From contig CASDUJ010000008.1 in NCBI GenBank assembly GCA_949283935.1, forward strand, positions 1 through 64,000: a stretch of 64,000 nucleotides of DNA. Reading direction: 5' to 3'. Source of the stretch: an uncultured bacterium (GTDB lineage Bacteria; Cyanobacteriota; Vampirovibrionia; Gastranaerophilales; JAILCC01). The notes under the pieces are model-generated. The model saw nothing but the letters and a program-made list of their open reading frames with translations. It made no database searches and was not told the origin of the DNA. Within the stretch, counting starts at the first letter, position 1. The number at the start of each line of letters is the position of its first letter. Below, piece after piece: positions 1 to 64,000 of the stretch. The position numbers and the translations under genes are program-made.

Positions 1-117
1 GCAACTCTTTTATCTATTCATAATATTCATTTTTTGGTAAATCTTATGAATAAAGCTAGAGAAGCTATATTAGAAGATAATTTTGATGAATTTTACGCAA
101 AACATACTATGAATTGA
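1..117 (+). CDS. tgt: tRNA-guanine transglycosylase, C-terminal end (partial)
   Basis: The window opens inside a gene; 38 codons remain before TGA at 115-117. The reading LLSIHNIHFLVNLM followed by an acidic DNFDEF tail matches the usual C-terminus of bacterial Tgt, which inserts preQ1 at the wobble position of GUN-anticodon tRNAs. The catalytic core lies outside the window. The stop codon overlaps the Shine-Dalgarno sequence of the next gene, so the two are probably co-transcribed. The identification rests on a short tail only. Confidence 0.72.
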   Translation, partial: ATLLSIHNIHFLVNLMNKAREAILEDNFDEFYAKHTMN

Positions 118-125
118 GGCAAATT

Positions 126-722
126 ATGGATGGAATTATCGAATTTTTTAAAAATTGTGCTTTATATTTTATGGAAATGGGAGAATTAGGACTCTTTATC
201 CTTGCTTTTATGGAATCAAGTTTTTTCCCAATTCCTCCAGATTTTATTTTAATTCCCATGTGTCTTGCAAAACCACAAAACGCTATTATATTTGCAACAA
301 TAACTACAATTGGTTCTACTATAGGAGGTATTTTTGGTTATTTTATTGGGAGATTTGGAGGCAGACCTGCTTTAGATTTTTTATTCAAAAATCAACATAA
401 CAAAATTGCAGAAGTAGAAAAACTTTACAACAAATATGGAGTTTGGGCTGTTGGAGCAGCAGCTTTTACCCCTATTCCATATAAAATTTTTACCATTGCC
501 AGCGGAGTTTTCAAAATGAATTTGCTTGGTTTTACTATAGTAAGTATTATTGGAAGAGGAATGAGATTTTTCATTGTTGCTTTTGCATTAATGCTTTTTG
601 GAGAAAAAATTAAATCTAATCTGGAATTCATAATTATAGTAGTTTCAATTTTAATTATTCTTTTTTATATAATTGTTTGTAAATGGAAAAGCATAAAAAA
701 TTTGACAAAAAAAGGTAATTAG
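126..722 (+). CDS. DedA/YqaA-type (SNARE-associated, VTT domain) inner membrane protein
   Basis: A protein of 198 residues with several hydrophobic segments. It carries the VTT-domain hallmarks: an early acidic ESSFFPIPPDF stretch (about residues 30-40), a glycine-rich GYFIGRFGG turn, and a later FTPIPYKIFTIASG stretch with Pro and Arg/Lys residues typical of the reentrant loop. Family members are thought to act as lipid flippases or in envelope homeostasis. I chose ATG at 126 because GAGG (116-119) lies seven bases upstream and overlaps the tgt stop; a TTG at 114 is in frame but lacks a ribosome site. Family assignment is firm, substrate unknown. Confidence 0.85.
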   Translation: MDGIIEFFKNCALYFMEMGELGLFILAFMESSFFPIPPDFILIPMCLAKPQNAIIFATITTIGSTIGGIFGYFIGRFGGRPALDFLFKNQHNKIAEVEKLYNKYGVWAVGAAAFTPIPYKIFTIASGVFKMNLLGFTIVSIIGRGMRFFIVAFALMLFGEKIKSNLEFIIIVVSILIILFYIIVCKWKSIKNLTKKGN

Positions 723-725
723 TAC

Positions 726-754
726 TTGACCACTCAGCATATAGATGTTAAATT
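726..754 (+). promoter_or_regulatory. Sigma-70 type promoter of the CAT-anticodon tRNA
   Basis: TTGACC at 726-731 and TAAATT at 749-754 are separated by 17 bases, ending ten bases before the mature tRNA. Position and spacing fit a housekeeping promoter for the tRNA. Confidence 0.5.
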
Positions 755-764
755 AATCATACAT

Positions 765-836
765 GGGCTTGTGGCGCAGCGGTAGCGCAGGGGACTCATA
801 ATCCCTTGGTCGTAGGTTCGAATCCTACCGGGCCCA
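765..836 (+). tRNA. tRNA with anticodon CAT (elongator Met or lysidine-type Ile2)
   Basis: A complete 72-nt cloverleaf: acceptor 765-771 pairs with 829-835 (with G-U pairs), a 7-nt D loop, anticodon loop CTCATAA, a GTAGG/CCTAC T stem with TTCGAAT, discriminator A836. CCA is not encoded. The 1-72 pair is G-C and the anticodon stem lacks the three G-C pairs next to the loop, so it is not initiator tRNA. A second CAT tRNA lies at 34541-34614. One of the two may be the Ile2 species modified by TilS, but sequence alone does not settle which. Confidence 0.93.
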
Positions 837-936
837 TTTTTGTTGTTAATAATATTCCGCAAAATTTGTTTTCTGTTTTAATCAAAACTTGATACTTACT
901 ATAGGTGTTAATTTTTATTAAAATCACACTAATTTA

Positions 937-3900
937 ATGACAAATAAAAATGTTTATATGTTTATATATAAACGAAATAGAAATAGGGATCTGCATTCAA
1001 TGATAGTTCATTTTAATTTGAACAAAAATACTTATAGAAAAAAACAACCAAGCCAATTTTCTAATTCGTTTGGATTTTCTCCAACAACATATGAAGCATT
1101 CAAAAGAATTCCTAAAACATTTCAACAAAATTCTTCAAATTTTACTGACTCCAAAGACACCACAAAAAATAATGGAAGTATTTTTTCCAACAAAAACATA
1201 ATATTTGCAGCTTTAGGTCTAGCTATAATTGCAACAGGAATAGCTATTTACAACACTTTTGCACGCAAAAAATTGCTCAAACAATTTTTAGAAATAAGTT
1301 CTAAAATTGCCAAACAAGGAACTAAAATTACAGAAAATTCTGCAAATATTAACAACCAAGGGCAAAAAATTTCAGAAATAAGCAAAACTATAAAACAAAC
1401 AGCCGAAGAAATTACATCTTTTGGTAATAAAACTATGCAAAATATAAAAGAAGAAACTCAAAAAGCTATAACATTAATAGCTAAACCAACAAATAATGAA
1501 AAAGGAATTTTAACAGTAGCAACAAATGTAAATGGAAATATTTTTAATTTGGCAACAATGATAAATCCCATAAAAGAACCTTCTGTAATAGCAAATTTTC
1601 AATCTGAACTAAGAACACAAGCAACACGAAACATTTTAGGTCTACACAAAACAAACATACCTCCAATTGGAAAACCTATAATTCGTATAGTAACAGCTGA
1701 AAGTAAACCTTTTACGAATGTAGGAGGTTTGTCTTCAGTCCCTAAAGAAATAGCCGAAGAACTACCTAAGATTTTAACTAAGAATTCTAATGCTTCTTTT
1801 GTTTTAGATACTCCTATGTATTTAGGCAGAATTGGAATTAATAATGGAAATGAGGTTTTTGGTAAATTAGTTCAAAATACTCAAACAAATCAATGGTATT
1901 ACCAAAAAATAATAAATGGAAAAGTAGCAGACAATTATCCAGTAAACTTAATAGATACTTTCTCCACAAAAATTGTTGGAGCAGATCAGGAAACTATTCG
2001 TTTATTTCAATATCACACAACTACAAAAAAAATTCCTTTGGAATCTGTTATAGAAAATTTTTCCAAAAAACAATTAGATGAAATACAAAAAGCAATAAAT
2101 AATTCAGCCAACAAAACATTTGAAACTCCTTCATATATAATTACTCAAAATGGCAATAAAAATTTCTTTCAATCAAAAGTTACATACAATTTATGGGAAA
2201 ATAATAAATTTAATTTAGATATTCCTATAGATAATCCTGCTTTTATTTACTCAAATACCAGTTATAATTCAGGTCTTGAAGAGAGAATGATACTATTTAA
2301 CAAATATTTATACGAACATATGGTAAACATGGAATTACAAAAAAATGGTTCTTTGTTAGCCAAAGACGGTTCTACTTTACTTCGAACAGATGGATTGATT
2401 TTAAATGATTGGCACACAGGACCTCTTGCTGCAATGCTTAGATTAGATTCTATAGCTAAAAAGTATCATGGAGTTTTGCCTAAAGAAACAGCTAATAAAT
2501 TAAGAGATATGCCTATTATAAGTTTAATTCACAATAACGCTCATACTGGTGAAAATCATGAAAAAGCTTACGTAGAAAAAATGTTAAACATGATGTTTGG
2601 ACAATATACAGCCACAATAGTTCCTGAAGCTTGGACGATAAATATAGCAGATGCTACAAAAAATATAAAAGGAATTAATGGAAATATACTTAATCCTTTA
2701 TTTAAGGGAGATGGTATTTGTCCTCTTAATATGTTGGTACAATTTTCTGATTCTATACATCCTGTTTCAACTGGTTATGCAAAAGAAATTGCGGAAAAAG
2801 CACATTTAGGGAATGGTTTTGAAGATGTTTACAGAATTAGAGCTAAAATTACTCCAGAAGGCAAATCTTTAAACAAGACAGATATAATTTCATACGCATT
2901 AAAAAATAACATAGACAATGTAATGGATTTTTCAGAAGCACAAATTCTTGAACCTACATACAAAGGAATAAACAATGGTTTAAATAAAATTGATAATATA
3001 TTAAACGAAGATAGAATCCAAGAAATTGAAAACATATTATACGACACAAAACATCATCTTTTGAAAGGTCATAAGCAATATCTTGAAGCATTTAATAAAA
3101 TAACTGCATTTTCCGAAGAAGTTATATCAACACCAGAAAAAGCTTTAAATTGGAAAATAAATAATAAAAAAGCAATTCTTGAATACTACAAACAATCAAT
3201 AACAAATGCAGCCAAAACTTACAAAAAGGATAACAGTAATTTTTCAGGAGAATTAAATACTTGGGCAGCTAATCTTACTGATTTAACAGATATAACAGAA
3301 AATACTCCAATTTTTGTTACAGCAGGCAGAATAGATGCGCAAAAAGGATACGAAACTTATTTGGAAGCAATAGAAAAATACATAAAAGAATATGCTGCAA
3401 AAGACGAAAAAGATTTTCCTGTATTTCAAATACAAGGAGCAATAAATTTAGCGAATAATTATGACAAACATATTTTACAAAAAGTTATAGAAACGAAACA
3501 AAAACTTGCTCAAGAAGGTTTCCAACAAGCGGCAAACAGAATTGTTTTGTTAGATAATGGCCAAAAAGGTAAATATAGTATATCAAAACTTGCATCAGAT
3601 TTTAATGTTATGGCTTCAACATTTGAACCTTGCGGTTTAACTCACAAAGAATTTTTGAATATGAGCGGCGCAATTCCAATAGGGCATGATACTGGTGGAA
3701 TTGCAGCTGATCTAAAACATAATTTAACAGGATTGTTCACAGAATATGACAATACTTCTTCAATGGAAACTAAAACTCAAAATTTAGCAAAATTGTTTGA
3801 TACAGCAGTAAAAACTTATAGAAATAAACAAAAATACGCTCAAATGGTTCAAAATTGCTTAAAACTAGATTTCACATGGGCTAAAAAAGGAGGCTCTGGA

Positions 3901-4341
3901 ACAGAATACCTAAAAGCCATGGATAAGGCAGGAATGGTATTAGACAATACTCCATTAAATCACCTACAACAATTAATAAAAACAGAAAATGATTTTCAAA
4001 AAACAATTGATAATTTTCATAATAATTGTGAAAAAGTAATTAATGAAACAAAAAAATCAAATATAAAACCTGAAGAAAAAAAGCAATTGCTAAAAAAATA
4101 TATTGAAGAATTTTTTGCATTAAGAAAAAATAAAGAAAACCTTTCTCAAACGTTCAAACAAGAATTTGAAGAAATTCTTAATTCTATTAATAAAAACCCA
4201 AATTATAATCAACAAGATTTATCTTCAACAAAAACAGTTGCATTAATGATTAAAAAAGATTTTGATAATTTAATTAACAACCTGCAAAACAAATTGATAA
4301 ATAGTAAAAATTCACTAAAAATTAAATTAAAATCAGAATAA
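937..4341 (+). CDS. Very large membrane-anchored glycogen/starch-synthase-like glycosyltransferase (GT5-type)
   Basis: This 1134-residue protein is more than twice the length of bacterial GlgA (about 480). Order of parts: a basic, Asn-rich N-terminus; one membrane segment at about 88-107; a coiled-coil-like stretch at 110-185; a GT5-type N-terminal lobe from about 250 (TAESKPFTNVGGL); a long insertion; a C-terminal Rossmann lobe from about 786 (AGRIDAQKG, then STFEPCGLT at about 895 and DTGGIAADL); and a Lys/Glu-rich helical tail. The nucleotide-sugar residues R and K of the AGRIDAQKG motif and the E of FEPCGLT are kept, but the KxGG lysine of glycogen synthases is Asn (NVGG). ATG 937 has no clear ribosome site; ATG 1000 follows AGGG and may be the true start. 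Probably a retaining glucosyltransferase or a relative acting at the membrane; the substrate is inferred only. Confidence 0.75.
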   Translation: MTNKNVYMFIYKRNRNRDLHSMIVHFNLNKNTYRKKQPSQFSNSFGFSPTTYEAFKRIPKTFQQNSSNFTDSKDTTKNNGSIFSNKNIIFAALGLAIIATGIAIYNTFARKKLLKQFLEISSKIAKQGTKITENSANINNQGQKISEISKTIKQTAEEITSFGNKTMQNIKEETQKAITLIAKPTNNEKGILTVATNVNGNIFNLATMINPIKEPSVIANFQSELRTQATRNILGLHKTNIPPIGKPIIRIVTAESKPFTNVGGLSSVPKEIAEELPKILTKNSNASFVLDTPMYLGRIGINNGNEVFGKLVQNTQTNQWYYQKIINGKVADNYPVNLIDTFSTKIVGADQETIRLFQYHTTTKKIPLESVIENFSKKQLDEIQKAINNSANKTFETPSYIITQNGNKNFFQSKVTYNLWENNKFNLDIPIDNPAFIYSNTSYNSGLEERMILFNKYLYEHMVNMELQKNGSLLAKDGSTLLRTDGLILNDWHTGPLAAMLRLDSIAKKYHGVLPKETANKLRDMPIISLIHNNAHTGENHEKAYVEKMLNMMFGQYTATIVPEAWTINIADATKNIKGINGNILNPLFKGDGICPLNMLVQFSDSIHPVSTGYAKEIAEKAHLGNGFEDVYRIRAKITPEGKSLNKTDIISYALKNNIDNVMDFSEAQILEPTYKGINNGLNKIDNILNEDRIQEIENILYDTKHHLLKGHKQYLEAFNKITAFSEEVISTPEKALNWKINNKKAILEYYKQSITNAAKTYKKDNSNFSGELNTWAANLTDLTDITENTPIFVTAGRIDAQKGYETYLEAIEKYIKEYAAKDEKDFPVFQIQGAINLANNYDKHILQKVIETKQKLAQEGFQQAANRIVLLDNGQKGKYSISKLASDFNVMASTFEPCGLTHKEFLNMSGAIPIGHDTGGIAADLKHNLTGLFTEYDNTSSMETKTQNLAKLFDTAVKTYRNKQKYAQMVQNCLKLDFTWAKKGGSGTEYLKAMDKAGMVLDNTPLNHLQQLIKTENDFQKTIDNFHNNCEKVINETKKSNIKPEEKKQLLKKYIEEFFALRKNKENLSQTFKQEFEEILNSINKNPNYNQQDLSSTKTVALMIKKDFDNLINNLQNKLINSKNSLKIKLKSE

Positions 4342-4358
4342 TTTAATCAATTAAAATA

Positions 4359-5639
4359 TTATTTCGCCAATTCTACTAATTCTTGTGCGCTATAACAATT
4401 TTTAATAACACAAATTTTTATATTATTTCTTTTTTCTATTTCACTTAATTTCATTCCATCCAAAAAATCTTCTGTAAATTCTCTAAGCATAATTGAAGGA
4501 ATTACTACAATAGAATCTTTGTATTTGCGCAATTTTAAAGATTTTTCTAAATCTTGACCAGTAACAAGTCCTGTTACAGTAATTGTTTTACCCCAAAATT
4601 CACTCTTTACAGAAATTACTTCTATAGCAAATCCTTTTATTTTATTAAGTTCATCAGCAATAATTTTTATGGTAGGATATGCACTTTCTCCTGTAAATAA
4701 AGAAACTTTTTTAGGAATTTTAATTTTTTGAGGAATTTTTCTTTTAGCAAAATCATCTAAAAGCAATCTCGAAACTCCTACTCCATCTTCTAGTTGACTG
4801 TATCCATTATAATATATCTTTTCCGGAAAATTTTTTTTGACTAACAAATAAAATTCATCACTTACATTGATTAAATTTTTTCTAAGTTTTTTGTTAAATT
4901 TGTCAACTATTTCTATAGTTTCTTTTGCCTTATCTTTATTAACTGGTTTTATTTTTTGTGTTCGGTATTTTGTTATACCTACAGGTACAATAGCAACAGA
5001 CAATATATTTTTTAATTTTGTTAAATCTTCTAAAGTTCTTTCTAGCTCTTTTCCATCATTATAATCTGGGCATAAAACAATTTGTGTATGTATTGGTATT
5101 TCAAGTTTTTCCAGCCATTTTAATTGCTCTAAAATTTTTGCTGCAAATGGATTCCTGAGCATTTTTGCTCTAAGTTTAGGATTTGTGCTGTGAACAGAAA
5201 CATACAAAGGCCCTAATCTTTGTTTTTCTAATCGTTTTTTGTCTTTTTCTTTTAAATTTGTAAGTGTAATATATGTCCCTTGTAAATAAGAAAGTCTGTA
5301 GTCATCATCTTTGACATATAAAGTTTCTCTTAAACCTTTTGGTTGTTGATCAACAAAACAAAAAATACATTTATTACAACAAGGTTTTATTTTATCAAAA
5401 ACTGCTGATGTAAAAATTATTCCTAAATCTTCTTCAAAATCTTTTTCAATTTCTATTATTTCTTCACTTGCATCTAAATGTTTTATTTGTAGAGTAACTT
5501 CTTCCGACATAATCAAATAACGATATTGAATAAAATCTTCTATTTTTTGGCCGTTAATTGAAATAATTTCTTCGCCTGATTTTAATTTTAAATCTTGAGC
5601 AATACTATCTTTTATAATATCTTTAATAATTGCTGCCAT
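4359..5639 (-). CDS. PDZ + radical SAM + DUF512 protein (cyanobacterial TIGR03279-like)
   Basis: Of 426 residues, about 1-70 form a PDZ-like segment (LKLKSGEEIISINGQKI). This is followed by an Fe-S cluster motif CX3CX2C in KPCCNKCIFCFVDQ (about 90-105) with the downstream RETLYVKDDDYRLS stretch, then the DUF512 C-terminal region. The family is known from cyanobacteria and some clostridia; its reaction is not established, though a role in metabolism of a cofactor or RNA has been proposed for radical SAM relatives. AGAAGG sits six bases before the ATG at 5639. It converges with the GT5 gene, with 17 bases between stops. Confidence 0.86.
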   Translation of the reverse strand: MAAIIKDIIKDSIAQDLKLKSGEEIISINGQKIEDFIQYRYLIMSEEVTLQIKHLDASEEIIEIEKDFEEDLGIIFTSAVFDKIKPCCNKCIFCFVDQQPKGLRETLYVKDDDYRLSYLQGTYITLTNLKEKDKKRLEKQRLGPLYVSVHSTNPKLRAKMLRNPFAAKILEQLKWLEKLEIPIHTQIVLCPDYNDGKELERTLEDLTKLKNILSVAIVPVGITKYRTQKIKPVNKDKAKETIEIVDKFNKKLRKNLINVSDEFYLLVKKNFPEKIYYNGYSQLEDGVGVSRLLLDDFAKRKIPQKIKIPKKVSLFTGESAYPTIKIIADELNKIKGFAIEVISVKSEFWGKTITVTGLVTGQDLEKSLKLRKYKDSIVVIPSIMLREFTEDFLDGMKLSEIEKRNNIKICVIKNCYSAQELVELAK

Positions 5640-5751
5640 TCAATACCTTCTATTTTTATAAAAAAAATCATACTTTTTGAGGATTACATTCTTTTACTGA
5701 TAGCAAATAATTAGAATAATACTTCTTCTATCTTCTTCTTATGCATTTAGC

Positions 5752-5778
5752 AAGGCCCTTCTTTAGGGCTTTTATTTT
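5752..5778 (+). terminator. Terminator-like hairpin, orphan on the + strand
   Basis: A seven-pair stem (5752-5758 with 5766-5772, one G-U pair) and a 7-nt loop are followed by a T-rich tract on the + strand. No + strand gene lies upstream: it sits between two leftward genes. It may weakly end comF on the minus strand, but there the stem is not followed by Ts. It could instead end a small RNA read rightward from 5640-5750. Confidence 0.4.
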
Positions 5779-5797
5779 ATTATAAACCAAACTATTT

Positions 5798-6481
5798 TTA
5801 AATATTACAATTATTGGAACGTGTTGCACACAAAACTATTAAATCTGATGGCTTTTGTTGCAATATAATTTCAGATAATTCCTTTATAGTTGTGCCAGTC
5901 GTAATTATATCATCTATTAGTAAAATTTTTTTCCCTTCCATTTCTTTAGAAGCCTTAAAAGCTCCTTTTAAACATATATGTCTTTGCTCTGCAGAAAGTT
6001 TATACAAAGGAGCAGTATCTTTTATTCTGTGTAACCAATTTGTCTTTAATTTTAAATTAAAAAATTTTGCAAATTCTTCTCCAACCAGTTCCATATGATT
6101 ATATTTTCTCTGCGCAAAACGATTTTTATGTATAGGAACAGGGCATACAATATAATTTTCTAGTTTTAGCTTATAATTTTCAACAATTTTTATAAGTATT
6201 TGAGTTAATATTTTTTCAAATTCTCTTTTTTTATGATATTTAAAAGCTCTAATTATTTTTAAAATTTCTTCTGAATAAGATGCTCCCGAATAAATTTTTG
6301 CATTAAATTTTTGAAAATATTTAAATTTAAGTTTTGAATTTATTTTTTGCAAACATTCTTCACATACAGAAATTTCAAAACATTTTTGAGAACATAAATA
6401 ACATTTTCTACAATAAATACAATCAAGAATTTTGGAGAAAAAAATCTGCAAATTCATCATAATAATTTTGTAATCTTTCAT
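5798..6481 (-). CDS. comF: ComF family phosphoribosyltransferase-like protein
   Basis: At 227 residues it matches the usual ComF length. The N-terminus has a double zinc-knuckle pattern (CIYCRKCYLC and VCEECL, about 20-45). The C-terminal half is a type I phosphoribosyltransferase fold with the PRPP-binding loop ILLIDDIITTGTT at about 180-195. ComF proteins work in DNA uptake during transformation in several bacteria. Two further Met codons at residues 8 and 9 make the exact start uncertain. It is a single gene pointing away from rseP. Confidence 0.85.
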   Translation of the reverse strand: MKDYKIIMMNLQIFFSKILDCIYCRKCYLCSQKCFEISVCEECLQKINSKLKFKYFQKFNAKIYSGASYSEEILKIIRAFKYHKKREFEKILTQILIKIVENYKLKLENYIVCPVPIHKNRFAQRKYNHMELVGEEFAKFFNLKLKTNWLHRIKDTAPLYKLSAEQRHICLKGAFKASKEMEGKKILLIDDIITTGTTIKELSEIILQQKPSDLIVLCATRSNNCNI

Positions 6482-6528
6482 ATAGCTGATAAAATATATT
6501 TAAGCACATAAATTTAAAAGGATAACAT

Positions 6529-7893
6529 ATGCATATAATACAAATGATTTTACTTATTAGCATATTAATTTTGGTTCACGAAGCAGGTCATTTTTTTGTT
6601 GCCCGTGCTTTAGGAATAAAAGTTGATAGAGTTGGTTTAGGTTTACCAATAGGTCCTACTTTATTTGAAAAAAAAATAGGAAATATTACTTATTGCATTC
6701 ACGCTTTTTTGCTTGGCGGTTATGTAGGATTTCCTGATGATGATCCAGATAGCCCAATTCCTCTAGATGATCCTGATAGAATTGCGAATAGACCTGCTTG
6801 GCAAAAACTTGCTGTTATTTCGGCAGGTGTTATTTCCAATATAATTTTTGCGTATTTTATTGTATTTTTTGTTGCTTGCTCTACAGGTTCTCTTCCTTCA
6901 GGTAATTACGAAATTCTTGTTAATTCTATTCAAGAAGGAAAAGTTGCAGCAAAAGATGCAGGATTTGAAAAAAATGACAAATTACTTTTTGTTAATGGAA
7001 TACAAATAACAAATCCTATGATTTTTTCAGAAATTGCTCAAAGAAGTAAAAAATTTGACGGTTATGTGGAAGAATCTAAAATTCTTGTACAAATAGATAA
7101 TATAAAAAAAGCAAACCAAAATATAACTTTTCTTGATAATACTAAAATTCCTACCGGAGTAGAAATTATTGTACCTAAAGCTATAGGAGAAGATTACATA
7201 AAAATAAGTCCTGATTTTTATTTAAGAAAAAGACCTATGCCTGAAGGCTTACAACTATCTGATAAACAAAAAGATTTAAGAAATAATTTAGAAAACAAAA
7301 ATAAATATATTTCTGATGGAACTTTATCTTTGTATGAAATTGCTATGGCTACAGCAGATACAGCACATCCTTTATCTATAGAAGTTGAAAGAAATGGCAA
7401 AATAATTAAATTAAATGATATTTATCCCGATGAAAAAGGTATAGTAGGCATTTACCAAACAATTACAGAAATTCAAACACCAATAAAATCAACAGCAGAT
7501 TTGTTTATTCGCTCAAATGAATATATTATTCGTAATACTTGGATGATGATTGATGGACTAATTAAACTTGTTATAGGAAAAGTATCTCCTGATAATTTAC
7601 ATGGTATAGTAGCTATTGTAAAACTTGGCGGAGATACTATTAAACAAAGTATTTGGGATGGCTTATTACTAACAGCTTTAATAAGTATTGATTTAGCTAT
7701 AATTAATTTATTGCCTATTCCTGCCTTGGATGGAGGCTATATTTTGTTTATTCTTTTGGAAAAAATTATGCGTAAACCTTTAAATGAAGAAATTACAGAA
7801 AATATTTCAAAATATTGTTTCTTATTTTTAATAGGTTTAATGATTTTAATTATTTTCAATGATATTTTTGCACTTCTAACCAAAAAATTCTAA
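6529..7893 (+). CDS. rseP: Site-2 protease RseP (RIP metalloprotease)
   Basis: An intramembrane zinc metalloprotease of 454 residues. The active-site motif HEAGH lies at residues 17-21 inside the first membrane helix, and the second metal ligand is in the PALDGGYIL motif near residue 395. A PDZ region (AAKDAGFEKNDKLLFVNG) follows the second helix and is enlarged by an insertion with an EDYIKISPDF stretch. The family cleaves membrane-bound anti-sigma factors and signal peptides. AAAGGA lies just before the ATG. A strong terminator follows. Confidence 0.93.
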   Translation: MHIIQMILLISILILVHEAGHFFVARALGIKVDRVGLGLPIGPTLFEKKIGNITYCIHAFLLGGYVGFPDDDPDSPIPLDDPDRIANRPAWQKLAVISAGVISNIIFAYFIVFFVACSTGSLPSGNYEILVNSIQEGKVAAKDAGFEKNDKLLFVNGIQITNPMIFSEIAQRSKKFDGYVEESKILVQIDNIKKANQNITFLDNTKIPTGVEIIVPKAIGEDYIKISPDFYLRKRPMPEGLQLSDKQKDLRNNLENKNKYISDGTLSLYEIAMATADTAHPLSIEVERNGKIIKLNDIYPDEKGIVGIYQTITEIQTPIKSTADLFIRSNEYIIRNTWMMIDGLIKLVIGKVSPDNLHGIVAIVKLGGDTIKQSIWDGLLLTALISIDLAIINLLPIPALDGGYILFILLEKIMRKPLNEEITENISKYCFLFLIGLMILIIFNDIFALLTKKF

Positions 7894-7911
7894 TTTATAA
7901 ATCAAAAATAA

Positions 7912-7948
7912 AAGCTCCCTCTGTATCCGGAAGGGAGCTTGGTTTGTT
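7912..7948. terminator. Bidirectional intrinsic terminator
   Basis: A perfect nine-pair stem (7912-7920 with 7932-7940) with an 11-nt loop is followed by TTTGTTTT on the + strand and TTTATTTTT on the minus strand. It serves the convergent rseP and HEAT-protein genes. Confidence 0.9.
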
Positions 7949-7965
7949 TTATTTAATCGGCTCTA

Positions 7966-9009
7966 TTATGCCGGAAGTTTTGATAAATAATCTTGTGCAG
8001 CAGCTCTAACTGATGGACTTGAATCATGTTTTGCGCTTATTTCATATAATACTCTCAAAACATCTTTGTCTTCTGGTCTGCCAACATAATTTAAAGCACT
8101 TAAACAAGCTTCACGAATTGTAGGATTTTGATTATCTTTCAAATTGTTTACTATACCTTCTTTAATATATGGAAGATCGTTTATAGCAATATCCGGATAA
8201 TTGTTTTTCTTCATTTCTTTATTAATTTCTTCTCTGAAATTCTTTTGTAAAATTGCAAGAGTATATACGGCAAATTGCTTATTTATTTCTGCTTTTTCAA
8301 GAGGTGAAAGATTTTTTGGATCAGATTTGCCATTTGGACCTTGTAAATTACTTGTGTCTGCATTAATTATATTTGCTAAACTTCCAAATACTTGTTCATT
8401 TAAAAGAGCTTTTGCCGCAACAGGATTTGTTTGAGCTATTTCAGCGATTTGTTGAATTGCTGCCGTTTGATTATCAGTGTTAGATGATGCCAAACTATTT
8501 AATAATCCCTTAACATCAACTCCAGCATTTGTTTCAACTTGTGTAGTAACAGGTGCTACAGGAGCTACCGTTGTATTATCAGGTTTATCAACTACAGCAG
8601 ATGGAACTGATGGAGCTACAGTTACTGTTTGAGTAACAGGAGCTTCTACTTGAGAAGCCGGTGGAACTACCGGAACCGGTGGAACCGGTGGAACTGGTGG
8701 AACCGGTGGAGGTATAATTCCTGGAACTACAGGAGGTTGGGGAGGTAAACTCAAAACCGGAGGAGGATAAGCTCCTGGGGTAGCATATTGAGATACCGTT
8801 GGCATACTGTATATAGGGGCTGCAGGATAACTATATGACCCTGCTTGTGGTTTTGGAGCTATTGGGTTTAATTGCCCTTGGCTATTAGCTCCACCATATG
8901 CTTGAGGATTGTTGATGTCAATTTTAACTGCATTTACTTGTGGCTGTAAATAAGGATTACAGTATTGAGCTTGATTCGGATAATTGGGATAATTTTGTGT
9001 TGGATACAT
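7966..9009 (-). CDS. Proline-rich, HEAT-repeat-containing protein
   Basis: A cytosolic-looking protein of 347 residues with no signal peptide or membrane segment. Residues 1-120 are disordered, rich in Pro, Tyr, Asn and Gln, and include a run of PPV units around 100-118; about 120-160 are Pro/Val/Thr-rich. Residues 165-345 form HEAT/armadillo-like helical repeats, clearest at the end (REACLSALNYVG, SVRAAAQDYLSKL). Such repeats usually bind proteins. GAGG lies six bases before the ATG at 9009. It lies downstream of the flagellar chaperone genes but after a 228-base gap, so it probably has its own promoter. Function unknown. Confidence 0.75.
   Translation of the reverse strand: MYPTQNYPNYPNQAQYCNPYLQPQVNAVKIDINNPQAYGGANSQGQLNPIAPKPQAGSYSYPAAPIYSMPTVSQYATPGAYPPPVLSLPPQPPVVPGIIPPPVPPVPPVPPVPVVPPASQVEAPVTQTVTVAPSVPSAVVDKPDNTTVAPVAPVTTQVETNAGVDVKGLLNSLASSNTDNQTAAIQQIAEIAQTNPVAAKALLNEQVFGSLANIINADTSNLQGPNGKSDPKNLSPLEKAEINKQFAVYTLAILQKNFREEINKEMKKNNYPDIAINDLPYIKEGIVNNLKDNQNPTIREACLSALNYVGRPEDKDVLRVLYEISAKHDSSPSVRAAAQDYLSKLPA
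8672..8707. repeat. Four tandem 9-bp units inside the HEAT-protein gene
   Basis: GGAACCGGT is repeated four times head to tail (third copy GGAACTGGT). Each unit encodes three residues of the PPV run on the minus strand. Slippage could change the length of the proline tract in frame. Confidence 0.85.
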
Positions 9010-9237
9010 AACCTACCTCGTATATAATTAATAATTACATGCTTTATTTCTATAGTTACAACGCTAGTAAAAGAGAAATATTGCTATTCTAAATTGTATT
9101 TTAAACATAAAATTTCAGAAAGTACTAATTCTACTCACTTTTAAGCTTTCAAATACTTGTTACAAAACTTAATAATTATGCATTAACTCTTTTCAATTTT
9201 ATTTCTATTACTTAAGAAATTTTATTTTCAACACAAT

Positions 9238-9597
9238 TTATTCTTTTGTATCAAAAATGGAAGATTTAACCTCTCCAAAAGGAATTTTGTATTTTTGAAT
9301 TATTTTAGATTCTTGTTTTACTTCTAAAAGAACTTTTTTTATTTCACTTCTTTGAACTTGCATTGCCTTTAAAATAAAATTGTTTTTTTCTTGTATTTTA
9401 TCTCTTAAATCTAAAATATAATTAATTTTTTGTTCATCAAGATCCTCTGTTGGAGTAGAAAGCTTAGCAAATAATTCATTTCTTCTATTAAAGGGATCAT
9501 CTATTTCATCAAATTTTTTCTTCTTACATAATTCTTCTAATTCTTCTGTAAGTACGTATATTTGTTCAAATGCTTCTTTGTATTCATCGTATGTCAA
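9238..9597 (-). CDS. Putative flagellar chaperone, FliT-like
   Basis: A small protein of 119 residues that is almost entirely helical and charged. It starts two bases after fliS ends, the standard place for FliT, the chaperone for the FliD cap protein and regulator of flagellar genes. The sequence (ELEELCKKKKFDEIDD, then NRRNELFAKL) has the helical pattern of FliT-like proteins but I see no diagnostic motif. The call rests mainly on position and size. Confidence 0.6.
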   Translation of the reverse strand: MTYDEYKEAFEQIYVLTEELEELCKKKKFDEIDDPFNRRNELFAKLSTPTEDLDEQKINYILDLRDKIQEKNNFILKAMQVQRSEIKKVLLEVKQESKIIQKYKIPFGEVKSSIFDTKE

Positions 9598-9599
9598 AA

Positions 9600-10022
9600 T
9601 TATGCACTCCTATCAGTGATGATAGTTTCATATATTTCGTTTTTATTTTCGCGAGAAGTAATTTTTATTGCTTCTTCCCAAGTTTGTTTAAGACTTCTTA
9701 AATGGTTTAAAACTTCATCAAGCATCGTATTATCTTTTTTTATGTTAGCTTGAACTAATCTGTAATGCAAATATTCATACAATCTATACAAATTTTTTGC
9801 CATGTCCCCACCTGCATCCATATCAAGTGTGTCCATAAATTCTCTTATTATTTTTTGAGTTTTGGTAATATTAATGTGAGCTATTTCTATATTTTTTTCA
9901 TCTATTGCAGTTTTTGCTTTCAAAAGAAAATTTATTGCACCTTCATAAAGCATTATCAAAATAGTCTCCGGTGCTGCCGTAAGAACAGAATTTTGTTTGT
10001 ATTGATTTATATATGGATTCAT
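9600..10022 (-). CDS. fliS: Flagellin export chaperone FliS
   Basis: This 140-residue protein opens with the family signature (NPYINQYKQNSVLTAAPE, then ILIMLYEGAINFL) and continues as a four-helix bundle. FliS holds the C-terminal tail of unpolymerised flagellin in the cytoplasm and hands it to the export gate. AGGAGA sits before the ATG. A FliA-type promoter lies at 10044-10070, so fliS and the fliT-like gene can be expressed apart from flaG. Its client, flagellin, is encoded at 19919-20761. Confidence 0.93.
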   Translation of the reverse strand: MNPYINQYKQNSVLTAAPETILIMLYEGAINFLLKAKTAIDEKNIEIAHINITKTQKIIREFMDTLDMDAGGDMAKNLYRLYEYLHYRLVQANIKKDNTMLDEVLNHLRSLKQTWEEAIKITSRENKNEIYETIITDRSA

Positions 10023-10043
10023 AAATTTCTCCTAGTATATCTC

Positions 10044-10070
10044 TTATCGGCATCTTTCCTTGAAATCTAA
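10044..10070 (-). promoter_or_regulatory. Sigma-28 (FliA/SigD) promoter of fliS
   Basis: Read on the minus strand, GCCGATAA (10044-10051) is a full match to the FliA -10 element. The -35 element is TAGA at spacing 14, or TTAG at spacing 15, one base or more off TAAA. It lies 22 bases upstream of the fliS start and downstream of the flaG stop, so it is not coding. Confidence 0.75.
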
Positions 10071-10089
10071 ATACTCTATATGGATGATT

Positions 10090-10536
10090 TTATATTTGTT
10101 TGTCTATAAACATTCCTGAAATATTTTTTGCTTTGGATAAAACCTTTAGTAATTCTTCCGGCTGAATTGTTTCTATCATTTCATTTGTCTTTATATTTTT
10201 CATTTCTATCATTTTCGTTTGTGAATTGAATTTCACTGTGTATTCTAATTCTACAGGAGAGTCTTCATTTTCTAAAGTTAATTGTAAAATTTGTTTATCA
10301 TCTTCTTCTTCAATAATTTTGTTTGCTTGAGATAACACAAGCTCCTTAGATGACTGCTCTTCTCCATTTCTTTTTCCGTCCGGATCTACTTTTTCTACCA
10401 AATTAGATTCTTCTATATCACTAAGATGAATTTCAGCCATTTCTTTGGAGCGAGCAGTTAATTTGTCTGTCGTTTTAGATGGATCCTTGGATCTATATAT
10501 TCCTACGTTTTGATTTGAAAGACCATCTAGTGCCAT
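10090..10536 (-). CDS. flaG: FlaG family flagellar protein
   Basis: A protein of 148 residues. The first 80 are polar and low-complexity. Residues 85-145 match the FlaG domain: a beta stretch (ELEYTVKFNSQTKMIEMKN) leading into NEMIETIQPEELLKVL and a final GMFIDK. FlaG family proteins affect filament length. It lies 67 bases upstream of fliS and 32 bases after aroQ in the same direction. The N-terminal half is longer than usual for the family. Confidence 0.82.
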   Translation of the reverse strand: MALDGLSNQNVGIYRSKDPSKTTDKLTARSKEMAEIHLSDIEESNLVEKVDPDGKRNGEEQSSKELVLSQANKIIEEEDDKQILQLTLENEDSPVELEYTVKFNSQTKMIEMKNIKTNEMIETIQPEELLKVLSKAKNISGMFIDKQI

Positions 10537-10568
10537 AAACTTTCCTTGTTTTATGCTTAATATCTATC

Positions 10569-11006
10569 TTAACATTCTTTTAAATGATTTACAATTGCTC
10601 TTAGACCTAACAAATAACTATCTTTTTTGAAACCTGCAATTTGTCCTATGCAAACAGGAGCTGTGTACGAATATTTTCTAAATTCTTCTCGAGAATGAAT
10701 ATTAGATAAATGAACTTCTATTGTTGGTATTTTTACTGCCAAAATTGCATCTCTTAAAGCTATACTTGTATGAGTATATGCAGCCGGATTAATAATAATT
10801 CCGTCAAAAATTCCTTTCGCATTTTGAATTTTATCTACTATGGAACCTTCTGTATTTGATTGAAAAAAATCTATTTCTACTTGAAGTTCTTTGGCAAGAT
10901 TTTTTAGTTCTTCATTTATTTTTTCAAGTGTAATTTCTCCATAATTATCTTTTTCTCTTTCTCCTAAAAGATTTAAATTAGGTCCATTTATTACAAGTAT
11001 TTTCAT
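10569..11006 (-). CDS. aroQ: 3-dehydroquinate dehydratase, type II
   Basis: A 145-residue protein with the full type II signature: NGPNLNLLG with the catalytic Tyr region (EREKDNYG), the NPAAYTHTS loop, and [14 protein letters not shown]. It makes 3-dehydroshikimate in aromatic amino acid synthesis, in the cytoplasm as a dodecamer in known members. It starts three bases after the coiled-coil gene ends and belongs to the coaD run. Confidence 0.95.
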
Positions 11007-11009
11007 CTC

Positions 11010-11603
11010 TTATTCCTTTGATAATAACAAATCATTTGTATCTGCAATTGATTTGTAATAAGAAATTTGTTCCATTGAATTTTCTTTAAGTTTTGCTAAT
11101 TGATTTTGTCCGCTATCAACTATATCCTTTAATTCTGCCATGTCATTAACCAAACGTTTTAAAACACTTTCAGCATATCTATCTGCACCCTCTCTTATAG
11201 AAATAGCATCATTTATTACTTGTCTTTTTAATTTTAAACATTCGGCTACTGTTTTTTCTCTAATTGCTTCTCTTTCATTATTTGTATCTTCTTTTATTTT
11301 TGCTGCCTGAATTTTAACATCTTTTAGAATTTCATTTTCTTCTATTCTTCTTGTTGCTTCTTTTTTTGCTTCATTAAGAATTTGTTCCGCTGTGTTTTGT
11401 GCTTCTCTATGAATTTCATCTCGCCTTTTTAGCACAGAATTTGCTTCTTGTATTTCCTTTGGCAAAACATCTCTGGTTCTGTCTATTAATTCTAAAAGTT
11501 CTTCTTTGTCCACAACTACAAAACGAGTTAAGGGAATAGCTTTTGCTCTTTCTAATACTGCTTCCATATAATTTAATAATTTGTTTACGTTACTAATACT
11601 CAT
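11010..11603 (-). CDS. DivIVA/ATP-synthase-b-like coiled-coil protein linked to coaD
   Basis: Of 197 residues, about 60-180 form a long charged coiled coil rich in Arg, Glu and Ala (AQNTAEQILNEAKKEATRR). The N-terminal 50 residues (LLNYMEAVLERAKAIPL) look like a small helical hairpin. Proteins of this type sit beside coaD in other bacteria and are often labelled ATPase or DivIVA-like; their role is unknown. Gaps of three bases on both sides mark a tight operon with coaD and aroQ. Confidence 0.72.
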   Translation of the reverse strand: MSISNVNKLLNYMEAVLERAKAIPLTRFVVVDKEELLELIDRTRDVLPKEIQEANSVLKRRDEIHREAQNTAEQILNEAKKEATRRIEENEILKDVKIQAAKIKEDTNNEREAIREKTVAECLKLKRQVINDAISIREGADRYAESVLKRLVNDMAELKDIVDSGQNQLAKLKENSMEQISYYKSIADTNDLLLSKE

Positions 11604-11606
11604 AAT

Positions 11607-12095
11607 TCACCTCTTATTATGTTCTACTAAATATTTGCTAACTATTGGAGTTACAAATTTGTTTATATCTCCACCTAGTTTAGATACTTCTTTTACTATA
11701 CTTGAAGAAATAAAATTATACTTTGATTTCGGAACTAAAAATATTGTTTCTATTTCATCATATATACTATTATTCATTTGTGCCATCTGCATTTCATATT
11801 CAAAATCACTTACTGCTCTTAAACCTCTAATAATAGCATTGGCATTTTTTTCTCTTGCATATTTAGCAGTTAAGCCTTCAAAAGAATCTACTTCAACTTT
11901 TTCTAATCCTTCAATGGATTTTTTTATCATTTCTACTCTCTCTTGCACGGTAAACATACTAGTTTTAGCAGGATTAATACTTACGGCAATAATAACTTTA
12001 TCAAAAATTTTTATTGCTTTTTTTAATACATCTATATGACCTTTTGTTATGGGATCAAAACTTCCCGGATATATTGCAAGTGACACCTTTTCCAT
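11607..12095 (-). CDS. coaD: Pantetheine-phosphate adenylyltransferase
   Basis: A 162-residue nucleotidyltransferase with YPGSFDPITKGHID at the N-terminus (the T/HxGH ATP site as TKGH) and the SSSIVKEV segment of the C-terminal ISSTxxR-type motif. It converts 4'-phosphopantetheine and ATP to dephospho-CoA. It heads the leftward operon coaD, coiled-coil gene, aroQ, flaG. Confidence 0.95.
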   Translation of the reverse strand: MEKVSLAIYPGSFDPITKGHIDVLKKAIKIFDKVIIAVSINPAKTSMFTVQERVEMIKKSIEGLEKVEVDSFEGLTAKYAREKNANAIIRGLRAVSDFEYEMQMAQMNNSIYDEIETIFLVPKSKYNFISSSIVKEVSKLGGDINKFVTPIVSKYLVEHNKR

Positions 12096-12120
12096 CCTGA
12101 ATTGATATTCGTACTTTTTT

Positions 12121-12150
12121 ATTATACAGTTAATGCTGTAAAAACGTTAA
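12121..12150 (-). promoter_or_regulatory. Probable promoter of the coaD operon
   Basis: On the minus strand TTAACG (12145-12150) and a perfect TATAAT (12121-12126) are 18 bases apart. The -10 ends 26 bases before the coaD start. Confidence 0.5.
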
Positions 12151-12169
12151 TATAATAAGTTTTGTAAAG

Positions 12170-12196
12170 GGGGAGAAATAAAAATTATTTCTCCCC
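12170..12196 (-). terminator. Terminator hairpin downstream of clpB
   Basis: Eleven pairs (12170-12180 with 12186-12196) around a 5-nt A/T loop, 26 bases past the clpB stop. The 3' tract on the minus strand is CTTTACAAAACTT, short on Ts, so termination may be partial. Confidence 0.6.
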
Positions 12197-12221
12197 TACA
12201 TTATAATTCTCTTTTATGCGG

Positions 12222-14846
12222 TTATTTTATTTGTGTTTTGTTTTTTAGAAAAATTATTTTTCCGTCTTTTAAATCTATTTTTACAACTTTTGCATCATTA
12301 AATTTTCCTTCAAGAATTAATTTGGCAAGAGGATTTTCTATTAGCTGCCTTATAATTCTCTTTAAAGGTCTTGCGCCAAATGCAGGGTCATATCCTTTCT
12401 TTGCTAAAAATGCTTTCGCTTCAGGTGTAATTTCAAATTCAAGTTCTTGTTCTTTTAATAAATCATCTAAATGTTTTAATTGAATATCAACTATTTTTTC
12501 CAATTGTTTTTGAGTTAAACCATCAAAGAAAACTATATCGTCTATTCGATTTAAAAATTCCGGCTTAAAGTTTGTTCTTAAAAGTTCCATAACTTCTGTT
12601 TTTGTACGTTCTTTTGCTTCTATATTGTTTTCATTTAAAAGATTTTCCAAAATTAAGTTACTTCCAATATTGCTTGTCATAATAATAACTGTATTTTTAA
12701 AATCAACCGTTTTACCCTTAGAATCAGTTAAACGACCATCATCTAAAAGTTGCAGCATAATATTAAATACATCAGGATGAGCTTTTTCTATCTCATCAAA
12801 TAAAACAACACTATATGGTTTTCGTCTTACAGCTTCTGTTAATTGTCCTCCTTCTTCATATCCAACATATCCCGGAGGAGCTCCAACAAGTCTTGATACA
12901 GCAAATTTTTCCATATATTCAGACATATCTATTCTAACAAGTGCGTCTTCATCATTAAATAAAAATTCTGCTAATGATTTTGCTAGTTCTGTTTTCCCTA
13001 CTCCAGTAGGCCCCAAAAATATAAAAGAACCAACCGGTCTACGAGGGTCATTTAATCCAGCTCTTGCTCTTCTTATTGAATCAGATATAACATCTACAGC
13101 TTCTTCTTGACCTACAACTCTTTCATGAAGAAATTTTTCCATATGTAATAATTTTTGCTTTTCACTTTCCATTAGTTTTGTTACTGGAATTTTTGTCCAT
13201 TTTGAAATTACTTCTGCTATGTCATCATCAGTAATTTCTTCTTTTAACAATTTTTTGTTTTCTTTTGGTGCATTTTTATTTTCTACAAAATTCTTTAACT
13301 TCTTTTCAAGTTCTATTAATTTACCATATTTTAATTCGGCCGCTTTCGCTAAATCAGTATTTCTTTCTGCTTTTTCTATTTCTATTTTTGTTCTTTCTAT
13401 TTCATCTTTTATTGCTGATACATTTGAAATAGAATTTTTTTCTTTGTCCCATTGTGTTTTTATTTCATCTATTTTAACTTGTAATTTATTAATCTCTTCC
13501 GTTAGTTTGTCAACTTTCACTTTGGATTCTGCATCTTCTTCTTTTTTTAGTGCTTCTCTTTCTATTTCAAGCTGTATTTTTTGTCTTACTAAATTATCAA
13601 GTTCTTCTGGCATACTATCTATTTCTATTCGCAAAGAAGATGCTGCTTCATCAATTAAATCAATAGCTTTATCCGGTAAAAATCTGTCTGAGATATATCT
13701 GTCAGAAAGTTTGGCAGCAGCTATTAAAGCTGAATCTTTTATTGTTACACCATGGTGAACTTCGTATCTTTCTTTTAATCCTCTTAAAATACTTATTGTA
13801 TCTTCTACTGTAGGCTCTTCTATTAAAACCGGCTGAAATCTGCGTTCTAATGCAGGATCTTTTTCAATATATTTTCTGTATTCATTTAAAGTAGTAGCAC
13901 CTATACAACGTAATTCACCTCGAGCAAGCATTGGTTTTAAAAGATTACCCGCATCCATGGAACCTTCTCCCCCTCCTGCTCCAACCATTGTGTGCAATTC
14001 ATCTATAAATAATATTATTTGACCTGCGGAACTTTTAACTTCTTTCAAAACGGATTTTAATCTTTCTTCAAATTCACCTTTATATTTAGCTCCTGCTATT
14101 AGTGCACCTAAATCTAAAGATACTAATATATCTCCTTTTAAATTTTCTGGTACATCTCCTCTGACAATTCTTAAAGCTAAAGCTTCAGCTATTGCAGTTT
14201 TTCCGACACCAGGTTCACCTATTAAAACAGGATTGTTTTTTGTTTTACGATTTAAAACTTGTATTACCCTTCTTATTTCTTCATCTCTGCCTATTACTGG
14301 ATCTAATTTCCCTTCTTTTGCAAGTTTTGTCAAATCTGTAGAATATTTTTCTAAAACTTTGTAATTGTTTTCGGCATCTTGGTTATTTACTGTTGCATTA
14401 CCTCTTATTTTTTTTAATGCATTTAAAATAGCATTTTTTGAAATATTATATTCTTTTAAAATTTTAGCTACATTATTCTCTGGTATATCTAACATTGCCA
14501 AAAGAAAATGTTCAAGACTTACAAAACTATCTTTCATTGATTCAGCTATTTCTGTAGCTTTGTTGTATAAATTGTTAAAATTTGAGGAAATATATATTTG
14601 ATCATTGTTTTGTGTATATGAAATTTTAGGTAAATTATTTATTGCTGTTTGAACATCTTCTCTTAAATTATCTGAGTTTATTTTTAATTCTTTCAATATG
14701 TCATGTATTACTGTTTTGTTATCTTCTAATGCGGTTAGCAAAAGATGTAATGGTTCAAGTTGATTATTTTGGTACCTTCTCATTGTGTCTTGTGACGCTA
14801 AAATAGTATTTTGAGCTTGCGTGGTTAATTTATTAAAATCTATCAT
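12222..14846 (-). CDS. clpB: ATP-dependent disaggregase ClpB
   Basis: An 874-residue Hsp100 protein from the chosen start: Clp-N repeats (about 1-145), first AAA+ domain with Walker [13 protein letters not shown] (about 205), a coiled-coil middle domain (about 400-530) that separates ClpB from ClpA and ClpC, and a second AAA+ domain with [12 protein letters not shown] (about 610). It rescues aggregated proteins with DnaK. An in-frame ATG at 14903 would add 19 residues, but GAGG eight bases before ATG 14846 and the family start MIDFNKLT favour 14846. I saw no CIRCE element upstream. Confidence 0.96.
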
Positions 14847-14934
14847 GGGTTCATCCTCTTTTATATATGTTTTTATTTTAACTTTTTTTGCATAAATCTC
14901 CATAAAAATTAATGTTTATTTAATAAAATTAAAT

Positions 14935-14988
14935 ATCTTGATTTTGTATTGACAAATTCAAGATGTGATTTATAATGTAATAAGGAGG
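14935..14988 (+). promoter_or_regulatory. Promoter with overlapping inverted-repeat operator
   Basis: TTGACA (14949-14954) and TATAAT (14971-14976), both perfect, have a 16-base spacer. A seven-base inverted repeat, ATCTTGA (14935-14941) and TCAAGAT (14958-14964), brackets the -35 and runs into the spacer, so a dimer bound there would block polymerase. AAGGAGG at 14982-14988 is a strong ribosome site eight bases before the next ATG. The likely regulator is the gene product itself, by autoregulation (inference). Confidence 0.75.
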
Positions 14989-14995
14989 ACAAATT

Positions 14996-15478
14996 ATGCA
15001 TTATTGTAATCATCAACAAAATTGTAATCACAAAGGAAATTGTCACAACAAACATATAGAAAACAATTGTGGCAAGAAAACAGGTATTTGCTCACAACAT
15101 CATCATGGAAATTGTTTAGCGGGTAATAAAAAAGGAAATAGAAGAAGATTGTTTGAAGAAAAATTCACGCAATATTTACTTGAAAATAAAATTCCCGAAT
15201 TTCAATCAGATGAAGAATTTGAGCAATGGCTGTCAACAACAGAAGGGCAAAAATATAATGCCGACATAGAACAAATATGGAAAGAAATAGAACAAACCTT
15301 CCCTTGGGGAGGAAAAAGAGAATTCGCAGGAAGAAGAAAAACTTGTGCAAAAAAAATACCTTTCACAAGACGTATTAATGAAGATATATTAAAAATTTTG
15401 AAAGAATATAGCGAAAAACATTCTATAACAGAAACAGAAGCACTAGAAAAAGCAATAATGTTGTTAGAAAACATATAA
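14996..15478 (+). CDS. His/Cys-rich protein with C-terminal ribbon-helix-helix-like segment; putative metal-responsive regulator
   Basis: The protein has 160 residues. The first 43 hold six Cys (4, 10, 16, 25, 32, 40) and eight His including HHH at 35-37, spaced like a flexible metal-chelating arm. Residues 50-105 are acidic and aromatic (QFxxLENKIPEF, EQWLSTTEGQKY). The end (residues 120-160: FTRRINEDILKILKEYSEKH then TETEALEKAIMLL) fits a ribbon-helix-helix DNA-binding or dimerisation unit as in Arc/CopG proteins. It is transcribed alone, with its own terminator. I do not recognise the family; a metal sensor or store is the best reading. Confidence 0.65.
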   Translation: MHYCNHQQNCNHKGNCHNKHIENNCGKKTGICSQHHHGNCLAGNKKGNRRRLFEEKFTQYLLENKIPEFQSDEEFEQWLSTTEGQKYNADIEQIWKEIEQTFPWGGKREFAGRRKTCAKKIPFTRRINEDILKILKEYSEKHSITETEALEKAIMLLENI

Positions 15479-15500
15479 TTAATAAATAGTTCTAAATTTT

Positions 15501-15545
15501 GGCTTTCCATTAGACCAAATGGTTTATGAAAAGCCTTTTTTCATG
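15501..15545 (+). terminator. Intrinsic terminator after the His/Cys-rich gene
   Basis: GGCTTT (15501-15506) pairs with AAAGCC (15530-15535) as the base of a longer imperfect stem (CCAT with ATGG-type pairs inside), followed by six Ts. Confidence 0.8.
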
Positions 15546-15581
15546 TGATATTATAATAAATGTAAATAGTTGAGGATTTTT

Positions 15582-16469
15582 ATGAATAAATTTGTAAGAA
15601 TAGGAAATATGGATGTAGGCGATGGTTTACCTTGCTTTTTTATAGCAGAAATTGGAATTAACCATAATGGTTGCGTTAAAACTGCAAAAAAATTAATAGA
15701 TTTAGCAGTTGCTTCAGGTTGTAGTGCTGTTAAATTCCAAAAAAGAACCATAGATGTTGTGTATACAAAAGAAGAATTAGCAATGCCTAGAACTAGTCCT
15801 TTTGGTGAAACAAATGGTGATTTAAAAAGAGGTCTTGAATTTAGCTTGCAAGAATATGAAGAAATTGATAAATATTGCAAAGAAAAACATATTATGTGGT
15901 TTGCATCTTGTTGGGATGAAGCTTCTGTTGATTTTATAGACAAATTTAATCCCCCCTGTTATAAAATTTCTTCGGCAAGTTTAACTGATGATAATTTGCT
16001 AAAACATACAAGATCTAAAGGTAAACCAATATTGCTTTCTACAGGCATGAGTACTTTAGAAGAAATAGATCATGCTGTAAACATATTGGGAAAACAAAAT
16101 TTAATAATATATCATTGTACTTCAACGTATCCAACAGATAATCATGAAATTAATTTGTCAGTTATCCCTGCATTAAAAACTCGTTATGAAGTTCCTATAG
16201 GTTTTTCAGGACACGAAAGAGGTCTTTTGTCATCAGTTTTGGCATATGCAATGGGAGCTTGTTCAGTAGAAAGACACATTACTCTTGATAGAACCATGTG
16301 GGGCTCAGATCATGCAGCAAGCCTTGAACCGGTTGGTTTGTATAAACTAATGAGAGATATTAAAAATGTTCCAATTTTTATGGGTAATGGCAACAAAGTT
16401 GTTTATGAAAGTGAAAAACCTATAATTAAAAAATTAAGAAGAGTAAAAAATAAGGTTAGTGTAAATTGA
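15582..16469 (+). CDS. N-acetylneuraminate synthase family protein (NeuB-like)
   Basis: A TIM-barrel protein of 295 residues with the NeuB pattern: FFIAEIGINHNG at the N-terminus, AVKFQKR, the KISSASLTDDNLL and LLSTGMSTLEEI stretches, YHCTSTYPT, and a late GFSGHERG with ERHITLDR. It would condense phosphoenolpyruvate with a hexosamine to give a nonulosonate such as sialic, legionaminic or pseudaminic acid. The C-terminal antifreeze-like SAF domain of full NeuB is missing; homologues of this short form exist. ATG 15582 follows TTGAGG; a TTG at 15570 is less likely. It overlaps the phosphatase gene by four bases. Confidence 0.85.
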   Translation: MNKFVRIGNMDVGDGLPCFFIAEIGINHNGCVKTAKKLIDLAVASGCSAVKFQKRTIDVVYTKEELAMPRTSPFGETNGDLKRGLEFSLQEYEEIDKYCKEKHIMWFASCWDEASVDFIDKFNPPCYKISSASLTDDNLLKHTRSKGKPILLSTGMSTLEEIDHAVNILGKQNLIIYHCTSTYPTDNHEINLSVIPALKTRYEVPIGFSGHERGLLSSVLAYAMGACSVERHITLDRTMWGSDHAASLEPVGLYKLMRDIKNVPIFMGNGNKVVYESEKPIIKKLRRVKNKVSVN

Positions 16470-16945
16470 TAAAATTACCAAAAGATATTGAGTATATCAT
16501 TACTGATTTTGATGGTGTTATGACAGATGGATTTATTTATATCCCAAATAATTCATCAAATTTTATTAAAAGACTTAATTTCAAGGATATTATGGCAATT
16601 TCAATAGCTCAAAAACATGGCTATAACGTTGGAATTATTTCAGGTGAAAAATGTACAGCCATAGATTATATTAGCCAAAAATTTCATTTAAGTGAAGTTC
16701 ACACAAATATTCGACAAAAAATTGATGTCATAAAAGATTTAATTGCCAGAATGAACATTAATCCTCAAAAAATATTATATGTAGGCGACGATGTTAATGA
16801 TATTGAAACCTTAAAATTTGTTGGTTATCCAATTACTGTAAATAATGCAATTCAAGAAGTCAAAGCTATCAAAGGAATTCAAATAACTAAAAATGATGGT
16901 GGAAATGGAGCTTTTAGAGAAATTATTGATGCTTTAGTTTATTAA
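16466..16945 (+). CDS. KdsC-like HAD phosphatase of acid-sugar synthesis
   Basis: A cap-less HAD phosphatase of 159 residues. The nucleophile motif is TDFDGVMTDG (about 13-22); the metal-binding motif is VGDDVNDIETL (about 104-114), with Lys in NFKD between. KdsC releases phosphate from KDO-8-P and relatives do so for nonulosonate-9-P. Overlap with the NeuB-like gene suggests it acts on that product rather than KDO. It begins with TTG inside the preceding stop; AAGG lies ten bases upstream. Confidence 0.85.
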   Translation: MIKLPKDIEYIITDFDGVMTDGFIYIPNNSSNFIKRLNFKDIMAISIAQKHGYNVGIISGEKCTAIDYISQKFHLSEVHTNIRQKIDVIKDLIARMNINPQKILYVGDDVNDIETLKFVGYPITVNNAIQEVKAIKGIQITKNDGGNGAFREIIDALVY

Positions 16946-17348
16946 AAATTTCTTCAAAACTATTAATTGGAACAAATTTATAACCACATTCTTCTGATAT
17001 AGCCCCTCCCATCATAAAAATTTCTTCTACAGGATATTGCCTGCACAAAAGAGGACGATTTTTATAAGCTTTACATTTCCCTGTATTTTTGTCTAGTTTA
17101 GAACATTCAAATACGAGTCCCGTTTCATCTTTTCCAACAATTTTTAAATAAGTATAAAAATAATGAAGTGTTTTTAAATATTCAAATTCTTTTTCATCAT
17201 GAATTATGTTTTTGGCATGTCTTACATAAATTTGACTGCAACATCTTCCACAAGCTTTGCATTTTCCTGTTCTTATATAATGTTTTCCCAAAATTTTTGA
17301 AAGATAAAATTTCTTACATTGAGAAAAAAATGTACTCAAAAATTTCAT
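16923..17348 (-). CDS. YkgJ family cysteine-cluster protein (first copy)
   Basis: The 141-residue protein carries the CxxCxxCC-type cluster as CKACGRCC (about 33-40) and further Cys at ECSKL, GKCKAY, LLCRQYP and EECGY. Such proteins probably bind zinc or an Fe-S cluster; no reaction is known. The 3' end overlaps the phosphatase gene tail to tail by 23 bases, and the start lies one base after the TPR gene stop. A paralogue at 44383-44775 shares the layout and also sits next to a sugar gene. Confidence 0.85.
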   Translation of the reverse strand: MKFLSTFFSQCKKFYLSKILGKHYIRTGKCKACGRCCSQIYVRHAKNIIHDEKEFEYLKTLHYFYTYLKIVGKDETGLVFECSKLDKNTGKCKAYKNRPLLCRQYPVEEIFMMGGAISEECGYKFVPINSFEEIFNKLKHQ

Positions 17349-17349
17349 G

Positions 17350-18618
17350 TTAATGCTTCGCTTTCAACATATTATTTAGGGAATTGCCAAGAGCAGTTTG
17401 ACATTTACTTACTAAATTAAAAACATTTTGTTCAAAATAACTATTTCTCCATAAACTACTTGAAAGTTTACATTTTTCTAAAGCATATTCGTATTTACCC
17501 TTTTCGTATAATTCTTGAGCCATTTCAAAAGAAGTTAAAGCTGCTTGATAAAGAATATTAGTCTTAATTTTTAAATTATTAATTTGGTTAGTTATTTCAC
17601 TTGTATTGGATAAAATTGCTAAATTTTCATAATAAACTAATGCATCATCGAATTTTTCTTGTTTGTTATATTCTTCGCATTGTGTTTTGTGTCTGCTTAC
17701 ATATTCTGGAGATGCAATTAATAAACTATGAAGCTTTTCTGCTGCCTTTTGAGCCAAAAAAACTTCTTGATTATTTTGCATTGTTCTTTGAATAAATGCC
17801 GTATAAAAAGCATATGCATTTACATTATCTTCTAGTTTTTCACAACACAAACCTAAATTTAAACATAATTGTGTTTGCTTTTTATCAATTTTGTAAGCTT
17901 CTAGCCAATATAATTTTGCTTGGTCAAATTTTTCTAATTTATAAAAAATATTACCAATATTGCTATATGTTTTAGCAAAATTTGGAAAAACTCTTAGTGA
18001 TTCATAATACGATTGCAATGCCTTTCTGTAATATCCTTTTTTTTCAAAATAAATACCTATTTTCATTTGCGCTATAGCATTTAGTTTGTGCATTGCTATT
18101 TTTTTGTGAATATTTTTATAATTATTGGATGTAACGCTTAACGTGCCTGATAAATAAAATTCATATAATAAAAATGCTTTTTTTCGATTGTTCATTTTTT
18201 CATATGTAATACCTAAGTTTATCAATGAAATTTCATTATGTGGATTTATGCAAAAAGCATTATAAAATTCTATGGCTGCATCTTGATAATTATCATTTGC
18301 CAAATAATAATTACCTAAATTTATATATGGATTTATTAAATATTTGTCTTGTTCTTTTGCCATTTTCCAATATTTTATTGCTTCTTGAGTATTAAGTAAT
18401 TCATATTGGCAATTTGCGTAATTTACTAAAGTCTCCGGTTGATCAGGATATTTGTTATGAGCTTCCATGAAAGTTTTAGAAGCTTCTTCAAATTCACGTT
18501 TTTCATACTGATGCACTCCTTTGGAAAACATCATTCTGTATTCTTCTTCCGCCGGTAGTTGAAGTTCTTTTTGTTCTTCTTGATTTAATTCAGGATTTTG
18601 ATTTAAATTTACTTCCAT
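17350..18618 (-). CDS. Tetratricopeptide repeat protein
   Basis: A cytosolic protein of 422 residues without signal peptide. Typical TPR units run from about 28 to 310 (for example PYINLGNYYLANDNYQDAAIEFYNAF and YSNIGNIFYKLEKFDQAKLYW split across repeats), with weaker helical repeats at 320-400. TPR arrays act as protein scaffolds. It lies between an unknown 118-residue protein (upstream) and YkgJ (downstream), all leftward and closely spaced. The partner is unknown. Confidence 0.85.
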   Translation of the reverse strand: MEVNLNQNPELNQEEQKELQLPAEEEYRMMFSKGVHQYEKREFEEASKTFMEAHNKYPDQPETLVNYANCQYELLNTQEAIKYWKMAKEQDKYLINPYINLGNYYLANDNYQDAAIEFYNAFCINPHNEISLINLGITYEKMNNRKKAFLLYEFYLSGTLSVTSNNYKNIHKKIAMHKLNAIAQMKIGIYFEKKGYYRKALQSYYESLRVFPNFAKTYSNIGNIFYKLEKFDQAKLYWLEAYKIDKKQTQLCLNLGLCCEKLEDNVNAYAFYTAFIQRTMQNNQEVFLAQKAAEKLHSLLIASPEYVSRHKTQCEEYNKQEKFDDALVYYENLAILSNTSEITNQINNLKIKTNILYQAALTSFEMAQELYEKGKYEYALEKCKLSSSLWRNSYFEQNVFNLVSKCQTALGNSLNNMLKAKH

Positions 18619-18641
18619 CTTCTTTTACTAGTTAACTTTTA

Positions 18642-18998
18642 TTATTGCTCTGGGCTAAATAAATCATTTAATACAGCAATGTCATTAAACATACTCTCTG
18701 CTAATTCCTCTTCTGATATGTCAATAATTCCTTTTTCCATTAAATTAACAACTTCTCTTGTTGCTTCCTCTTCTGATATATTATCTAAATATCCTGCATA
18801 TCTATTAATTTCTTGTTCCTTTTGGTATAAATCTATAGCCTGCTGTGAAATGTTACTTTCATCAATTAAATTGGTTTTGTTTATTCCATATGCGTTCTTT
18901 AATGCATTGTTTGAAATATTTTGCAAATTCTGAGTTTCTTGATTTTGCAAAGTATTTTGTGTATTTAAAAGGTTATTATCGTTAATTTTGTCAATCAC
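18642..18998 (-). CDS. Unknown acidic 118-residue protein, possibly FlgM-like
   Basis: The first 45 residues are Asn/Gln/Leu-rich and probably unfolded. The second half (ISQQAIDLYQKEQEI, then EEEATREVVNLMEKGII and DISEEELAESMF) has the rhythm of FlgM anti-sigma-28 proteins: a Ser-Arg/Gln-Ala helix, a helix ending in a Gly turn, then an E-x-L/I-A-E helix. The similarity is loose. A promoter-like pair (TTACTA, 17 bases, CATAAT) lies upstream on the minus strand around 19021-19050. Confident as a gene, not as FlgM. Confidence 0.6.
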   Translation of the reverse strand: MIDKINDNNLLNTQNTLQNQETQNLQNISNNALKNAYGINKTNLIDESNISQQAIDLYQKEQEINRYAGYLDNISEEEATREVVNLMEKGIIDISEEELAESMFNDIAVLNDLFSPEQ

Positions 18999-19306
18999 AA
19001 TCTTTTCCTACCCCTTATCACATGTATATTATGCTTGTTTTAAAGGAATTTAGTAATATCCTTTGGGTTTATTTTGTCTAAATCTTTTGGTCTATTTTTA
19101 AATTGTTTTTATTTTTCAAAATTTTTAATTCTCGCAAAATTACCCTAAATCTAATGTTTGAAACTTTTTATAAAAAATATAAAATATTTATAAAAATACT
19201 TTAATAACTATTGCGCAAAAAATTTTTTTTATGCTATTGTATGTTGTAATTGAGGTTTTATAATCTTATCATGTTGTAAAGTATTTTGATGGAGTTATGA
19301 AAGAAA
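18999..19306. other. 308-base intergenic region between divergent genes
   Basis: Very AT-rich, with no ORF or stable hairpin seen. It holds a probable minus-strand promoter near the 118-residue gene and, for speD, TTGCGC at about 19214 with TATTGT 18 bases further on. Nothing else is recognised. Confidence 0.5.
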
Positions 19307-19747
19307 TTGAACAATCACGCACAATACCCTGAAAAAACCCAAGCTACTTATTTGGGAAGACACATTTTGGCAGAATTTTTTGACTGTGACTCAAATGTTT
19401 TAAATAACTTAGAATTAATTGAAAAGAAAATGTCTGAAGCAGCTACGGCTTGTGGCGCTCATATTGTACAAACTTGTTTCCATATGTTTAATCCACATGG
19501 AGTAAGTGGAGTGGTTATTATTTCAGAATCACATTTAGCTATCCATACATGGCCTGAATTAGGTTATGCAGCCGTGGATTTATTTACTTGTGGAGAAAAT
19601 TGTGATCCTAAAATTGCTTATGACTTTTTGAAACAAGCTTTTTCTTCAAAATCCGGTTCTTATTCAGAACTTAGAAGAGGAATGCTTGTATCTCCTGATT
19701 TGGTTCAAAAAGCACCTTTTTGCATAAAAGACCAAATTGAAGTATAA
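19307..19747 (+). CDS. speD: S-adenosylmethionine decarboxylase proenzyme
   Basis: A 146-residue class I SpeD. The self-cleavage site is in SESHLAIHTWPE, where Ser75 would become the pyruvoyl group; C-terminal FTCG and the GRHILAEFFDC start are also typical. It supplies decarboxylated AdoMet for spermidine or aminopropyl-agmatine. The only usable start is TTG 19307, since TGA precedes it by two codons; an ATG at 19297 is out of frame and opens a 12-codon ORF. Weak initiation or translational coupling from that short ORF is possible. Confidence 0.93.
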   Translation: MNNHAQYPEKTQATYLGRHILAEFFDCDSNVLNNLELIEKKMSEAATACGAHIVQTCFHMFNPHGVSGVVIISESHLAIHTWPELGYAAVDLFTCGENCDPKIAYDFLKQAFSSKSGSYSELRRGMLVSPDLVQKAPFCIKDQIEV

Positions 19748-19771
19748 TAATTTTACACACTTAGAAATTAA

Positions 19772-19803
19772 AACGACCCAGCAGTTTGGGTCGTTTCTTT
19801 TTG
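19772..19803 (+). terminator. Intrinsic terminator after speD
   Basis: AACGACCCA (19772-19780) pairs perfectly with TGGGTCGTT (19787-19795) around a 6-nt loop, followed by TCTTTTT. Confidence 0.9.
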
Positions 19804-19918
19804 CTAAGTTTTGTAAAATTTTTCCAAAAATAAGAATAAATTTAATTTAATTAGGGTATAAAAAACTTAGCGTTACAAAAATACAAGGATGTGTATTAGT
19901 AAGATAAGGAGAATCTTT

Positions 19919-20761
19919 ATGCCTAGTATTGATCTCAATACAAATGTTTTGTCTTTGGTTTTGCAAAACAATTTGTCTAAAACAACTCAAGCTTTACGTT
20001 CTTCTATGGAAAAACTTTCAACTGGCAAAAAAATTAACAAAGCTTCAGATGGAGCTGCACAACTTTCTATTTCAACAAAATTAGAAACTCAAATTTCAGG
20101 AAATACTATTGCTCAATCTAATGTGCAACAGGGAATGTTGGTTTTAAACCAAACAGATTCTGGACTGCAAAATATTAATGAAAATTTAGTTAAAATTAGA
20201 GATTTAGCTGTTCAGGCTTCAACTGATACTTATAGCCAAGAACAAAGAAATGCAATGGAATTAGAGGCCCAAGGATATTTAGATCAAATTAATAATATTG
20301 CCATTTCTACTTCTTTTAATGGTTTATCTTTACTTGATGGCAGTATTACAGATCTAAAATTACAAATAGGTGCTAATTCAGAAGATACCATGAATATTGG
20401 CAATGCTTTTTTAAGTGCTGAAGGCTCTTCTTTGGGCTTAACTTCTGCTGCTTTAAATACTGCTTTTTCTTCTGCAAACAATGCTAATTCTTTCATTGAA
20501 ACAGTAGATTCTGCCATATCTCAAGTTTCTTCTCATTTATCTGTTGTTGGAGCATTTTCTAATTCTCTTGATTCAACTTTAAATTCTTTGGCTGTTGAAC
20601 AAATTAATCTGGAATCTTCAAAATCTTTAATTATGGATGTAGATTATGCAAGTGAAATTTCAAAATTTGTACAACTACAAATACTACAACAAGCTTCTGT
20701 AAGTTTACTTTCTCAAGCAAATATGCAACCTTCTCTTGCATTAAATCTGCTTAATGGCTAA
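19919..20761 (+). CDS. Flagellin
   Basis: A short flagellin of 280 residues with conserved D0/D1 ends and almost no central variable domain. The N-terminal part has the KLSTGKKINKASDGAAQLSIS signature at about 40-60 with the SGNTIAQSNVQQGMLVL helix; the C-terminal helix ends in LSQANMQPSLALNLL. It forms the filament after export with FliS. ATG 19919 has AAGGAG eight bases upstream; an in-frame ATG at 19889 is unlikely. The usual SAEGSR-type Arg for TLR5 recognition was not evaluated. No good FliA box was found in front of it, unlike fliS. Confidence 0.95.
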   Translation: MPSIDLNTNVLSLVLQNNLSKTTQALRSSMEKLSTGKKINKASDGAAQLSISTKLETQISGNTIAQSNVQQGMLVLNQTDSGLQNINENLVKIRDLAVQASTDTYSQEQRNAMELEAQGYLDQINNIAISTSFNGLSLLDGSITDLKLQIGANSEDTMNIGNAFLSAEGSSLGLTSAALNTAFSSANNANSFIETVDSAISQVSSHLSVVGAFSNSLDSTLNSLAVEQINLESSKSLIMDVDYASEISKFVQLQILQQASVSLLSQANMQPSLALNLLNG

Positions 20762-20795
20762 GTTAAAAAGCCTATATTTTTTAGACTCCTTATTA

Positions 20796-20824
20796 TTTAC
20801 AATTGTTTAAACAAATGCTATTAT
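20796..20824 (+). promoter_or_regulatory. Promoter with a perfect 12-bp palindrome in the spacer
   Basis: TTTACA (20796-20801) and TATTAT (20819-20824) have the ideal 17-base spacing. The spacer holds TTGTTTAAACAA (20803-20814), a perfect palindrome, extended as CA and TG at the ends with one mismatch on each side. This looks like a dimeric repressor site. Confidence 0.6.
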
Positions 20825-20857
20825 ATATGCCGCAATAGATTAATAAGGAGTTTTTGT

Positions 20858-21133
20858 ATGGGAAAAAAGCATGAATTAATTAGAGAAGTTTTTATAAAAA
20901 ACAATACAAATTTTTATGATAATGTTGTTTTGTTCACTAAAGGATTTAAAGCTGTTGGAGAATTTTATAACGATCACAATGTGGAAGGAGTGATTGCCCT
21001 CAAAAATGCTAAAATTCATTTTTATGCTTCAAATTGTGAATGCGAAACAAATCCTTCAACACAAGTTATTCCTTGGCTAAATGTTTTTGCAAAAGATGTA
21101 ATTGCTTTTAGTTTTGTTGAAAAATCTAATTAA
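20858..21133 (+). CDS. Unknown 91-residue protein (Sm-like fold possible)
   Basis: AAGGAG precedes the ATG at 20858, so translation is well supported. The protein has a helix (LIREVFIKNNT), then beta-like stretches NVVLFTKGFKAVGEF, GVIALKNAKIHFYAS and a final KDVIAFSFVE, with a CEC motif between. The order helix, V-x-L-F-x-x-G-x-x-x-x-G-x-F, then later strands recalls the Sm fold of Hfq, but Hfq's conserved FD and YKHAI residues are absent. Tail overlaps ogt by eight bases on the other strand. Confidence 0.65.
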   Translation: MGKKHELIREVFIKNNTNFYDNVVLFTKGFKAVGEFYNDHNVEGVIALKNAKIHFYASNCECETNPSTQVIPWLNVFAKDVIAFSFVEKSN

Positions 21134-21596
21134 AATTTTTTTCTTCAATAAAAAGTAGTTTCTTTTTTAATTTTAATCCACCTGCGTATCCTGTTAATGT
21201 TCCATTTGTACCTATAACTCTGTGACATGGAATAATTATTGCTATGGGATTTTTGTTATTTGCACCGCCTATTGCTCTTGCAGCTTTGCTATTTCCTATT
21301 TTAATAGCTATATCTTTGTATGAACAAGTTTTCCCGTAAGGAATTTTCATAATTGCTTGCCATACACGTTCTTGAAATTTTGTTCCTTGGGGCTTTATTG
21401 GTATAGAAAATTTTTTTCTTTTACCAACAAAATATTCTTCCAGTTCTTCTTTTGCTTTTTTTATTAATGGCGTTTCCCTTAAAATAGAATTTAATGAAAT
21501 TTTTGTTTCTGAAAAAGTAATTTTTGTTATGTATCCTTTTTCTTCAGCAACTAATATTTTCCCTATCGAAAATTTGTATACAAAATAATTTTCCAT
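21126..21596 (-). CDS. ogt: Methylated-DNA-protein cysteine methyltransferase
   Basis: A 156-residue alkyltransferase with the suicide-Cys motif IIPCHRVIG (Cys near 123), the RAIGGANNKNP lead-in and the helix-turn-helix GTKFQERVWQAIMKIPYGKT with YKDIA. It removes alkyl groups from O6-guanine. It is a stand-alone domain without Ada regulatory parts. Confidence 0.95.
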   Translation of the reverse strand: MENYFVYKFSIGKILVAEEKGYITKITFSETKISLNSILRETPLIKKAKEELEEYFVGKRKKFSIPIKPQGTKFQERVWQAIMKIPYGKTCSYKDIAIKIGNSKAARAIGGANNKNPIAIIIPCHRVIGTNGTLTGYAGGLKLKKKLLFIEEKNFN

Positions 21597-21643
21597 AAGA
21601 AAATTTTAGCATTATTGCCTTTTTGTGTCATTTTTATAAGTGC

Positions 21644-22330
21644 TTAATTTATATAATTTGTTTTTTGAATAAAAAGTTTTGCTTCATTTATGGGGACAGC
21701 AAATCCAATACCTATATTAGATTTATTGTTGTCAGGATTATAAATTGATTGATTGATTCCTATTACTTCTGCATTACTATTAACTAATGGTCCGCCTGAA
21801 CTTCCGGGATTAATCGCTGCATCCGTTTGAATTTTATTTCGTTCTGTGTCAAATCTACTAACAATACCTGTAGTTAATGTGTTGTTGAAACCAAATGGGT
21901 TGCCTATTGCTAATACTTTTTGACCAACTTTAATTTCGCTAGAATTGCCGAATTTTACTGGTTTTAATGGAACTTGCGTGGATATTTTTACAAGTGCTAA
22001 ATCATTTCCGCCTCCAATTGAACCTACCACTATCCCTTCTTTTTCTGTTCCATCATATAACTTAATTTTTATGTCTTTTACACCATCTATTACATGCCTG
22101 CTTGTCAAAATAAGTCCGTTGGGAGTAACTATACAACCTGTACCACTTGAAAATTCTTCTTCTGTAATTTTTCCATCTATTGCTACTATACTAGGATTTA
22201 ATTTTTCGTAAACAGAAATATTTACAAGTTCATCTTGTTCAAAATTTTGTGCATGAACTTTTGTTCCAACAAATAAAATCATTGTTAAAAAAAATATAAT
22301 AATATTTTTGCCAATTAAATTTTTGTACAT
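21644..22330 (-). CDS. Exported trypsin-like serine protease, HtrA/Deg type without PDZ
   Basis: About 228 residues. The signal peptide (IIIFFLTMILFVGTKVHA) points to the periplasm. All three catalytic residues are present: His in TSRHVI, Asp in NDLALV, Ser in NPGSSGGPL. The protein stops soon after the protease fold (GIGFAVPINEAK), so the PDZ domain of DegP/HtrA is missing. ATG 22330 is preferred over ATG 22345 because GGGGAG lies eight bases before it. The next genes upstream in the same direction encode a pilin-like and a coiled-coil protein. Confidence 0.9.
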   Translation of the reverse strand: MYKNLIGKNIIIFFLTMILFVGTKVHAQNFEQDELVNISVYEKLNPSIVAIDGKITEEEFSSGTGCIVTPNGLILTSRHVIDGVKDIKIKLYDGTEKEGIVVGSIGGGNDLALVKISTQVPLKPVKFGNSSEIKVGQKVLAIGNPFGFNNTLTTGIVSRFDTERNKIQTDAAINPGSSGGPLVNSNAEVIGINQSIYNPDNNKSNIGIGFAVPINEAKLFIQKTNYIN

Positions 22331-22415
22331 GTAATCACTCCCCATTTTCTCTCTGTTTTCATTTAAACATTAGTTATAAGAAAATTTATTAGCCAATTGG
22401 AGTGATTCGCTTTTT

Positions 22416-22916
22416 TTATTCGGTAATTTTATCTTTGTATATTTTAAATAAAAATTGATCTTTTCCAAATTGATTAGGACGAGTATATCCATTTGTATCT
22501 ATAATAATACCTGCACAATAATCTTTGTTCTCATTAGCTTTTCCACAATCATTAGAATTGTAATAAAAACCTACATGAGCATTATTTAAAAGTTGAAAAC
22601 CATAAATGGGTTTGTTTGGTAAATATTTAAAATTTCTGAAATCTTTCTTATCATTGAAAAGTTTCTTGTATGAAATTTTGTTGGCAAATTTATTGCGAAG
22701 TAATTGGGCTTTTTCAGTGTGAGATTTTTCTCCTATCGTTTCAATAAAAAAATCTTTGTTAAATTCCATTATTGCTTTTATTTCTTTTTCTACCATTATT
22801 TTTTGTCTTTCAAAATCTGTATCAAAAGAACGTAATAATAACACCGAAAGAATTGCAAGTATAATACTTGAAACGGTTATTAAATACCTTTTCTTAATAC
22901 CTTTTCTTTTGCCCAT
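22416..22916 (-). CDS. Membrane-anchored protein with pilin-like C-terminal motif
   Basis: The 166-residue protein starts with basic residues and one membrane helix (YLITVSSIILAILSVLLL, about 11-28), followed by a mostly helical then mixed periplasmic part. Near the end, CAGIIIDTNGYTRPNQFGKD resembles the D-x-NG-x3-PN-x-x-G-x-D motif of type IV pilin and pseudopilin C-termini, with two Cys just before it. It lacks a clear prepilin peptidase site (no G before the helix followed by FTLxE). It starts one base after the 743-residue coiled-coil gene ends. Confidence 0.65.
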   Translation of the reverse strand: MGKRKGIKKRYLITVSSIILAILSVLLLRSFDTDFERQKIMVEKEIKAIMEFNKDFFIETIGEKSHTEKAQLLRNKFANKISYKKLFNDKKDFRNFKYLPNKPIYGFQLLNNAHVGFYYNSNDCGKANENKDYCAGIIIDTNGYTRPNQFGKDQFLFKIYKDKITE

Positions 22917-22917
22917 T

Positions 22918-25149
22918 TTATTCTTTCGCTAATTTACTGGATAATTCTGATAATACTTCTTCCATTTGAACAAATTTTTTGTTTATATTATCAAGTTTCG
23001 TGTTAATTGGTTTAGTCGATGTTTCTTTCGTTGTAATTTTGACTGTGAGAATTTTATCAATTTTTTCTTCAATTTTATCCAATCGCTTTTGTGTTTCTTC
23101 TTCGTATATTTTTAATCTTGCAAAAATATTCGTAACATCGTTGTTTATAGATTTCTTTAAGCCTTCTATTTCAGTTTCTGTTTTTTCAATTTCTTTTCTT
23201 TTGTTTAATAATTCTTCGGAATTCGCTCTTAATTCCTCCAATACCGTTGTTGCATTATCTAACCATTCACCTACATATATTAATGCATTTTTTATTGTAG
23301 ACGCTTCTGCATGTACAGCTTTGGATGATTGATTCCCTTCTGAAATTTTTTCGTTAATTTCATTTAAATAATGTGTTAATTCATAAAAAAGTTCGTATAA
23401 CTTTTCAGGATTCGCTTTGTCAAAAACTTCTTTGAATATTTCAAGATTATTTTTTAATTCTATTGTGCTATCTTCATTTGATAAAATTAATTTGTTGGTC
23501 CTTAAGCTAATATCATAAACTTGGGCATTTAAATCTTCTATCTTTTGTCTAATATCGGTTACGCCTTCATCTGCTTCTGTTGTGTTTCCTAATAGCTTGG
23601 ATACTTGTTCTATTTGTTCCCCAGTTTTTCTAATTTTATCAGATATTTCTTCTACTATATCTGAAGATGTTACCGATTTTGAAATATCATTTAATACTAA
23701 TCTCATTTTGGCTAAATCTGATTGAATATCATCAAAAGAATATACCAAATCTGATGTGTCTTCTGGTTTTAAATAATCGGTTATACTGTTTTGTGCTTTT
23801 TCTATGCCCTCAATTTTATTTAATAAACTTTTAAATTGAAGCATAATATTGTTTAATTTTTCAGAATTTTCATTCGTTTTAACTGTAATAGCTGATAAAA
23901 CATTTTCTATGAAATCTTTTAAATCTTCTGCTTCATCATCAAAAGATAAACTGTTAAATAAACTTAAAAGTTCAAGATAAAATTCATCATTTAGTGACTT
24001 TATTCCATCTTTTATTACATCCGCCGTTGATGATTTTGTTAGTTCTTCCAAATTTTCATTGTATTCTGCTAACATGTTTTCTATCTTTTCCATATTATCG
24101 CTAATAGTATGGTTGGATAAATCTGAATTTGTTTTAAATTCATCAACTAAATCAAACAGCCTGTTTACATCAATATTTACTGTGTCTACAATTTTGTCTA
24201 AATTATTGTTTATTGTTTCAGATAAATTACTTATTTCTCCGTGCATGTTTTGTATTTTGTTTTGTAGTTCAATAAATGCACCTTTGTCGTATTCTTTTAC
24301 AAAATTGTTTATTTCACTGAAATTTTGAGATGTTGCTTCAATAAATGATTTAATATCACTACTTGCTAATAATATTGGCGAAACAACGTCTGTTGTTAAT
24401 TTGTCTATTACTTCCTGAAAATTTTTTAGTTCTGTATATTTTTTGTCTATTATCTTTATTGCAGAAAGAACCGATGTAATAGCTAAATTAAGATCATCAA
24501 ATCTTTCTTTAATTTCGTTCATTCCTGTTATATTTTGCTCCTTATTTTGAAAAGGAGTTTTTGTTATTTCTTTTATCTTTTCTTCTATGGATTTTATGTA
24601 ATTTTCTATGTTTTGCTGAAAAGAAATATTTGTGCTATTTTGACTGCTAATTAGTGTTTTTATATCTTCTATTTTTTCTATAGAACTTTCTTTTTCTATA
24701 ACTGGAATTTGCACATTTGTTTGAGAATTTTTGAAAATTGCAAGTTCATTTGCCAAACCCTCTAAAGACTCTTCTATATCTTGTAATTGTTTTTTCAAAC
24801 CTTCGTCTGCAAAAGTTTCTTTGTTTTCAGATAAATTTGAAATTGCTTTGTTTATTTTTTCTATTATTTTTTCTAATTCTATTATTTTTATTTTTAAATT
24901 ATTTTGATTTTCACTTAAATCTTTTTTTATTTCATTAAAAAGCTTCTTTATTTCTTCTATATTCGGAAAAATAGATGTATCTTGAAACTTTTCTTCTATT
25001 GTATTAACTATTTCTGTTTTAAAATTTGGTAATTGATTTTGCTGAAAAGAATGAATTAGCGTCGTAATAAGACTTGAAATATTATCAATCTTTGTGTTGT
25101 AACTTTCTATTTTTTTGTCTATACTCTCTAATTGTGCTTCTATTTCCAT
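22918..25149 (-). CDS. Large coiled-coil protein of unknown function
   Basis: Nearly all of its 743 residues are predicted long helices with heptad-like Leu/Ile spacing, very rich in Lys, Glu, Asn and Ser; no membrane segment, signal peptide, Walker motif or known domain is visible. The sequence repeats the theme of Ile-x-x-L-x-x-x-I with Asn at core positions, as in filament-like or methyl-accepting type rods. I used ATG 25149; a TTG at 25164 would add five residues. Co-directional and nearly abutting with the pilin-like gene, so it could act with an envelope structure. Confidence 0.75.
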   Translation of the reverse strand: MEIEAQLESIDKKIESYNTKIDNISSLITTLIHSFQQNQLPNFKTEIVNTIEEKFQDTSIFPNIEEIKKLFNEIKKDLSENQNNLKIKIIELEKIIEKINKAISNLSENKETFADEGLKKQLQDIEESLEGLANELAIFKNSQTNVQIPVIEKESSIEKIEDIKTLISSQNSTNISFQQNIENYIKSIEEKIKEITKTPFQNKEQNITGMNEIKERFDDLNLAITSVLSAIKIIDKKYTELKNFQEVIDKLTTDVVSPILLASSDIKSFIEATSQNFSEINNFVKEYDKGAFIELQNKIQNMHGEISNLSETINNNLDKIVDTVNIDVNRLFDLVDEFKTNSDLSNHTISDNMEKIENMLAEYNENLEELTKSSTADVIKDGIKSLNDEFYLELLSLFNSLSFDDEAEDLKDFIENVLSAITVKTNENSEKLNNIMLQFKSLLNKIEGIEKAQNSITDYLKPEDTSDLVYSFDDIQSDLAKMRLVLNDISKSVTSSDIVEEISDKIRKTGEQIEQVSKLLGNTTEADEGVTDIRQKIEDLNAQVYDISLRTNKLILSNEDSTIELKNNLEIFKEVFDKANPEKLYELFYELTHYLNEINEKISEGNQSSKAVHAEASTIKNALIYVGEWLDNATTVLEELRANSEELLNKRKEIEKTETEIEGLKKSINNDVTNIFARLKIYEEETQKRLDKIEEKIDKILTVKITTKETSTKPINTKLDNINKKFVQMEEVLSELSSKLAKE

Positions 25150-25235
25150 TTTTTTTCTCTGCAAATATCATACATTTCAATTGTATCAAATATTTAAAGT
25201 TTTTGTAAGTTTGTAACAAAAGATTAATAAGCAAA

Positions 25236-25259
25236 AAAATACCGGCAAGCCGGTATTTT
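25236..25259 (-). terminator. Intrinsic terminator after rpoZ
   Basis: A perfect ten-pair stem (25236-25245 with 25250-25259) with loop CAAG. On the minus strand it is followed by a run of Ts. Confidence 0.92.
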
Positions 25260-25276
25260 ATAAAGTTTTTTAATAA

Positions 25277-25525
25277 TTATCCAACTAGTTCGCCATCGTT
25301 GTGTTCTGTTGCTTTGATAATTATTGCTTGTTGAATTGGTTTCTCTTTTTTTGTAGATGAATCAAAAGTAGTTTCGTAATCACCAAAATCATCTATTGGC
25401 TTCCTCATTTGTGCTTCATCTATCATTCTTTTTGCTAATTCTGCAATTTGATAAACTAATTCATATCTGTTTTGAGTTTGTTCATTTAAATCCCATGCTA
25501 TTTTTGTTATTTGACTTTGTTCCAT
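25277..25525 (-). CDS. rpoZ: RNA polymerase omega subunit
   Basis: At 82 residues, with the omega core QNRYELVYQIAELAKRMIDEA and the later KPIQQAI stretch. Omega stabilises the beta-prime subunit. Sequence identity is low, as in cyanobacterial omegas. AAGGAGA precedes the ATG. Followed by a strong terminator. Confidence 0.82.
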   Translation of the reverse strand: MEQSQITKIAWDLNEQTQNRYELVYQIAELAKRMIDEAQMRKPIDDFGDYETTFDSSTKKEKPIQQAIIIKATEHNDGELVG

Positions 25526-25610
25526 TAATTTTCTCCTTTGAGCCTTTATCCTATAATACTATAGAAAAAAAAGCAATCAAGATTTTTGGTCAAAAAATTA
25601 ACAAGTTAAT

Positions 25611-25991
25611 CTATTCCGCTAAAATTTCTTCTGTTTCTTCTTCTGTATTTTCTTTAGAACTTTGTGTTCGAATAGATTCTGCTTTATGTTTACCTTTTAT
25701 TGTTTTTTCTTTGTATTTTTGTACTTGTCTGTTTAGTTTGTCTGCAAGTAAATCAATACTTGCATACATTGATTCTGCTTTCTCTTCTATATGTATTCTT
25801 GCTCCAGCTATATTACATTTAGCTTCTGCTATATGGCTGTCTGCTACACTGGGGTTTTTTATAACTGTTAATATAACCTCAAAATCTATCATTTGATCGT
25901 AATGTTCTATTACTTTACTCATTTTTTCTTTTACATAAGCTTTGATTGCGGGGGTAATTTCAATATTTCTGCCATTTACAATAATTTGCAT
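25611..25991 (-). CDS. hpf: Ribosome hibernation promoting factor, short form
   Basis: A protein of 126 residues with the HPF/RaiA/YfiA fold: MQIIVNGRNIEITPAIKAYV at the start, KCNIAGARIHIEEKAESMYASID in the middle, and a basic YKEKTIKGKH end. It binds the decoding site of idle ribosomes. ATG 25991 has AAAGGAG upstream; an ATG at 26018 would add nine unconserved residues. The long-form dimerisation domain is absent. Confidence 0.92.
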   Translation of the reverse strand: MQIIVNGRNIEITPAIKAYVKEKMSKVIEHYDQMIDFEVILTVIKNPSVADSHIAEAKCNIAGARIHIEEKAESMYASIDLLADKLNRQVQKYKEKTIKGKHKAESIRTQSSKENTEEETEEILAE

Positions 25992-26141
25992 ATATAAATC
26001 TCCTTTGAAGACTGACAAAGTTCATTATAACTCATGTTTACTTTTTTTTAAAGAGTTATTTTCTCCTTTCCTTTGTCTTGTTGTTTTATCCATTTGAATA
26101 AGATATTTTTTTTTGTTAAAATTTTAATAAAAGAGGAAATT

Positions 26142-27089
26142 ATGAGAAAAAAAACAACTTATATTGTACTTGATGTTGAAACAACAGGTTTAGATGTTTA
26201 TAAAGAAAGAATGATTGAATTTGCTGCCGTTAAACTCGTTGGAGATAAAATTGTAGATAGCTTCGAAACATTAATAAATCCTGAACAACCTATTAGATAT
26301 TCAAGTTATTTAATTCATAATATCTCCCAAGAAATGGTTGCAGATGCTCCAAAACTTCCAGAAATTCTACCCAAAATATTAGATTTTATTGGGGACAATC
26401 CAATTGTAGCTCATAATGTCGTTTTTGATTATAATTTTCTGAATCACGCATCTAAAATGCTTTACGATAAAGAAATAAAAAATAGAACAATTGATTCTCA
26501 AGCTTTGTATAAAGAAGTTTTTCCAGATGAATTATCTCATGGGTTGGAGTCTTTGATGAATAGAATGAATGTAGAGTATTCTGTTAGACATAGAGCTATG
26601 GCTGATGCCGTTGGGTTGGCTAAATCTTTTCCAAAACTTATGAAACTTTATGAACAAAGATTTAACTGGCAATTATCTCAATGTGATAAAGTTCCTTATT
26701 TATTTGAAAGATATTTAAGAATTCAAAGTGCTATCCAAGTTATGCAATCAGAATTAATGGATTTGAAATCTGTTTTTAAAGTGTATTTTGAAAATGGTGG
26801 CGAAGATGTAGTAGCTTCTACAGGAGAAACTCTTGTTTATACTTCTAAAACCGGTTATACTTACGACTTTGACAAAATTAGACCTTGTATTGATGATATT
26901 GCTGGAATAAGTAAAGCTGTAAAATTAAATTCAGGTTTAATTGATAGAATGATTAGCGGAAAATCTTTGGAAAATGATATAAAAGAAAAATTAAAAGAAG
27001 CAAGAACTGGTTTTTCTGAAAATAGAATTGTAAATGTCATAAAACCTTCTAAAACCAACTGCGAAAAAGAAGAACATTTTATCAAATGA
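26142..27089 (+). CDS. DnaQ/PolC-epsilon-type 3'-5' exonuclease
   Basis: A 315-residue protein with the DEDDh exonuclease in the first 175 residues: LDVETTG (D11, E13), HNVVFDYNFL, and HRAMADA near 155. The C-terminal 130 residues are helical with a strand-rich part and match nothing I know. Possible roles are proofreading or RNA/DNA turnover. ATG 26142 is chosen because GAGG lies five bases upstream; an in-frame ATG at 26073 would add 23 hydrophobic residues. Its stop overlaps rsmD by four bases (ATGA). Confidence 0.88.
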   Translation: MRKKTTYIVLDVETTGLDVYKERMIEFAAVKLVGDKIVDSFETLINPEQPIRYSSYLIHNISQEMVADAPKLPEILPKILDFIGDNPIVAHNVVFDYNFLNHASKMLYDKEIKNRTIDSQALYKEVFPDELSHGLESLMNRMNVEYSVRHRAMADAVGLAKSFPKLMKLYEQRFNWQLSQCDKVPYLFERYLRIQSAIQVMQSELMDLKSVFKVYFENGGEDVVASTGETLVYTSKTGYTYDFDKIRPCIDDIAGISKAVKLNSGLIDRMISGKSLENDIKEKLKEARTGFSENRIVNVIKPSKTNCEKEEHFIK

Positions 27090-27625
27090 GAATTACTGCA
27101 GGAAAATACAAAAATAAACAAATAAAAACTATTGAATCTAAATTAATTAGACCTACTCTTTCTAAAATAAGAGAAAGTATTTTTAATGTTCTCCAAAAAA
27201 ATATTCAAGATTCTTGTTTTCTTGATTTGTTTGCAGGAAGCGGTATTGTAGGCATAGAAGCAGCCTCCAGAGGAGCTAAAGAAGTATTTTTTGTTGAAAA
27301 AAATCTTTCTCATTTTAAACTTTTAAAAAATAACCTTAAAACTTTTGATTTTGAATACAAAATTTTTTTGGGCGATAGCATTAATATACTTGAACATTTT
27401 AATGAAAAAAGCTTCGATATTATTTTTTCTGATCCCCCATATAAATCCTTTTTGAACAAAAAAATAATTGAAATAATTTCAAGAAAACAATTATTAAAAG
27501 ACAATGGTTTCATTATTATTGAATGTAGTAAAGAAGAAAATTATGCGACAGATTTATCTAAATATAATTTTCAAATTATTAAAGAAAAAAAATATGGAGA
27601 TACTAATATTTTATATATAAAATAA
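27086..27625 (+). CDS. rsmD: 16S rRNA (guanine966-N2)-methyltransferase
   Basis: A 179-residue Rossmann methyltransferase: SAM-binding DLFAGSGIVGIEAASRGA and the catalytic SDPPY (DPPY motif for N-methylation), with the KIRESIFNVL start typical of RsmD. It methylates G966 of 16S rRNA. Translationally coupled to the exonuclease gene. Confidence 0.94.
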   Translation: MRITAGKYKNKQIKTIESKLIRPTLSKIRESIFNVLQKNIQDSCFLDLFAGSGIVGIEAASRGAKEVFFVEKNLSHFKLLKNNLKTFDFEYKIFLGDSINILEHFNEKSFDIIFSDPPYKSFLNKKIIEIISRKQLLKDNGFIIIECSKEENYATDLSKYNFQIIKEKKYGDTNILYIK

Positions 27626-27632
27626 ATCTCTT

Positions 27633-27838
27633 GGTCTATTTCCTTTTGTCTTTTCGGATGATGAAAACAAGTTTAAAATAAGACAACATGAACATGAACC
27701 CAATGGTCACATTGTTTTTATATAAGTATGCCCAAGGCTTGCAGGGAGGGGTTCTTTTTGTTTACCTTTTCAGGGGTAAGATCGGTAAGAGAAAGGAATG
27801 ACCGGTGGCTATATGACCGGTCATTTGTTTTGTTCTTT
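27633..27838 (+). ncRNA. Structured non-coding RNA, 6S RNA (ssrS)-like
   Basis: About 200 bases hold no ORF yet fold as a rod. The ends pair: GGTCTATTTCCTTT (27633-27646) with AAAGGAATGACC (27792-27803). Next comes an unpaired stretch on both sides, then TGAAAA with TTTTCA and GAACCC with GGGTTC, capped by CAATGGTCACATTG. A closing stem, a central bubble, an inner rod, a length near 185 and a downstream terminator are the features of 6S RNA, the RNA that traps housekeeping RNA polymerase. No sequence motif proves it. The outer stem and the terminator share bases, so an attenuator is an alternative. Confidence 0.5.
27797..27838 (+). terminator. Intrinsic terminator of the ncRNA
   Basis: Ten perfect pairs (27797-27806 with 27816-27825) with a 9-nt loop, then a T-rich tract to 27838. 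Its left arm overlaps the 3' side of the RNA's closing stem. Confidence 0.88.
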
Positions 27839-27920
27839 ACAAAATTAATATTATTAATGGATAAAAAAATTAAAGTATAATGTAATAATATTAGTTAGAA
27901 TTATGAAATTTGGCGGTTTT

Positions 27921-28763
27921 ATGAAAAAATTTTTTATTTTCTTTTCTCTTCTTGTTTTTGTTCTTTTTGCTACTAAAATATTTGCTGTTGAAGAAAAAAA
28001 GAGTATTGCTGTTTTTCCTTTAGATACACCTGTAAATTCATCTAGTTATTCTATTTATTCTAATTCGGCAAATATGTTTGCTTCTGATTTAGTTAATTCT
28101 TTGCAAAAATATAATGATATGAATGTCGTTGATATTTCTACCGGCGAAAATATTTTAAAATCTACTGATTTGTTTTCTTTGTATCAAAAAATTGTTAAAG
28201 AATACAAACAAAAATACACTATAAATTATGAAAAAGCAGATAAAATTTCTCAAGCTTTAAATGTCGATTATATTGCTTTTGTTTATGGAGGTTTTGATAC
28301 TCAAAAATCTTTTTTGAAATCTAATTGGAAATATAGATTCCAATGGATTTGGGCCAATCCTGTAACTCCTTCTGCTCAATTAAACATTAATATTACTTTA
28401 ATTGATGTAAAAAATCATAATTATGTTTTAGAAGAAAATGTAAAAAAAGATATGTCCATGGATAATTTTTTCAATCCTTCACAAAATTTTGGAGAAAATA
28501 TTGTTCCTATTTCTCAAATAAAAAAATTTACAAAACCTAATGCACAAAAAATTGCTCAAAAAATTCATTCTGTAATTTATCCAGATATAAATGCTAAATA
28601 TTCTCAAAAAGATGCTTTTATTGAACGTTTTACTCCTAATGGAAGTTTTGATAATTTTGGAAGTTCAAATGATTTTTCTTCTACTGACAGTTCTTCTTTA
28701 GATAATTCTGTTAAAAATTCAAGAAAAAATTTTTATAAAAATTGGATTCAAGAAAAACTTTAG
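27921..28763 (+). CDS. Exported protein of unknown function, CsgG/TolB-N-like start
   Basis: A protein of 280 residues from the chosen start. A signal peptide (FIFFSLLVFVLFATKIFA) is followed by KSIAVFPLDTP, the kind of first strand seen in CsgG and similar periplasmic proteins, then an alpha/beta region and a helical Ser/Asp/Asn-rich end. MKKFF and a GGCGG five bases upstream favour ATG 27921; ATG 27903 is possible. A promoter-like TTAATG, 16 bases, TATAAT lies upstream (27855-27882). Stop overlaps the nitroreductase stop region by four bases. Confidence 0.72.
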   Translation: MKKFFIFFSLLVFVLFATKIFAVEEKKSIAVFPLDTPVNSSSYSIYSNSANMFASDLVNSLQKYNDMNVVDISTGENILKSTDLFSLYQKIVKEYKQKYTINYEKADKISQALNVDYIAFVYGGFDTQKSFLKSNWKYRFQWIWANPVTPSAQLNINITLIDVKNHNYVLEENVKKDMSMDNFFNPSQNFGENIVPISQIKKFTKPNAQKIAQKIHSVIYPDINAKYSQKDAFIERFTPNGSFDNFGSSNDFSSTDSSSLDNSVKNSRKNFYKNWIQEKL

Positions 28764-29428
28764 TTTTCTTTTTGAGGAGATGGAGAATATTTTTCAAAAG
28801 AAACTATTTCTTCGAAAGTTTTCCTTGTTTTAATTGGTTCAATATTATCTTCTTTTGGATATCCCAAAAGTAGTAATGCAACCAAATTAAATTCTTTTGG
28901 TAATTCTAATTCCATTTTTGTAACGGCATAAACGTCTTGCAATATTTGAGTGTATTCATTTCCTATACCTCCAATTATGCAGGTTTCTATCCCCTTTTCT
29001 TGTGCTGCTAATGTCATGTATGATATTGCGTATGTTACTTCTTCTATTCCTCTTATTTTGACTGCCTCTTGACTTTGAGAAGCTGGATTAAGAGCTTTAT
29101 TATTTAAAAAATATTGTAGTTTTTCTTGGGTCATTCCGGGTCTTTTTTCCAAATTTTCTCTATATTTTTCGTATTCAAATATCCTTAAATCTGCACAACA
29201 AGCTATTATAACAGGTGCATCTAAAACATGTTGTTGACATCCTGAAAGATTGTATAAAAGATTTTTTTTGCTTTCTTCTTTTATTACTATAAAATGCCAA
29301 GGTTGCAAATTTAAAAAAGAAGGTGCTAATCTTCCCGCTTCTATTATATCTCTTATATCTTCAAAAGAAGGCATTTTTTTATCAAAATTTCTTAGAGAAT
29401 ATCTTTTTTTTATTAAATCTATTAGCAT
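28760..29428 (-). CDS. Nitroreductase family flavoprotein
   Basis: An FMN-dependent reductase of 222 residues: RYSLRNFDKKMP start (RRSxRxF motif), LAPSFLNLQPWHFIV (APSxxNxQPW), and GIGNEYTQI and LLLGYPKED late in the chain. Acts on nitro or quinone-like substrates with NAD(P)H. GGAGG precedes its ATG; the gene starts eight bases after the LCP gene ends. Confidence 0.9.
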   Translation of the reverse strand: MLIDLIKKRYSLRNFDKKMPSFEDIRDIIEAGRLAPSFLNLQPWHFIVIKEESKKNLLYNLSGCQQHVLDAPVIIACCADLRIFEYEKYRENLEKRPGMTQEKLQYFLNNKALNPASQSQEAVKIRGIEEVTYAISYMTLAAQEKGIETCIIGGIGNEYTQILQDVYAVTKMELELPKEFNLVALLLLGYPKEDNIEPIKTRKTFEEIVSFEKYSPSPQKEN

Positions 29429-29436
29429 TTTTCCTC

Positions 29437-30765
29437 CTATTGAGATTTTGTTAAAATTAATGTTGCATCAGCTTCTCCGCAATAATATAAATCATAAGAA
29501 ATTGTCATGTGCGCATTTTTTAATTGGGGAATAATACTTTTTAAATATTTATATTTTTTTGTTGTGATATTGTCTGTGTGAGCTATTATTTCAGAATTAT
29601 TTTTTCTCGTTATTTTTTCACATACTATTTCCATGTTGTTTTCTTTTAATTTTTCTTTTATTTCTTCTAAATTATTTATTGTTTCTTCATTGTACAAAAT
29701 ACTTATTTTTAAAGGTTCGTGTGCGGGATTATTTTTTTCTATTCTGTATATTAATTTATCTATTATACTTTGTACTCTGTCTGGTTCTAATATCCAGTAA
29801 CTTATTATTGTGTTTTGAGAAGGATGACCCGGAAGAGTTGCTACTAATACGTCTTCTACATTTAAACTTTTTACAATTCCTGCAAATCTTGTCATATCAA
29901 ATATTGTCATATCTGTTTTAACATAATTATTTGCAACAGATATTATTTCTGGTATTTTTGAAATATTTTCGGGAGATTGAATTTTACTTACAATTCCTTT
30001 CATTAAAATCCTTTGTCTTTCTACTCTACCTATATCTCCTATTGCATCATGTCTAAATCTTACGAATTGTTCTACTTGTTCCGCATTTAATTCTTGTTTA
30101 CCTGAATCTATTTTTATAAATAAGTTTCCTGCATAGTCTTTATATCTTAATTTTTTTTCTACATTTACTGGTATTGTTCCTAGTATTTTTATTATTTCTT
30201 TTAATCCTTCATAATTAATTAAAATAAAATGATCTACTTTTACTCCAAACATATCTTGAACTGTTTTTATAGTTAAATCAGTTCCTCCTATTGCATGTGC
30301 TGCATTTATTTTATCTATTCCATGTCCTTCAATATAAACTTTACTATCTCTTGGAATAGAAATAACATTAACAGATTTTGATGTATTATCTATACTAACT
30401 AACATCATTGTATCTGTTCTTGTATTTTCAAAAGGATCTGAGTCCGGTCCATTTGAATCTACTCCCAACAACAAAATATTTTCTCTCTTTTTAAATAAAT
30501 CAAAATTCCCTTTTTGATCAACTTGTGTTTCACTATTTTTTAATGTTTTTCCTATTTTAGTTTCATTTATTTTTTCCAAAGGAACAAAAACAACAAGAGC
30601 AATTAAAAGAAAACTCAAAAGAACAGAAACAATAACAAGCTTCATCAAAAAGTTATCTCCATTTACTTTTTTTGTGTTTTTTTCGAAATAACTTTCTTCT
30701 TCTCCAAAAAAATTATCTCCATTTATGTCTATAACTTTTATTTCTTCCTTATTATTATCTGACAT
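29437..30765 (-). CDS. LytR-CpsA-Psr (LCP) family glycopolymer ligase
   Basis: A 442-residue protein: a cytosolic tail, one membrane segment (LVIVSVLLSFLLIALVVFV, about 42-60), the LCP domain (NILLLGVDSNG, RTDTMMLVSID, ISIPRDSKVYI, GRVERQRILM) at about 95-270, then a LytR_C domain (KISILYNEETINNL) to the end. LCP enzymes move lipid-linked polymers to peptidoglycan or protein; in didermal bacteria they are less common than in Gram-positives and known in cyanobacteria. The conserved Arg residues are present. Confidence 0.9.
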   Translation of the reverse strand: MSDNNKEEIKVIDINGDNFFGEEESYFEKNTKKVNGDNFLMKLVIVSVLLSFLLIALVVFVPLEKINETKIGKTLKNSETQVDQKGNFDLFKKRENILLLGVDSNGPDSDPFENTRTDTMMLVSIDNTSKSVNVISIPRDSKVYIEGHGIDKINAAHAIGGTDLTIKTVQDMFGVKVDHFILINYEGLKEIIKILGTIPVNVEKKLRYKDYAGNLFIKIDSGKQELNAEQVEQFVRFRHDAIGDIGRVERQRILMKGIVSKIQSPENISKIPEIISVANNYVKTDMTIFDMTRFAGIVKSLNVEDVLVATLPGHPSQNTIISYWILEPDRVQSIIDKLIYRIEKNNPAHEPLKISILYNEETINNLEEIKEKLKENNMEIVCEKITRKNNSEIIAHTDNITTKKYKYLKSIIPQLKNAHMTISYDLYYCGEADATLILTKSQ

Positions 30766-31089
30766 ATTTTAAAAATCTCTTTTAAAAACTCTACTCCTTA
30801 ATATTTTATCTCAAAAGGCAAAAATGTGAAGAAAAAAATAAAATTATTCAACATGTAAATAAATTGTAGAAAATTTGTTTATTTTTTTTTGAAAATCTTT
30901 TTTTTTATTCTTTTTTTTTCTTTTTTTAACATTTTAAAAGTTATTTACATTTTTCTACATATTTTTAACAGTTTAAAAATCAATGTATTTTTGGTTTTTC
31001 CTTTTTTTCTACAATTTTTCTTTTTTATTACTACTACTAAATATATTATTTTACATATATAATAGTATTTAAGATGTGAGGAGTTTATT
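30766..31089. other. Candidate replication origin (324-base gap before dnaN)
   Basis: The region is extremely AT-rich with long T tracts. It holds three copies of TTTTCTACA: 30951-30959 and 31005-31013 on +, and 30865-30873 on minus. TTATTTACA (30941-30949) abuts one copy. Each is one mismatch from a DnaA box (TTTTCCACA or TTATNCACA). Two TTTTTAACA (30923-30931, 30962-30970) may be weaker sites. In Synechococcus elongatus the origin lies next to dnaN, so this position is plausible. No dnaA gene is in the window. Confidence 0.45.
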
Positions 31090-32220
31090 ATGGAATTTAT
31101 CATTCAAAAAGATTTATTTTTAAATACATTAAGAATAGCAGAACACATTAGTTCTACCAAAGGAATACAAATAATTTTATCAAATGTTTACATAGAAGCA
31201 ACAAAAGAAAACGAAATAATATTAAAAAGTAGCGATTTAGATATAGGAGTAATACTAAAAATAAAATCAGAAGTAAAAACTCCGGGAAAAATTACACTTC
31301 CTTCAAAAAAATTAAGCGAAATTATATCAAAACTTCCAAAAGATGAAGTAACATTTGAATCATCAGAAGAAACAAATAAAGCAAAAATTACATCAGGACG
31401 TTCAAAATTTGAATTAATGGGAATAAGTGCGCTAGAATACCCTGTAATAATAAGCGAAGAAGATATAGAATCTTTTAAAAACAATATATCTTTAGAAATA
31501 AAACCTTTTATAAATGCAATAAAACAAACAGTATATGCAGCATCAACAACAGAAAATAATAGTATTTACAATGGAGTATTTATTTCAGTAAATGAAAAAA
31601 CACTGGAAATGGCAGCAACAGATGGTGCAAGGCTTTCAATGGTAATAGAGGAAATAGAAAATAAAGAAGGAAAAATATTTGAAGCAATAATTCCTTCAAG
31701 AACGCTTGCAGAATTTATAAGATTTTCTTCTGGTTGTACAGGAGAAAAAGTAGAAATAATGAAAAAAGAAGGACAAATAATATTTAAAATAAATGAAAAT
31801 ATAATGATATCAAGATCAATAGAAGGACAATATCCAAAATACAAACAAATAATACCAAAAGATAACGAAAAAATTGTAATAGTATCAAGAGAAGAATTAA
31901 TAAATGCCTTGGATAGAACATCTTCTATGGTAGAAGAAAAGAAAAATGTAGTAAAATTAACATTTGAAAAAAATCAATTATCATTAGTAGTAGATAATCC
32001 TGAACTAGGAGACAGTAATGATTTTGTAGATATAGAATTTGAAGAAGAAGAACCAATAAAAATAGCATTTAATTGCAAGTATCTTTTGGATGTTTTGAGA
32101 AATTATGAATCAGAAAAAATAAGAATAGAATTAAAGCCAAAACTTGCACCAGCTTTAATAAAGCCAGAAGATAACAAAAAATATTTAGCTTTAATAATGC
32201 CAATACAAATAAAAGAATGA
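31090..32220 (+). CDS. dnaN: DNA polymerase III beta subunit (sliding clamp)
   Basis: The 376 residues span the three clamp domains of normal length, with typical stretches (ISSTKGIQIILSNV, SGRSKFELMGI, YAASTTENNSIYNGV, LALIMPIQI at the end). AGGAG precedes the ATG. Codons here end in A more often than in many neighbouring genes. It overlaps recF by four bases (ATGA), and no dnaA is nearby. Confidence 0.96.
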   Translation: MEFIIQKDLFLNTLRIAEHISSTKGIQIILSNVYIEATKENEIILKSSDLDIGVILKIKSEVKTPGKITLPSKKLSEIISKLPKDEVTFESSEETNKAKITSGRSKFELMGISALEYPVIISEEDIESFKNNISLEIKPFINAIKQTVYAASTTENNSIYNGVFISVNEKTLEMAATDGARLSMVIEEIENKEGKIFEAIIPSRTLAEFIRFSSGCTGEKVEIMKKEGQIIFKINENIMISRSIEGQYPKYKQIIPKDNEKIVIVSREELINALDRTSSMVEEKKNVVKLTFEKNQLSLVVDNPELGDSNDFVDIEFEEEEPIKIAFNCKYLLDVLRNYESEKIRIELKPKLAPALIKPEDNKKYLALIMPIQIKE

Positions 32221-33308
32221 AATTAAAAGAAATATACTTATTAAATTATAGAAATTACGAAGAATTTTATGCAAATTTTTGCAAAAATAAAACAGTAATA
32301 GTAGGAAAAAATGCCCAAGGAAAAACAAATCTTCTAGAATCTGTTAGTTATTTATCTAATTTAAAATCATTTAGAGCAAAAAATGATAAAGAAATAATAA
32401 ATTTTGGAAAAGAATTTTTCAGAATAAAAGGAAAAGTTGAAAAAAATGAAACAGAGATAATTTTAGATGTATGGGCAAATCCTCCAAAAAAGAAATTAAT
32501 AAAAATAAATGATATAAAAAAAACAAAATATTCTGAATTTACTGACATATTAAAAACAGTAAAATTTACTGTTGATGATCTTTTACTGTTAAGAGGTTCA
32601 CCAAAAAACAGAAGGGAATGGTTAGATGAAGCAATATCTCAAATATATAGTGCATATTCTGATAGGTTATCAAAATATAACAGAATAAAAGATCAAAAAA
32701 ATAATTTATTAAAATCATTAAAAGGAAAAAAATCGGATTTATTAAAAATATGGAACGAGCAAATGGTAACAACAGGTTCCAATATAGTTTATTTAAGAGA
32801 AAAATATTTGAAAGAAATAATAGAAGAAGTAAAGAAAAATCATTTTGATATAGCAGGAAAAGAAGAAGAACTTGAAATAATATACAAATCAACAATAAAA
32901 GAAGAAAAATATTGCGAAATAGATAATATAGCTAAACAATTTTCAGAAAAATTAAAAGAAAAAGAAGAAGAAGAAATAATAAGAGGAAAATCTTTGGTAG
33001 GCCCACACAGGGATGATATAATTTTTTTGATAAATGGAAAAGATGCAATATCTTTTGCATCACAAGGTCAACAAAGAACAATAGTACTGGCAATAAAATT
33101 AGCAGAAATAAATATAATAGAAAGAAAAACTTATCAAAAACCGATATTGTTGTTAGATGATGTATTAGCAGAATTAGATAAATACAGACAAAGATTTTTA
33201 TTTGAGAGAATAGAAAATGATTTGCAAGCAATAATAACAACAACGGATTTAAACACATTTGAAGAAGAATTTTTGAAAGAAGTAAACATAATAGAAATAA
33301 AAAAATAA
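32217..33308 (+). CDS. recF: DNA repair/replication protein RecF
   Basis: An SMC-like ATPase of 363 residues: Walker A VGKNAQGKTNLLE at the N-terminus, signature GQQRTIVLAIKLAE, and Walker B PILLLDDVLAELD near 320. It loads RecA at gaps with RecO and RecR. Overlap with dnaN shows co-transcription. Confidence 0.95.
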   Translation: MKLKEIYLLNYRNYEEFYANFCKNKTVIVGKNAQGKTNLLESVSYLSNLKSFRAKNDKEIINFGKEFFRIKGKVEKNETEIILDVWANPPKKKLIKINDIKKTKYSEFTDILKTVKFTVDDLLLLRGSPKNRREWLDEAISQIYSAYSDRLSKYNRIKDQKNNLLKSLKGKKSDLLKIWNEQMVTTGSNIVYLREKYLKEIIEEVKKNHFDIAGKEEELEIIYKSTIKEEKYCEIDNIAKQFSEKLKEKEEEEIIRGKSLVGPHRDDIIFLINGKDAISFASQGQQRTIVLAIKLAEINIIERKTYQKPILLLDDVLAELDKYRQRFLFERIENDLQAIITTTDLNTFEEEFLKEVNIIEIKK

Positions 33309-33362
33309 ACAACCCACTGAGAAGAGGATGCTTAGTTGTAAAAAAAATGTTTAAATAAGAGA

Positions 33363-34595
33363 ATGAAAGATTATTCAAAATATTTATGTATATTTGGAGG
33401 AGGGGCAGTTAGAGGATATTCTTATTTAGGAGTTCTAAGAGCTTTTGAAGAAGAAGGATTTTGTCCGGAAAAAGTAGCAGGGTCATCCGTAGGGGCGGTA
33501 ATAGCTGCTTTTTATGCTTTGGATATACCAATAAAAGAGATGGAAAAAATTTTTATAGAAGTAAATTTTGAACTTTTTAGAGATATAAATTTTAATTTTG
33601 CTCCGGCTTTTTCAATAAGCAAAGGAAGTGTTTTTTTAGATTGGTTAAGAGAAAATATAGAAAAATTTTACTACAAAGAAAAATACCAAAAAGGAAAAAA
33701 TAAGCCGGTATGTTTTAAAGATATAGAAAGAGATTTAATAATAGTTTCAACAGATTTAACAAATGCTGTTCCTTTTATTTTTTCAAAAGAAAAAACACCA
33801 AATTATGAAATAGCAATGGCGATAAGAGCATCAGCAAGCTTACCAGGACTTTTATCTCCTGTTAAATACGAAGAAAAATTGTTAACAGATGGAGATTTAA
33901 TGAAAAGCAATCCTCTTTGGAGATTAGATAAAGAACTCTGTCCAGAAGATTTAAGGATATTAGAATTAAGGTTAGAAGGAATAAAAAAAGAAAACACAAT
34001 AAAAAATTTTTTTGATTATTTAAACACAATATATAGTTGTGTAACAAATTACTCTACAGATTACATAATAGATATGTACGGAAAAAAAGATAAATTTGAT
34101 TACATAAAAATAGATACAAAAGATTTATTGTTGGTAAATTTTAATATAAAAGATGAAACAAAAGAAAAATTAGCATTTCTTGGATACAACGAAGCAATAA
34201 AATTTTTTAGAGAAAAATTACCTGAAAAAAGAAAAAATTTATTAAATCAATATAAAATTTTATTAGAAAAAACAATAGAAATGGAAGAAAATATAAAAAA
34301 AGAAGAAATAAGAAAAGCGAAAATAAAGATAGGAGAAATATTTACGATACTAGCAGATATAAAAAGAACAATAGATAGTAAATATCATAAAAAAATGAAA
34401 AAATTTAGAAATTTGTTTTTTGATAATATAAAAAAGACTTTTTTATTTAAAGAAAAACTAAAAGAAAAAAATAAAGTAGAAGAAGAAATAAAAAAAATAA
34501 AAAGAAGTTTAGAAGAAAAATGTAAAGAATTAGAAAAAAATAGCACAGGACAGAATCGAACTGTCGACCTCACGGGTATGAGCCGTGCGCTCTAA
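33363..34595 (+). CDS. Patatin-like phospholipase with charged C-terminal tail
   Basis: The 410-residue protein has the patatin fold in residues 8-210: oxyanion loop GGGAVRGYSYLG, nucleophile elbow GSSVG (Ser near 41), and the catalytic Asp as TDGDLM (DG/A variant DGD). The remaining 200 residues are Lys/Glu-rich helices. It hydrolyses acyl ester bonds of lipids. The last 18 codons run antisense through the tRNA-Met gene at 34541-34614 and stop inside it at 34593-34595; no earlier stop is in frame. Either the tail is real, or an upstream stop was lost. Confidence 0.87.
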   Translation: MKDYSKYLCIFGGGAVRGYSYLGVLRAFEEEGFCPEKVAGSSVGAVIAAFYALDIPIKEMEKIFIEVNFELFRDINFNFAPAFSISKGSVFLDWLRENIEKFYYKEKYQKGKNKPVCFKDIERDLIIVSTDLTNAVPFIFSKEKTPNYEIAMAIRASASLPGLLSPVKYEEKLLTDGDLMKSNPLWRLDKELCPEDLRILELRLEGIKKENTIKNFFDYLNTIYSCVTNYSTDYIIDMYGKKDKFDYIKIDTKDLLLVNFNIKDETKEKLAFLGYNEAIKFFREKLPEKRKNLLNQYKILLEKTIEMEENIKKEEIRKAKIKIGEIFTILADIKRTIDSKYHKKMKKFRNLFFDNIKKTFLFKEKLKEKNKVEEEIKKIKRSLEEKCKELEKNSTGQNRTVDLTGMSRAL

Positions 34596-34614
34596 CCATC
34601 TGAGCTACTGTGCC
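34541..34614 (-). tRNA. tRNA-Met (CAT), elongator type
   Basis: A complete 74-nt cloverleaf on the minus strand: acceptor GGCACAG with CTGTGCT, D stem GCTC/GAGC, anticodon stem CACGG/CCGTG with loop CTCATAC, T stem GACAG/CTGTC with TTCGATT, discriminator A. No CCA is encoded, and a T run directly follows. The variable loop is AGGTC. It overlaps the 3' end of the patatin gene in antisense. Confidence 0.95.
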
Positions 34615-34676
34615 ATATTCTTTTATAATTATTCAATGCTGATAAAAATTTTTCAAGTAAAAACTAAAAAGAAAAA

Positions 34677-36443
34677 CTACATAGATTCAGGAGCACTTAC
34701 TCCTAACAAATCAAAAGAATTTTTAAGAACAATTTTTATTGCAACAATTAAAGCAATTCTTGATTTAGTTAAATCTTTATTTTGAGTAATAATTCTTACA
34801 TTACTATAAAATTTGTGAAAATCTGAAGCTAAATCTTGCATATATTTAGCAATCATATAAGGAGCTCTATTTTTTACTGCAGAAAGAACTAAATCTTCAA
34901 AGTTATCAAGCATTTGAATAATATTTTTTGTAGAAATAATTTCGTTTTCATCGCAATTCCAAAGATTATTTATATTAATATTTTCTATGTTTGAAGTAAT
35001 TTTGTTTATTTCTGTTTGAGTAAATAATGGGGGTAAGGTATTTTTGTTAGTAATATCAAGTCTGGGTTTTGTTAAATTTCTTAAAATACTACAAGCTCTA
35101 GCATTTGCATATTGAACGTAAAAAACAGGATTTTCATCAGCTTTTGATTTTGCCAAATCAACGTCAAAATCCAAAGTAGTATTTATATCTCTCATAATCA
35201 TCCAAAATCTAGTAGCATCAACGCCAACTTCATCAACCAGTTCTTCTAAAGTAATCATTTTTTTTCTTTTTCCCATTCTAACTTGTTCATTGTTTATTAT
35301 TAAATTTACAAGTTGACCTAAAAGAACTTCTAAAGAATTTTTATCATAACCAAAAGCTTCAATAGCAGCTTTTATTCTAGGTACATATCCATGATGATCT
35401 GCTCCCCAAATATTTATAAGTTTGTCAAAGCCTCTTTTGAGTTTGTCTATGTGATAAGCAATATCTGCGCTGAGATAAGTATATGTTCCGTCTTTTTTTA
35501 TTAAAACTCTATCTTTTTCATCTTCAAAAGAACTGGATTTAAACCACAATGCATTATCTTCTTTATAAGTATTTCCTGTTTTTTCTAATTCTTCAAGACA
35601 ATTTATAACTTTTCCTGATTTATGAAGAGTTGTTTCAGAAAAATAGCTATCAAAAGAAACATTCAATTTATTCAAAAGATTTCTTTGTTCTTGTTCCATT
35701 TTGTTTTTAGCAAAATCAGACAATAAACTTTTTGTTTCATTATCAAAATTTTTGTTATTTTTTATTTGCTGACTTTCTTTTGGTTTTTCTTCTATAAATT
35801 CTTTTGCCGTTTTTATTAAATATTCTCCGGTATAAAAATTTTTAATATCATTTTCATCACTAGGAAAATTTATATTTTCTCCTAATTCTTGTAAAACTCT
35901 AATAAATAAAGAATGAGCAAGATTATTTATTTGATTACCTGCATCATTTATATAAAATTCTTGTGTTACAACATATCCAGATTTTTTTAAAAGATTAGCC
36001 AAAGCGCTACCCATAGCGGCCCATCTACCATGTCCAATATGCAAAGGACCAGTAGGATTAGCACTAACATATTCTAAGAGAACTTTTTGATTTTTACCAA
36101 AATTATTTGAACCGAAATTTTCTTTTTTATTTAATATGTTTTCTAAAGCTTTATTATAAAAAGAATTATTTAATTTAAAATTAACAAAGCAGCCGACAAT
36201 ATGTACTTCAAAATCTTTAGATACTAAAGCATTTTGAAGTTCTTGGGCAAGTATAACAGGATTTATTTTTGCTATTTTTGCATAAGGAGCTACATTAATA
36301 GAAAAATCACCAAAATTAGAATTTTTAGGTTTTTCAATAATTATAGAAATATCATTTATTGATTTTATATTTCCTAATTTATTTTCTTGAATTTTTTTGT
36401 TTATAGCTTCTTCTATTATTTTTCTTAATTGTTCTTTTAGCAT
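34677..36443 (-). CDS. argS: Arginyl-tRNA synthetase
   Basis: A 588-residue class I synthetase: Add1 N-terminal domain, HIGH as PTGPLHIGHGRWAAMGS (about 130-146), the KMSK-like VRMGKRKKMITLEEL near 395, and the C-terminal ALAS/anticodon helices (ENPVFYVQYANARACSIL). Length is usual. KMSK is MGKR, a variation common in ArgS. It starts nine bases after the HDOD gene. Confidence 0.96.
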   Translation of the reverse strand: MLKEQLRKIIEEAINKKIQENKLGNIKSINDISIIIEKPKNSNFGDFSINVAPYAKIAKINPVILAQELQNALVSKDFEVHIVGCFVNFKLNNSFYNKALENILNKKENFGSNNFGKNQKVLLEYVSANPTGPLHIGHGRWAAMGSALANLLKKSGYVVTQEFYINDAGNQINNLAHSLFIRVLQELGENINFPSDENDIKNFYTGEYLIKTAKEFIEEKPKESQQIKNNKNFDNETKSLLSDFAKNKMEQEQRNLLNKLNVSFDSYFSETTLHKSGKVINCLEELEKTGNTYKEDNALWFKSSSFEDEKDRVLIKKDGTYTYLSADIAYHIDKLKRGFDKLINIWGADHHGYVPRIKAAIEAFGYDKNSLEVLLGQLVNLIINNEQVRMGKRKKMITLEELVDEVGVDATRFWMIMRDINTTLDFDVDLAKSKADENPVFYVQYANARACSILRNLTKPRLDITNKNTLPPLFTQTEINKITSNIENININNLWNCDENEIISTKNIIQMLDNFEDLVLSAVKNRAPYMIAKYMQDLASDFHKFYSNVRIITQNKDLTKSRIALIVAIKIVLKNSFDLLGVSAPESM

Positions 36444-36452
36444 TTTTATTCC

Positions 36453-37262
36453 CTACAAACTATTTAAATTTAAAAGCAACATTCTTGCTCTATCTAATAC
36501 TTGTCTTCTAAAACCTTCTATATTGTTTATTTCAAAATCCAATTTTATTTTTATTTCTGGTTCTAAAATAGGATTTTTTATAGGATCTTGAACTATTCTG
36601 TCTGCTACATAGATAATACCGGCAGATGTTCTAAATTCACTAAATTGAGGTTTATGGTGATGTCTCATAACAGAAACAATTTGTTTAGGAAGTTGCCATC
36701 TATTCCCCAAAATATACCCTACTTCTGTATGATCAAAACCAAAAACCATTTTTTCTGCCATTAATATATCTGCACCACTTTTAGTTAGTCTTATAGCTTC
36801 ATATGCTTGTTTTCTATTATATAATTCAAAAACAATTTTTCCTAAATCATGCATAAGTCCTTGGGCAAAAAAATCATCACTATCGCTTCTTCCTAATTTT
36901 TTTGCGATAGTTTCTGCGGCAACAGCAGTATTAATTGCATGTTCCCAAAGATCCTTGCCTCCTTGGGTTGTCATCATAGGTTTCATTGCGCAAGAAAGAA
37001 TTATACTTTTTACTTCATTAAAACCTAACAAAGTTATAGATTGACCAACGGTTTGAATATTTTGAGATAAACCAAAATAAGGAGAATTTACTATTTTAAG
37101 TAATTCTGCAGTAATTGCATGATCATTTTCAATAGTTTTTGCCAAATCTCTGGCGCCAGAATTAGGATCTTTTATTACACTTAAAGCCTTTGTAACAACA
37201 TTAGGCATTGCAGGTAATTCTCTTAAAGAATTTATAACTCTTTTTATATCATCTACAGACAT
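36453..37262 (-). CDS. HDOD-domain signalling protein
   Basis: A protein of 269 residues filled by one HDOD domain: LRELPAMPNVVTKALSVI at the start, NSPYFGLSQNIQTVGQSITLLG, and a residual HD-like MHDLGKIVFEL near 130 with RHHHKP later. HDOD proteins lack normal phosphohydrolase activity and serve in signalling, often with chemotaxis or c-di-GMP. It has no receiver or output domain attached. Upstream of argS in the same direction. Confidence 0.9.
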   Translation of the reverse strand: MSVDDIKRVINSLRELPAMPNVVTKALSVIKDPNSGARDLAKTIENDHAITAELLKIVNSPYFGLSQNIQTVGQSITLLGFNEVKSIILSCAMKPMMTTQGGKDLWEHAINTAVAAETIAKKLGRSDSDDFFAQGLMHDLGKIVFELYNRKQAYEAIRLTKSGADILMAEKMVFGFDHTEVGYILGNRWQLPKQIVSVMRHHHKPQFSEFRTSAGIIYVADRIVQDPIKNPILEPEIKIKLDFEINNIEGFRRQVLDRARMLLLNLNSL

Positions 37263-37315
37263 TCTTAATCCTTTCTTTTATATTTTACACTGATAAATCT
37301 ATATTTGCTACAATT

Positions 37316-37344
37316 TTGTAAAAAGAAAAAAGAGTTTGTATAAA
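37316..37344 (+). promoter_or_regulatory. Putative promoter for the small genes at 37.4-37.9 kb
   Basis: TTGTAA (37316-37321) and TATAAA (37339-37344) with a 17-base spacer. Confidence 0.45.
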
Positions 37345-37381
37345 TATTGTCAGTTTTTAAATAGTAGTATAAACTTTTTAT

Positions 37382-37714
37382 ATGAAAAAATTTGTTTTTA
37401 TTTCATTTGTTTTTTTATTTTTTCTTCTAGTTTTGTTTTGCTCTCAAAATATTTCGAAAGAAAAAAATTTTTTTAACGAAAAAATAAACAATAATATAGA
37501 AACAACTTCTTATAAACATTTTAATGTTCCTCAAACAAAGATATTAAATAGATTTTTATCCAAAAAACAATTAAAACAAAATACTTATCCACATTTCTTT
37601 TTACAAGAAATAAAAAATATAAAATTTCCAAAATATTTAAAAATATTTTGGAATATATTTGTGTATAAAAAATTTTGCGAAATAAATTTTTATTTAACTC
37701 CAAGAGCTCCTTAA
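37382..37714 (+). CDS. Small exported protein of unknown function
   Basis: A 110-residue ORF with a strong signal-like N-terminus (FVFISFVFLFFLLVLFC) and a basic, Phe- and Lys-rich remainder. The Cys after the hydrophobic stretch is preceded by Phe, which is not a good lipobox. No Shine-Dalgarno is visible. A 26-base perfect inverted repeat (37626-37653) sits in the 3' half. Downstream lies a 42-codon ORF with a good ribosome site. Moderate support only. Confidence 0.45.
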   Translation: MKKFVFISFVFLFFLLVLFCSQNISKEKNFFNEKINNNIETTSYKHFNVPQTKILNRFLSKKQLKQNTYPHFFLQEIKNIKFPKYLKIFWNIFVYKKFCEINFYLTPRAP

Positions 37715-37760
37715 GTTTTGATAAAGGAAAAAAGTAAAAAGGAGAAAAAAGAGGTGTAAA

Positions 37761-37889
37761 ATGAAAACAAAAAATACAAAAGAAAACACTATAAAGTATA
37801 AACACGATCATAGTGAATTATTTAATATGTTAATTTTATCAATTGTTTTAATAGCAATTCTTGTTGGTTTAAATTTTTGGTTAAACTAA
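37761..37889 (+). CDS. 42-residue single-pass membrane microprotein
   Basis: Too short for routine calling, but GAGG lies six bases before ATG 37761. It has a charged N-terminus (KTKNTKENTIKYKHDH) and one clean membrane helix (MLILSIVLIAILVGLNFWL). Its TAA overlaps the stop of the antiporter gene by four bases. Possibly a regulator or subunit of a membrane protein; no family recognised. Confidence 0.6.
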   Translation: MKTKNTKENTIKYKHDHSELFNMLILSIVLIAILVGLNFWLN

Positions 37890-39571
37890 AAATTTTCTAA
37901 ATCAATATTTTCATTAGAAGAGCCCATTTCTTTTAAAATATAATTTGAAAGAGAGCGGGCTACTTCTTTTTCTCCAGAAAAAACAACATCAACACCTTTT
38001 TCTTTTAATTTTTCAGCTTCTTTTGAATAAGAAGTATGAATTAAAATTTTAACTTTAGGATTTAAAGACCGAGCAACTTCTACAATATCTTTAGCAGGTG
38101 CTGCAGCAGAAGAAATCACCAAAGCAGAAGCACATTCTATACCAGAATACGAAAGAATTTCTCTTTGGCTAGCATCTCCATGAACAGCAAATAATCCTGT
38201 AATATTATTTTTGTGTATTTCTCTAACTGTTTTTATGTTCATTTCAATTACAATTACATCTGCTCCATTTTTAAGCATAATAGGAGCAATAGTCCTTCCG
38301 ACAGGACCAAAACCAACTAAAATTACACTATCTTTTTCTAAATTACAAACAGGAACAATTTCTGTTTCACTATGTTTTATATTTCCAATATTTTTACTTT
38401 TTAAAAATTTTGTAAAAGGATTTATTGTTTTAAATAATAAACCATTTATTGTTATAGAAATTAAAGCAGCAACAATAATAGGATTAGCAAATTCTTCAGG
38501 TAAAACTTTTAAAGATATTCCAAGAGCAATTAAAATAAAAGAAAATTCTCCAATTTGTGCAAGAACTATTCCAACACTTAATGCTTTTTTCAAAGATTGT
38601 TTCATAAGAAGAACAACAGAAAAAGCAATTAACGGTTTGATAATTAACACAATAAAAAGAGTTAAAAAAATAAGACTCAAATCTCCTTTTATAGTAAAGG
38701 GATTAAACATCATTCCAACTGAAACAAAAAATAAAACAGCAAAAGCATCCCTCATTGGTAGAGCTTCGGATGCAGCTCTAGCGCTAAATTCCGATTGCCC
38801 AATAACCATTCCTGCAAGAAAAGCTCCCAAAGCCATTGAAGCTCCAAAAAAAACAGACGCACCCAAAGAAATGCCCAGAGCTAAAACTAACACGGCAAGA
38901 GTAAACAAATCCCTTGTTCCTGTTTTTGCAATATAATTCAAAATCCAAGGTAAAATTTTTTGACCAATATAAAGAGTAAAAAATACTAAAAGTAAAAGTT
39001 TTAAAAGAGTTATTCCCAAAACAGCAAAAAAATTTTGATTAGCAGAATTAGAAAAAATAGCAGGAAGTAAAACTAAAACTAAAATTGTAAATAAATCTTC
39101 GACAACCAACCAGCCAACGGCTGTGTGACCGGTTGGAGTATGTAAAGCTTTATTGTCCGATAAAATTCTCATTAAAACAACAGTACTTGCAACAGAAAGA
39201 GATATTCCATAAACCCAACCTGCATTAAAAGAGAAACCCAAGAAATAATGCAAAAATAAAAAGCCCGCAAGACTGGTAAAAATTATTTGGGTAATAGCAC
39301 CAAAAACAGCTACATTTTTAACAGCTATCAAATCTTTTAAGTGAAATTTTAAACCCACGCCAAACATTAAAAGAATAACACCAATTTCTGCAAATTGATA
39401 AGCTACATCAATATTTGCTGTAAAAATAGGCGTATACGGTCCCACTAAAATTCCAGCTAAAAGATACCCAACAATTGGAGAAAATTTAAATTTCTGAGCA
39501 ATAAAGCCCAAAACTAAGGCAAAAGTAAGACACAAAGATAAAGTAATCAATAAATCAATGCTATGATTCAT
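37886..39571 (-). CDS. Kef/CPA2-type cation:proton antiporter with TrkA-N domain
   Basis: The 561-residue protein has about 12 membrane segments in residues 1-380 (VGYLLAGILVGPYTP, HTAVGWLVVEDLFTILVLVLLP, FLAGMVIGQSEFS) typical of CPA2, then a Rossmann TrkA-N domain from about 410 (VILVGFGPVGRTIAP). Family members (KefB/KefC, YbaL) exchange K+ or Na+ for protons and are gated by nucleotide or glutathione. No ancillary KefF/KefG gene is next to it. Confidence 0.9.
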   Translation of the reverse strand: MNHSIDLLITLSLCLTFALVLGFIAQKFKFSPIVGYLLAGILVGPYTPIFTANIDVAYQFAEIGVILLMFGVGLKFHLKDLIAVKNVAVFGAITQIIFTSLAGFLFLHYFLGFSFNAGWVYGISLSVASTVVLMRILSDNKALHTPTGHTAVGWLVVEDLFTILVLVLLPAIFSNSANQNFFAVLGITLLKLLLLVFFTLYIGQKILPWILNYIAKTGTRDLFTLAVLVLALGISLGASVFFGASMALGAFLAGMVIGQSEFSARAASEALPMRDAFAVLFFVSVGMMFNPFTIKGDLSLIFLTLFIVLIIKPLIAFSVVLLMKQSLKKALSVGIVLAQIGEFSFILIALGISLKVLPEEFANPIIVAALISITINGLLFKTINPFTKFLKSKNIGNIKHSETEIVPVCNLEKDSVILVGFGPVGRTIAPIMLKNGADVIVIEMNIKTVREIHKNNITGLFAVHGDASQREILSYSGIECASALVISSAAAPAKDIVEVARSLNPKVKILIHTSYSKEAEKLKEKGVDVVFSGEKEVARSLSNYILKEMGSSNENIDLENF

Positions 39572-39626
39572 AAAAAAATTATATTACATAAAACAAAACT
39601 TATGCAATATACATCTAAAAACTATA

Positions 39627-40886
39627 TCACGAAAAATGTTTAAAAATTAAAGAGACATTTTGACCGCCAAACCCAAAAGAATTGGACATAACTACGTTTA
39701 AATTTGCCTTTTGTGCTTGGTTAGGAACCAAATTCATTCCCTCAGGGATTTCATCATCGGGATTATCAAGATTTATTGTAGGAGGAATTATTCCGTTCTC
39801 CATAGCTTTTATACTTGCAATAGCTTCAACTCCGCCTGCTGCACCAAGCATGTGTCCGTGCATACTTTTAGTAGAACTTAAGGCCAATCCATTTGTGGCA
39901 TAATTACCAAATACTTTAACAACTCCATTTATTTCTGCTATGTCTCCTGTTGGAGTACTTGTTCCGTGAGTATTTATATAGTTTACATCTTCTGGTATTA
40001 AATTTGCGTCGTTAAGAGCATTTTGCATTGCTCTTGCAGCTCCTTCTCCATCAGGAGATGGAGCGACCATATCATAGGCATCACAACTGGTTCCATAACC
40101 AACAAGTTCACAATATATTTTTGCTCCACGTTTTTTGGCATGTTCTAGTTCTTCTAAAATTATTACGCCAGCACCTTCAGACATTACAAAACCATCTCTG
40201 TCTTTGTCATAAGGTCTACTAGCTTTTTGGGGTTCATCATTTCTTTTAGAAAGGGTTCTGGCTGCTCCAAAAGCTCCAATACCTATGTCACATATTGCTG
40301 CTTCTGTTCCACCTGTTATCATAACATCTGCATCACCATACAAAATTGTACGATAAGATTCTCCTATAGAATGTCCTCCTGTAGCACAAGCACTAACGAT
40401 TGCCATATTAGGTCCTTTTGCGTTGTGTTTAATGGCAATAAGTCCTGAGGACATATTTACTATCATCATAGGAACAGTAAAAGGACTACATTTTATAGGT
40501 CCTTTTTCAAGAATTGCTTTGTGATTTTTTTGTATAGAAATTAATCCCCCTGAACCAGAACTTACAAAAACTCCCAAACGAAAAGGACTTGTATTGTCTT
40601 GTGTTATTTTCGCATCATTTATTGCTTCCATAGCTGCAATCAAAGCAAATTGTGCCGAACGATCTATTCTTTTAATTTCTTTAGGATCAAGATATTTTGT
40701 TGGATCAAATTCTGAAAATTCTCCGCAAAGTTTTGTAGGATTTATTTCATAATTGTACAACACGGAAGTATTTTTGATGCAACTATTACCATTTTTAATA
40801 TTGTTCCAAAAAGTTTCGACACCGACTCCATAAGGAGTTACGGTGCCTAAACCTGTTACAACAACTCTTTTAGACTTATTGTACAT
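39627..40886 (-). CDS. fabF: 3-oxoacyl-ACP synthase II
   Basis: A 419-residue condensing enzyme with the Cys-His-His triad: SACATGGHSIGES (Cys near 165), NTHGTSTPTGD, and STKSMHGHMLGAAGG, plus the GFGGQN end. It elongates acyl-ACP in fatty acid synthesis. AAGGA precedes the ATG. It starts 19 bases after acpP, a typical acpP-fabF pair, while fabG, fabD and plsX lie at 58.7-61.4 kb. Confidence 0.97.
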   Translation of the reverse strand: MYNKSKRVVVTGLGTVTPYGVGVETFWNNIKNGNSCIKNTSVLYNYEINPTKLCGEFSEFDPTKYLDPKEIKRIDRSAQFALIAAMEAINDAKITQDNTSPFRLGVFVSSGSGGLISIQKNHKAILEKGPIKCSPFTVPMMIVNMSSGLIAIKHNAKGPNMAIVSACATGGHSIGESYRTILYGDADVMITGGTEAAICDIGIGAFGAARTLSKRNDEPQKASRPYDKDRDGFVMSEGAGVIILEELEHAKKRGAKIYCELVGYGTSCDAYDMVAPSPDGEGAARAMQNALNDANLIPEDVNYINTHGTSTPTGDIAEINGVVKVFGNYATNGLALSSTKSMHGHMLGAAGGVEAIASIKAMENGIIPPTINLDNPDDEIPEGMNLVPNQAQKANLNVVMSNSFGFGGQNVSLIFKHFS

Positions 40887-40905
40887 AAATGTTCCTTAAA
40901 ACAAA

Positions 40906-41139
40906 TTATGAATGACTTTCGATATAATCTACAGCATCTTTAACTGTTTGAATTTTTTCAGCTTCTTCATCAGGAATTTCAATTCCAAATTCTTCTTCAA
41001 AAGCCATAACCAATTCTACAGTATCTAAAGAATCTGCACCAAGATCAGTTGTGAAACTAGCTGTTTCAACTACTTGTGCTTCGTCAACACTTAGTTGGTC
41101 AACAATAACTTTTTTCACTCTTTCTAAAACATTACTCAT
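40906..41139 (-). CDS. acpP: Acyl carrier protein
   Basis: 77 residues, acidic, with the phosphopantetheine site [18 protein letters not shown] (Ser near 37). Carries acyl chains for FabF, FabG and FabD, and for the LpxB and PlsX routes. First gene of the acpP-fabF operon. Confidence 0.97.
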
Positions 41140-41343
41140 TTTCTTTCCCTCATTTATTCTAAAAAAATAGTTTTCGTACGCTAAATATTAAATTACAAAA
41201 ACACAAAATTTGCAAATTTGTTAAGATAAAAAGTCAAAACTTGTTACCTAACCTAAATGTATAAAATAATTTTACCTTGTTTACTAATTTGCAAAAACTT
41301 TTTCCCATAGACAATAAAAATGTGAATTTTTTAGGAGAAAATT

Positions 41344-41880
41344 ATGGAAAATAACGAACAAAATACAAATAAAAACAAAGAAAAAAAAGCAAAAAAAGAA
41401 TGCAAAAAATTATTAATGGTAGCAATAATGTCTTTTTTAGGTTCATTTTTAGCTTTTTATGTTTTAATGCATCAAACAATACTTCATTATTTTTCACCTA
41501 TCAGAAATGATATACTAAGAAATGAACGTCGTTTAATTCATGATTTTAATAAAGATGCCCAAAAATTTATAGGTATACCCAAAAAAGAATTTAGACATTT
41601 TAAAAATAAAATATCTGCTATTCAAACTGAAAAATACGAAGATGCTTACGTAATAGTTGTTGATTTAAAGCAATTTAATAACAATGAAAACAATATTCGT
41701 TTTAATATAAATGGCAATATGGTAACTGTTTCAGGTAATGTAATTAAAGACAAACATAACAAAGAAAATGCTTATTTCTTTACAGAAACCTTTGAAATTC
41801 CCGAAAAAATAAATATGGAAGAAATTAAAAAAGAAAAAATAGGCAATAAATATATAATAACACTACCAATAGAATATTAA
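41344..41880 (+). CDS. Membrane-tethered protein with Hsp20/alpha-crystallin-like domain
   Basis: A 178-residue protein: a Lys-rich cytosolic start, one membrane helix (LLMVAIMSFLGSFLAFYVLM, about 23-42), a spacer, then residues 95-178 with the beta pattern of small heat-shock proteins: DAYVIVVDLKQF, NNIRFNINGNMVTVSG, FFTETFEIPEKINMEEIK, NKYIITLPI. The F-x-x-x-F-x-I-P-x-x-I and I-T-L-P parts are the family hallmarks. Soluble Hsp20 has no such anchor. TAGGAGA lies seven bases before the ATG. Orientation across the membrane is uncertain. Confidence 0.72.
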   Translation: MENNEQNTNKNKEKKAKKECKKLLMVAIMSFLGSFLAFYVLMHQTILHYFSPIRNDILRNERRLIHDFNKDAQKFIGIPKKEFRHFKNKISAIQTEKYEDAYVIVVDLKQFNNNENNIRFNINGNMVTVSGNVIKDKHNKENAYFFTETFEIPEKINMEEIKKEKIGNKYIITLPIEY

Positions 41881-41898
41881 TATAAATACCCGATAATT

Positions 41899-41930
41899 TT
41901 TAGGGTTGATTGTTTCAACCCTAAATTTTT
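41899..41930. terminator. Bidirectional intrinsic terminator
   Basis: TTTAGGGTTGA (41899-41909) pairs with TCAACCCTAAA (41915-41925) over 11 pairs with a 5-nt loop; T-rich on both strands. It ends the Hsp20-like gene on + and, because its right arm runs into the last codons of the minus-strand gene at 41921, ends that one too. Confidence 0.85.
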
Positions 41931-42991
41931 ATTTTGGCATAATTTATAAATTTGATTTTGTTTTTTGAATTTTTTGAAAAATAAAAATTTTCATCTTCAA
42001 TTTTTTGGGCTTTATTTAAAGTCAAAAGTCTATTTAATCTCTTTTTGTTGTTTTCATTAAGATTCAAAAAAAAGATTTGACTTTGATTCATAAAACTAAA
42101 ATTTGACGAAGATATTTCATTGGTATTAAGCCAATTGTTTTGTTGTAAAATTTTAGATGTCTTTTTAGTAATATTTGCTGGTTCTGTTAAAAAATAACCT
42201 TCATTTTGTATTCTAATAGAATTTACATATTCAAAAATTTGCAAATATTTTTCAATATTTAAACAGAAAATATTGTCAGAACAATAATTAATTTTAAAGG
42301 AAAATTCAATGTTTTTCTTTAAACATTCTTGAAAAAATTCATTAGATGGAGTAATAATTTTTTCCAAAGAAAAATGATCGCAAAAATCTTTATCAGTAAA
42401 ACAACTAATGTTTAATCTGTCTATTTGAGATAATTGTTCTGATAATTTTAGTTTGTCCATTTCAAAAATACAATTTGTAAAAAAATCAAAAGAATTTTCT
42501 TTTGAAAACAAACATTTAGGCTTACTTTCAAAAAATTGTAAAAGCTTATCCACGTATTTGTTAAAATCTTGATTGTTTGTTTTGAAAAAATCAAAAAGTA
42601 AAATATTTTTAAAATTTTCTTTCAAAAGATTACAAATACTATTATTGAAACTACTTTTATTTAAAATTAAAAAAGAATCCTTGAAAAAACTATGAACACA
42701 AGGAACATATTCATTAAAATCACAACGTAATTTGTAATAACTCGTTTCTTCGAATAACTCTTTTGTTGCTATATGTTTTTCTTTCATCCAACAAGTAATA
42801 TTTTTTATGTTTGTCAAATTACAAAATTCATTAAATTCTGAAAGTAATTGCATCAAAGACAAAATGGTGTCAAGTTTTTTGACATTAATAAAATAAACAT
42901 AGCCTTGATAGACAGCTATCATATTAGATTCAATATGCAAAAAATTTCCTATAGGTGTAAGTGTTTTAATATTTAAATTAATTGTGTGCAT
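41921..42991 (-). CDS. Unknown Phe/Cys/Asn-rich 356-residue protein
   Basis: A long open frame without membrane segment, signal peptide or known motif. It has a beta-like start (INLNIKTLTPIGNFLHIES, QGYVYFINVKK), then mostly helical sequence with many Phe, Asn, Lys and scattered Cys (about a dozen, unpaired in CxxC style). AT-rich codons like its surroundings. It looks like a lineage-specific gene; no function can be suggested. Confidence 0.6.
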   Translation of the reverse strand: MHTINLNIKTLTPIGNFLHIESNMIAVYQGYVYFINVKKLDTILSLMQLLSEFNEFCNLTNIKNITCWMKEKHIATKELFEETSYYKLRCDFNEYVPCVHSFFKDSFLILNKSSFNNSICNLLKENFKNILLFDFFKTNNQDFNKYVDKLLQFFESKPKCLFSKENSFDFFTNCIFEMDKLKLSEQLSQIDRLNISCFTDKDFCDHFSLEKIITPSNEFFQECLKKNIEFSFKINYCSDNIFCLNIEKYLQIFEYVNSIRIQNEGYFLTEPANITKKTSKILQQNNWLNTNEISSSNFSFMNQSQIFFLNLNENNKKRLNRLLTLNKAQKIEDENFYFSKNSKNKIKFINYAKIKI

Positions 42992-43213
42992 AGTTTTTTT
43001 TCTTTGTATATGACTTTAACCAAATATGCACTAGAAAAATTAATATATTTTCGGTTTATTTTTATTTTTGAAAATTTTTTTGCAAATTTTAAAAATTTAA
43101 GCAATTTTTTCTTCAAAAAAAACTTTAATAATATACAGGGAATAAATTAGGAAAAACAAACGTTTTTATTCTTGTAAACAAAAACAAATACCAATAATAT
43201 GGTAATAGCTCAG

Positions 43214-43294
43214 TTGCTAATATAAAAAACAATGTATAATCTCTCTCTATTTCTCTCTCTCTATTTCAAGCTCTCTTTAAAGAGCTTTTTTTTT
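43214..43294 (+). ncRNA. Candidate CU-rich small RNA with promoter and terminator
   Basis: This lies in the 387-base gap 42992-43378, the rest of which shows no gene or other feature. TTGCTA (43214-43219) and a perfect TATAAT (43235-43240), 15 bases apart, would start an RNA near 43247. The following bases are almost pure pyrimidine: CTCTCTCTATTT twice in tandem (43241-43266). It ends with a seven-pair hairpin (43268-43274 with 43281-43287) and eight Ts. The RNA would be about 45 to 50 nt. A CU-rich stretch could pair with GA-rich ribosome-binding sites (inference). The 15-base spacer is short. Confidence 0.5.
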
Positions 43295-43378
43295 GCATAA
43301 AACTTTATATTTTATTTATTTGACTTTAATATTGCTATTTATTTATTATAAAGAAAGTTGGTAATATTTGAGGAAAAA

Positions 43379-44383
43379 ATGACTGATAAATTTGTGGCAA
43401 TAACAGGATGTGGTTTGTGGGGTAGAAATTTAGTAAGAAATTTTTATAGTTTGGGTGCTTTGCATACTGTTTGTGATTTAGATTTTGAAAATCTAAAATT
43501 AATAAAAAATACTTATGAAGATATTCACTTTACGTCGGATTTTGATAACTTGTTAACTACAGAAGAAATAAAAGCTATAGTTATTGCTACACCAAGTCAT
43601 ACACATTATGGCATGGTGAAAAAAGCTTTATTAGCAGGAAAACATGTTTATGTGGAAAAACCTATTGCTACAAGAGCTCAAGAGGCAAAAGAATTAAGTA
43701 AAATTGCTCAAGAAAACAACTTAACTTTAATGGTGGGGCATTTGCTTTTATATCATCCTGCAGTAAATAGATTAAAAGAATTAGTACAAGCAGGAGTTTT
43801 GGGAGAAATTACTTACGCACAAAGTGATAGGTTAAATGTTAATTATTTTAAAAATGATAGAAGTGTAATGTGGGATTTAGCTCCTCATGATTTATCTATG
43901 GTTTCTTATGTTTTGGGAAAAGATCCTATTAATGTAAAAGCTGCTGTAGGATGTTCTTCTGACAAAAATAATATTATGGACATAGTACATTTAGATATAA
44001 ATTTTGAAGGAGATGTTCTTGCACATATTTCAGATAGTTGGATAACTCCAGCAAAACATGTAAGACTTTTGGTAAGAGGAACAAAGGCTACAGCAATTTT
44101 GGATGATACAGTTCAAGAAAATAAACTTGTAATTTATGATAATTTATCTTCAACAAACAAACATGTAGAATATCCTGATTATTTAGAAATTGAACCATTA
44201 AAATTGGAATGTCAGCATTTTATTACTTGTGTTAAAACTGGACAAACGCCTAGAACAGATGGTCAAAATGGATATAAAGTAGTAAAAATTTTGGAAGAAG
44301 CAGATAGAATAATGCTTGGTCAAAAATATGATGAATTAGAAAAAATTCAATTTTCTTCGTCTAGAAGCAAGGCTCATCTTTAA
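43379..44383 (+). CDS. Gfo/Idh/MocA family sugar dehydrogenase, WlbA/WbpB-like
   Basis: A 334-residue NAD-dependent oxidoreductase: Rossmann start VAITGCGLWGRNLVRNF, the EKPIATRAQEAKEL motif (catalytic Lys of EKP), and VGHLLLYHPAV, WDLAPHDLSM segments shared with UDP-N-acetylglucosaminuronate 3-dehydrogenases. This suggests a role in making a 2,3-diamino or similar surface sugar. ATG 43379 is preferred because TGAGG precedes it; TTG 43358 lacks a site. Its stop shares a base with the YkgJ start. Confidence 0.85.
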   Translation: MTDKFVAITGCGLWGRNLVRNFYSLGALHTVCDLDFENLKLIKNTYEDIHFTSDFDNLLTTEEIKAIVIATPSHTHYGMVKKALLAGKHVYVEKPIATRAQEAKELSKIAQENNLTLMVGHLLLYHPAVNRLKELVQAGVLGEITYAQSDRLNVNYFKNDRSVMWDLAPHDLSMVSYVLGKDPINVKAAVGCSSDKNNIMDIVHLDINFEGDVLAHISDSWITPAKHVRLLVRGTKATAILDDTVQENKLVIYDNLSSTNKHVEYPDYLEIEPLKLECQHFITCVKTGQTPRTDGQNGYKVVKILEEADRIMLGQKYDELEKIQFSSSRSKAHL

Positions 44384-44775
44384 TGTTTAAAAATCTTTTA
44401 AAAAGTTTATATTATGACTTTAAATCTGTATTTGTTATACAAAAAGTTAGATATAAAGTTACAGGTTCTTGTAAAAAATGTGGAAAATGCTGTAAAGATA
44501 TAAGAATGAAAAATGCGGATAATGAAAGAGATTTCAAACTAACACAATTTTTTTTCCCCATGTATAGACGATTTGAAATAAAAGGAAAAGATGAAAATGG
44601 AGATTTGATATTATCTTGTAAACTTTTGAAAGAAGACGGAAGTTGTAGTGTTTATGAAAAAAGGCCAAAACTATGCAAACGCTTTCCAAACAAGATTTTA
44701 TATTTTCAAGGCGTACTTCAAGAGGGTTGTGGTTTTAAAATAGAACCTGAAAAAAAATTTGAAGATTATTTGTAG
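44383..44775 (+). CDS. YkgJ family cysteine-cluster protein (second copy)
   Basis: A 130-residue paralogue of 16923-17348: CKKCGKCC at about 29-36, then LSCKLL, GSCSVY, KLCKRFP and EGCGFKIEP at matching intervals. Probably a metal or Fe-S protein of unknown reaction. Its ATG shares the A of the dehydrogenase TAA, so the two are translated together, which hints at a shared sugar-related task. Confidence 0.85.
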   Translation: MFKNLLKSLYYDFKSVFVIQKVRYKVTGSCKKCGKCCKDIRMKNADNERDFKLTQFFFPMYRRFEIKGKDENGDLILSCKLLKEDGSCSVYEKRPKLCKRFPNKILYFQGVLQEGCGFKIEPEKKFEDYL

Positions 44776-44840
44776 GAAAATAAGTATCATACTGATTTAT
44801 TAAGAATTGTAAACTTTAGTTTGATTTTTAAAAAAAAAGC

Positions 44841-44867
44841 TACAGTTTTAAAAAAACTTGCCGATAA
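44841..44867 (+). promoter_or_regulatory. Sigma-28 (FliA/SigD) promoter of the HD-GYP-like gene
   Basis: TACA (44841-44844), 15 bases, GCCGATAA (44860-44867). The -10 is a full consensus match and the -35 has one mismatch to TAAA. It ends 35 bases before ATG 44903 in non-coding DNA. Confidence 0.8.
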
Positions 44868-44902
44868 TAATACATGTGAAAAAAGGTTAGGGAAATATTA
44901 TT

Positions 44903-46261
44903 ATGTCAACAAACATTGGAGATAGCATGGATAATAAGAGGAAATTAGAAGCTGACCCAATAGAAGCAATTTTTGAACTAAATATGGGGGATTTTTTGAC
45001 AGAATATCTTATATCTGATGATTTACTCAAAAAAATTAATACCTCTAATCATGACAAAACAGAAGGACTAAAAAAACAACTTAAAGAATTAATTAATGTA
45101 TATTCTATAGATAATACATTAAATTTGTTAGGATTTAATAACAATGATGATTTTGTAATTTATAATTCTATTGCAAAAACTACAGTAAATATGCTAGATA
45201 TTGATGCCTGTCATATCTTTTTAACAAATGAAAATACAAATTTAATTGATATAGACAATGATTTAGTGTTGGTTGGAACATCTTTAGATAATTCATCTGA
45301 AATTTTTAAACAAAATATTGGACTAAAATTTGAAAATATTGACAATATTATTGTGAAATCTTTTCTTATGAATGATATAATTTCGCTTAAAAATTTAGAA
45401 GCAAATCCTGAATGGCAACCAATACAAGCATTAAATGAAGATAAAACAAAGTCAATAGTAATTGTTCCTATGAGTAGTAATTCTGGCAAAGTAGGAATTA
45501 TTTTACTTGAATCTTATAAAGAAAAATCTTTAATGAAAGAATTTACTGATTTAGTTGAAGTTACTGCCAAGCTTTTTGTAACATCAATGAATTTACAAAA
45601 ACTTGTTGAAGAAACGGGAAATCTTTTAAATGACGAAGAAACATCTCCTATGGAATTAAGACATATAAGAACGGAATTAACTGCAATTATTGGAGATTTA
45701 AGTGATGAACAACAAATTTTTGTTGAAGCTTTAGCAAAATCTGTTGATGCTAAAAGCCACTACCAAACTCATCATTCTTTGAAAGTAGCAGAACTAACAG
45801 CAAAAATATGTGATTATTTACAATTAAACGAAAAAACAAAAGAATTAATATATTATGCAGGTATGTTGCAAAATATAGGAAAAATTACTTTACCTGAAGA
45901 ACTTTTTACCAAAAAACAAAAACTGTCCAAAGAAGATTGGGACAAACTTCAAAATCATCCAAATGTTGGAGTAAGTTTATTAATGAAAATTAATTTTTTG
46001 TCAGAAGTTGTTCCCTATGTTCATTATCATAAAGAACGTTGGGATGGAAAAGGTGAACCAGAGGGATTGTCAGGAAATAGTATTCCTTTAGGTTCTAGAA
46101 TTATTGCTGTAAGCGATGCTTATACAGCTTTAACAAGCGATAGACCTTACAGAAAAGCTTTATCTAAACAAGAAGCTATTGAAACTTTAAAGAAAGAAGC
46201 TGGTATTAAATGGGATCCTGTTATTGTGGATGCTTTAGTTCATTTAGAATTAAATAATTAA
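44903..46261 (+). CDS. GAF + degenerate HD-GYP domain protein
   Basis: A 452-residue protein: N-terminal helical part, GAF-like domain (about 95-235: NMLDIDACHIFLTNENT, SIVIVPMSS), then HD-GYP fold from about 275. Ligand positions such as HHSLKVAELT, NHPNVGVSLL and the DAYTALTSDRPYR segment are present. But the HD pair is QN (MLQNIGKI, about 321-328) and GYP is GEP (HKERWDGKGEPEG). Loss of HD predicts no normal c-di-GMP hydrolysis; it may bind c-di-GMP or act through protein contact. A FliA box upstream links it to motility. Tail overlaps the GT2 gene by four bases. Confidence 0.86.
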   Translation: MSTNIGDSMDNKRKLEADPIEAIFELNMGDFLTEYLISDDLLKKINTSNHDKTEGLKKQLKELINVYSIDNTLNLLGFNNNDDFVIYNSIAKTTVNMLDIDACHIFLTNENTNLIDIDNDLVLVGTSLDNSSEIFKQNIGLKFENIDNIIVKSFLMNDIISLKNLEANPEWQPIQALNEDKTKSIVIVPMSSNSGKVGIILLESYKEKSLMKEFTDLVEVTAKLFVTSMNLQKLVEETGNLLNDEETSPMELRHIRTELTAIIGDLSDEQQIFVEALAKSVDAKSHYQTHHSLKVAELTAKICDYLQLNEKTKELIYYAGMLQNIGKITLPEELFTKKQKLSKEDWDKLQNHPNVGVSLLMKINFLSEVVPYVHYHKERWDGKGEPEGLSGNSIPLGSRIIAVSDAYTALTSDRPYRKALSKQEAIETLKKEAGIKWDPVIVDALVHLELNN

Positions 46262-47190
46262 ATTATTTTTTCTATTATATAAAGAGGACGATTTTTAGTT
46301 TCATTGTAAGTTTTTCCCAAATATTCACCTAAGATTCCAATACTAATTAGTTGAATACTATTTAGCAAAAATACAACTGCTAAAAGTATTTCAAATTTAG
46401 GTATTTGATTTGTAATAATAAAAAAGCAAATACTATGTGCTAAAAAGCCCAAACCAATCAAAAGAATTAATATACTTACCCAAAAAGCAAGTTTTAATGG
46501 TTTGGTAGAAAATCCTGTAATTCCTTCCCAAGCTAATGCTATTAATTTTTCAGGTGAATATTTACTAAAACCTGCTTTTCGTTTTTGTCTTACATAAAAA
46601 ACTTTTTCTTGATTAAATCCTAAAAGTGGAATAGTAGCTTTTAAAAATAAATTTTTTTCATTAAAATTTTTTAATGCTTCAACAGCTTTTTTGCTCAAAA
46701 GTCTGTATTCTGAATGATTATAAACTAAATTAATTCCAATTAATTGCATAAATTTATAAAACATTTCAGCTGTATATTTTTTGAAAAAACTATCAGAAGA
46801 ACGATCTTTTCTTATTCCATATACAATATCTGCTCCAAGTAAAAATTTATCAATCATTTCGTACATAGCATTAATATCTTCTTGTAAATCTGCGTCAATT
46901 GTAATGTATATATCTGCATCAATATTAAAAAGTCCTGCAATGATTGCATTTTGTTGACCAAAGTTTCTTGAAAGTTTTATACATTTTATCGAATGATTTT
47001 GTTTTATTTCTTGTTGAATCAAATTATAAGTGTTATCAATACTTCCATCATCAATAAAACAAATAAAACTGTCTGCAGATACTTTATTATTGGCAATTAA
47101 ACCAGACAATATTTCTTTGAAACAATTAATAGAAGTTTTAATTAAAGATTCTTCATTATAAACAGGTATTATAATTGCTAATTTATTCAT
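46258..47190 (-). CDS. GT2 family polyprenyl-phosphate glycosyltransferase (ArnC/GtrB-like)
   Basis: A 310-residue protein: GT-A domain with IIPVYNEES, DDGSIDNTYNLI, LSRNFGQQNAIIAGL and the DxD-type TIDADLQEDI, then two C-terminal membrane segments (KLAFWVSILILLIGLGFLAH and LLAVVFLLNSIQLISIGILG). It would load a sugar onto undecaprenyl phosphate for use outside the membrane. Sixteen bases after the small membrane protein gene. Confidence 0.92.
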   Translation of the reverse strand: MNKLAIIIPVYNEESLIKTSINCFKEILSGLIANNKVSADSFICFIDDGSIDNTYNLIQQEIKQNHSIKCIKLSRNFGQQNAIIAGLFNIDADIYITIDADLQEDINAMYEMIDKFLLGADIVYGIRKDRSSDSFFKKYTAEMFYKFMQLIGINLVYNHSEYRLLSKKAVEALKNFNEKNLFLKATIPLLGFNQEKVFYVRQKRKAGFSKYSPEKLIALAWEGITGFSTKPLKLAFWVSILILLIGLGFLAHSICFFIITNQIPKFEILLAVVFLLNSIQLISIGILGEYLGKTYNETKNRPLYIIEKII

Positions 47191-47206
47191 TTAATTTCCT
47201 TGAATG

Positions 47207-47599
47207 TTAACGTTTTATTCTATGTTTGGCAAAATTGTCAACTGCATTAATTACATTAGCATTTGCGCTTAAACGTTTTTTTTTCTTGTCACGTTGTCTT
47301 TGCAAATTAGCAAACCATATAAAAGAAAGACATATTATAATAACTAAGCACAATAAAATACCGCCAAAAATTTTAATTATTAAACTTGAAAGCTTTCCTG
47401 TAATTTTTTTTACTTTCGGTTGTTTTTTTTCTGGTTCAAAAACAGGTCTTTCTAAAACATCTTCAGGTTGTTGATCTATTGTGGTTGTTGATACAGCTAT
47501 AATATTATAAGATTTGGCTGAAGATGTTTGTGTATTAAAAAAGGTATTAAATGAAAAAATACATAACATAACTAATATTATAGAAAATATTTTTTTCAT
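47207..47599 (-). CDS. Small exported single-pass membrane protein, unknown
   Basis: A 130-residue protein with a signal peptide (IFSIILVMLCIFSF), a polar spacer with a PVFEPEKKQPKVKK stretch, a second membrane helix (GGILLCLVIIICLSFIWFA, about 79-97) and a basic cytosolic tail (RQRDKKKKRL). It sits seven bases after the RNase E/G gene. No family recognised; likely a membrane-anchored partner of its neighbours or a processed exported peptide. Confidence 0.65.
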   Translation of the reverse strand: MKKIFSIILVMLCIFSFNTFFNTQTSSAKSYNIIAVSTTTIDQQPEDVLERPVFEPEKKQPKVKKITGKLSSLIIKIFGGILLCLVIIICLSFIWFANLQRQRDKKKKRLSANANVINAVDNFAKHRIKR

Positions 47600-47606
47600 T
47601 GTTTTA

Positions 47607-49439
47607 CTACTCCTCTTTTGATTTTGGTTTTCTACCTCTTGTTGATGTTTTTTTTGTTGGGGTTGTTTTTTTACTAACTGTTTTTCTTCTTTTTGTTGGG
47701 GTTGATGTTATTGGTTTTTCTTCAACTGTTTCAGTTGGATTAGTTGTTTCTGGTAATGAAAGTTGTTGAACCTCTGTAGTTTCAGAAGGTTTATTTTCTT
47801 CTGTTGCAATTGATTCTATAGGTTTTGCAAAAATTGCTGCTTCTGCATTTTCAATTTCTGATAACATCATAAATGTATCCCGATTTAACCATTGTGGAAA
47901 CTTTTTATTAACTGTATTAATTGGAATTTTTGCACTTTTTACAATTTTTGCAAGTGGAAAATATATTCCTGATTTACTTATGAAATTTTTTAAGACTTCA
48001 CAATTAAAAATAAATTTTGTAAATTCTTTTCTTTCCTTTTGTTGAGGTTTTTGAATTGTTGCATTCAAAGAAGGCGAAGTTTGTATTTTTCTTTCTTGTA
48101 TTTCTTGAGGTTGTTTATTCTCATTTTGGTTATTTTTTATGGTTTTATTTTGGTTATTGTTTTGAGGTTTTATTGGAGTTAATTTAATTTTAGAGCTTTT
48201 AGCTTTGTATTCAGTTTCATTTGGCGAAGATGCAAAATTAAATGCTTCCATTATGTAGCCTGTTCCATTACAAGCTGGACATTTTTTTGTGAATATTTCT
48301 TGCAAACTTTGACCTTGTCTGTGTCTGGTTAATTCAACTAAACCTAAATCAGAAATTTGTCCTATTTGCGGATTAGCTTTGTCTGGCTCCAAAGCTGCTT
48401 CAAAATGTTCCAAAATAGCAAGTTTATCCGCTCTATTATCCATATCAATAAAATCAATAATAATCATTCCGCCTATATTTCTTAATCTTAATTGTCTTGC
48501 TATTTCTTCAATTGCTTCAAGGTTAGTTTTTCTTATAGTTTCAGCTTGAGATGCTCCACTTGTGAATTTCCCACTATTTACATCAACTACCGACAAAGCT
48601 TCTGTTTGTTGTATAAATAAATAGCCTCCGCTTGGCAAAGTAACTTTTGTTTGTAAGGCATTTCTTATTTCTTTATCTATCCCTTTGTTTACAAGTATAT
48701 TGTCCATACCTTTATGGACAGATACAGTTATATTGTGATTCATATTCCAATTTTGTAATAATTGATTAGCTCTATGCATAGCAAAAGATGTGTCAACTAT
48801 AATTTCATCAGTATCTTCTGTTGCAGCTTCTCTTATAACTCTATACAATAAATCTTGATCTCTTGCCACCAATGCAGGAGGATTATGCGTATCAACAGCA
48901 CTTACAATGTCATTCCATTTTTCAAGAAGAGCTTCAATATCTTCTTGAATTTCACTATCTGTTTGTCCTTCAGCTTCAGTTCTTATAATTACACCCACGC
49001 CTGCAGGTTTTAAAAGGCTCACTATTGATTTTAGTCTGGCTCTTTCTTTGGAAGATTCAATTTTTTTACTTACATTAATTCCTTTTTCATCAGGCATTAA
49101 AACTAAAAATCTTCCCGGAAGAGAAATGGACATTGTTACTCGAGGTCCTTTATGCCCTGTTGGTTCTTTTACTACTTGAACAAGAATTTTTTGTCCGGGT
49201 TTTAATTTTTCTTCTAAAGATCCTTTTCCTATTACATCAGATGCATGTAAAAATCCCATTTTGTCACTGCCTACATTGACAAAAGCAGCTTCAATGCTGG
49301 GTAAAATGTTTTCTACTGTGGCTAAATATACATCGTTTAATAAAATATCGCCTCTAGTTACATAAAATTCTGAAACTTTGTTGTTTTCTATCACAGCAGC
49401 AATATTATCGCGCTCTGATACAACGATTGATTTTGTCAT
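47607..49439 (-). CDS. Ribonuclease E/G
   Basis: The 610-residue protein has an S1 RNA-binding domain at about 35-120, the RNase E/G catalytic core with VVDVNSGKFTSGAS and IIIDFIDMDNRADK (the Mg-binding Asp residues), the Zn-link CPACNGTG near 385, and a low-complexity C-terminal tail (Gln/Asn-rich, then a Lys/Thr-rich basic end). It makes the main endonucleolytic cuts in rRNA and mRNA turnover. The tail resembles cyanobacterial RNase E in being short and disordered. Lies after the radical SAM gene, a common pairing. Confidence 0.94.
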   Translation of the reverse strand: MTKSIVVSERDNIAAVIENNKVSEFYVTRGDILLNDVYLATVENILPSIEAAFVNVGSDKMGFLHASDVIGKGSLEEKLKPGQKILVQVVKEPTGHKGPRVTMSISLPGRFLVLMPDEKGINVSKKIESSKERARLKSIVSLLKPAGVGVIIRTEAEGQTDSEIQEDIEALLEKWNDIVSAVDTHNPPALVARDQDLLYRVIREAATEDTDEIIVDTSFAMHRANQLLQNWNMNHNITVSVHKGMDNILVNKGIDKEIRNALQTKVTLPSGGYLFIQQTEALSVVDVNSGKFTSGASQAETIRKTNLEAIEEIARQLRLRNIGGMIIIDFIDMDNRADKLAILEHFEAALEPDKANPQIGQISDLGLVELTRHRQGQSLQEIFTKKCPACNGTGYIMEAFNFASSPNETEYKAKSSKIKLTPIKPQNNNQNKTIKNNQNENKQPQEIQERKIQTSPSLNATIQKPQQKERKEFTKFIFNCEVLKNFISKSGIYFPLAKIVKSAKIPINTVNKKFPQWLNRDTFMMLSEIENAEAAIFAKPIESIATEENKPSETTEVQQLSLPETTNPTETVEEKPITSTPTKRRKTVSKKTTPTKKTSTRGRKPKSKEE

Positions 49440-49472
49440 ATTAATTTTTTCCTCATATAAAATTTTTTAAAC

Positions 49473-52046
49473 TTATAATAAACTTCTTTTGTTCTCATCC
49501 GTTATGTCTGTCCTAACGATATTCCAATTTGTATTTGGAAATAAAATTTTAATAAAATCATCAGCTCGTAAAATTGGAATTTCTTCGTTATCTATTCTAT
49601 TGTTTGTAGCTTTTAGTACAAATTTTATCTTACATGAATCATTCTTTTCTTCTATTTTGATTGACTCAATTGATTTTCTGATATCAACTTGTCTTTTTAA
49701 GCCTTTTTTATTTGTTCTTTCAACAAAAATATTTTTTTGTTCCAGAACATTATTAATAATAACTTCTATTTCATTTTTTTTCAAGTGTTTTTTTACTGGT
49801 AATGCTTCATAATATGCCCAATAGGCTTCTGTTTCAACAGATTTCTGGTTGTCAGGTAATTTTGTACATTTTATAATTCTTGCATCTTTGTGCAAAAATT
49901 TGTTTAATTTTTGTTGTAAAATTTCAGGAACTAAATTTTCGTATAATTCAATATCCATTAATTCCCCTTGACTTTCAACAAATAAAGGTAAAGCTAATCC
50001 TAAAGAAATTTTAGGAGAAGGATTAAAACCAAGAGAATAAGCAACTTTTATATTAGCTTTTTTGATAGCTTTTGTTATGAGTTTTAAGAAATCAAGATGA
50101 GAAATATATTTTAATACGCCAGTTTTGCTTATTTTTATACGATATTTGTATTTTTGTTTATTTTCATTTTCTGCTTTGTAATTATACTTAATATTTTCAT
50201 CATATTCTAAAATTTCTTTGTTGATTTCTTTTTTTATTCCTCCAAAACCACAAGCTCCACATTGTACACATTTTTCGTCACAAGCTGAATGAAGCAAATT
50301 GTTTTGGGATGCTAAAAATTCTTTTTTTAAAAATTCTTTCGTAACCCCTACATCAATAAAATCCCAAGGAAGTTCTTGTTCTATAGAAATTTTTCTTGTT
50401 GAATATTCTTCAAAATCTATATTACTTTCTTTTGCGGATTTTACCCAGATTTCTTCATTAAAATTTTCATGCCAAGCATCAAGATAAGATCCATTTTTGT
50501 AAGTTTGATAAATAAGTTTGCTTAAATTTCTATCACCTCTTGAAAAAACAGCTTCTATTCTAGAAAGAAATGCATTGTGAAAGTTAAGTTTAACTCCTTT
50601 GATAGATTTAATTTTTTCTTTTAAATAATTGGATTTATCTTGTATTTCCTTAAGAGAATTTTGAGGATACCACTGAAAAGGCGTAAATGCCTTTGGAACA
50701 AAAATAGAAACTGTTGCGGTGAGATTAAGTAGTTTGCTAAGTCCTTTTTCTTTTTTTAAATTGTTCGCTCTCCATTTGATTTTGTGTAATAATTCTATGG
50801 TTTCGTCTAAATCTTTATAGGTTTCTGTTGGTAACCCAAGCATTAAATATAATTTTACTGTATTCCAGCCTGCTTCATAAGCACTTAAAATGCTCGAAAA
50901 AATTTGTTCTTCTGTAAGATTTTTATTTACACAATCTCTTAGTCTTTGAGAACCAGCCTCAATAGCTATGGTAATTGTTCCTTTCCTTACTGTTTGTACA
51001 ATTTGGGCAAGTTTAAGACTAAATTTGTCGGCTCTTTGACTTGGTAACGAAACAGAAATACCTTCTTTTGCATATTTTGCTGTTAAACATCCTAATAAAG
51101 GAATTATCCCATTGTAATCATTAGAAGATAGAGATAACAGAGAATATTCTTCATAACCTGTATTTTGCAAAGATTCGTCGACTAATTTTTTTACAGAAGA
51201 AGCAGATCTTTCTCTAATAGGTAAATTAACAAAACAAGCTTGGCAAAATCTACACATTCTGCCACATCCTCGGCGAATTTCTACTACTACTCTATCATGT
51301 ACTGAAGGAGAAAGAGGAACAGGAAAATTTACTGGAAAATCTTCATCTTCTAAATTAGCATTTTGTTTTTTAATTTTAAAAGGAGCTTTGTCAATTGGCT
51401 TAGGACAAGAAAAATTACCAGAAATGTTATATAAAGATGGAACATAAACTCCTTCAATTTTTGAAAGATTATTTAAAATTTCTTTTCTTGAAAATTTATT
51501 TTTTTTCATTTCAAGAATTTTTTTAAAAATATTTTTTAGGCTTTTTTCTCCATCTCCTATAGAAAATGCATCAATAAATTCCCACAAAGGTTCAGGACTA
51601 TATGCACAACTACCACCTCCAATTATAATTGGTTCATTTTCTTGTCGTTCTTGGGATTTTATAGAAATACCTCCAAGTTCAAACATTTTTAACATTGTAG
51701 GATAACTAAGTTCATAAGAAAGAGAAACTGCTATTACATCAAAATCTTTTAATGGAATAAAATAGTCGCTTGAATACAAAAATAATTGCTTTTCTTCTAA
51801 CAATTTAGCAAAATCATTGGCTGGTGCATAAGTTCTATCACATAAAATATTTTCTTCTTTGTTTAGTATATGATATAAAATTCTATGTCCAAGATTTGAT
51901 ATTGCAACTTCGTACATATCAGGAAACATTAAGCAAGTTTTTAGTTCTATTTTGCTTAAGTCTTTTTTTATTGAACCTTCTTCTCCTCCTACATAACGAT
52001 AAGGTTTGGTTGTTTGTTTTAACAAATTCGATATTTTTTCTTTCAC
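49473..52046 (-). CDS. TIGR03960-type radical SAM protein fused to DUF2344
   Basis: An 857-residue fusion. A B12-binding-like N-terminal part precedes a radical SAM domain with CX3CX2C in RRGCGRMCRFCQACF (about 257-267). A Cys cluster CDEKCVQCGACGFGG (about 590-605) may hold a second Fe-S site. The C-terminal 220 residues (KYRIKISKTGVLKYISHLDF onward) are the DUF2344/TIGR03936 domain. The same fusion occurs beside rng in clostridia and cyanobacteria; its reaction, probably on RNA, is not established. It shares four bases with the upstream gene. Confidence 0.9.
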   Translation of the reverse strand: MKEKISNLLKQTTKPYRYVGGEEGSIKKDLSKIELKTCLMFPDMYEVAISNLGHRILYHILNKEENILCDRTYAPANDFAKLLEEKQLFLYSSDYFIPLKDFDVIAVSLSYELSYPTMLKMFELGGISIKSQERQENEPIIIGGGSCAYSPEPLWEFIDAFSIGDGEKSLKNIFKKILEMKKNKFSRKEILNNLSKIEGVYVPSLYNISGNFSCPKPIDKAPFKIKKQNANLEDEDFPVNFPVPLSPSVHDRVVVEIRRGCGRMCRFCQACFVNLPIRERSASSVKKLVDESLQNTGYEEYSLLSLSSNDYNGIIPLLGCLTAKYAKEGISVSLPSQRADKFSLKLAQIVQTVRKGTITIAIEAGSQRLRDCVNKNLTEEQIFSSILSAYEAGWNTVKLYLMLGLPTETYKDLDETIELLHKIKWRANNLKKEKGLSKLLNLTATVSIFVPKAFTPFQWYPQNSLKEIQDKSNYLKEKIKSIKGVKLNFHNAFLSRIEAVFSRGDRNLSKLIYQTYKNGSYLDAWHENFNEEIWVKSAKESNIDFEEYSTRKISIEQELPWDFIDVGVTKEFLKKEFLASQNNLLHSACDEKCVQCGACGFGGIKKEINKEILEYDENIKYNYKAENENKQKYKYRIKISKTGVLKYISHLDFLKLITKAIKKANIKVAYSLGFNPSPKISLGLALPLFVESQGELMDIELYENLVPEILQQKLNKFLHKDARIIKCTKLPDNQKSVETEAYWAYYEALPVKKHLKKNEIEVIINNVLEQKNIFVERTNKKGLKRQVDIRKSIESIKIEEKNDSCKIKFVLKATNNRIDNEEIPILRADDFIKILFPNTNWNIVRTDITDENKRSLL

Positions 52047-52390
52047 GCTAAATCGTCCGGAATATATTTATCTATTTCTATAACTTGTCCTTGTTTTTTG
52101 CGATTTGTATATTTGCTCAAAAATGGTAAAAGTTTTTCTCCTGATAATTTGTAATTGTTTATGTATGAACCTTGAGGAGTATCTATCAAAACTTTTACTA
52201 TATATTCTGTTACCATTGCATCTGCTATTAATTCTTGTTTATTAAAAGGATTACCATGTTTATCAGTTTTTACTGTAATACAATATATATCATCATCACA
52301 TTTAATAACTTTTGCATCAGCTTCTGATAATTTATTGGATTTGTGGCGTTCAAATATACTTACTACTTTTTTATCAATATCTTCCATCAA
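52043..52390 (-). CDS. Unknown 115-residue protein, first gene of the radical SAM operon
   Basis: Mixed alpha/beta sequence with no signal peptide, membrane helix or Cys motif: KKVVSIFERHKSNKLSEADAKVI, a DDDIYCITVKTDKHGNPF strand pair, then LIADAMVTEYIVKVLIDTP and an end IDKYIPDDL. The start is at the first of two Met codons. Overlaps the next gene by four bases, so it is translated with it. Unrecognised. Confidence 0.65.
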   Translation of the reverse strand: MMEDIDKKVVSIFERHKSNKLSEADAKVIKCDDDIYCITVKTDKHGNPFNKQELIADAMVTEYIVKVLIDTPQGSYINNYKLSGEKLLPFLSKYTNRKKQGQVIEIDKYIPDDLA

Positions 52391-52558
52391 ATTCTCTCCA
52401 ATGTCTTGTTTTTATTTTATAACTAAACCTTTTTAGTTGGCAAGTAAGTTTATTTTTAAATATAAATCCAAAGTATTTTAGCTAATTTCTGACATTTTCA
52501 TTGACCAATGGCTCTTTTTTTATTATCCTAATATTAACCAGTTATTGAGAGATTTCTA

Positions 52559-53371
52559 ATGCAAAAACTTGATAAAATCCAAGCATTAATTGCAGGTGAT
52601 GGTGAATTGCCTGTGCATGTGGCAAGAATGGCTGCTAGAGAAGGTTTTGATATAATTTGTATTTCTTTGTCTTCTAAAAATAGAGATGGACTTTATAAAT
52701 ATTGCAAAAAAGTTTATTCTTTTGGGCCTGGAGAAATTATGAGAATTTTGGAGACTCTTCAGAACGAAAAGATAAAACAACTTACTTTTATAGGAAAAGT
52801 ATCTAAAGAAATTTTATTTAGAAATCCAAGATTAGACAAAAAAGCAATAGAAATGTTAAAACTTGCCACAAAATTAAATGATGATGCTCTTATGATGCTT
52901 TTGGTAAATGAATTAGAAAAAAATAATATTAAAGTTTTGGACCAAACTATATTTATCAAAGAATTGTTGGTAAAAAAAGGAATTTTAACAAAACTTGAAC
53001 CAACTGAAGAACAAAAAGCGGATATTAATTTTGGTTTTCAAATTGCAAAAGAAATAGGAAGACTTGATATTGGCCAAACTGTGGTGGTTCAAAATAAAAT
53101 GATACTTGCTATAGAAGCAATTGAAGGTACAGATAAAGCTATAGAAAGAGGCGCAAAACTTTCAAACAAAGCCGCAATAGTTGTCAAAGTAAGTAAACCT
53201 ACACAAGATAAAAGATTTGACATTCCCACGGTTGGATTAAAAACATTAAAAACAATGAGACGTTTTGGAGCTAATGTACTTGCAATTGAAGCAGGAGAGA
53301 CGTTTATTGTTGAAGAAGAAAAAATGATGAATTTTGCTAATAAATACAAAATGGTGGTAGTAGCGGTATGA
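52559..53371 (+). CDS. lpxI: UDP-2,3-diacylglucosamine pyrophosphatase LpxI
   Basis: A 270-residue DUF1009 protein: ALIAGDGELPVHVARMA, IGKVSKEILF, KLNDDALM with the metal-binding Asp pair, AIEAIEGTDKAIERG, and KPTQDKRFDIPTVGLKT near the end. It makes lipid X from UDP-2,3-diacylglucosamine in lipid A synthesis, in place of LpxH. Its stop overlaps the lpxB start by four bases. Confidence 0.93.
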   Translation: MQKLDKIQALIAGDGELPVHVARMAAREGFDIICISLSSKNRDGLYKYCKKVYSFGPGEIMRILETLQNEKIKQLTFIGKVSKEILFRNPRLDKKAIEMLKLATKLNDDALMMLLVNELEKNNIKVLDQTIFIKELLVKKGILTKLEPTEEQKADINFGFQIAKEIGRLDIGQTVVVQNKMILAIEAIEGTDKAIERGAKLSNKAAIVVKVSKPTQDKRFDIPTVGLKTLKTMRRFGANVLAIEAGETFIVEEEKMMNFANKYKMVVVAV

Positions 53372-54513
53372 AAAAATTATTTATTATAACAGGCGAACTT
53401 TCAGGAGATTTACATGCTGCAACAGTCGTAGAAGAATTAAAAAAAACTATGCCAGAACTTGAAATTGAAGGCATTGGCGGCAAAAATATGGCAAATGCAG
53501 GTGTTAAAATTTTCAAAGACCATTCCAAAATGGGTGTAGTAGGAATTAGTCCAAAAGCTATTTTTGATCATATAAAATTGGCTAAAGAAATTATTGATTA
53601 TTTAAATAATTCATTTAAACCGGATTTAGTTTTATTGGTTGATTATGGCGGATTTAATTTGAGAATTGCCAAATTTTTGAAAAAATATAATTTCGAAACT
53701 TTCTATTACATATCTCCACAAGTTTGGGCTTCTAGAAAAGGCAGAATTTCCAAAATTAGAAAATATATTTCTCAATTAATGGTTATTTTTCCATTTGAAG
53801 AAAAATTTTATAAAAAAGAAAATATTACAGCTAAATACGTTGGTCATCCTTTAGTTTCTCAATTATTTTTTGGATATCAAAAAGAAGATTTTATAAAACA
53901 AAATAATTTAAATGAAAATAAAAAAATTGTTGGGGTTTTCCCTGGTAGTAGAAAATTTGAACTTTCTTATATGATGCCAATTTATACTCAAGCTATAAAA
54001 GAAATTTTTGAACATCAGAAAAAAATACAATTTTGTATTTCTCAAGCAGAAAATATGGATGAAGCCTTCTTAAACAAATACATAGAAGATTTAAAACATG
54101 ATGGCATAGACATTAAATTAATAAAGGGTCAAAATCATGCTTTGTTGGCTTGTTCTGATGCTTTAATTTTAACTTCAGGAACTGTAACGCTTGAAGCTGC
54201 AATGTATGAAACACCTATGTGTGTCTGCTACAAAGGTCCATTGCCCTTTTATTGGATATACCTTGCAGTTAGGCATATTTCAAAAGTATCTTTGCCTAAT
54301 ATTGTTGCCGATAAAGATATTGTTCAAGAATTTATTCAACATAAAGCTCAGCCAGAATTTATTGCAAGTGAAATTTTGAGTCTTTTACATAATCAATCAA
54401 AACGAGAAAAAATGATCGCTGAGCTAAGAAATATAAAAGCTAAATTTGGAGAAAAAATAGCATCACAAGAAGTAGCAAAAACAATAAAGGAATATTTTGA
54501 TAATGAAAATTAA
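53368..54513 (+). CDS. lpxB: Lipid-A-disaccharide synthase
   Basis: A GT19 protein of 381 residues: ITGELSGDLHAATVVEEL, IEGIGGKNM, the substrate-site VDYGGFNLRIAK and YYISPQVWASRKGRI, GVFPGSRKFEL and LTSGTVTLEAAM, with the membrane-contact stretch LPFYWIYLAVR. It joins lipid X and UDP-diacylglucosamine into lipid A disaccharide. Central gene of the lipid A run; its last 11 bases overlap the acyltransferase gene. Confidence 0.95.
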   Translation: MKKLFIITGELSGDLHAATVVEELKKTMPELEIEGIGGKNMANAGVKIFKDHSKMGVVGISPKAIFDHIKLAKEIIDYLNNSFKPDLVLLVDYGGFNLRIAKFLKKYNFETFYYISPQVWASRKGRISKIRKYISQLMVIFPFEEKFYKKENITAKYVGHPLVSQLFFGYQKEDFIKQNNLNENKKIVGVFPGSRKFELSYMMPIYTQAIKEIFEHQKKIQFCISQAENMDEAFLNKYIEDLKHDGIDIKLIKGQNHALLACSDALILTSGTVTLEAAMYETPMCVCYKGPLPFYWIYLAVRHISKVSLPNIVADKDIVQEFIQHKAQPEFIASEILSLLHNQSKREKMIAELRNIKAKFGEKIASQEVAKTIKEYFDNEN

Positions 54514-55204
54514 AGGTTTAAGGTTAGAAGAAAAAACTCCTTTTCAACAATTTAAAATAAAACTTTTGTCTAACATAGCTTTTTCTTATCTTCATCAATT
54601 AGACATTCATGCGAAGAAATATTTAGTAAATTTTAAACCAGAAAATAAACCTGTAATTTATGCTATGTGGCATGGATACCAGTGGGGCTTAGGAGTTTTT
54701 CCAAAGGAATTTCGAAAAGATATTAATATTTTGATTAGTCCAAGTAATGATGGCGAAATGATTGCAAGAGTTTGTCATTTGTTAGGCTTTTCATTAATTA
54801 GAGGTTCTCATCAAAGAGAAGGAGAAAAAGCTTTACGGGAAATTATTTCGGCAACAAAAGAGGGTAAAAATATTGCTTTTATGGTAGATGGGCCAATAGG
54901 GCCGAAACAAAAGGTAAAAAAAGGTATTATAAAAATTGCAAAAATGACACAAGTACCTATAGTTCCAATTATTCCTTATACTTCAACAAAAATTTGCTTT
55001 AATTCTTGGGATAATTACCAAGTACCTACAAATATTTGGGCAAAAGGTTCTATGATTTTTGGTGATCCAATTTATGTAGATTCTGATGCAGATGAACAAA
55101 TGGAAAAAGAATGTAGATTGAAACTTGAAAATTATATGTTTGAATTAGAAAAAGACATAAAAATTGAACATAGAAATTATTGGAAAACAAAACAACAAAG
55201 ATAA
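54503..55204 (+). CDS. DUF374 lysophospholipid/lipid A acyltransferase-like protein
   Basis: A 233-residue protein of the DUF374 family: MWHGYQWGLGVFP (the H of HX4D-type site is in MWHG), LISPSNDGEMIAR, RGSHQREGEKALREI, FMVDGPIGPKQKVKKGIIKIA and VPIVPIIPYTS. Likely adds a fatty acid to lipid A or a glycolipid, as LpxL does. ATG 54503 overlaps the lpxB end; TTG 54497 is in frame. No membrane helix, so probably a peripheral membrane enzyme. Confidence 0.86.
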   Translation: MKIKGLRLEEKTPFQQFKIKLLSNIAFSYLHQLDIHAKKYLVNFKPENKPVIYAMWHGYQWGLGVFPKEFRKDINILISPSNDGEMIARVCHLLGFSLIRGSHQREGEKALREIISATKEGKNIAFMVDGPIGPKQKVKKGIIKIAKMTQVPIVPIIPYTSTKICFNSWDNYQVPTNIWAKGSMIFGDPIYVDSDADEQMEKECRLKLENYMFELEKDIKIEHRNYWKTKQQR

Positions 55205-55232
55205 TTAATGAAAAGTTTTTAGGAGATTAAAA

Positions 55233-55829
55233 ATGGCTAACTTTATAACAATTTTACGTATTATTTTAGCAATTATTACTGTAAGTTTATTATTTGTTCA
55301 AACGGTTCCTGTGTACATTTTAGCTTTTGTATTAACTGTTTTGGTAATTTGGATGGATGGACTTGATGGTTATGTGGCCAGAAAATTTAACGAAAGCTCC
55401 AGATTTGGTGCAGTGCTCGATATTTTAGGTGATAGAATTGTAGAAAATATTTATTGGATTACTTTTTGTGCGCTAAATTTTATCCCTGCCTGGATTCCTA
55501 TAGTGGTTGTTACAAGAGGTATTTTAACTGATGGAGTACGTTCTTTAGCTTTTGAAAAAGGTTATACAGCTTTTGGTTCGACTACTATGATGCAAGGAAA
55601 AATTGCAAAATTTATTGTAGCTTCTAATTTTTGCCGTTTTACTTATGCAGTTTGCAAAGCTATGGCTTTTGCTTTGCTTATTGCTGCTTATATTCCTATT
55701 GATTACCAATTTAAAAATGTTGTTACGGTTGTAGCTTATGTTTGTGTTTATGTATCTGTATTTTTCTGTGTTGTAAGAGGTTTACCTGTTTTAATAGAAA
55801 GTAAAAGATTTTTCCAAAATGATAAATAG
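55233..55829 (+). CDS. CDP-alcohol phosphatidyltransferase (PgsA-like)
   Basis: A 198-residue polytopic membrane protein with the full family motif: DGLDGYVARKFNESSRFG and VLDILGDR (DGx2AR, then Gx3Dx3D), membrane segments before and after. It would make phosphatidylglycerol phosphate or another phospholipid from CDP-diacylglycerol. AGGAG precedes the ATG. It lies between the lipid A genes and trmL, overlapping trmL by 11 bases. Confidence 0.9.
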   Translation: MANFITILRIILAIITVSLLFVQTVPVYILAFVLTVLVIWMDGLDGYVARKFNESSRFGAVLDILGDRIVENIYWITFCALNFIPAWIPIVVVTRGILTDGVRSLAFEKGYTAFGSTTMMQGKIAKFIVASNFCRFTYAVCKAMAFALLIAAYIPIDYQFKNVVTVVAYVCVYVSVFFCVVRGLPVLIESKRFFQNDK

Positions 55830-56289
55830 TGGTTTTAAAATAGTTTTAAATGAACCTGAAATCCCTCAAAATACAGGAAATATTGCAAGATTATGTGCTT
55901 GTACCGGTAGTGATTTGTTTTTGGTTGGTAAATTAGGCTTTTCTCTTAGTGAAAAATATATAAAACGTGCTGGCCTTGATTATTGGGATTCTGTAAATAT
56001 CAATCAATTTTCTTCTCTTGAAGAACTTTTTGAAAAATTTCCTTCAGAAGAAAAATATTTTTTAACTACAAAAGCTACTCAATCACATTTTCAAGCTAAT
56101 TTTAAAACAGGTTCTTTTCTAATATTTGGTAGCGAAACAAGAGGATTGCCGGTAAATATTATTCAAGCAAATTTTCAAAATGCTTTTAGAATACCTATGG
56201 TAAAAGGACAAAGAAGTTTAAATTTAGCTAATAGCGTTTCCATTGTTCTTTATGAAGCTATAAGACAAAGTGGGAATATTGCTTTTTGA
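55819..56289 (+). CDS. trmL: tRNA (cytidine/uridine34-2'-O)-methyltransferase TrmL
   Basis: A 156-residue SpoU-fold (trefoil-knot) methyltransferase: IVLNEPEIPQNTGNIARLCACTG, RAGLDYWD, IFGSETRGLP and IPMVKGQRSLNLANSVSIVLYEA. The N-E-IPxNTGNIAR start and the end are those of TrmL (YibK). It methylates the wobble ribose of tRNA-Leu. Overlaps pgsA by 11 bases. Confidence 0.95.
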   Translation: MINSGFKIVLNEPEIPQNTGNIARLCACTGSDLFLVGKLGFSLSEKYIKRAGLDYWDSVNINQFSSLEELFEKFPSEEKYFLTTKATQSHFQANFKTGSFLIFGSETRGLPVNIIQANFQNAFRIPMVKGQRSLNLANSVSIVLYEAIRQSGNIAF

Positions 56290-56331
56290 TTTTTTAAAAT
56301 TTTACATTAAAAAATTAAAAAGAGGTTACCA

Positions 56332-56484
56332 ATGCAAATAATACAATTCCAAAATTCTAATTTCCCTTTAGGTCTTTTTAGATTGAATAATGGACAAAAA
56401 TTTGTTGCTTTAAGACTAGCTTTTTTGCCTGTTTATACAAAACCTAAATATTCTATTGATCAGATTCAGGATTCTGGTCAATAA
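56332..56484 (+). CDS. 50-residue microprotein, unknown
   Basis: Not a routine call but AAGAGG lies seven bases before ATG 56332. The sequence (QIIQFQNSNFPLG, then FVALRLAFLPVYTKP) is basic and partly hydrophobic, without a clear membrane helix. It follows trmL by 42 bases in the same direction, and its last 32 bases overlap the bifunctional nuclease gene tail to tail. May be translated with the trmL operon. Confidence 0.5.
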   Translation: MQIIQFQNSNFPLGLFRLNNGQKFVALRLAFLPVYTKPKYSIDQIQDSGQ

Positions 56485-56962
56485 ATTTTTTGAAATCAGA
56501 TGGTTTTAAATTTTGAATAAAATCGTGAAAATCTTTTGCTTCTTTTTCTTCTTTTGGTTTGTTTGTACTAATTGTTGCATCACAAACTACGTTTTCTGTT
56601 ACGTAAATTGGAGAATCTGTTCTTAGTGCAATAGCAATAGCATCAGAAGGACGAGAGTCAATAACTATTTCATTTCCATCATCATCTACTAAAAGCAAAT
56701 TTGCAAAATATGTATCTTGACTTACATCATGAATTTCAACTCTTTCAAGCATATAACCAGTTTCTTCTAAAATACTACATATTAAATCATGTGTCATAGG
56801 CCGAGAAACTTCAATTCTCTCAATTTGTCTTATTATAGAGCTTGCTTCTGCAGATCCAATCCATATTGGTAAAGCTCTGGTGTTTTCTTTATCATTTAAA
56901 ACAACTATGGGAGAACCTGTTCTTGTATCTAGGGCAATGCCCATAACTTTCATTTCTATCAT
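56453..56962 (-). CDS. Bifunctional nuclease family protein (DUF151)
   Basis: A 169-residue protein: VMGIALDTRTGSPIVVLNDKEN, ALPIWIGSAEASSI, HDLICSILEETGYMLERVEI and IDSRPSDAIAIALRTDSPIYV are the conserved DUF151 blocks. Relatives have DNase and RNase activity and are found in many phyla, including cyanobacteria and plants. A leftward gene on its own, with no shared operon. Confidence 0.92.
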   Translation of the reverse strand: MIEMKVMGIALDTRTGSPIVVLNDKENTRALPIWIGSAEASSIIRQIERIEVSRPMTHDLICSILEETGYMLERVEIHDVSQDTYFANLLLVDDDGNEIVIDSRPSDAIAIALRTDSPIYVTENVVCDATISTNKPKEEKEAKDFHDFIQNLKPSDFKKFIDQNPESDQ

Positions 56963-57007
56963 AATTTCACCTAAATTTCTTATTAATTTTAAAATAACAC
57001 AAAAACA

Positions 57008-57047
57008 CCAAAAGCCTCTTCTGCTTTTAATCAGAAATTGTTTTTGG
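57008..57047 (-). terminator. Terminator hairpin after the zinc-ribbon gene
   Basis: On the minus strand CCAAAA (57042-57047) pairs with TTTTGG (57008-57013) and an inner TTCTG/CAGAA helix stacks inside; the 3' side continues as TGTTTTTGTG. Fair but not perfect. Confidence 0.6.
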
Positions 57048-57069
57048 GTAGTAATTTAATGTACAAAAT

Positions 57070-57402
57070 TTATTGATTTATTTCTTGAGTTTGTTCAGGT
57101 ATTTGTTCTTGGTTTTGTTCTTGTTCTTTTACACTTTTATAACATTCAGAACAATAAACTTCTTTTCCTTCTCTTGGCTTAAATGGTACAGTTGTTTCGC
57201 AGCCACATTTGGAACAATTAACTGTGTATCTTTTCTTTTGTCCAAATCTTTGTTTTTTTCTGGCATTTCTGCAAGCTGCACATCTTTTCGGTGTTGCAAA
57301 TCCCTTTTCTGCATAAAATTCTTGTTCTTCAGCAGAAAATACAAAAGTACAACCGCAATCTGAGCAAGTAAGTTCAATGTCTTGGTAAGTGTTTTCGAAC
57401 AT
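57070..57402 (-). CDS. Double zinc-ribbon protein (zf-trcl type)
   Basis: A 110-residue protein with four CxxC pairs: CSDCGC (about 12-17), CAACRN (about 42-47), CSKCGC (about 63-68) and CSECYK (about 83-88), so two zinc ribbons. Between are PKRC and a basic RKKQRFGQKKRY loop; the end is a Gln/Glu-rich tail. The layout matches the CxxC-x20-CxxC/zf-trcl family found in Gram-positives and others; no function is known. It may bind nucleic acid. Confidence 0.82.
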   Translation of the reverse strand: MFENTYQDIELTCSDCGCTFVFSAEEQEFYAEKGFATPKRCAACRNARKKQRFGQKKRYTVNCSKCGCETTVPFKPREGKEVYCSECYKSVKEQEQNQEQIPEQTQEINQ

Positions 57403-57509
57403 GATTTTTTCTTTCTTTTCTTATGTGAACTATTCTATTATCTTATTATTTTTGAAAAATGTAAAGTATAAATTTATATATGTTAAGTAGCTCAAGAATT
57501 TTTGGGTTT

Positions 57510-58526
57510 TTATTCTTTTAATTTTTCTATTCTTTGTCCTTGTTTTTCGTCTAATTCAAAAATGATTCTGGAAATTAATTGTATAAGTGTTAGTCCAACT
57601 AAAGAATCTGTTGAATTTACTATGTATAATTGTTTGTCTTTTAAATTCAATTCTTCGTTTTCTATTTTTTTCGAAAAAAATAATTTTGCTTTTATAGAAA
57701 TTTTTTTCGTATTTTCCTTTATATTTGTGCAAATAATTTCTCTTAGTTCTTCATTTTCTTTTTCACAAATATTAGTAATATAAATTTCATTTTCAGTATC
57801 TAAAAAAATTTCTATTTTGAAATATCCTAAAGAATTTGTGGATATGTAAAAAAGTATTTGGGAGTTTTCTTTTTCTTTGGTAGCTGTTTTAGCCTCAATT
57901 TCATTTAAATCTTTGTCTTGAGGTGGAACTAAAGGAAGCCAAGGTAAATACATTTGAATAATATCTCTTATAAATTCTTGCGGATTTATTTGAACAGAAT
58001 TTGCAATGGAAGCACCTATTAGCATTATTTCTTTAAGTTGGGAGATATTATTTTGGCTCATATTAGCTGTTCCCATATATTTTAAAAGTTTATCGGCCAT
58101 AAGTACTGAATTTTTATTTAAATATTCTGCTAAAGAAATAAGGTTAACCTTTGCATTAGATTGTAAAAGTGCTAGTAAGCTTGCATTAGCAGTGTTTGTT
58201 CCTTGAGTATTTAAATTTTTTAATATTGTTGCTAATTGTGAATTTGTTGAATTTATTGAAAATTCATTTAATAAATTTGTCCATTCTTTTGGGAGTCCCA
58301 ACATATCTCGCAAGAAAATATTTTGCTGAATATTGTTCATAATATTCGTTGCAGTTTTAGATATTTGTGTATGTAAATTTTCTATTTGCTTAGAATTGAA
58401 ATTTGATAAATTTTCATTATTAGATGTTGAAATATTAAATTCTTTTGTTTCAGTAGTTTTTTGCGGTGTAGTAGTTTTATTAACGGAAAAAACTAAAGAT
58501 GCTAAGTTGGAAATATTAAAATTCAT
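57510..58526 (-). CDS. Unknown protein, possibly FliK-like hook-length regulator
   Basis: A 338-residue protein. Residues 1-70 are Thr/Asn/Ser-rich and disordered, followed by a helical segment (TNIMNNIQQNIFLRDMLGLP, LLALLQSNAKVNLIS). The C-terminal third (ILFYISTNSLGYFKIEIFLD, then IYITNICEKENEELREII) has the LG-x-hydrophobic-x-hydrophobic two-strand pattern and following helix of FliK C-domains. A disordered N-terminus plus a compact C-terminal domain is the FliK layout. No flagellar neighbours here, so the call is weak. Confidence 0.5.
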   Translation of the reverse strand: MNFNISNLASLVFSVNKTTTPQKTTETKEFNISTSNNENLSNFNSKQIENLHTQISKTATNIMNNIQQNIFLRDMLGLPKEWTNLLNEFSINSTNSQLATILKNLNTQGTNTANASLLALLQSNAKVNLISLAEYLNKNSVLMADKLLKYMGTANMSQNNISQLKEIMLIGASIANSVQINPQEFIRDIIQMYLPWLPLVPPQDKDLNEIEAKTATKEKENSQILFYISTNSLGYFKIEIFLDTENEIYITNICEKENEELREIICTNIKENTKKISIKAKLFFSKKIENEELNLKDKQLYIVNSTDSLVGLTLIQLISRIIFELDEKQGQRIEKLKE

Positions 58527-58628
58527 TGTTCTTCCTAATAATCTTATGACAAAATGTTATCATATTTTTTTTCTTTGGTTAATTTTGTGTATTAAAAAAT
58601 TTAATGATTTAATAAAAAATAACAACAA

Positions 58629-58672
58629 AAAAGACTATTTGAATTTAATAAAAATTATTCAAATAGTCTTTT
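58629..58672. terminator. Strong intrinsic terminator after fabG
   Basis: A 16-pair perfect stem (58629-58644 with 58657-58672) and a 12-nt A/T loop, T-rich on both strands. Placed 17 bases past the fabG stop, it ends the leftward fatty-acid operon and could shield the upstream region of the FliK-like gene. Confidence 0.92.
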
Positions 58673-58688
58673 CTTTTTATATTATTTC

Positions 58689-59411
58689 CTACAAAGTTAA
58701 ACCACCATCTACGCCCAAAATTTGTGCTGTAATATATGTTCCGTCTAAAGCCAAAAATTTAACAGTTTTAGCTATATCTTCAGGTTCGCCAAGACGTTTT
58801 AGTGGGATATGTTCTGCTATTTTTTCGCCATCTAAATTTTTAGTCATATCTGTTTGAATAAATCCTGGCGCAACGGCATTTACTCTTATATTTCTTGATG
58901 CAAGTTCTTTTGCTAAAGATTTTGTAAAACCAATTAATCCTGCTTTTGCAGAACTGTAATTTGTTTGTCCCGCATTACCCATTACACCTGCAATACTTGT
59001 CATATTAATTATTGCACCTTGTCTTTGTTTCATCATAATTTTGCAAATGGGTTTGGTTACATTGAAAACACCAGTTAAATTTGTGTTAATTACTTGTTCC
59101 CATTCATCATCAGACATTCTAATAATAAGATTGTCTCGTGTAATACCTGCGTTGTTTACCAAAATATCTATAGTTTCAAAATCAACATGAATTTGCTCAA
59201 TTGCTTTTAGAGTTTCTTCTTTGTTTGCTACATCAAATTTGTAAGCTTTTGCTTTAATCCCTAAATCTTCAAGTTCTTTAATTGTTTCAAGAGCTTTAGC
59301 TTCATTTCCTGCATAAGTTATTGCTACATTACAACCAGCTTTGGCAAATTCAATTGCGCAAGCTTTACCTATTCCTCTGGAACCACCAGTTATTAATGCT
59401 GTTTTAGTCAT
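58689..59411 (-). CDS. fabG: 3-oxoacyl-ACP reductase
   Basis: A 240-residue short-chain dehydrogenase: TGGSRGIGKACA NADPH loop, NNAGITRDNL, catalytic Ser in MTSIAGVMG and Tyr-Lys in TNYSSAKAG, end GGLTL. First reduction step of fatty acid elongation. Two bases separate it from fabD. Confidence 0.96.
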   Translation of the reverse strand: MTKTALITGGSRGIGKACAIEFAKAGCNVAITYAGNEAKALETIKELEDLGIKAKAYKFDVANKEETLKAIEQIHVDFETIDILVNNAGITRDNLIIRMSDDEWEQVINTNLTGVFNVTKPICKIMMKQRQGAIINMTSIAGVMGNAGQTNYSSAKAGLIGFTKSLAKELASRNIRVNAVAPGFIQTDMTKNLDGEKIAEHIPLKRLGEPEDIAKTVKFLALDGTYITAQILGVDGGLTL

Positions 59412-59412
59412 A

Positions 59413-60348
59413 TTACACCTCTACTTTGTATTCATTTATTACATTTTCTAAATCTTTTATATTGCATATGGCGTAAGATTGTACATCTTTAAGAGTTTTG
59501 CGTACCATACCTGTTAAAACTTTTGCAGGACCTATTTCTATGAATGTATCTACTCCTTGTTCTTGTAAATAATTCAAAGTTTGAACCCACATAACAGGAG
59601 AATAAATTTGTGCCGGCATTTTTGCCCTAAAATCTTCTGCTTTTAACGTTGGTTTGGCATCAATGTTTGTTATTATCGGAAATTTTGCATCAGAAAGAGT
59701 TGCTTTATTTGAATATGTTTCAAATTCTTTTGCAGCATTTAACATTAATTTGCTATGAAATGCTCCACTTACTGCTAAAAGAATAGCTCTTTTGGCTCCA
59801 TTAGCTAAAGCAAGTTCATTCGCTTTAACTATTGCTTTTTCTTCTCCAGTTATAACTGTTTGTTCTGGAGTATTATAATTTGCTGCGTCAACATACCCCT
59901 CTTTTGAAGCTTCTGTTAATATTTTTCGCAAATTGTTTTCGTCTAAACCAATAATTGCGCTCATTGATCCAGTATTTATTTTACTCATTGCATTTGCTCT
60001 GGCATTTATTAACATTGCAGCCGTTTGTGTGTCAATAACTTCTGCTGAATAAAGCGCGGCATATTCTCCAAGACTATGTCCTGCTGCAAAATCTATAGGT
60101 ATCTTAAATTCAGATTTAAGTGCCTCTAAAATCGCTAATTCAACTGCTAAAATACACGGTTGAGCGTTTATGGTTTGTTTTAATTCCTCTTCTGTGCCAT
60201 CAAAAGCTAAATTTATTATGTTTTTACCTGTAATTTCGTTAAATTTATTAAAAACTTCTTTTGAACATGTGTATTTATCATAAAAATCTTTTCCCATTCC
60301 AGAACATTGTGAACCTTGTCCTGTAAATAAAAGAGCTGTCTTTCCCAT
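59413..60348 (-). CDS. fabD: Malonyl-CoA-ACP transacylase
   Basis: A 311-residue acyltransferase with FTGQGSQCSGMG, nucleophile elbow AAGHSLGEYAAL (Ser near 90), the GAFHSKLM His segment and EIGPAKVLTGM. Loads malonyl groups onto ACP. Operon order plsX, fabD, fabG; fabH, usually between plsX and fabD, is absent here. Confidence 0.96.
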   Translation of the reverse strand: MGKTALLFTGQGSQCSGMGKDFYDKYTCSKEVFNKFNEITGKNIINLAFDGTEEELKQTINAQPCILAVELAILEALKSEFKIPIDFAAGHSLGEYAALYSAEVIDTQTAAMLINARANAMSKINTGSMSAIIGLDENNLRKILTEASKEGYVDAANYNTPEQTVITGEEKAIVKANELALANGAKRAILLAVSGAFHSKLMLNAAKEFETYSNKATLSDAKFPIITNIDAKPTLKAEDFRAKMPAQIYSPVMWVQTLNYLQEQGVDTFIEIGPAKVLTGMVRKTLKDVQSYAICNIKDLENVINEYKVEV

Positions 60349-60373
60349 AATTTTCCCTCCAAATTTTTGTTAA

Positions 60374-61390
60374 TTAATCTACGGTTTTCATACTTTTTTC
60401 GTACATTTCAACAATTTTATCGTTAACTTCTTTTTCTACAGCTTCTTTTGCTACTCTTATCGCATTTTTTATTGCATAAGCTTTACTGCTTCCATGCGTA
60501 ATGACACTTACACCTTTGACTCCTAAAAGTAAAGCTCCGCCAATTTTTTCGTAATCTATTCGTTTTTTAAATCCACTAAAAATTTTCTTAGACAATAATC
60601 CAATAATTTTATTGTATAAAGAAGATTTGTATTCTTGTTTTAACATTTTGCTAACCATAGTTAAAGCACCTTCGGCTGTTTTTAAAATTACATTTCCAAC
60701 AAATCCATCACAAACTATAACTTGGCAATCTCCGGTAAAAACATCTCTTCCTTCAATATTTCCAATAAAATTCAAAAATTCTTTTTTGCTGTTTAAAAGA
60801 TTAAAAGTAGATTTGGCAAGTTCATTACCTTTTCCCTCTTCTTCTCCAATATTCATTAAACCTACTTTTGGGTTGTTGTATCCTAAAATTAATTGGGCAA
60901 AAATTCTTCCCATAATTGCAAATTCATATAGCATTTCCGGTTCACAATCTGAATTTGCACCACCGTCTAGCATAGCTACAGGCTTTTTTGTAGTTGGCAT
61001 TGTGCAACAAATAACGGGACGTTTTATTCCAGGAAGTCGTCCAAGTCCAAATAAACTTGCTGCCATTGCAGCTCCTGTGCTTCCTGCTGCTACTAAACCT
61101 TGAGATTCACCTTTAGCTACAGATTCAACTGTAAGTACAATAGATGCCCTTTTTTTTGCACGTAAAGCTTTTGCAGGGGATTCTCCCATTTCAATAACTT
61201 CGTCAGTATGCGTAATCCCTATATCAATTCCTTTAGTATCGTATTTTGCAAGTTCTTCTTTTATTTGAACTTCATTTCCAATAAGTTGAATTGATATATT
61301 GTATTCTTTTGCTGCTTCAACAGCTCCTTTTACAATCTCTAATGGGGCATAATCCCCTCCCATCGCATCTACTGCTATTTTTATTGGCAT
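60374..61390 (-). CDS. plsX: Phosphate acyltransferase PlsX
   Basis: A 338-residue protein with the family blocks IAVDAMGGDYAPLEIVKGA, GAAMAASLFGLGRLPGIKRP, MLDGGANSDCEPEML and CDGFVGNVILKTAEG. Makes acyl-phosphate from acyl-ACP, the donor for PlsY in phospholipid synthesis. It follows rpmF in the classic rpmF-plsX order. Confidence 0.96.
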   Translation of the reverse strand: MPIKIAVDAMGGDYAPLEIVKGAVEAAKEYNISIQLIGNEVQIKEELAKYDTKGIDIGITHTDEVIEMGESPAKALRAKKRASIVLTVESVAKGESQGLVAAGSTGAAMAASLFGLGRLPGIKRPVICCTMPTTKKPVAMLDGGANSDCEPEMLYEFAIMGRIFAQLILGYNNPKVGLMNIGEEEGKGNELAKSTFNLLNSKKEFLNFIGNIEGRDVFTGDCQVIVCDGFVGNVILKTAEGALTMVSKMLKQEYKSSLYNKIIGLLSKKIFSGFKKRIDYEKIGGALLLGVKGVSVITHGSSKAYAIKNAIRVAKEAVEKEVNDKIVEMYEKSMKTVD

Positions 61391-61417
61391 AATCCCTCTA
61401 CCCTATTGTTTATTTTG

Positions 61418-61624
61418 TTATTCTTCTTCTTGTTCAACTACAGCAACTTCTTTTTTGCTTGCTTTTTTATCTTTGTCATAATAACCGCAAGTTGCACAAA
61501 CAGTGTGAGCCAATTTTGTATCTCCACATTGTTTACAAGTTGTTGTTGTTGGTAATGTTGCTTTCCAATTAGCACGTCTTTTTGCCTGTGCTGAAGCGCC
61601 TGTTCTTTTCTTTGGTACTGCCAT
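61418..61624 (-). CDS. rpmF: 50S ribosomal protein L32
   Basis: A 68-residue basic protein: AVPKKRTGASAQAKRRANWK start and a four-Cys zinc site in TTCKQCGDTKLAHTVCATCG. The acidic tail after YYDKDKKASKK is longer than usual. Part of the DUF177-rpmF-plsX run. Confidence 0.95.
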   Translation of the reverse strand: MAVPKKRTGASAQAKRRANWKATLPTTTTCKQCGDTKLAHTVCATCGYYDKDKKASKKEVAVVEQEEE

Positions 61625-61642
61625 AATGTTTTTTCACCTCTT

Positions 61643-62125
61643 TTATTTCTTATCTTTGTTTTTAACGATTAACGGAATTTCTATTATTTGTGTGTTTTCA
61701 TCCGCTTTTATATATTTTTTTAGTTCTTCTGTTCCTTCACAATTTATATCACAAAGAACCTGTGTTGGAATATTAACAATTATACTTTGGTAAATTAAAT
61801 CTCTCAAGTCTATTTCTTCACAATTATTCAATTCTTCTGTAAAATCTGAAGCTTTCATCTGATGTTCTTTAGTTGTAATGGGGGTAAATGTCCCTTTAAA
61901 GTATTTTTCATCTATGTTAATATCTAATTTTTTTTCAAATGTTTTAAGACATCTTGAACATTCTAATTCTATATTAGACGTTAAATTTCCATTTACAAAA
62001 ATAAAATCCCCACTTAATTTCATAACTAACATGCCTGAAGCATGTGCTTTTAATTCAGGAAAAGTTTCGTTTATTTCTAATTTAACAGGTTTATTAGGTT
62101 CAAGTTCGTTAATATTTATAATCAT
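61643..62125 (-). CDS. DUF177 (YceD) family protein
   Basis: A 160-residue protein with the DUF177 pattern: VNGNLTSNIELECSRCLKTFEKKLDINIDEKY with CSRC, and later VLCDINCEGTEELKKYIKADEN. YceD is genetically linked to 23S rRNA maturation and sits upstream of rpmF in many bacteria, as here. Metal binding through the Cys pairs is possible. Confidence 0.85.
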   Translation of the reverse strand: MIININELEPNKPVKLEINETFPELKAHASGMLVMKLSGDFIFVNGNLTSNIELECSRCLKTFEKKLDINIDEKYFKGTFTPITTKEHQMKASDFTEELNNCEEIDLRDLIYQSIIVNIPTQVLCDINCEGTEELKKYIKADENTQIIEIPLIVKNKDKK

Positions 62126-62238
62126 TTTAATCCATTAAAATTTCTTACTGAAAAAATAATACAATAAAAATAAGCCTTTGCGTAAAATTGGTTCAAAAAT
62201 TAATTTGTAACAAACTGTAAATATTTGCATAAAAATCC

Positions 62239-62265
62239 TAAAGTTTTCTTTTAATTAGCCGATAT
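62239..62265 (+). promoter_or_regulatory. Sigma-28 (FliA/SigD) promoter of two microprotein genes
   Basis: TAAA (62239-62242), 15 bases, GCCGATAT (62258-62265): the -35 is perfect, the -10 differs only at its last base, and the spacing is ideal. It ends 40 bases before ATG 62306 in non-coding DNA. Confidence 0.85.
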
Positions 62266-62305
62266 CTTAAGTGAATTGGTAAGGTATTGTAGAAAGGCGG
62301 TATAT

Positions 62306-62479
62306 ATGGCAATAAAAGAATTTTTTAGGAAATTAAATTTTGAAATAAAAAGAAGAGAAAACACTGGAGTATTTGCCCTTTTAGAATTTTATTTTCCTGA
62401 AGAAAAAGAAGGATTTGAAGAACTTGAAGTTGGCGAATCTCAAGTAAGTATTACAGGCAAACTTCAACCAGAACGTTAG
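62306..62479 (+). CDS. 57-residue protein of the FliA regulon, unknown
   Basis: AAAGG lies just before ATG 62306; a Met at 62276 is in frame but upstream of the ribosome site. The sequence (MAIKEFFRKLNFEIKRRENT, then GVFALLEFYFPEEKEGFEEL) begins as an amphipathic basic helix and ends in an acidic, beta-prone part (QVSITGKLQ). A near-consensus FliA box precedes it. A second small gene starts nine bases after its stop. No family recognised; probable motility or chemotaxis accessory. Confidence 0.65.
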   Translation: MAIKEFFRKLNFEIKRRENTGVFALLEFYFPEEKEGFEELEVGESQVSITGKLQPER

Positions 62480-62487
62480 GAGCTAAA

Positions 62488-62634
62488 ATGGAGCAGATAA
62501 AAGAGAAAAAGAGATCTAAACGCATTTTTTCGGTGCTTTTAGATGAGATAAAAAAGCTCGAAGAGAATATTTTGGATGACAATTCTCTTGTTATGAGCGA
62601 ATACATTTCAACTGCGCACAAAAACACAAAATAA
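62488..62634 (+). CDS. 48-residue protein of the FliA regulon, unknown
   Basis: AGGAGC lies six bases before ATG 62488, overlapping the previous gene's stop region. A Lys-rich start (EQIKEKKRSKRIF) leads into an amphipathic helix (SVLLDEIKKLEENILDD) and a polar end. Weak likeness to small Spo0E-type helical hairpins (an L-E-x-x-x-L-D-x-x-x-x-V-x-x-S-E order), not enough to assign. Its stop lies one base from the YggU stop on the other strand. Confidence 0.55.
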   Translation: MEQIKEKKRSKRIFSVLLDEIKKLEENILDDNSLVMSEYISTAHKNTK

Positions 62635-62635
62635 T

Positions 62636-62944
62636 TTATTTTAAAAGATTTGCGATTTTTGTGCGCAATTCTTTTTCTGAAATGTTTACTAAAAAAGTTT
62701 TAATTTTATTTTTGTCTCCTAAAATTAATTCAATAGAATTTTTAGGAATGTTCAAAGACTTAGATAACAAAGCTAATATTTCTTTATTAGCTTTGTTTTC
62801 TATTGGAGAGGAATTAAGTTTAGCTTTTATATATTCTTTTGTAATTTCTATTATTTTAGAACTAGAAGAATTAGGAATAACTTTTACTTGAAACGTTATT
62901 CCTCTTTTATGTTTGTTTATTTGAAAATCATTGATATTTTGCAT
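62636..62944 (-). CDS. YggU/DUF167 family protein
   Basis: A 102-residue protein with the DUF167 core: FQVKVIPNSSSSKI, KAKLNSSPIENKANKEILALLSKSLNIPKNSIEL and GDKNKIKTFLV. Conserved in all domains; function unknown. I start it at ATG 62944; a TTG at 62974 would add ten hydrophobic residues. It points away from the rel gene. Confidence 0.87.
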   Translation of the reverse strand: MQNINDFQINKHKRGITFQVKVIPNSSSSKIIEITKEYIKAKLNSSPIENKANKEILALLSKSLNIPKNSIELILGDKNKIKTFLVNISEKELRTKIANLLK

Positions 62945-62995
62945 AAGACCAAAAAAGTTGTAAAATAAAAACAAAGATTAAATGAGCTTAACCAC

Positions 62996-64000
62996 ATGCC
63001 GGCAAAAACATTTGAACCTCTCGAAATTATATTAAAAAAACAAGGACGAAATCAAGAAGATATAGATAAAATAAGAGAAACCTTTGAATTTGCTTCTTCT
63101 CATCATGAAGGACAATATAGAGCAAGCGAAGAACCTTATATTATTCATCCTGTTGAAGTTGCTAAAATTCTTGTTGAATTTAAGGCCGATACACATACAA
63201 TTATGGCGGCACTTTTGCATGATATTCTTGAAGATACAAATGTTACAGCTCAAGAAATAGAAGAGAAATTTGGTCCTGATGTTTTAAAACTTGTAAACGG
63301 AGTAACAAAATTAGGGAAATTAGAATTTAAATCAAAAGAAGACAGACAAGCAGAAAATTTCAGAAAAATGTTTGTTTCTATGGCTGAAGATGTTCGGGTT
63401 ATTTTGTTAAAATTAGCTGATAGACTTCATAACATGCGAACTCTTAACCATATGCCCATAAATAAACAAAAAAGAATTGCACAAGAAACTCTTGAAATTT
63501 TTGCTCCTCTTGCTAATCGTCTAGGAATAGGAAGAATAAAAGCAGAACTTGAGGATTTGGCATTAAGATATACCGAACCTGAAAAATATTATGAAGTAGT
63601 AAAAAATGTTGCTCAAACAAAAGCAGAAAGAGATATAGTTGTTCAAACTCTTGTGGATACAATTCAAGTTTCTTTGGCAAAATCTGGTATTAAAGCAAAA
63701 ATTAAAGGAAGAGCCAAACATTATTACAGCATATACGCAAAAATGAAACGACAACAAAAAGACTACCATGAACTTTTTGATATTATTGCTGTTAGAGTAA
63801 TTGTTGATAATTTAAGAGATTGTTATGGAGTATTAGGAATAATTCATTCTACATTTAAACCTATTCCTGGCCGATTTAAAGATTACATAGCAATGCCCAA
63901 AAGTAATTTATACAGATCATTACACACCTCTGTAATAGGGCCAAGAGGTAAACCTGTAGAAATTCAAATAAGAACTCAACAAATGCATGAAGAAGCTGAA
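62996..64000 (+). CDS. Bifunctional (p)ppGpp synthetase/hydrolase Rel (5' part, runs off window)
   Basis: 335 codons are visible from ATG 62996. The HD hydrolase domain (about 40-200) is intact: HPVEVAKIL, LLHDILEDT and LADRLHNMRTL. The synthetase domain follows with KIKGRAKHYYSIYAKM, LFDIIAVRVIVDN and GRFKDYIAMPKSNLYRSLHTSV; RFKD is the charge pattern of bifunctional Rel/SpoT rather than RelA (EFDD). It sets (p)ppGpp levels in the stringent response. TGS and ACT domains lie beyond the window. Confidence 0.95.
   Translation, partial: MPAKTFEPLEIILKKQGRNQEDIDKIRETFEFASSHHEGQYRASEEPYIIHPVEVAKILVEFKADTHTIMAALLHDILEDTNVTAQEIEEKFGPDVLKLVNGVTKLGKLEFKSKEDRQAENFRKMFVSMAEDVRVILLKLADRLHNMRTLNHMPINKQKRIAQETLEIFAPLANRLGIGRIKAELEDLALRYTEPEKYYEVVKNVAQTKAERDIVVQTLVDTIQVSLAKSGIKAKIKGRAKHYYSIYAKMKRQQKDYHELFDIIAVRVIVDNLRDCYGVLGIIHSTFKPIPGRFKDYIAMPKSNLYRSLHTSVIGPRGKPVEIQIRTQQMHEEAE

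Follow-up and report, generated by a model that had tools for sequence, protein, structure and literature searches.

Genes and features of the locus

The window, i.e., the whole stretch of 64,000 nucleotides that was analyzed, comes from an uncultured gut bacterium related to cyanobacteria and contains a small predicted transcription unit formed by two adjacent genes, ORF1 and ORF2, preceded by a sigma-28 (FliA) promoter. The features of this locus are the following:

62204..62221, minus strand: HLR1-like element TTTACAGTTTGTTACAAA, candidate site of an RpaB-type regulator (15/16 positions of KTTACAWW-N2-KTTACAWW)
62239..62246, plus strand: FliA -35 element TAAAGTTT (from the sequence; kept in the orthologues)
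62258..62265, plus strand: FliA -10 element GCCGATAT (from the sequence; kept in the orthologues)
62272..62272, plus strand: predicted transcription start (from spacing only)
62293..62300, plus strand: ribosome-binding site of ORF1, AAAGGCGG (from the sequence)
62306..62479, plus strand: ORF1, acidic soluble microprotein of 57 aa (ORF, conservation, and codon usage)
62478..62482, plus strand: ribosome-binding site of ORF2, AGGAG, overlapping the TAG stop of ORF1
62488..62634, plus strand: ORF2, microprotein of 48 aa, predicted to form one helix (ORF, conservation, and structure model)
62613..62667, plus strand: probable terminator (inverted repeat and T-rich tail) at the junction of ORF2 and a convergent DUF167 gene

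The two tiny genes of 57 and 48 codons, each with a ribosome-binding site, that had been described in the original prediction were confirmed, and codon usage favors both frames: ORF1 scores +0.33 nats per codon, similar to long genes, and ORF2 scores about 0 in its frame versus -0.4 to -0.76 in the other frames. No membrane or hydrophobic segment was found in either protein. ORF2 was modeled as a single helix with a mean pLDDT of 83, and the model of ORF1 was poor (pLDDT 56). The inverted repeat overlaps the coding ends of both ORF2 and the convergent DUF167 gene and is followed by ATTCTTTTTCT; its z score is -3.4, and none of 200 shuffled sequences was as stable.

In agreement with the earlier statement that neither protein resembles a known flagellar family, searches of ORF1 and ORF2 against Pfam, NCBIfam, PHROG, and PDB did not match any family, and the profile matches to PDB were discarded as being at chance level. 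More specifically, no Pfam or NCBIfam match was obtained to FlgN, FliS, FliT, CheW, or other flagellar chaperones and chemotaxis proteins, nor to toxin or antitoxin families in Pfam, NCBIfam, or PHROGs, and an Rfam search of the operon gave no match. The two proteins represent new families, and standard annotation would probably miss both.

The pair lies behind a sigma-28 promoter

The FliA box at 62239-62265 reads TAAAGTTTTCTTTTAATTAGCCGATAT, i.e., TAAA (62239-62242), 15 bases, and GCCGATAT (62258-62265). It presents the -35 TAAA(G), the 15-base gap, and the GCCGATAA-like -10 of sigma-28 promoters, as do the boxes of the orthologous loci in two related genomes (G002 and G003). The box fits every specified position of the consensus TAAAGTTT-N11-GCCGATAW, of which 0.0002 occurrences would be expected in the window by composition. 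The exact form TAAAGTTT-N11-GCCGAYAW appears at four places in the 1.73-Mb genome, where 0.006 would be expected from base composition, and the box at 62239-62265 matches it with 0 mismatches. The promoter had been called near-perfect, and the fuller consensus and its rarity genome-wide bear this out. Another FliA-like box, at 58090 on the minus strand, falls inside a 338-aa ORF (57510-58526) and is probably due to chance.

The source genome (G000) encodes FliA (C41:26386-27054; TIGR02479, 238.6 bits, cut-off 189.6). FliA control of the ORF1-ORF2 pair is well supported at the sequence level by the near-ideal box, by the conservation of box and genes together in three genera, and by this fliA gene. 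The unit resembles the class-3 FliA-dependent flagellar genes of E. coli and other bacteria in its -35, spacing, and -10, and in being a small self-contained transcription unit. It differs from them in that its proteins have no known relatives, an HLR1-like element lies upstream, and FliA in Gastranaerophilales also outlives the flagellum.

Conservation and distribution of the pair

Of 60 relatives searched, G003 and G002 have ORF1 (56 and 49% identity, respectively), with ORF2 adjoining it in both (57 and 35%). The order of the pair and the FliA box are common to the source genome and these two other genera of a single family, with identities of 35-57%, and the box is placed 30-42 bases 5' of ORF1 in the orthologous loci. 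Of the three hosts, G003 has a completeness of only 66%. The dN/dS ratio between the source genome and G003 is 0.38 for ORF1 and 0.19 for ORF2. Since they recur in the same order behind the same box in three genera, with such ratios, the comparison indicates that ORF1 and ORF2 are real genes under purifying selection. The neighborhood in G003 contains DUF167 and RelA/SpoT genes as in the source genome, with a different upstream gene, and that in G002 is wholly unlike. Thus, promoter, ORF1, and ORF2 persist as a unit although the flanking genes change.

The original prediction would have been contradicted by a lack of conservation of the ORFs or the promoter in close relatives, and both are kept in G002 and G003. 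It had also asked for a test of whether the two genes always follow a FliA box in Gastranaerophilales; this is true of all the close relatives that carry them, within the single family in which the pair occurs. Profiles built from three sequences each detected nothing convincing beyond the family when 286 genomes of the order were searched. Matches in other families had E values of 0.003 or worse and were rejected as chance, many being short, located in unrelated long frames, or interrupted by stops. No equivalent two-microprotein unit behind FliA boxes was observed among the loci read in other flagellated families.

An HLR1-like element precedes the promoter

Upstream of the -35, we have found an 18-bp element (62204-62221) that was absent from the original prediction and spans -68 to -51 relative to the predicted start, these distances being approximate since the start is inferred. 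The alignment of the three orthologous promoters revealed a tandem TGTAA-N5-TGTAA kept 5' of the -35; in reverse complement, this tandem agrees with the HLR1 site described for cyanobacterial RpaB, KTTACAWW-N2-KTTACAWW. The orthologous promoters of G002 and G003 match this consensus at 16/16 positions and that of the source genome at 15/16; the consensus is the cyanobacterial one taken from the literature (PMC13421787).

The exact TGTAA-N5-TGTAA tandem is present at 17 of the 44 FliA boxes of the family versus 0.08% of AT-rich control 60-mers, with its second half-site usually 23 bases 5' of the -35, or 33, i.e., one turn further. A perfect HLR1 consensus accompanies 14/44 of these boxes (0/3000 controls), and with at most one mismatch it accompanies about half of them (21/44, versus 0.2% of control 60-mers), in a shared orientation and helical position. 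When up to two mismatches are allowed, 27 of 28 sites have one orientation, and most lie between -68 and -51 relative to the predicted start. FliA boxes of other families have an HLR1 with at most one mismatch in only 1 of 37 cases. Within the family, the boxes of flagellin (L152), of a rod-like protein (L147), and of a small RNA are devoid of HLR1. In the window itself, three sites with at most one mismatch occur in 64 kb versus 1.2 expected, which alone is not significant; the case for the element derives from its conservation and from the constant spacing between such sites and FliA boxes, and not from the rarity of a single site.

In cyanobacteria, RpaB activates from HLR1 sites at about -66 to -45 (PMC13421787), and the -68 to -51 placement of the element agrees with such an activating position. 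Homologues of RpaB and of NblS have been noted in the non-photosynthetic Melainabacteria, where their role was left open (PMC3787301). The source genome encodes a 608-aa histidine kinase (L217, 10242-12068, plus strand) whose best NCBIfam match is NblS, with 351.8 bits, below the 1000-bit cut-off, WalK being the second; its gene is close to that of a FliA-driven 63-aa microprotein.

Although the candidate system is similar to HLR1/RpaB/NblS of cyanobacteria (PMC13421787, PMC6331805) in its 18-bp tandem, 10-bp period, nearly activating distance, and candidate NblS-like kinase, the host is non-photosynthetic, and the site is reversed and lies beside a FliA promoter instead of a housekeeping one. 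The promoter of the pair also shares with the WalR (YycF) system the tandem TGTAA half-sites, a presumed OmpR-family regulator, and a related kinase family (WalK is the second-best match of the L217 kinase), but the WalR period is 11 bp and that of the pair's promoter is 10 bp, as in HLR1. RpaB is an OmpR-family, light-response master regulator of photosynthesis genes in cyanobacteria, and WalR sites in Firmicutes have the form TGTWAH-N5-TGTWAH. From its sequence, 62204-62221 is probably the site of an RpaB-type response regulator. The regulator could instead be another member of the OmpR family, because WalR-type regulators recognize a similar tandem with an 11-bp period.

Other genes behind FliA boxes in the family

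The genes read behind FliA boxes in four genomes of the family include that of flagellin (L152), those of an HD-GYP protein (44903-46261 of the window; L041 and L145) and of a protein of some 290-300 aa that matches MgtE_N (L051, L043, L049), the ORF1-ORF2 pair, and genes of orphan microproteins. The HD-GYP protein encoded at 44903-46261 (plus strand) is probably a c-di-GMP phosphodiesterase; its gene follows a FliA box with one mismatch (44841-44867, plus strand), and FliA boxes likewise accompany the orthologous genes of G001 and G003, that of G001 together with a perfect HLR1. Three further FliA-driven orphan microproteins, of 46 aa (L047/L052), 45-46 aa (L054/L055), and 61-63 aa (L004/L044), are each kept in two genera of the family and are mutually unrelated. 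Neither ORF1 nor ORF2 is similar to the other FliA-driven microproteins.

In the flagellin-less genome G001, FliA boxes, most of them with HLR1, are located before genes whose products are pilin-like or EF-hand-like and measure about 400-490 aa or more (L146, L148, L039, L042, L045, L060). Near fliA in the source genome, a gene for a 1305-aa protein (L218, 371-4288, minus strand) has a FliA-like box (L167) with the tandem TGTAA, and the N-terminus of this protein is similar to that of a protein encoded downstream of a FliA-HLR1 promoter in G001 (L042).

Behind several FliA boxes there is no ORF but a roughly 75-nt element, which comprises a covarying hairpin, the constant stretch ACCTCCTCCCC-AGTCTAGTA, and a terminator; the constant stretch ACCUCCUCCCC is anti-Shine-Dalgarno-like. 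With a model from which the promoter was left out, this small RNA was recovered from 276 of the 286 order genomes, aflagellate genomes among them, and 24 of 30 small-RNA loci read have a FliA-like box with a score of 13/16 or more (shuffle means near 10). The Rfam search of the small RNA gave no match. E. coli has four UTR-derived small RNAs that depend on FliA (PMC10578931); no relation to the 75-nt element is claimed. Its loci are the following:

G000:C27:29624-29695 (L170), minus strand: small RNA of the source genome (model match)
L050, L101, L106, L110, L116, L121, L124, L127, L128, L129, L136, L151, L160, L187-L216: small RNA, other loci

FliA beyond the flagellum and the possible role of the pair

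The source genome has six flagellin-domain matches, one of them in the window, within 19889-20761. The pair is present in the three flagellin-bearing genomes of the family and is missing from G001, which retains fliA and has FliA boxes and FliA-HLR1 promoters before other genes. Of 18 genomes, 16 have a FliA above the curated TIGR02479 cut-off, among them G001 and the aflagellate G004 and G010, and none has a FlgM above its own. Two full-length types of FlhA were distinguished, one scoring about 880 bits that occurs only in genomes with flagellin and another scoring about 715 bits that occurs in 14/14 genomes tested; the latter and fliA are present in flagellin-less genomes (L183). A flagellum-derived export system and FliA therefore seem to be retained in Gastranaerophilales after loss of the flagellum. 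Partial flagellar gene sets have been noted in this order (PMC4040986, PMC5877343). Since fliA persists in aflagellate relatives, a FliA box in Gastranaerophilales is not proof of a flagellar function.

The late-flagellar function that had been proposed for the pair is thus sustained in one respect, i.e., the pair tracks flagellin, although with three genomes against one, and weakened by the presence of fliA in genomes without a flagellum or flagellin. The pair may be a dedicated, family-specific late-flagellar factor (an export-coupled regulator, a filament chaperone, or a chemotaxis accessory), a possibility to which we assign a rather low probability. The FliA box, the absence of the pair from G001, a congener of G003, and the fact that FlgM is undetected in the order, so that an unrecognized anti-sigma factor must exist somewhere, if any, speak for it. 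However, the FliA-HLR1 promoter class is richest precisely in G001, no HLR1 accompanies the FliA boxes of the flagellin and rod-like genes, the pair is missing from other flagellated families, and it lies outside any flagellar gene cluster. Nothing was found in favor of the export-coupled (FlgM-like) or chemotaxis roles suggested earlier. The persistence of fliA in aflagellate genomes, the second FlhA type, and the pilin-like and EF-hand-like proteins driven by FliA-HLR1 promoters in G001 would instead suit a service to a non-flagellar surface program (pili, secreted proteins, or a second flagellum-derived export system) under FliA and RpaB-type control; this reading is likewise given a rather low probability, and G001 has most of that program yet lacks the pair. 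On present evidence, a flagellar and another surface role appear about equally likely.

It is unlikely that ORF1 and ORF2 make up the lineage's missing anti-sigma-28 (FlgM-like) module. Like FlgM, the proteins are small and under FliA control, and FlgM itself was not found in the 18 genomes searched, but neither ORF matches FlgM in Pfam (PF04316) or NCBIfam, other flagellated families that are FlgM-less too do not have the pair, and the FliA-driven protein of 61-63 aa (L004/L044) is an equally good candidate. We consider it very improbable that ORF1 and ORF2 are spurious or a toxin-antitoxin-like pair, as two short adjoining genes of narrow distribution might suggest, in view of their occurrence in three genera, the purifying selection, the kept promoter, and the lack of matches to toxin or antitoxin families.

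A proposed mechanism

The reading that we favor, if by a modest degree of confidence, is that of a two-gene sigma-28 operon for which FliA and an RpaB-type regulator are jointly needed and whose small proteins act as a pair. The FliA holoenzyme would recognize TAAAGTTT-N11-GCCGATAT and start transcription near 62272, a step that is strongly supported. An OmpR-family regulator of the RpaB type, to which the motif statistics point, would bind the HLR1 element 5' of the -35 and activate the promoter, its signal probably coming from the NblS-like kinase; if the regulator activates in this way, the operon would need both a FliA state and a two-component signal. A further supported step is that ORF1 and ORF2 are translated together, giving small soluble proteins on which purifying selection acts. 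ORF2 might then be a single-helix partner or adaptor and ORF1 its acidic companion, and the pair might tune a target of the same phase, i.e., the flagellar or another surface apparatus, rather than provide structural parts.

More broadly, we tentatively propose, at somewhat less than even confidence, that RpaB is a co-activator of the sigma-28 regulon in this non-photosynthetic family, where it would license the FliA promoters of orphan microproteins and surface genes, the pair included. The presence of a literature-defined RpaB site near the activating position in about half of the FliA promoters of the family offers a testable role for RpaB/NblS in Melainabacteria, and the ORF1-ORF2 operon would be a clean reporter for this hypothesis. 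If true, RpaB/NblS would have a role in motility or surface control outside photosynthesis.
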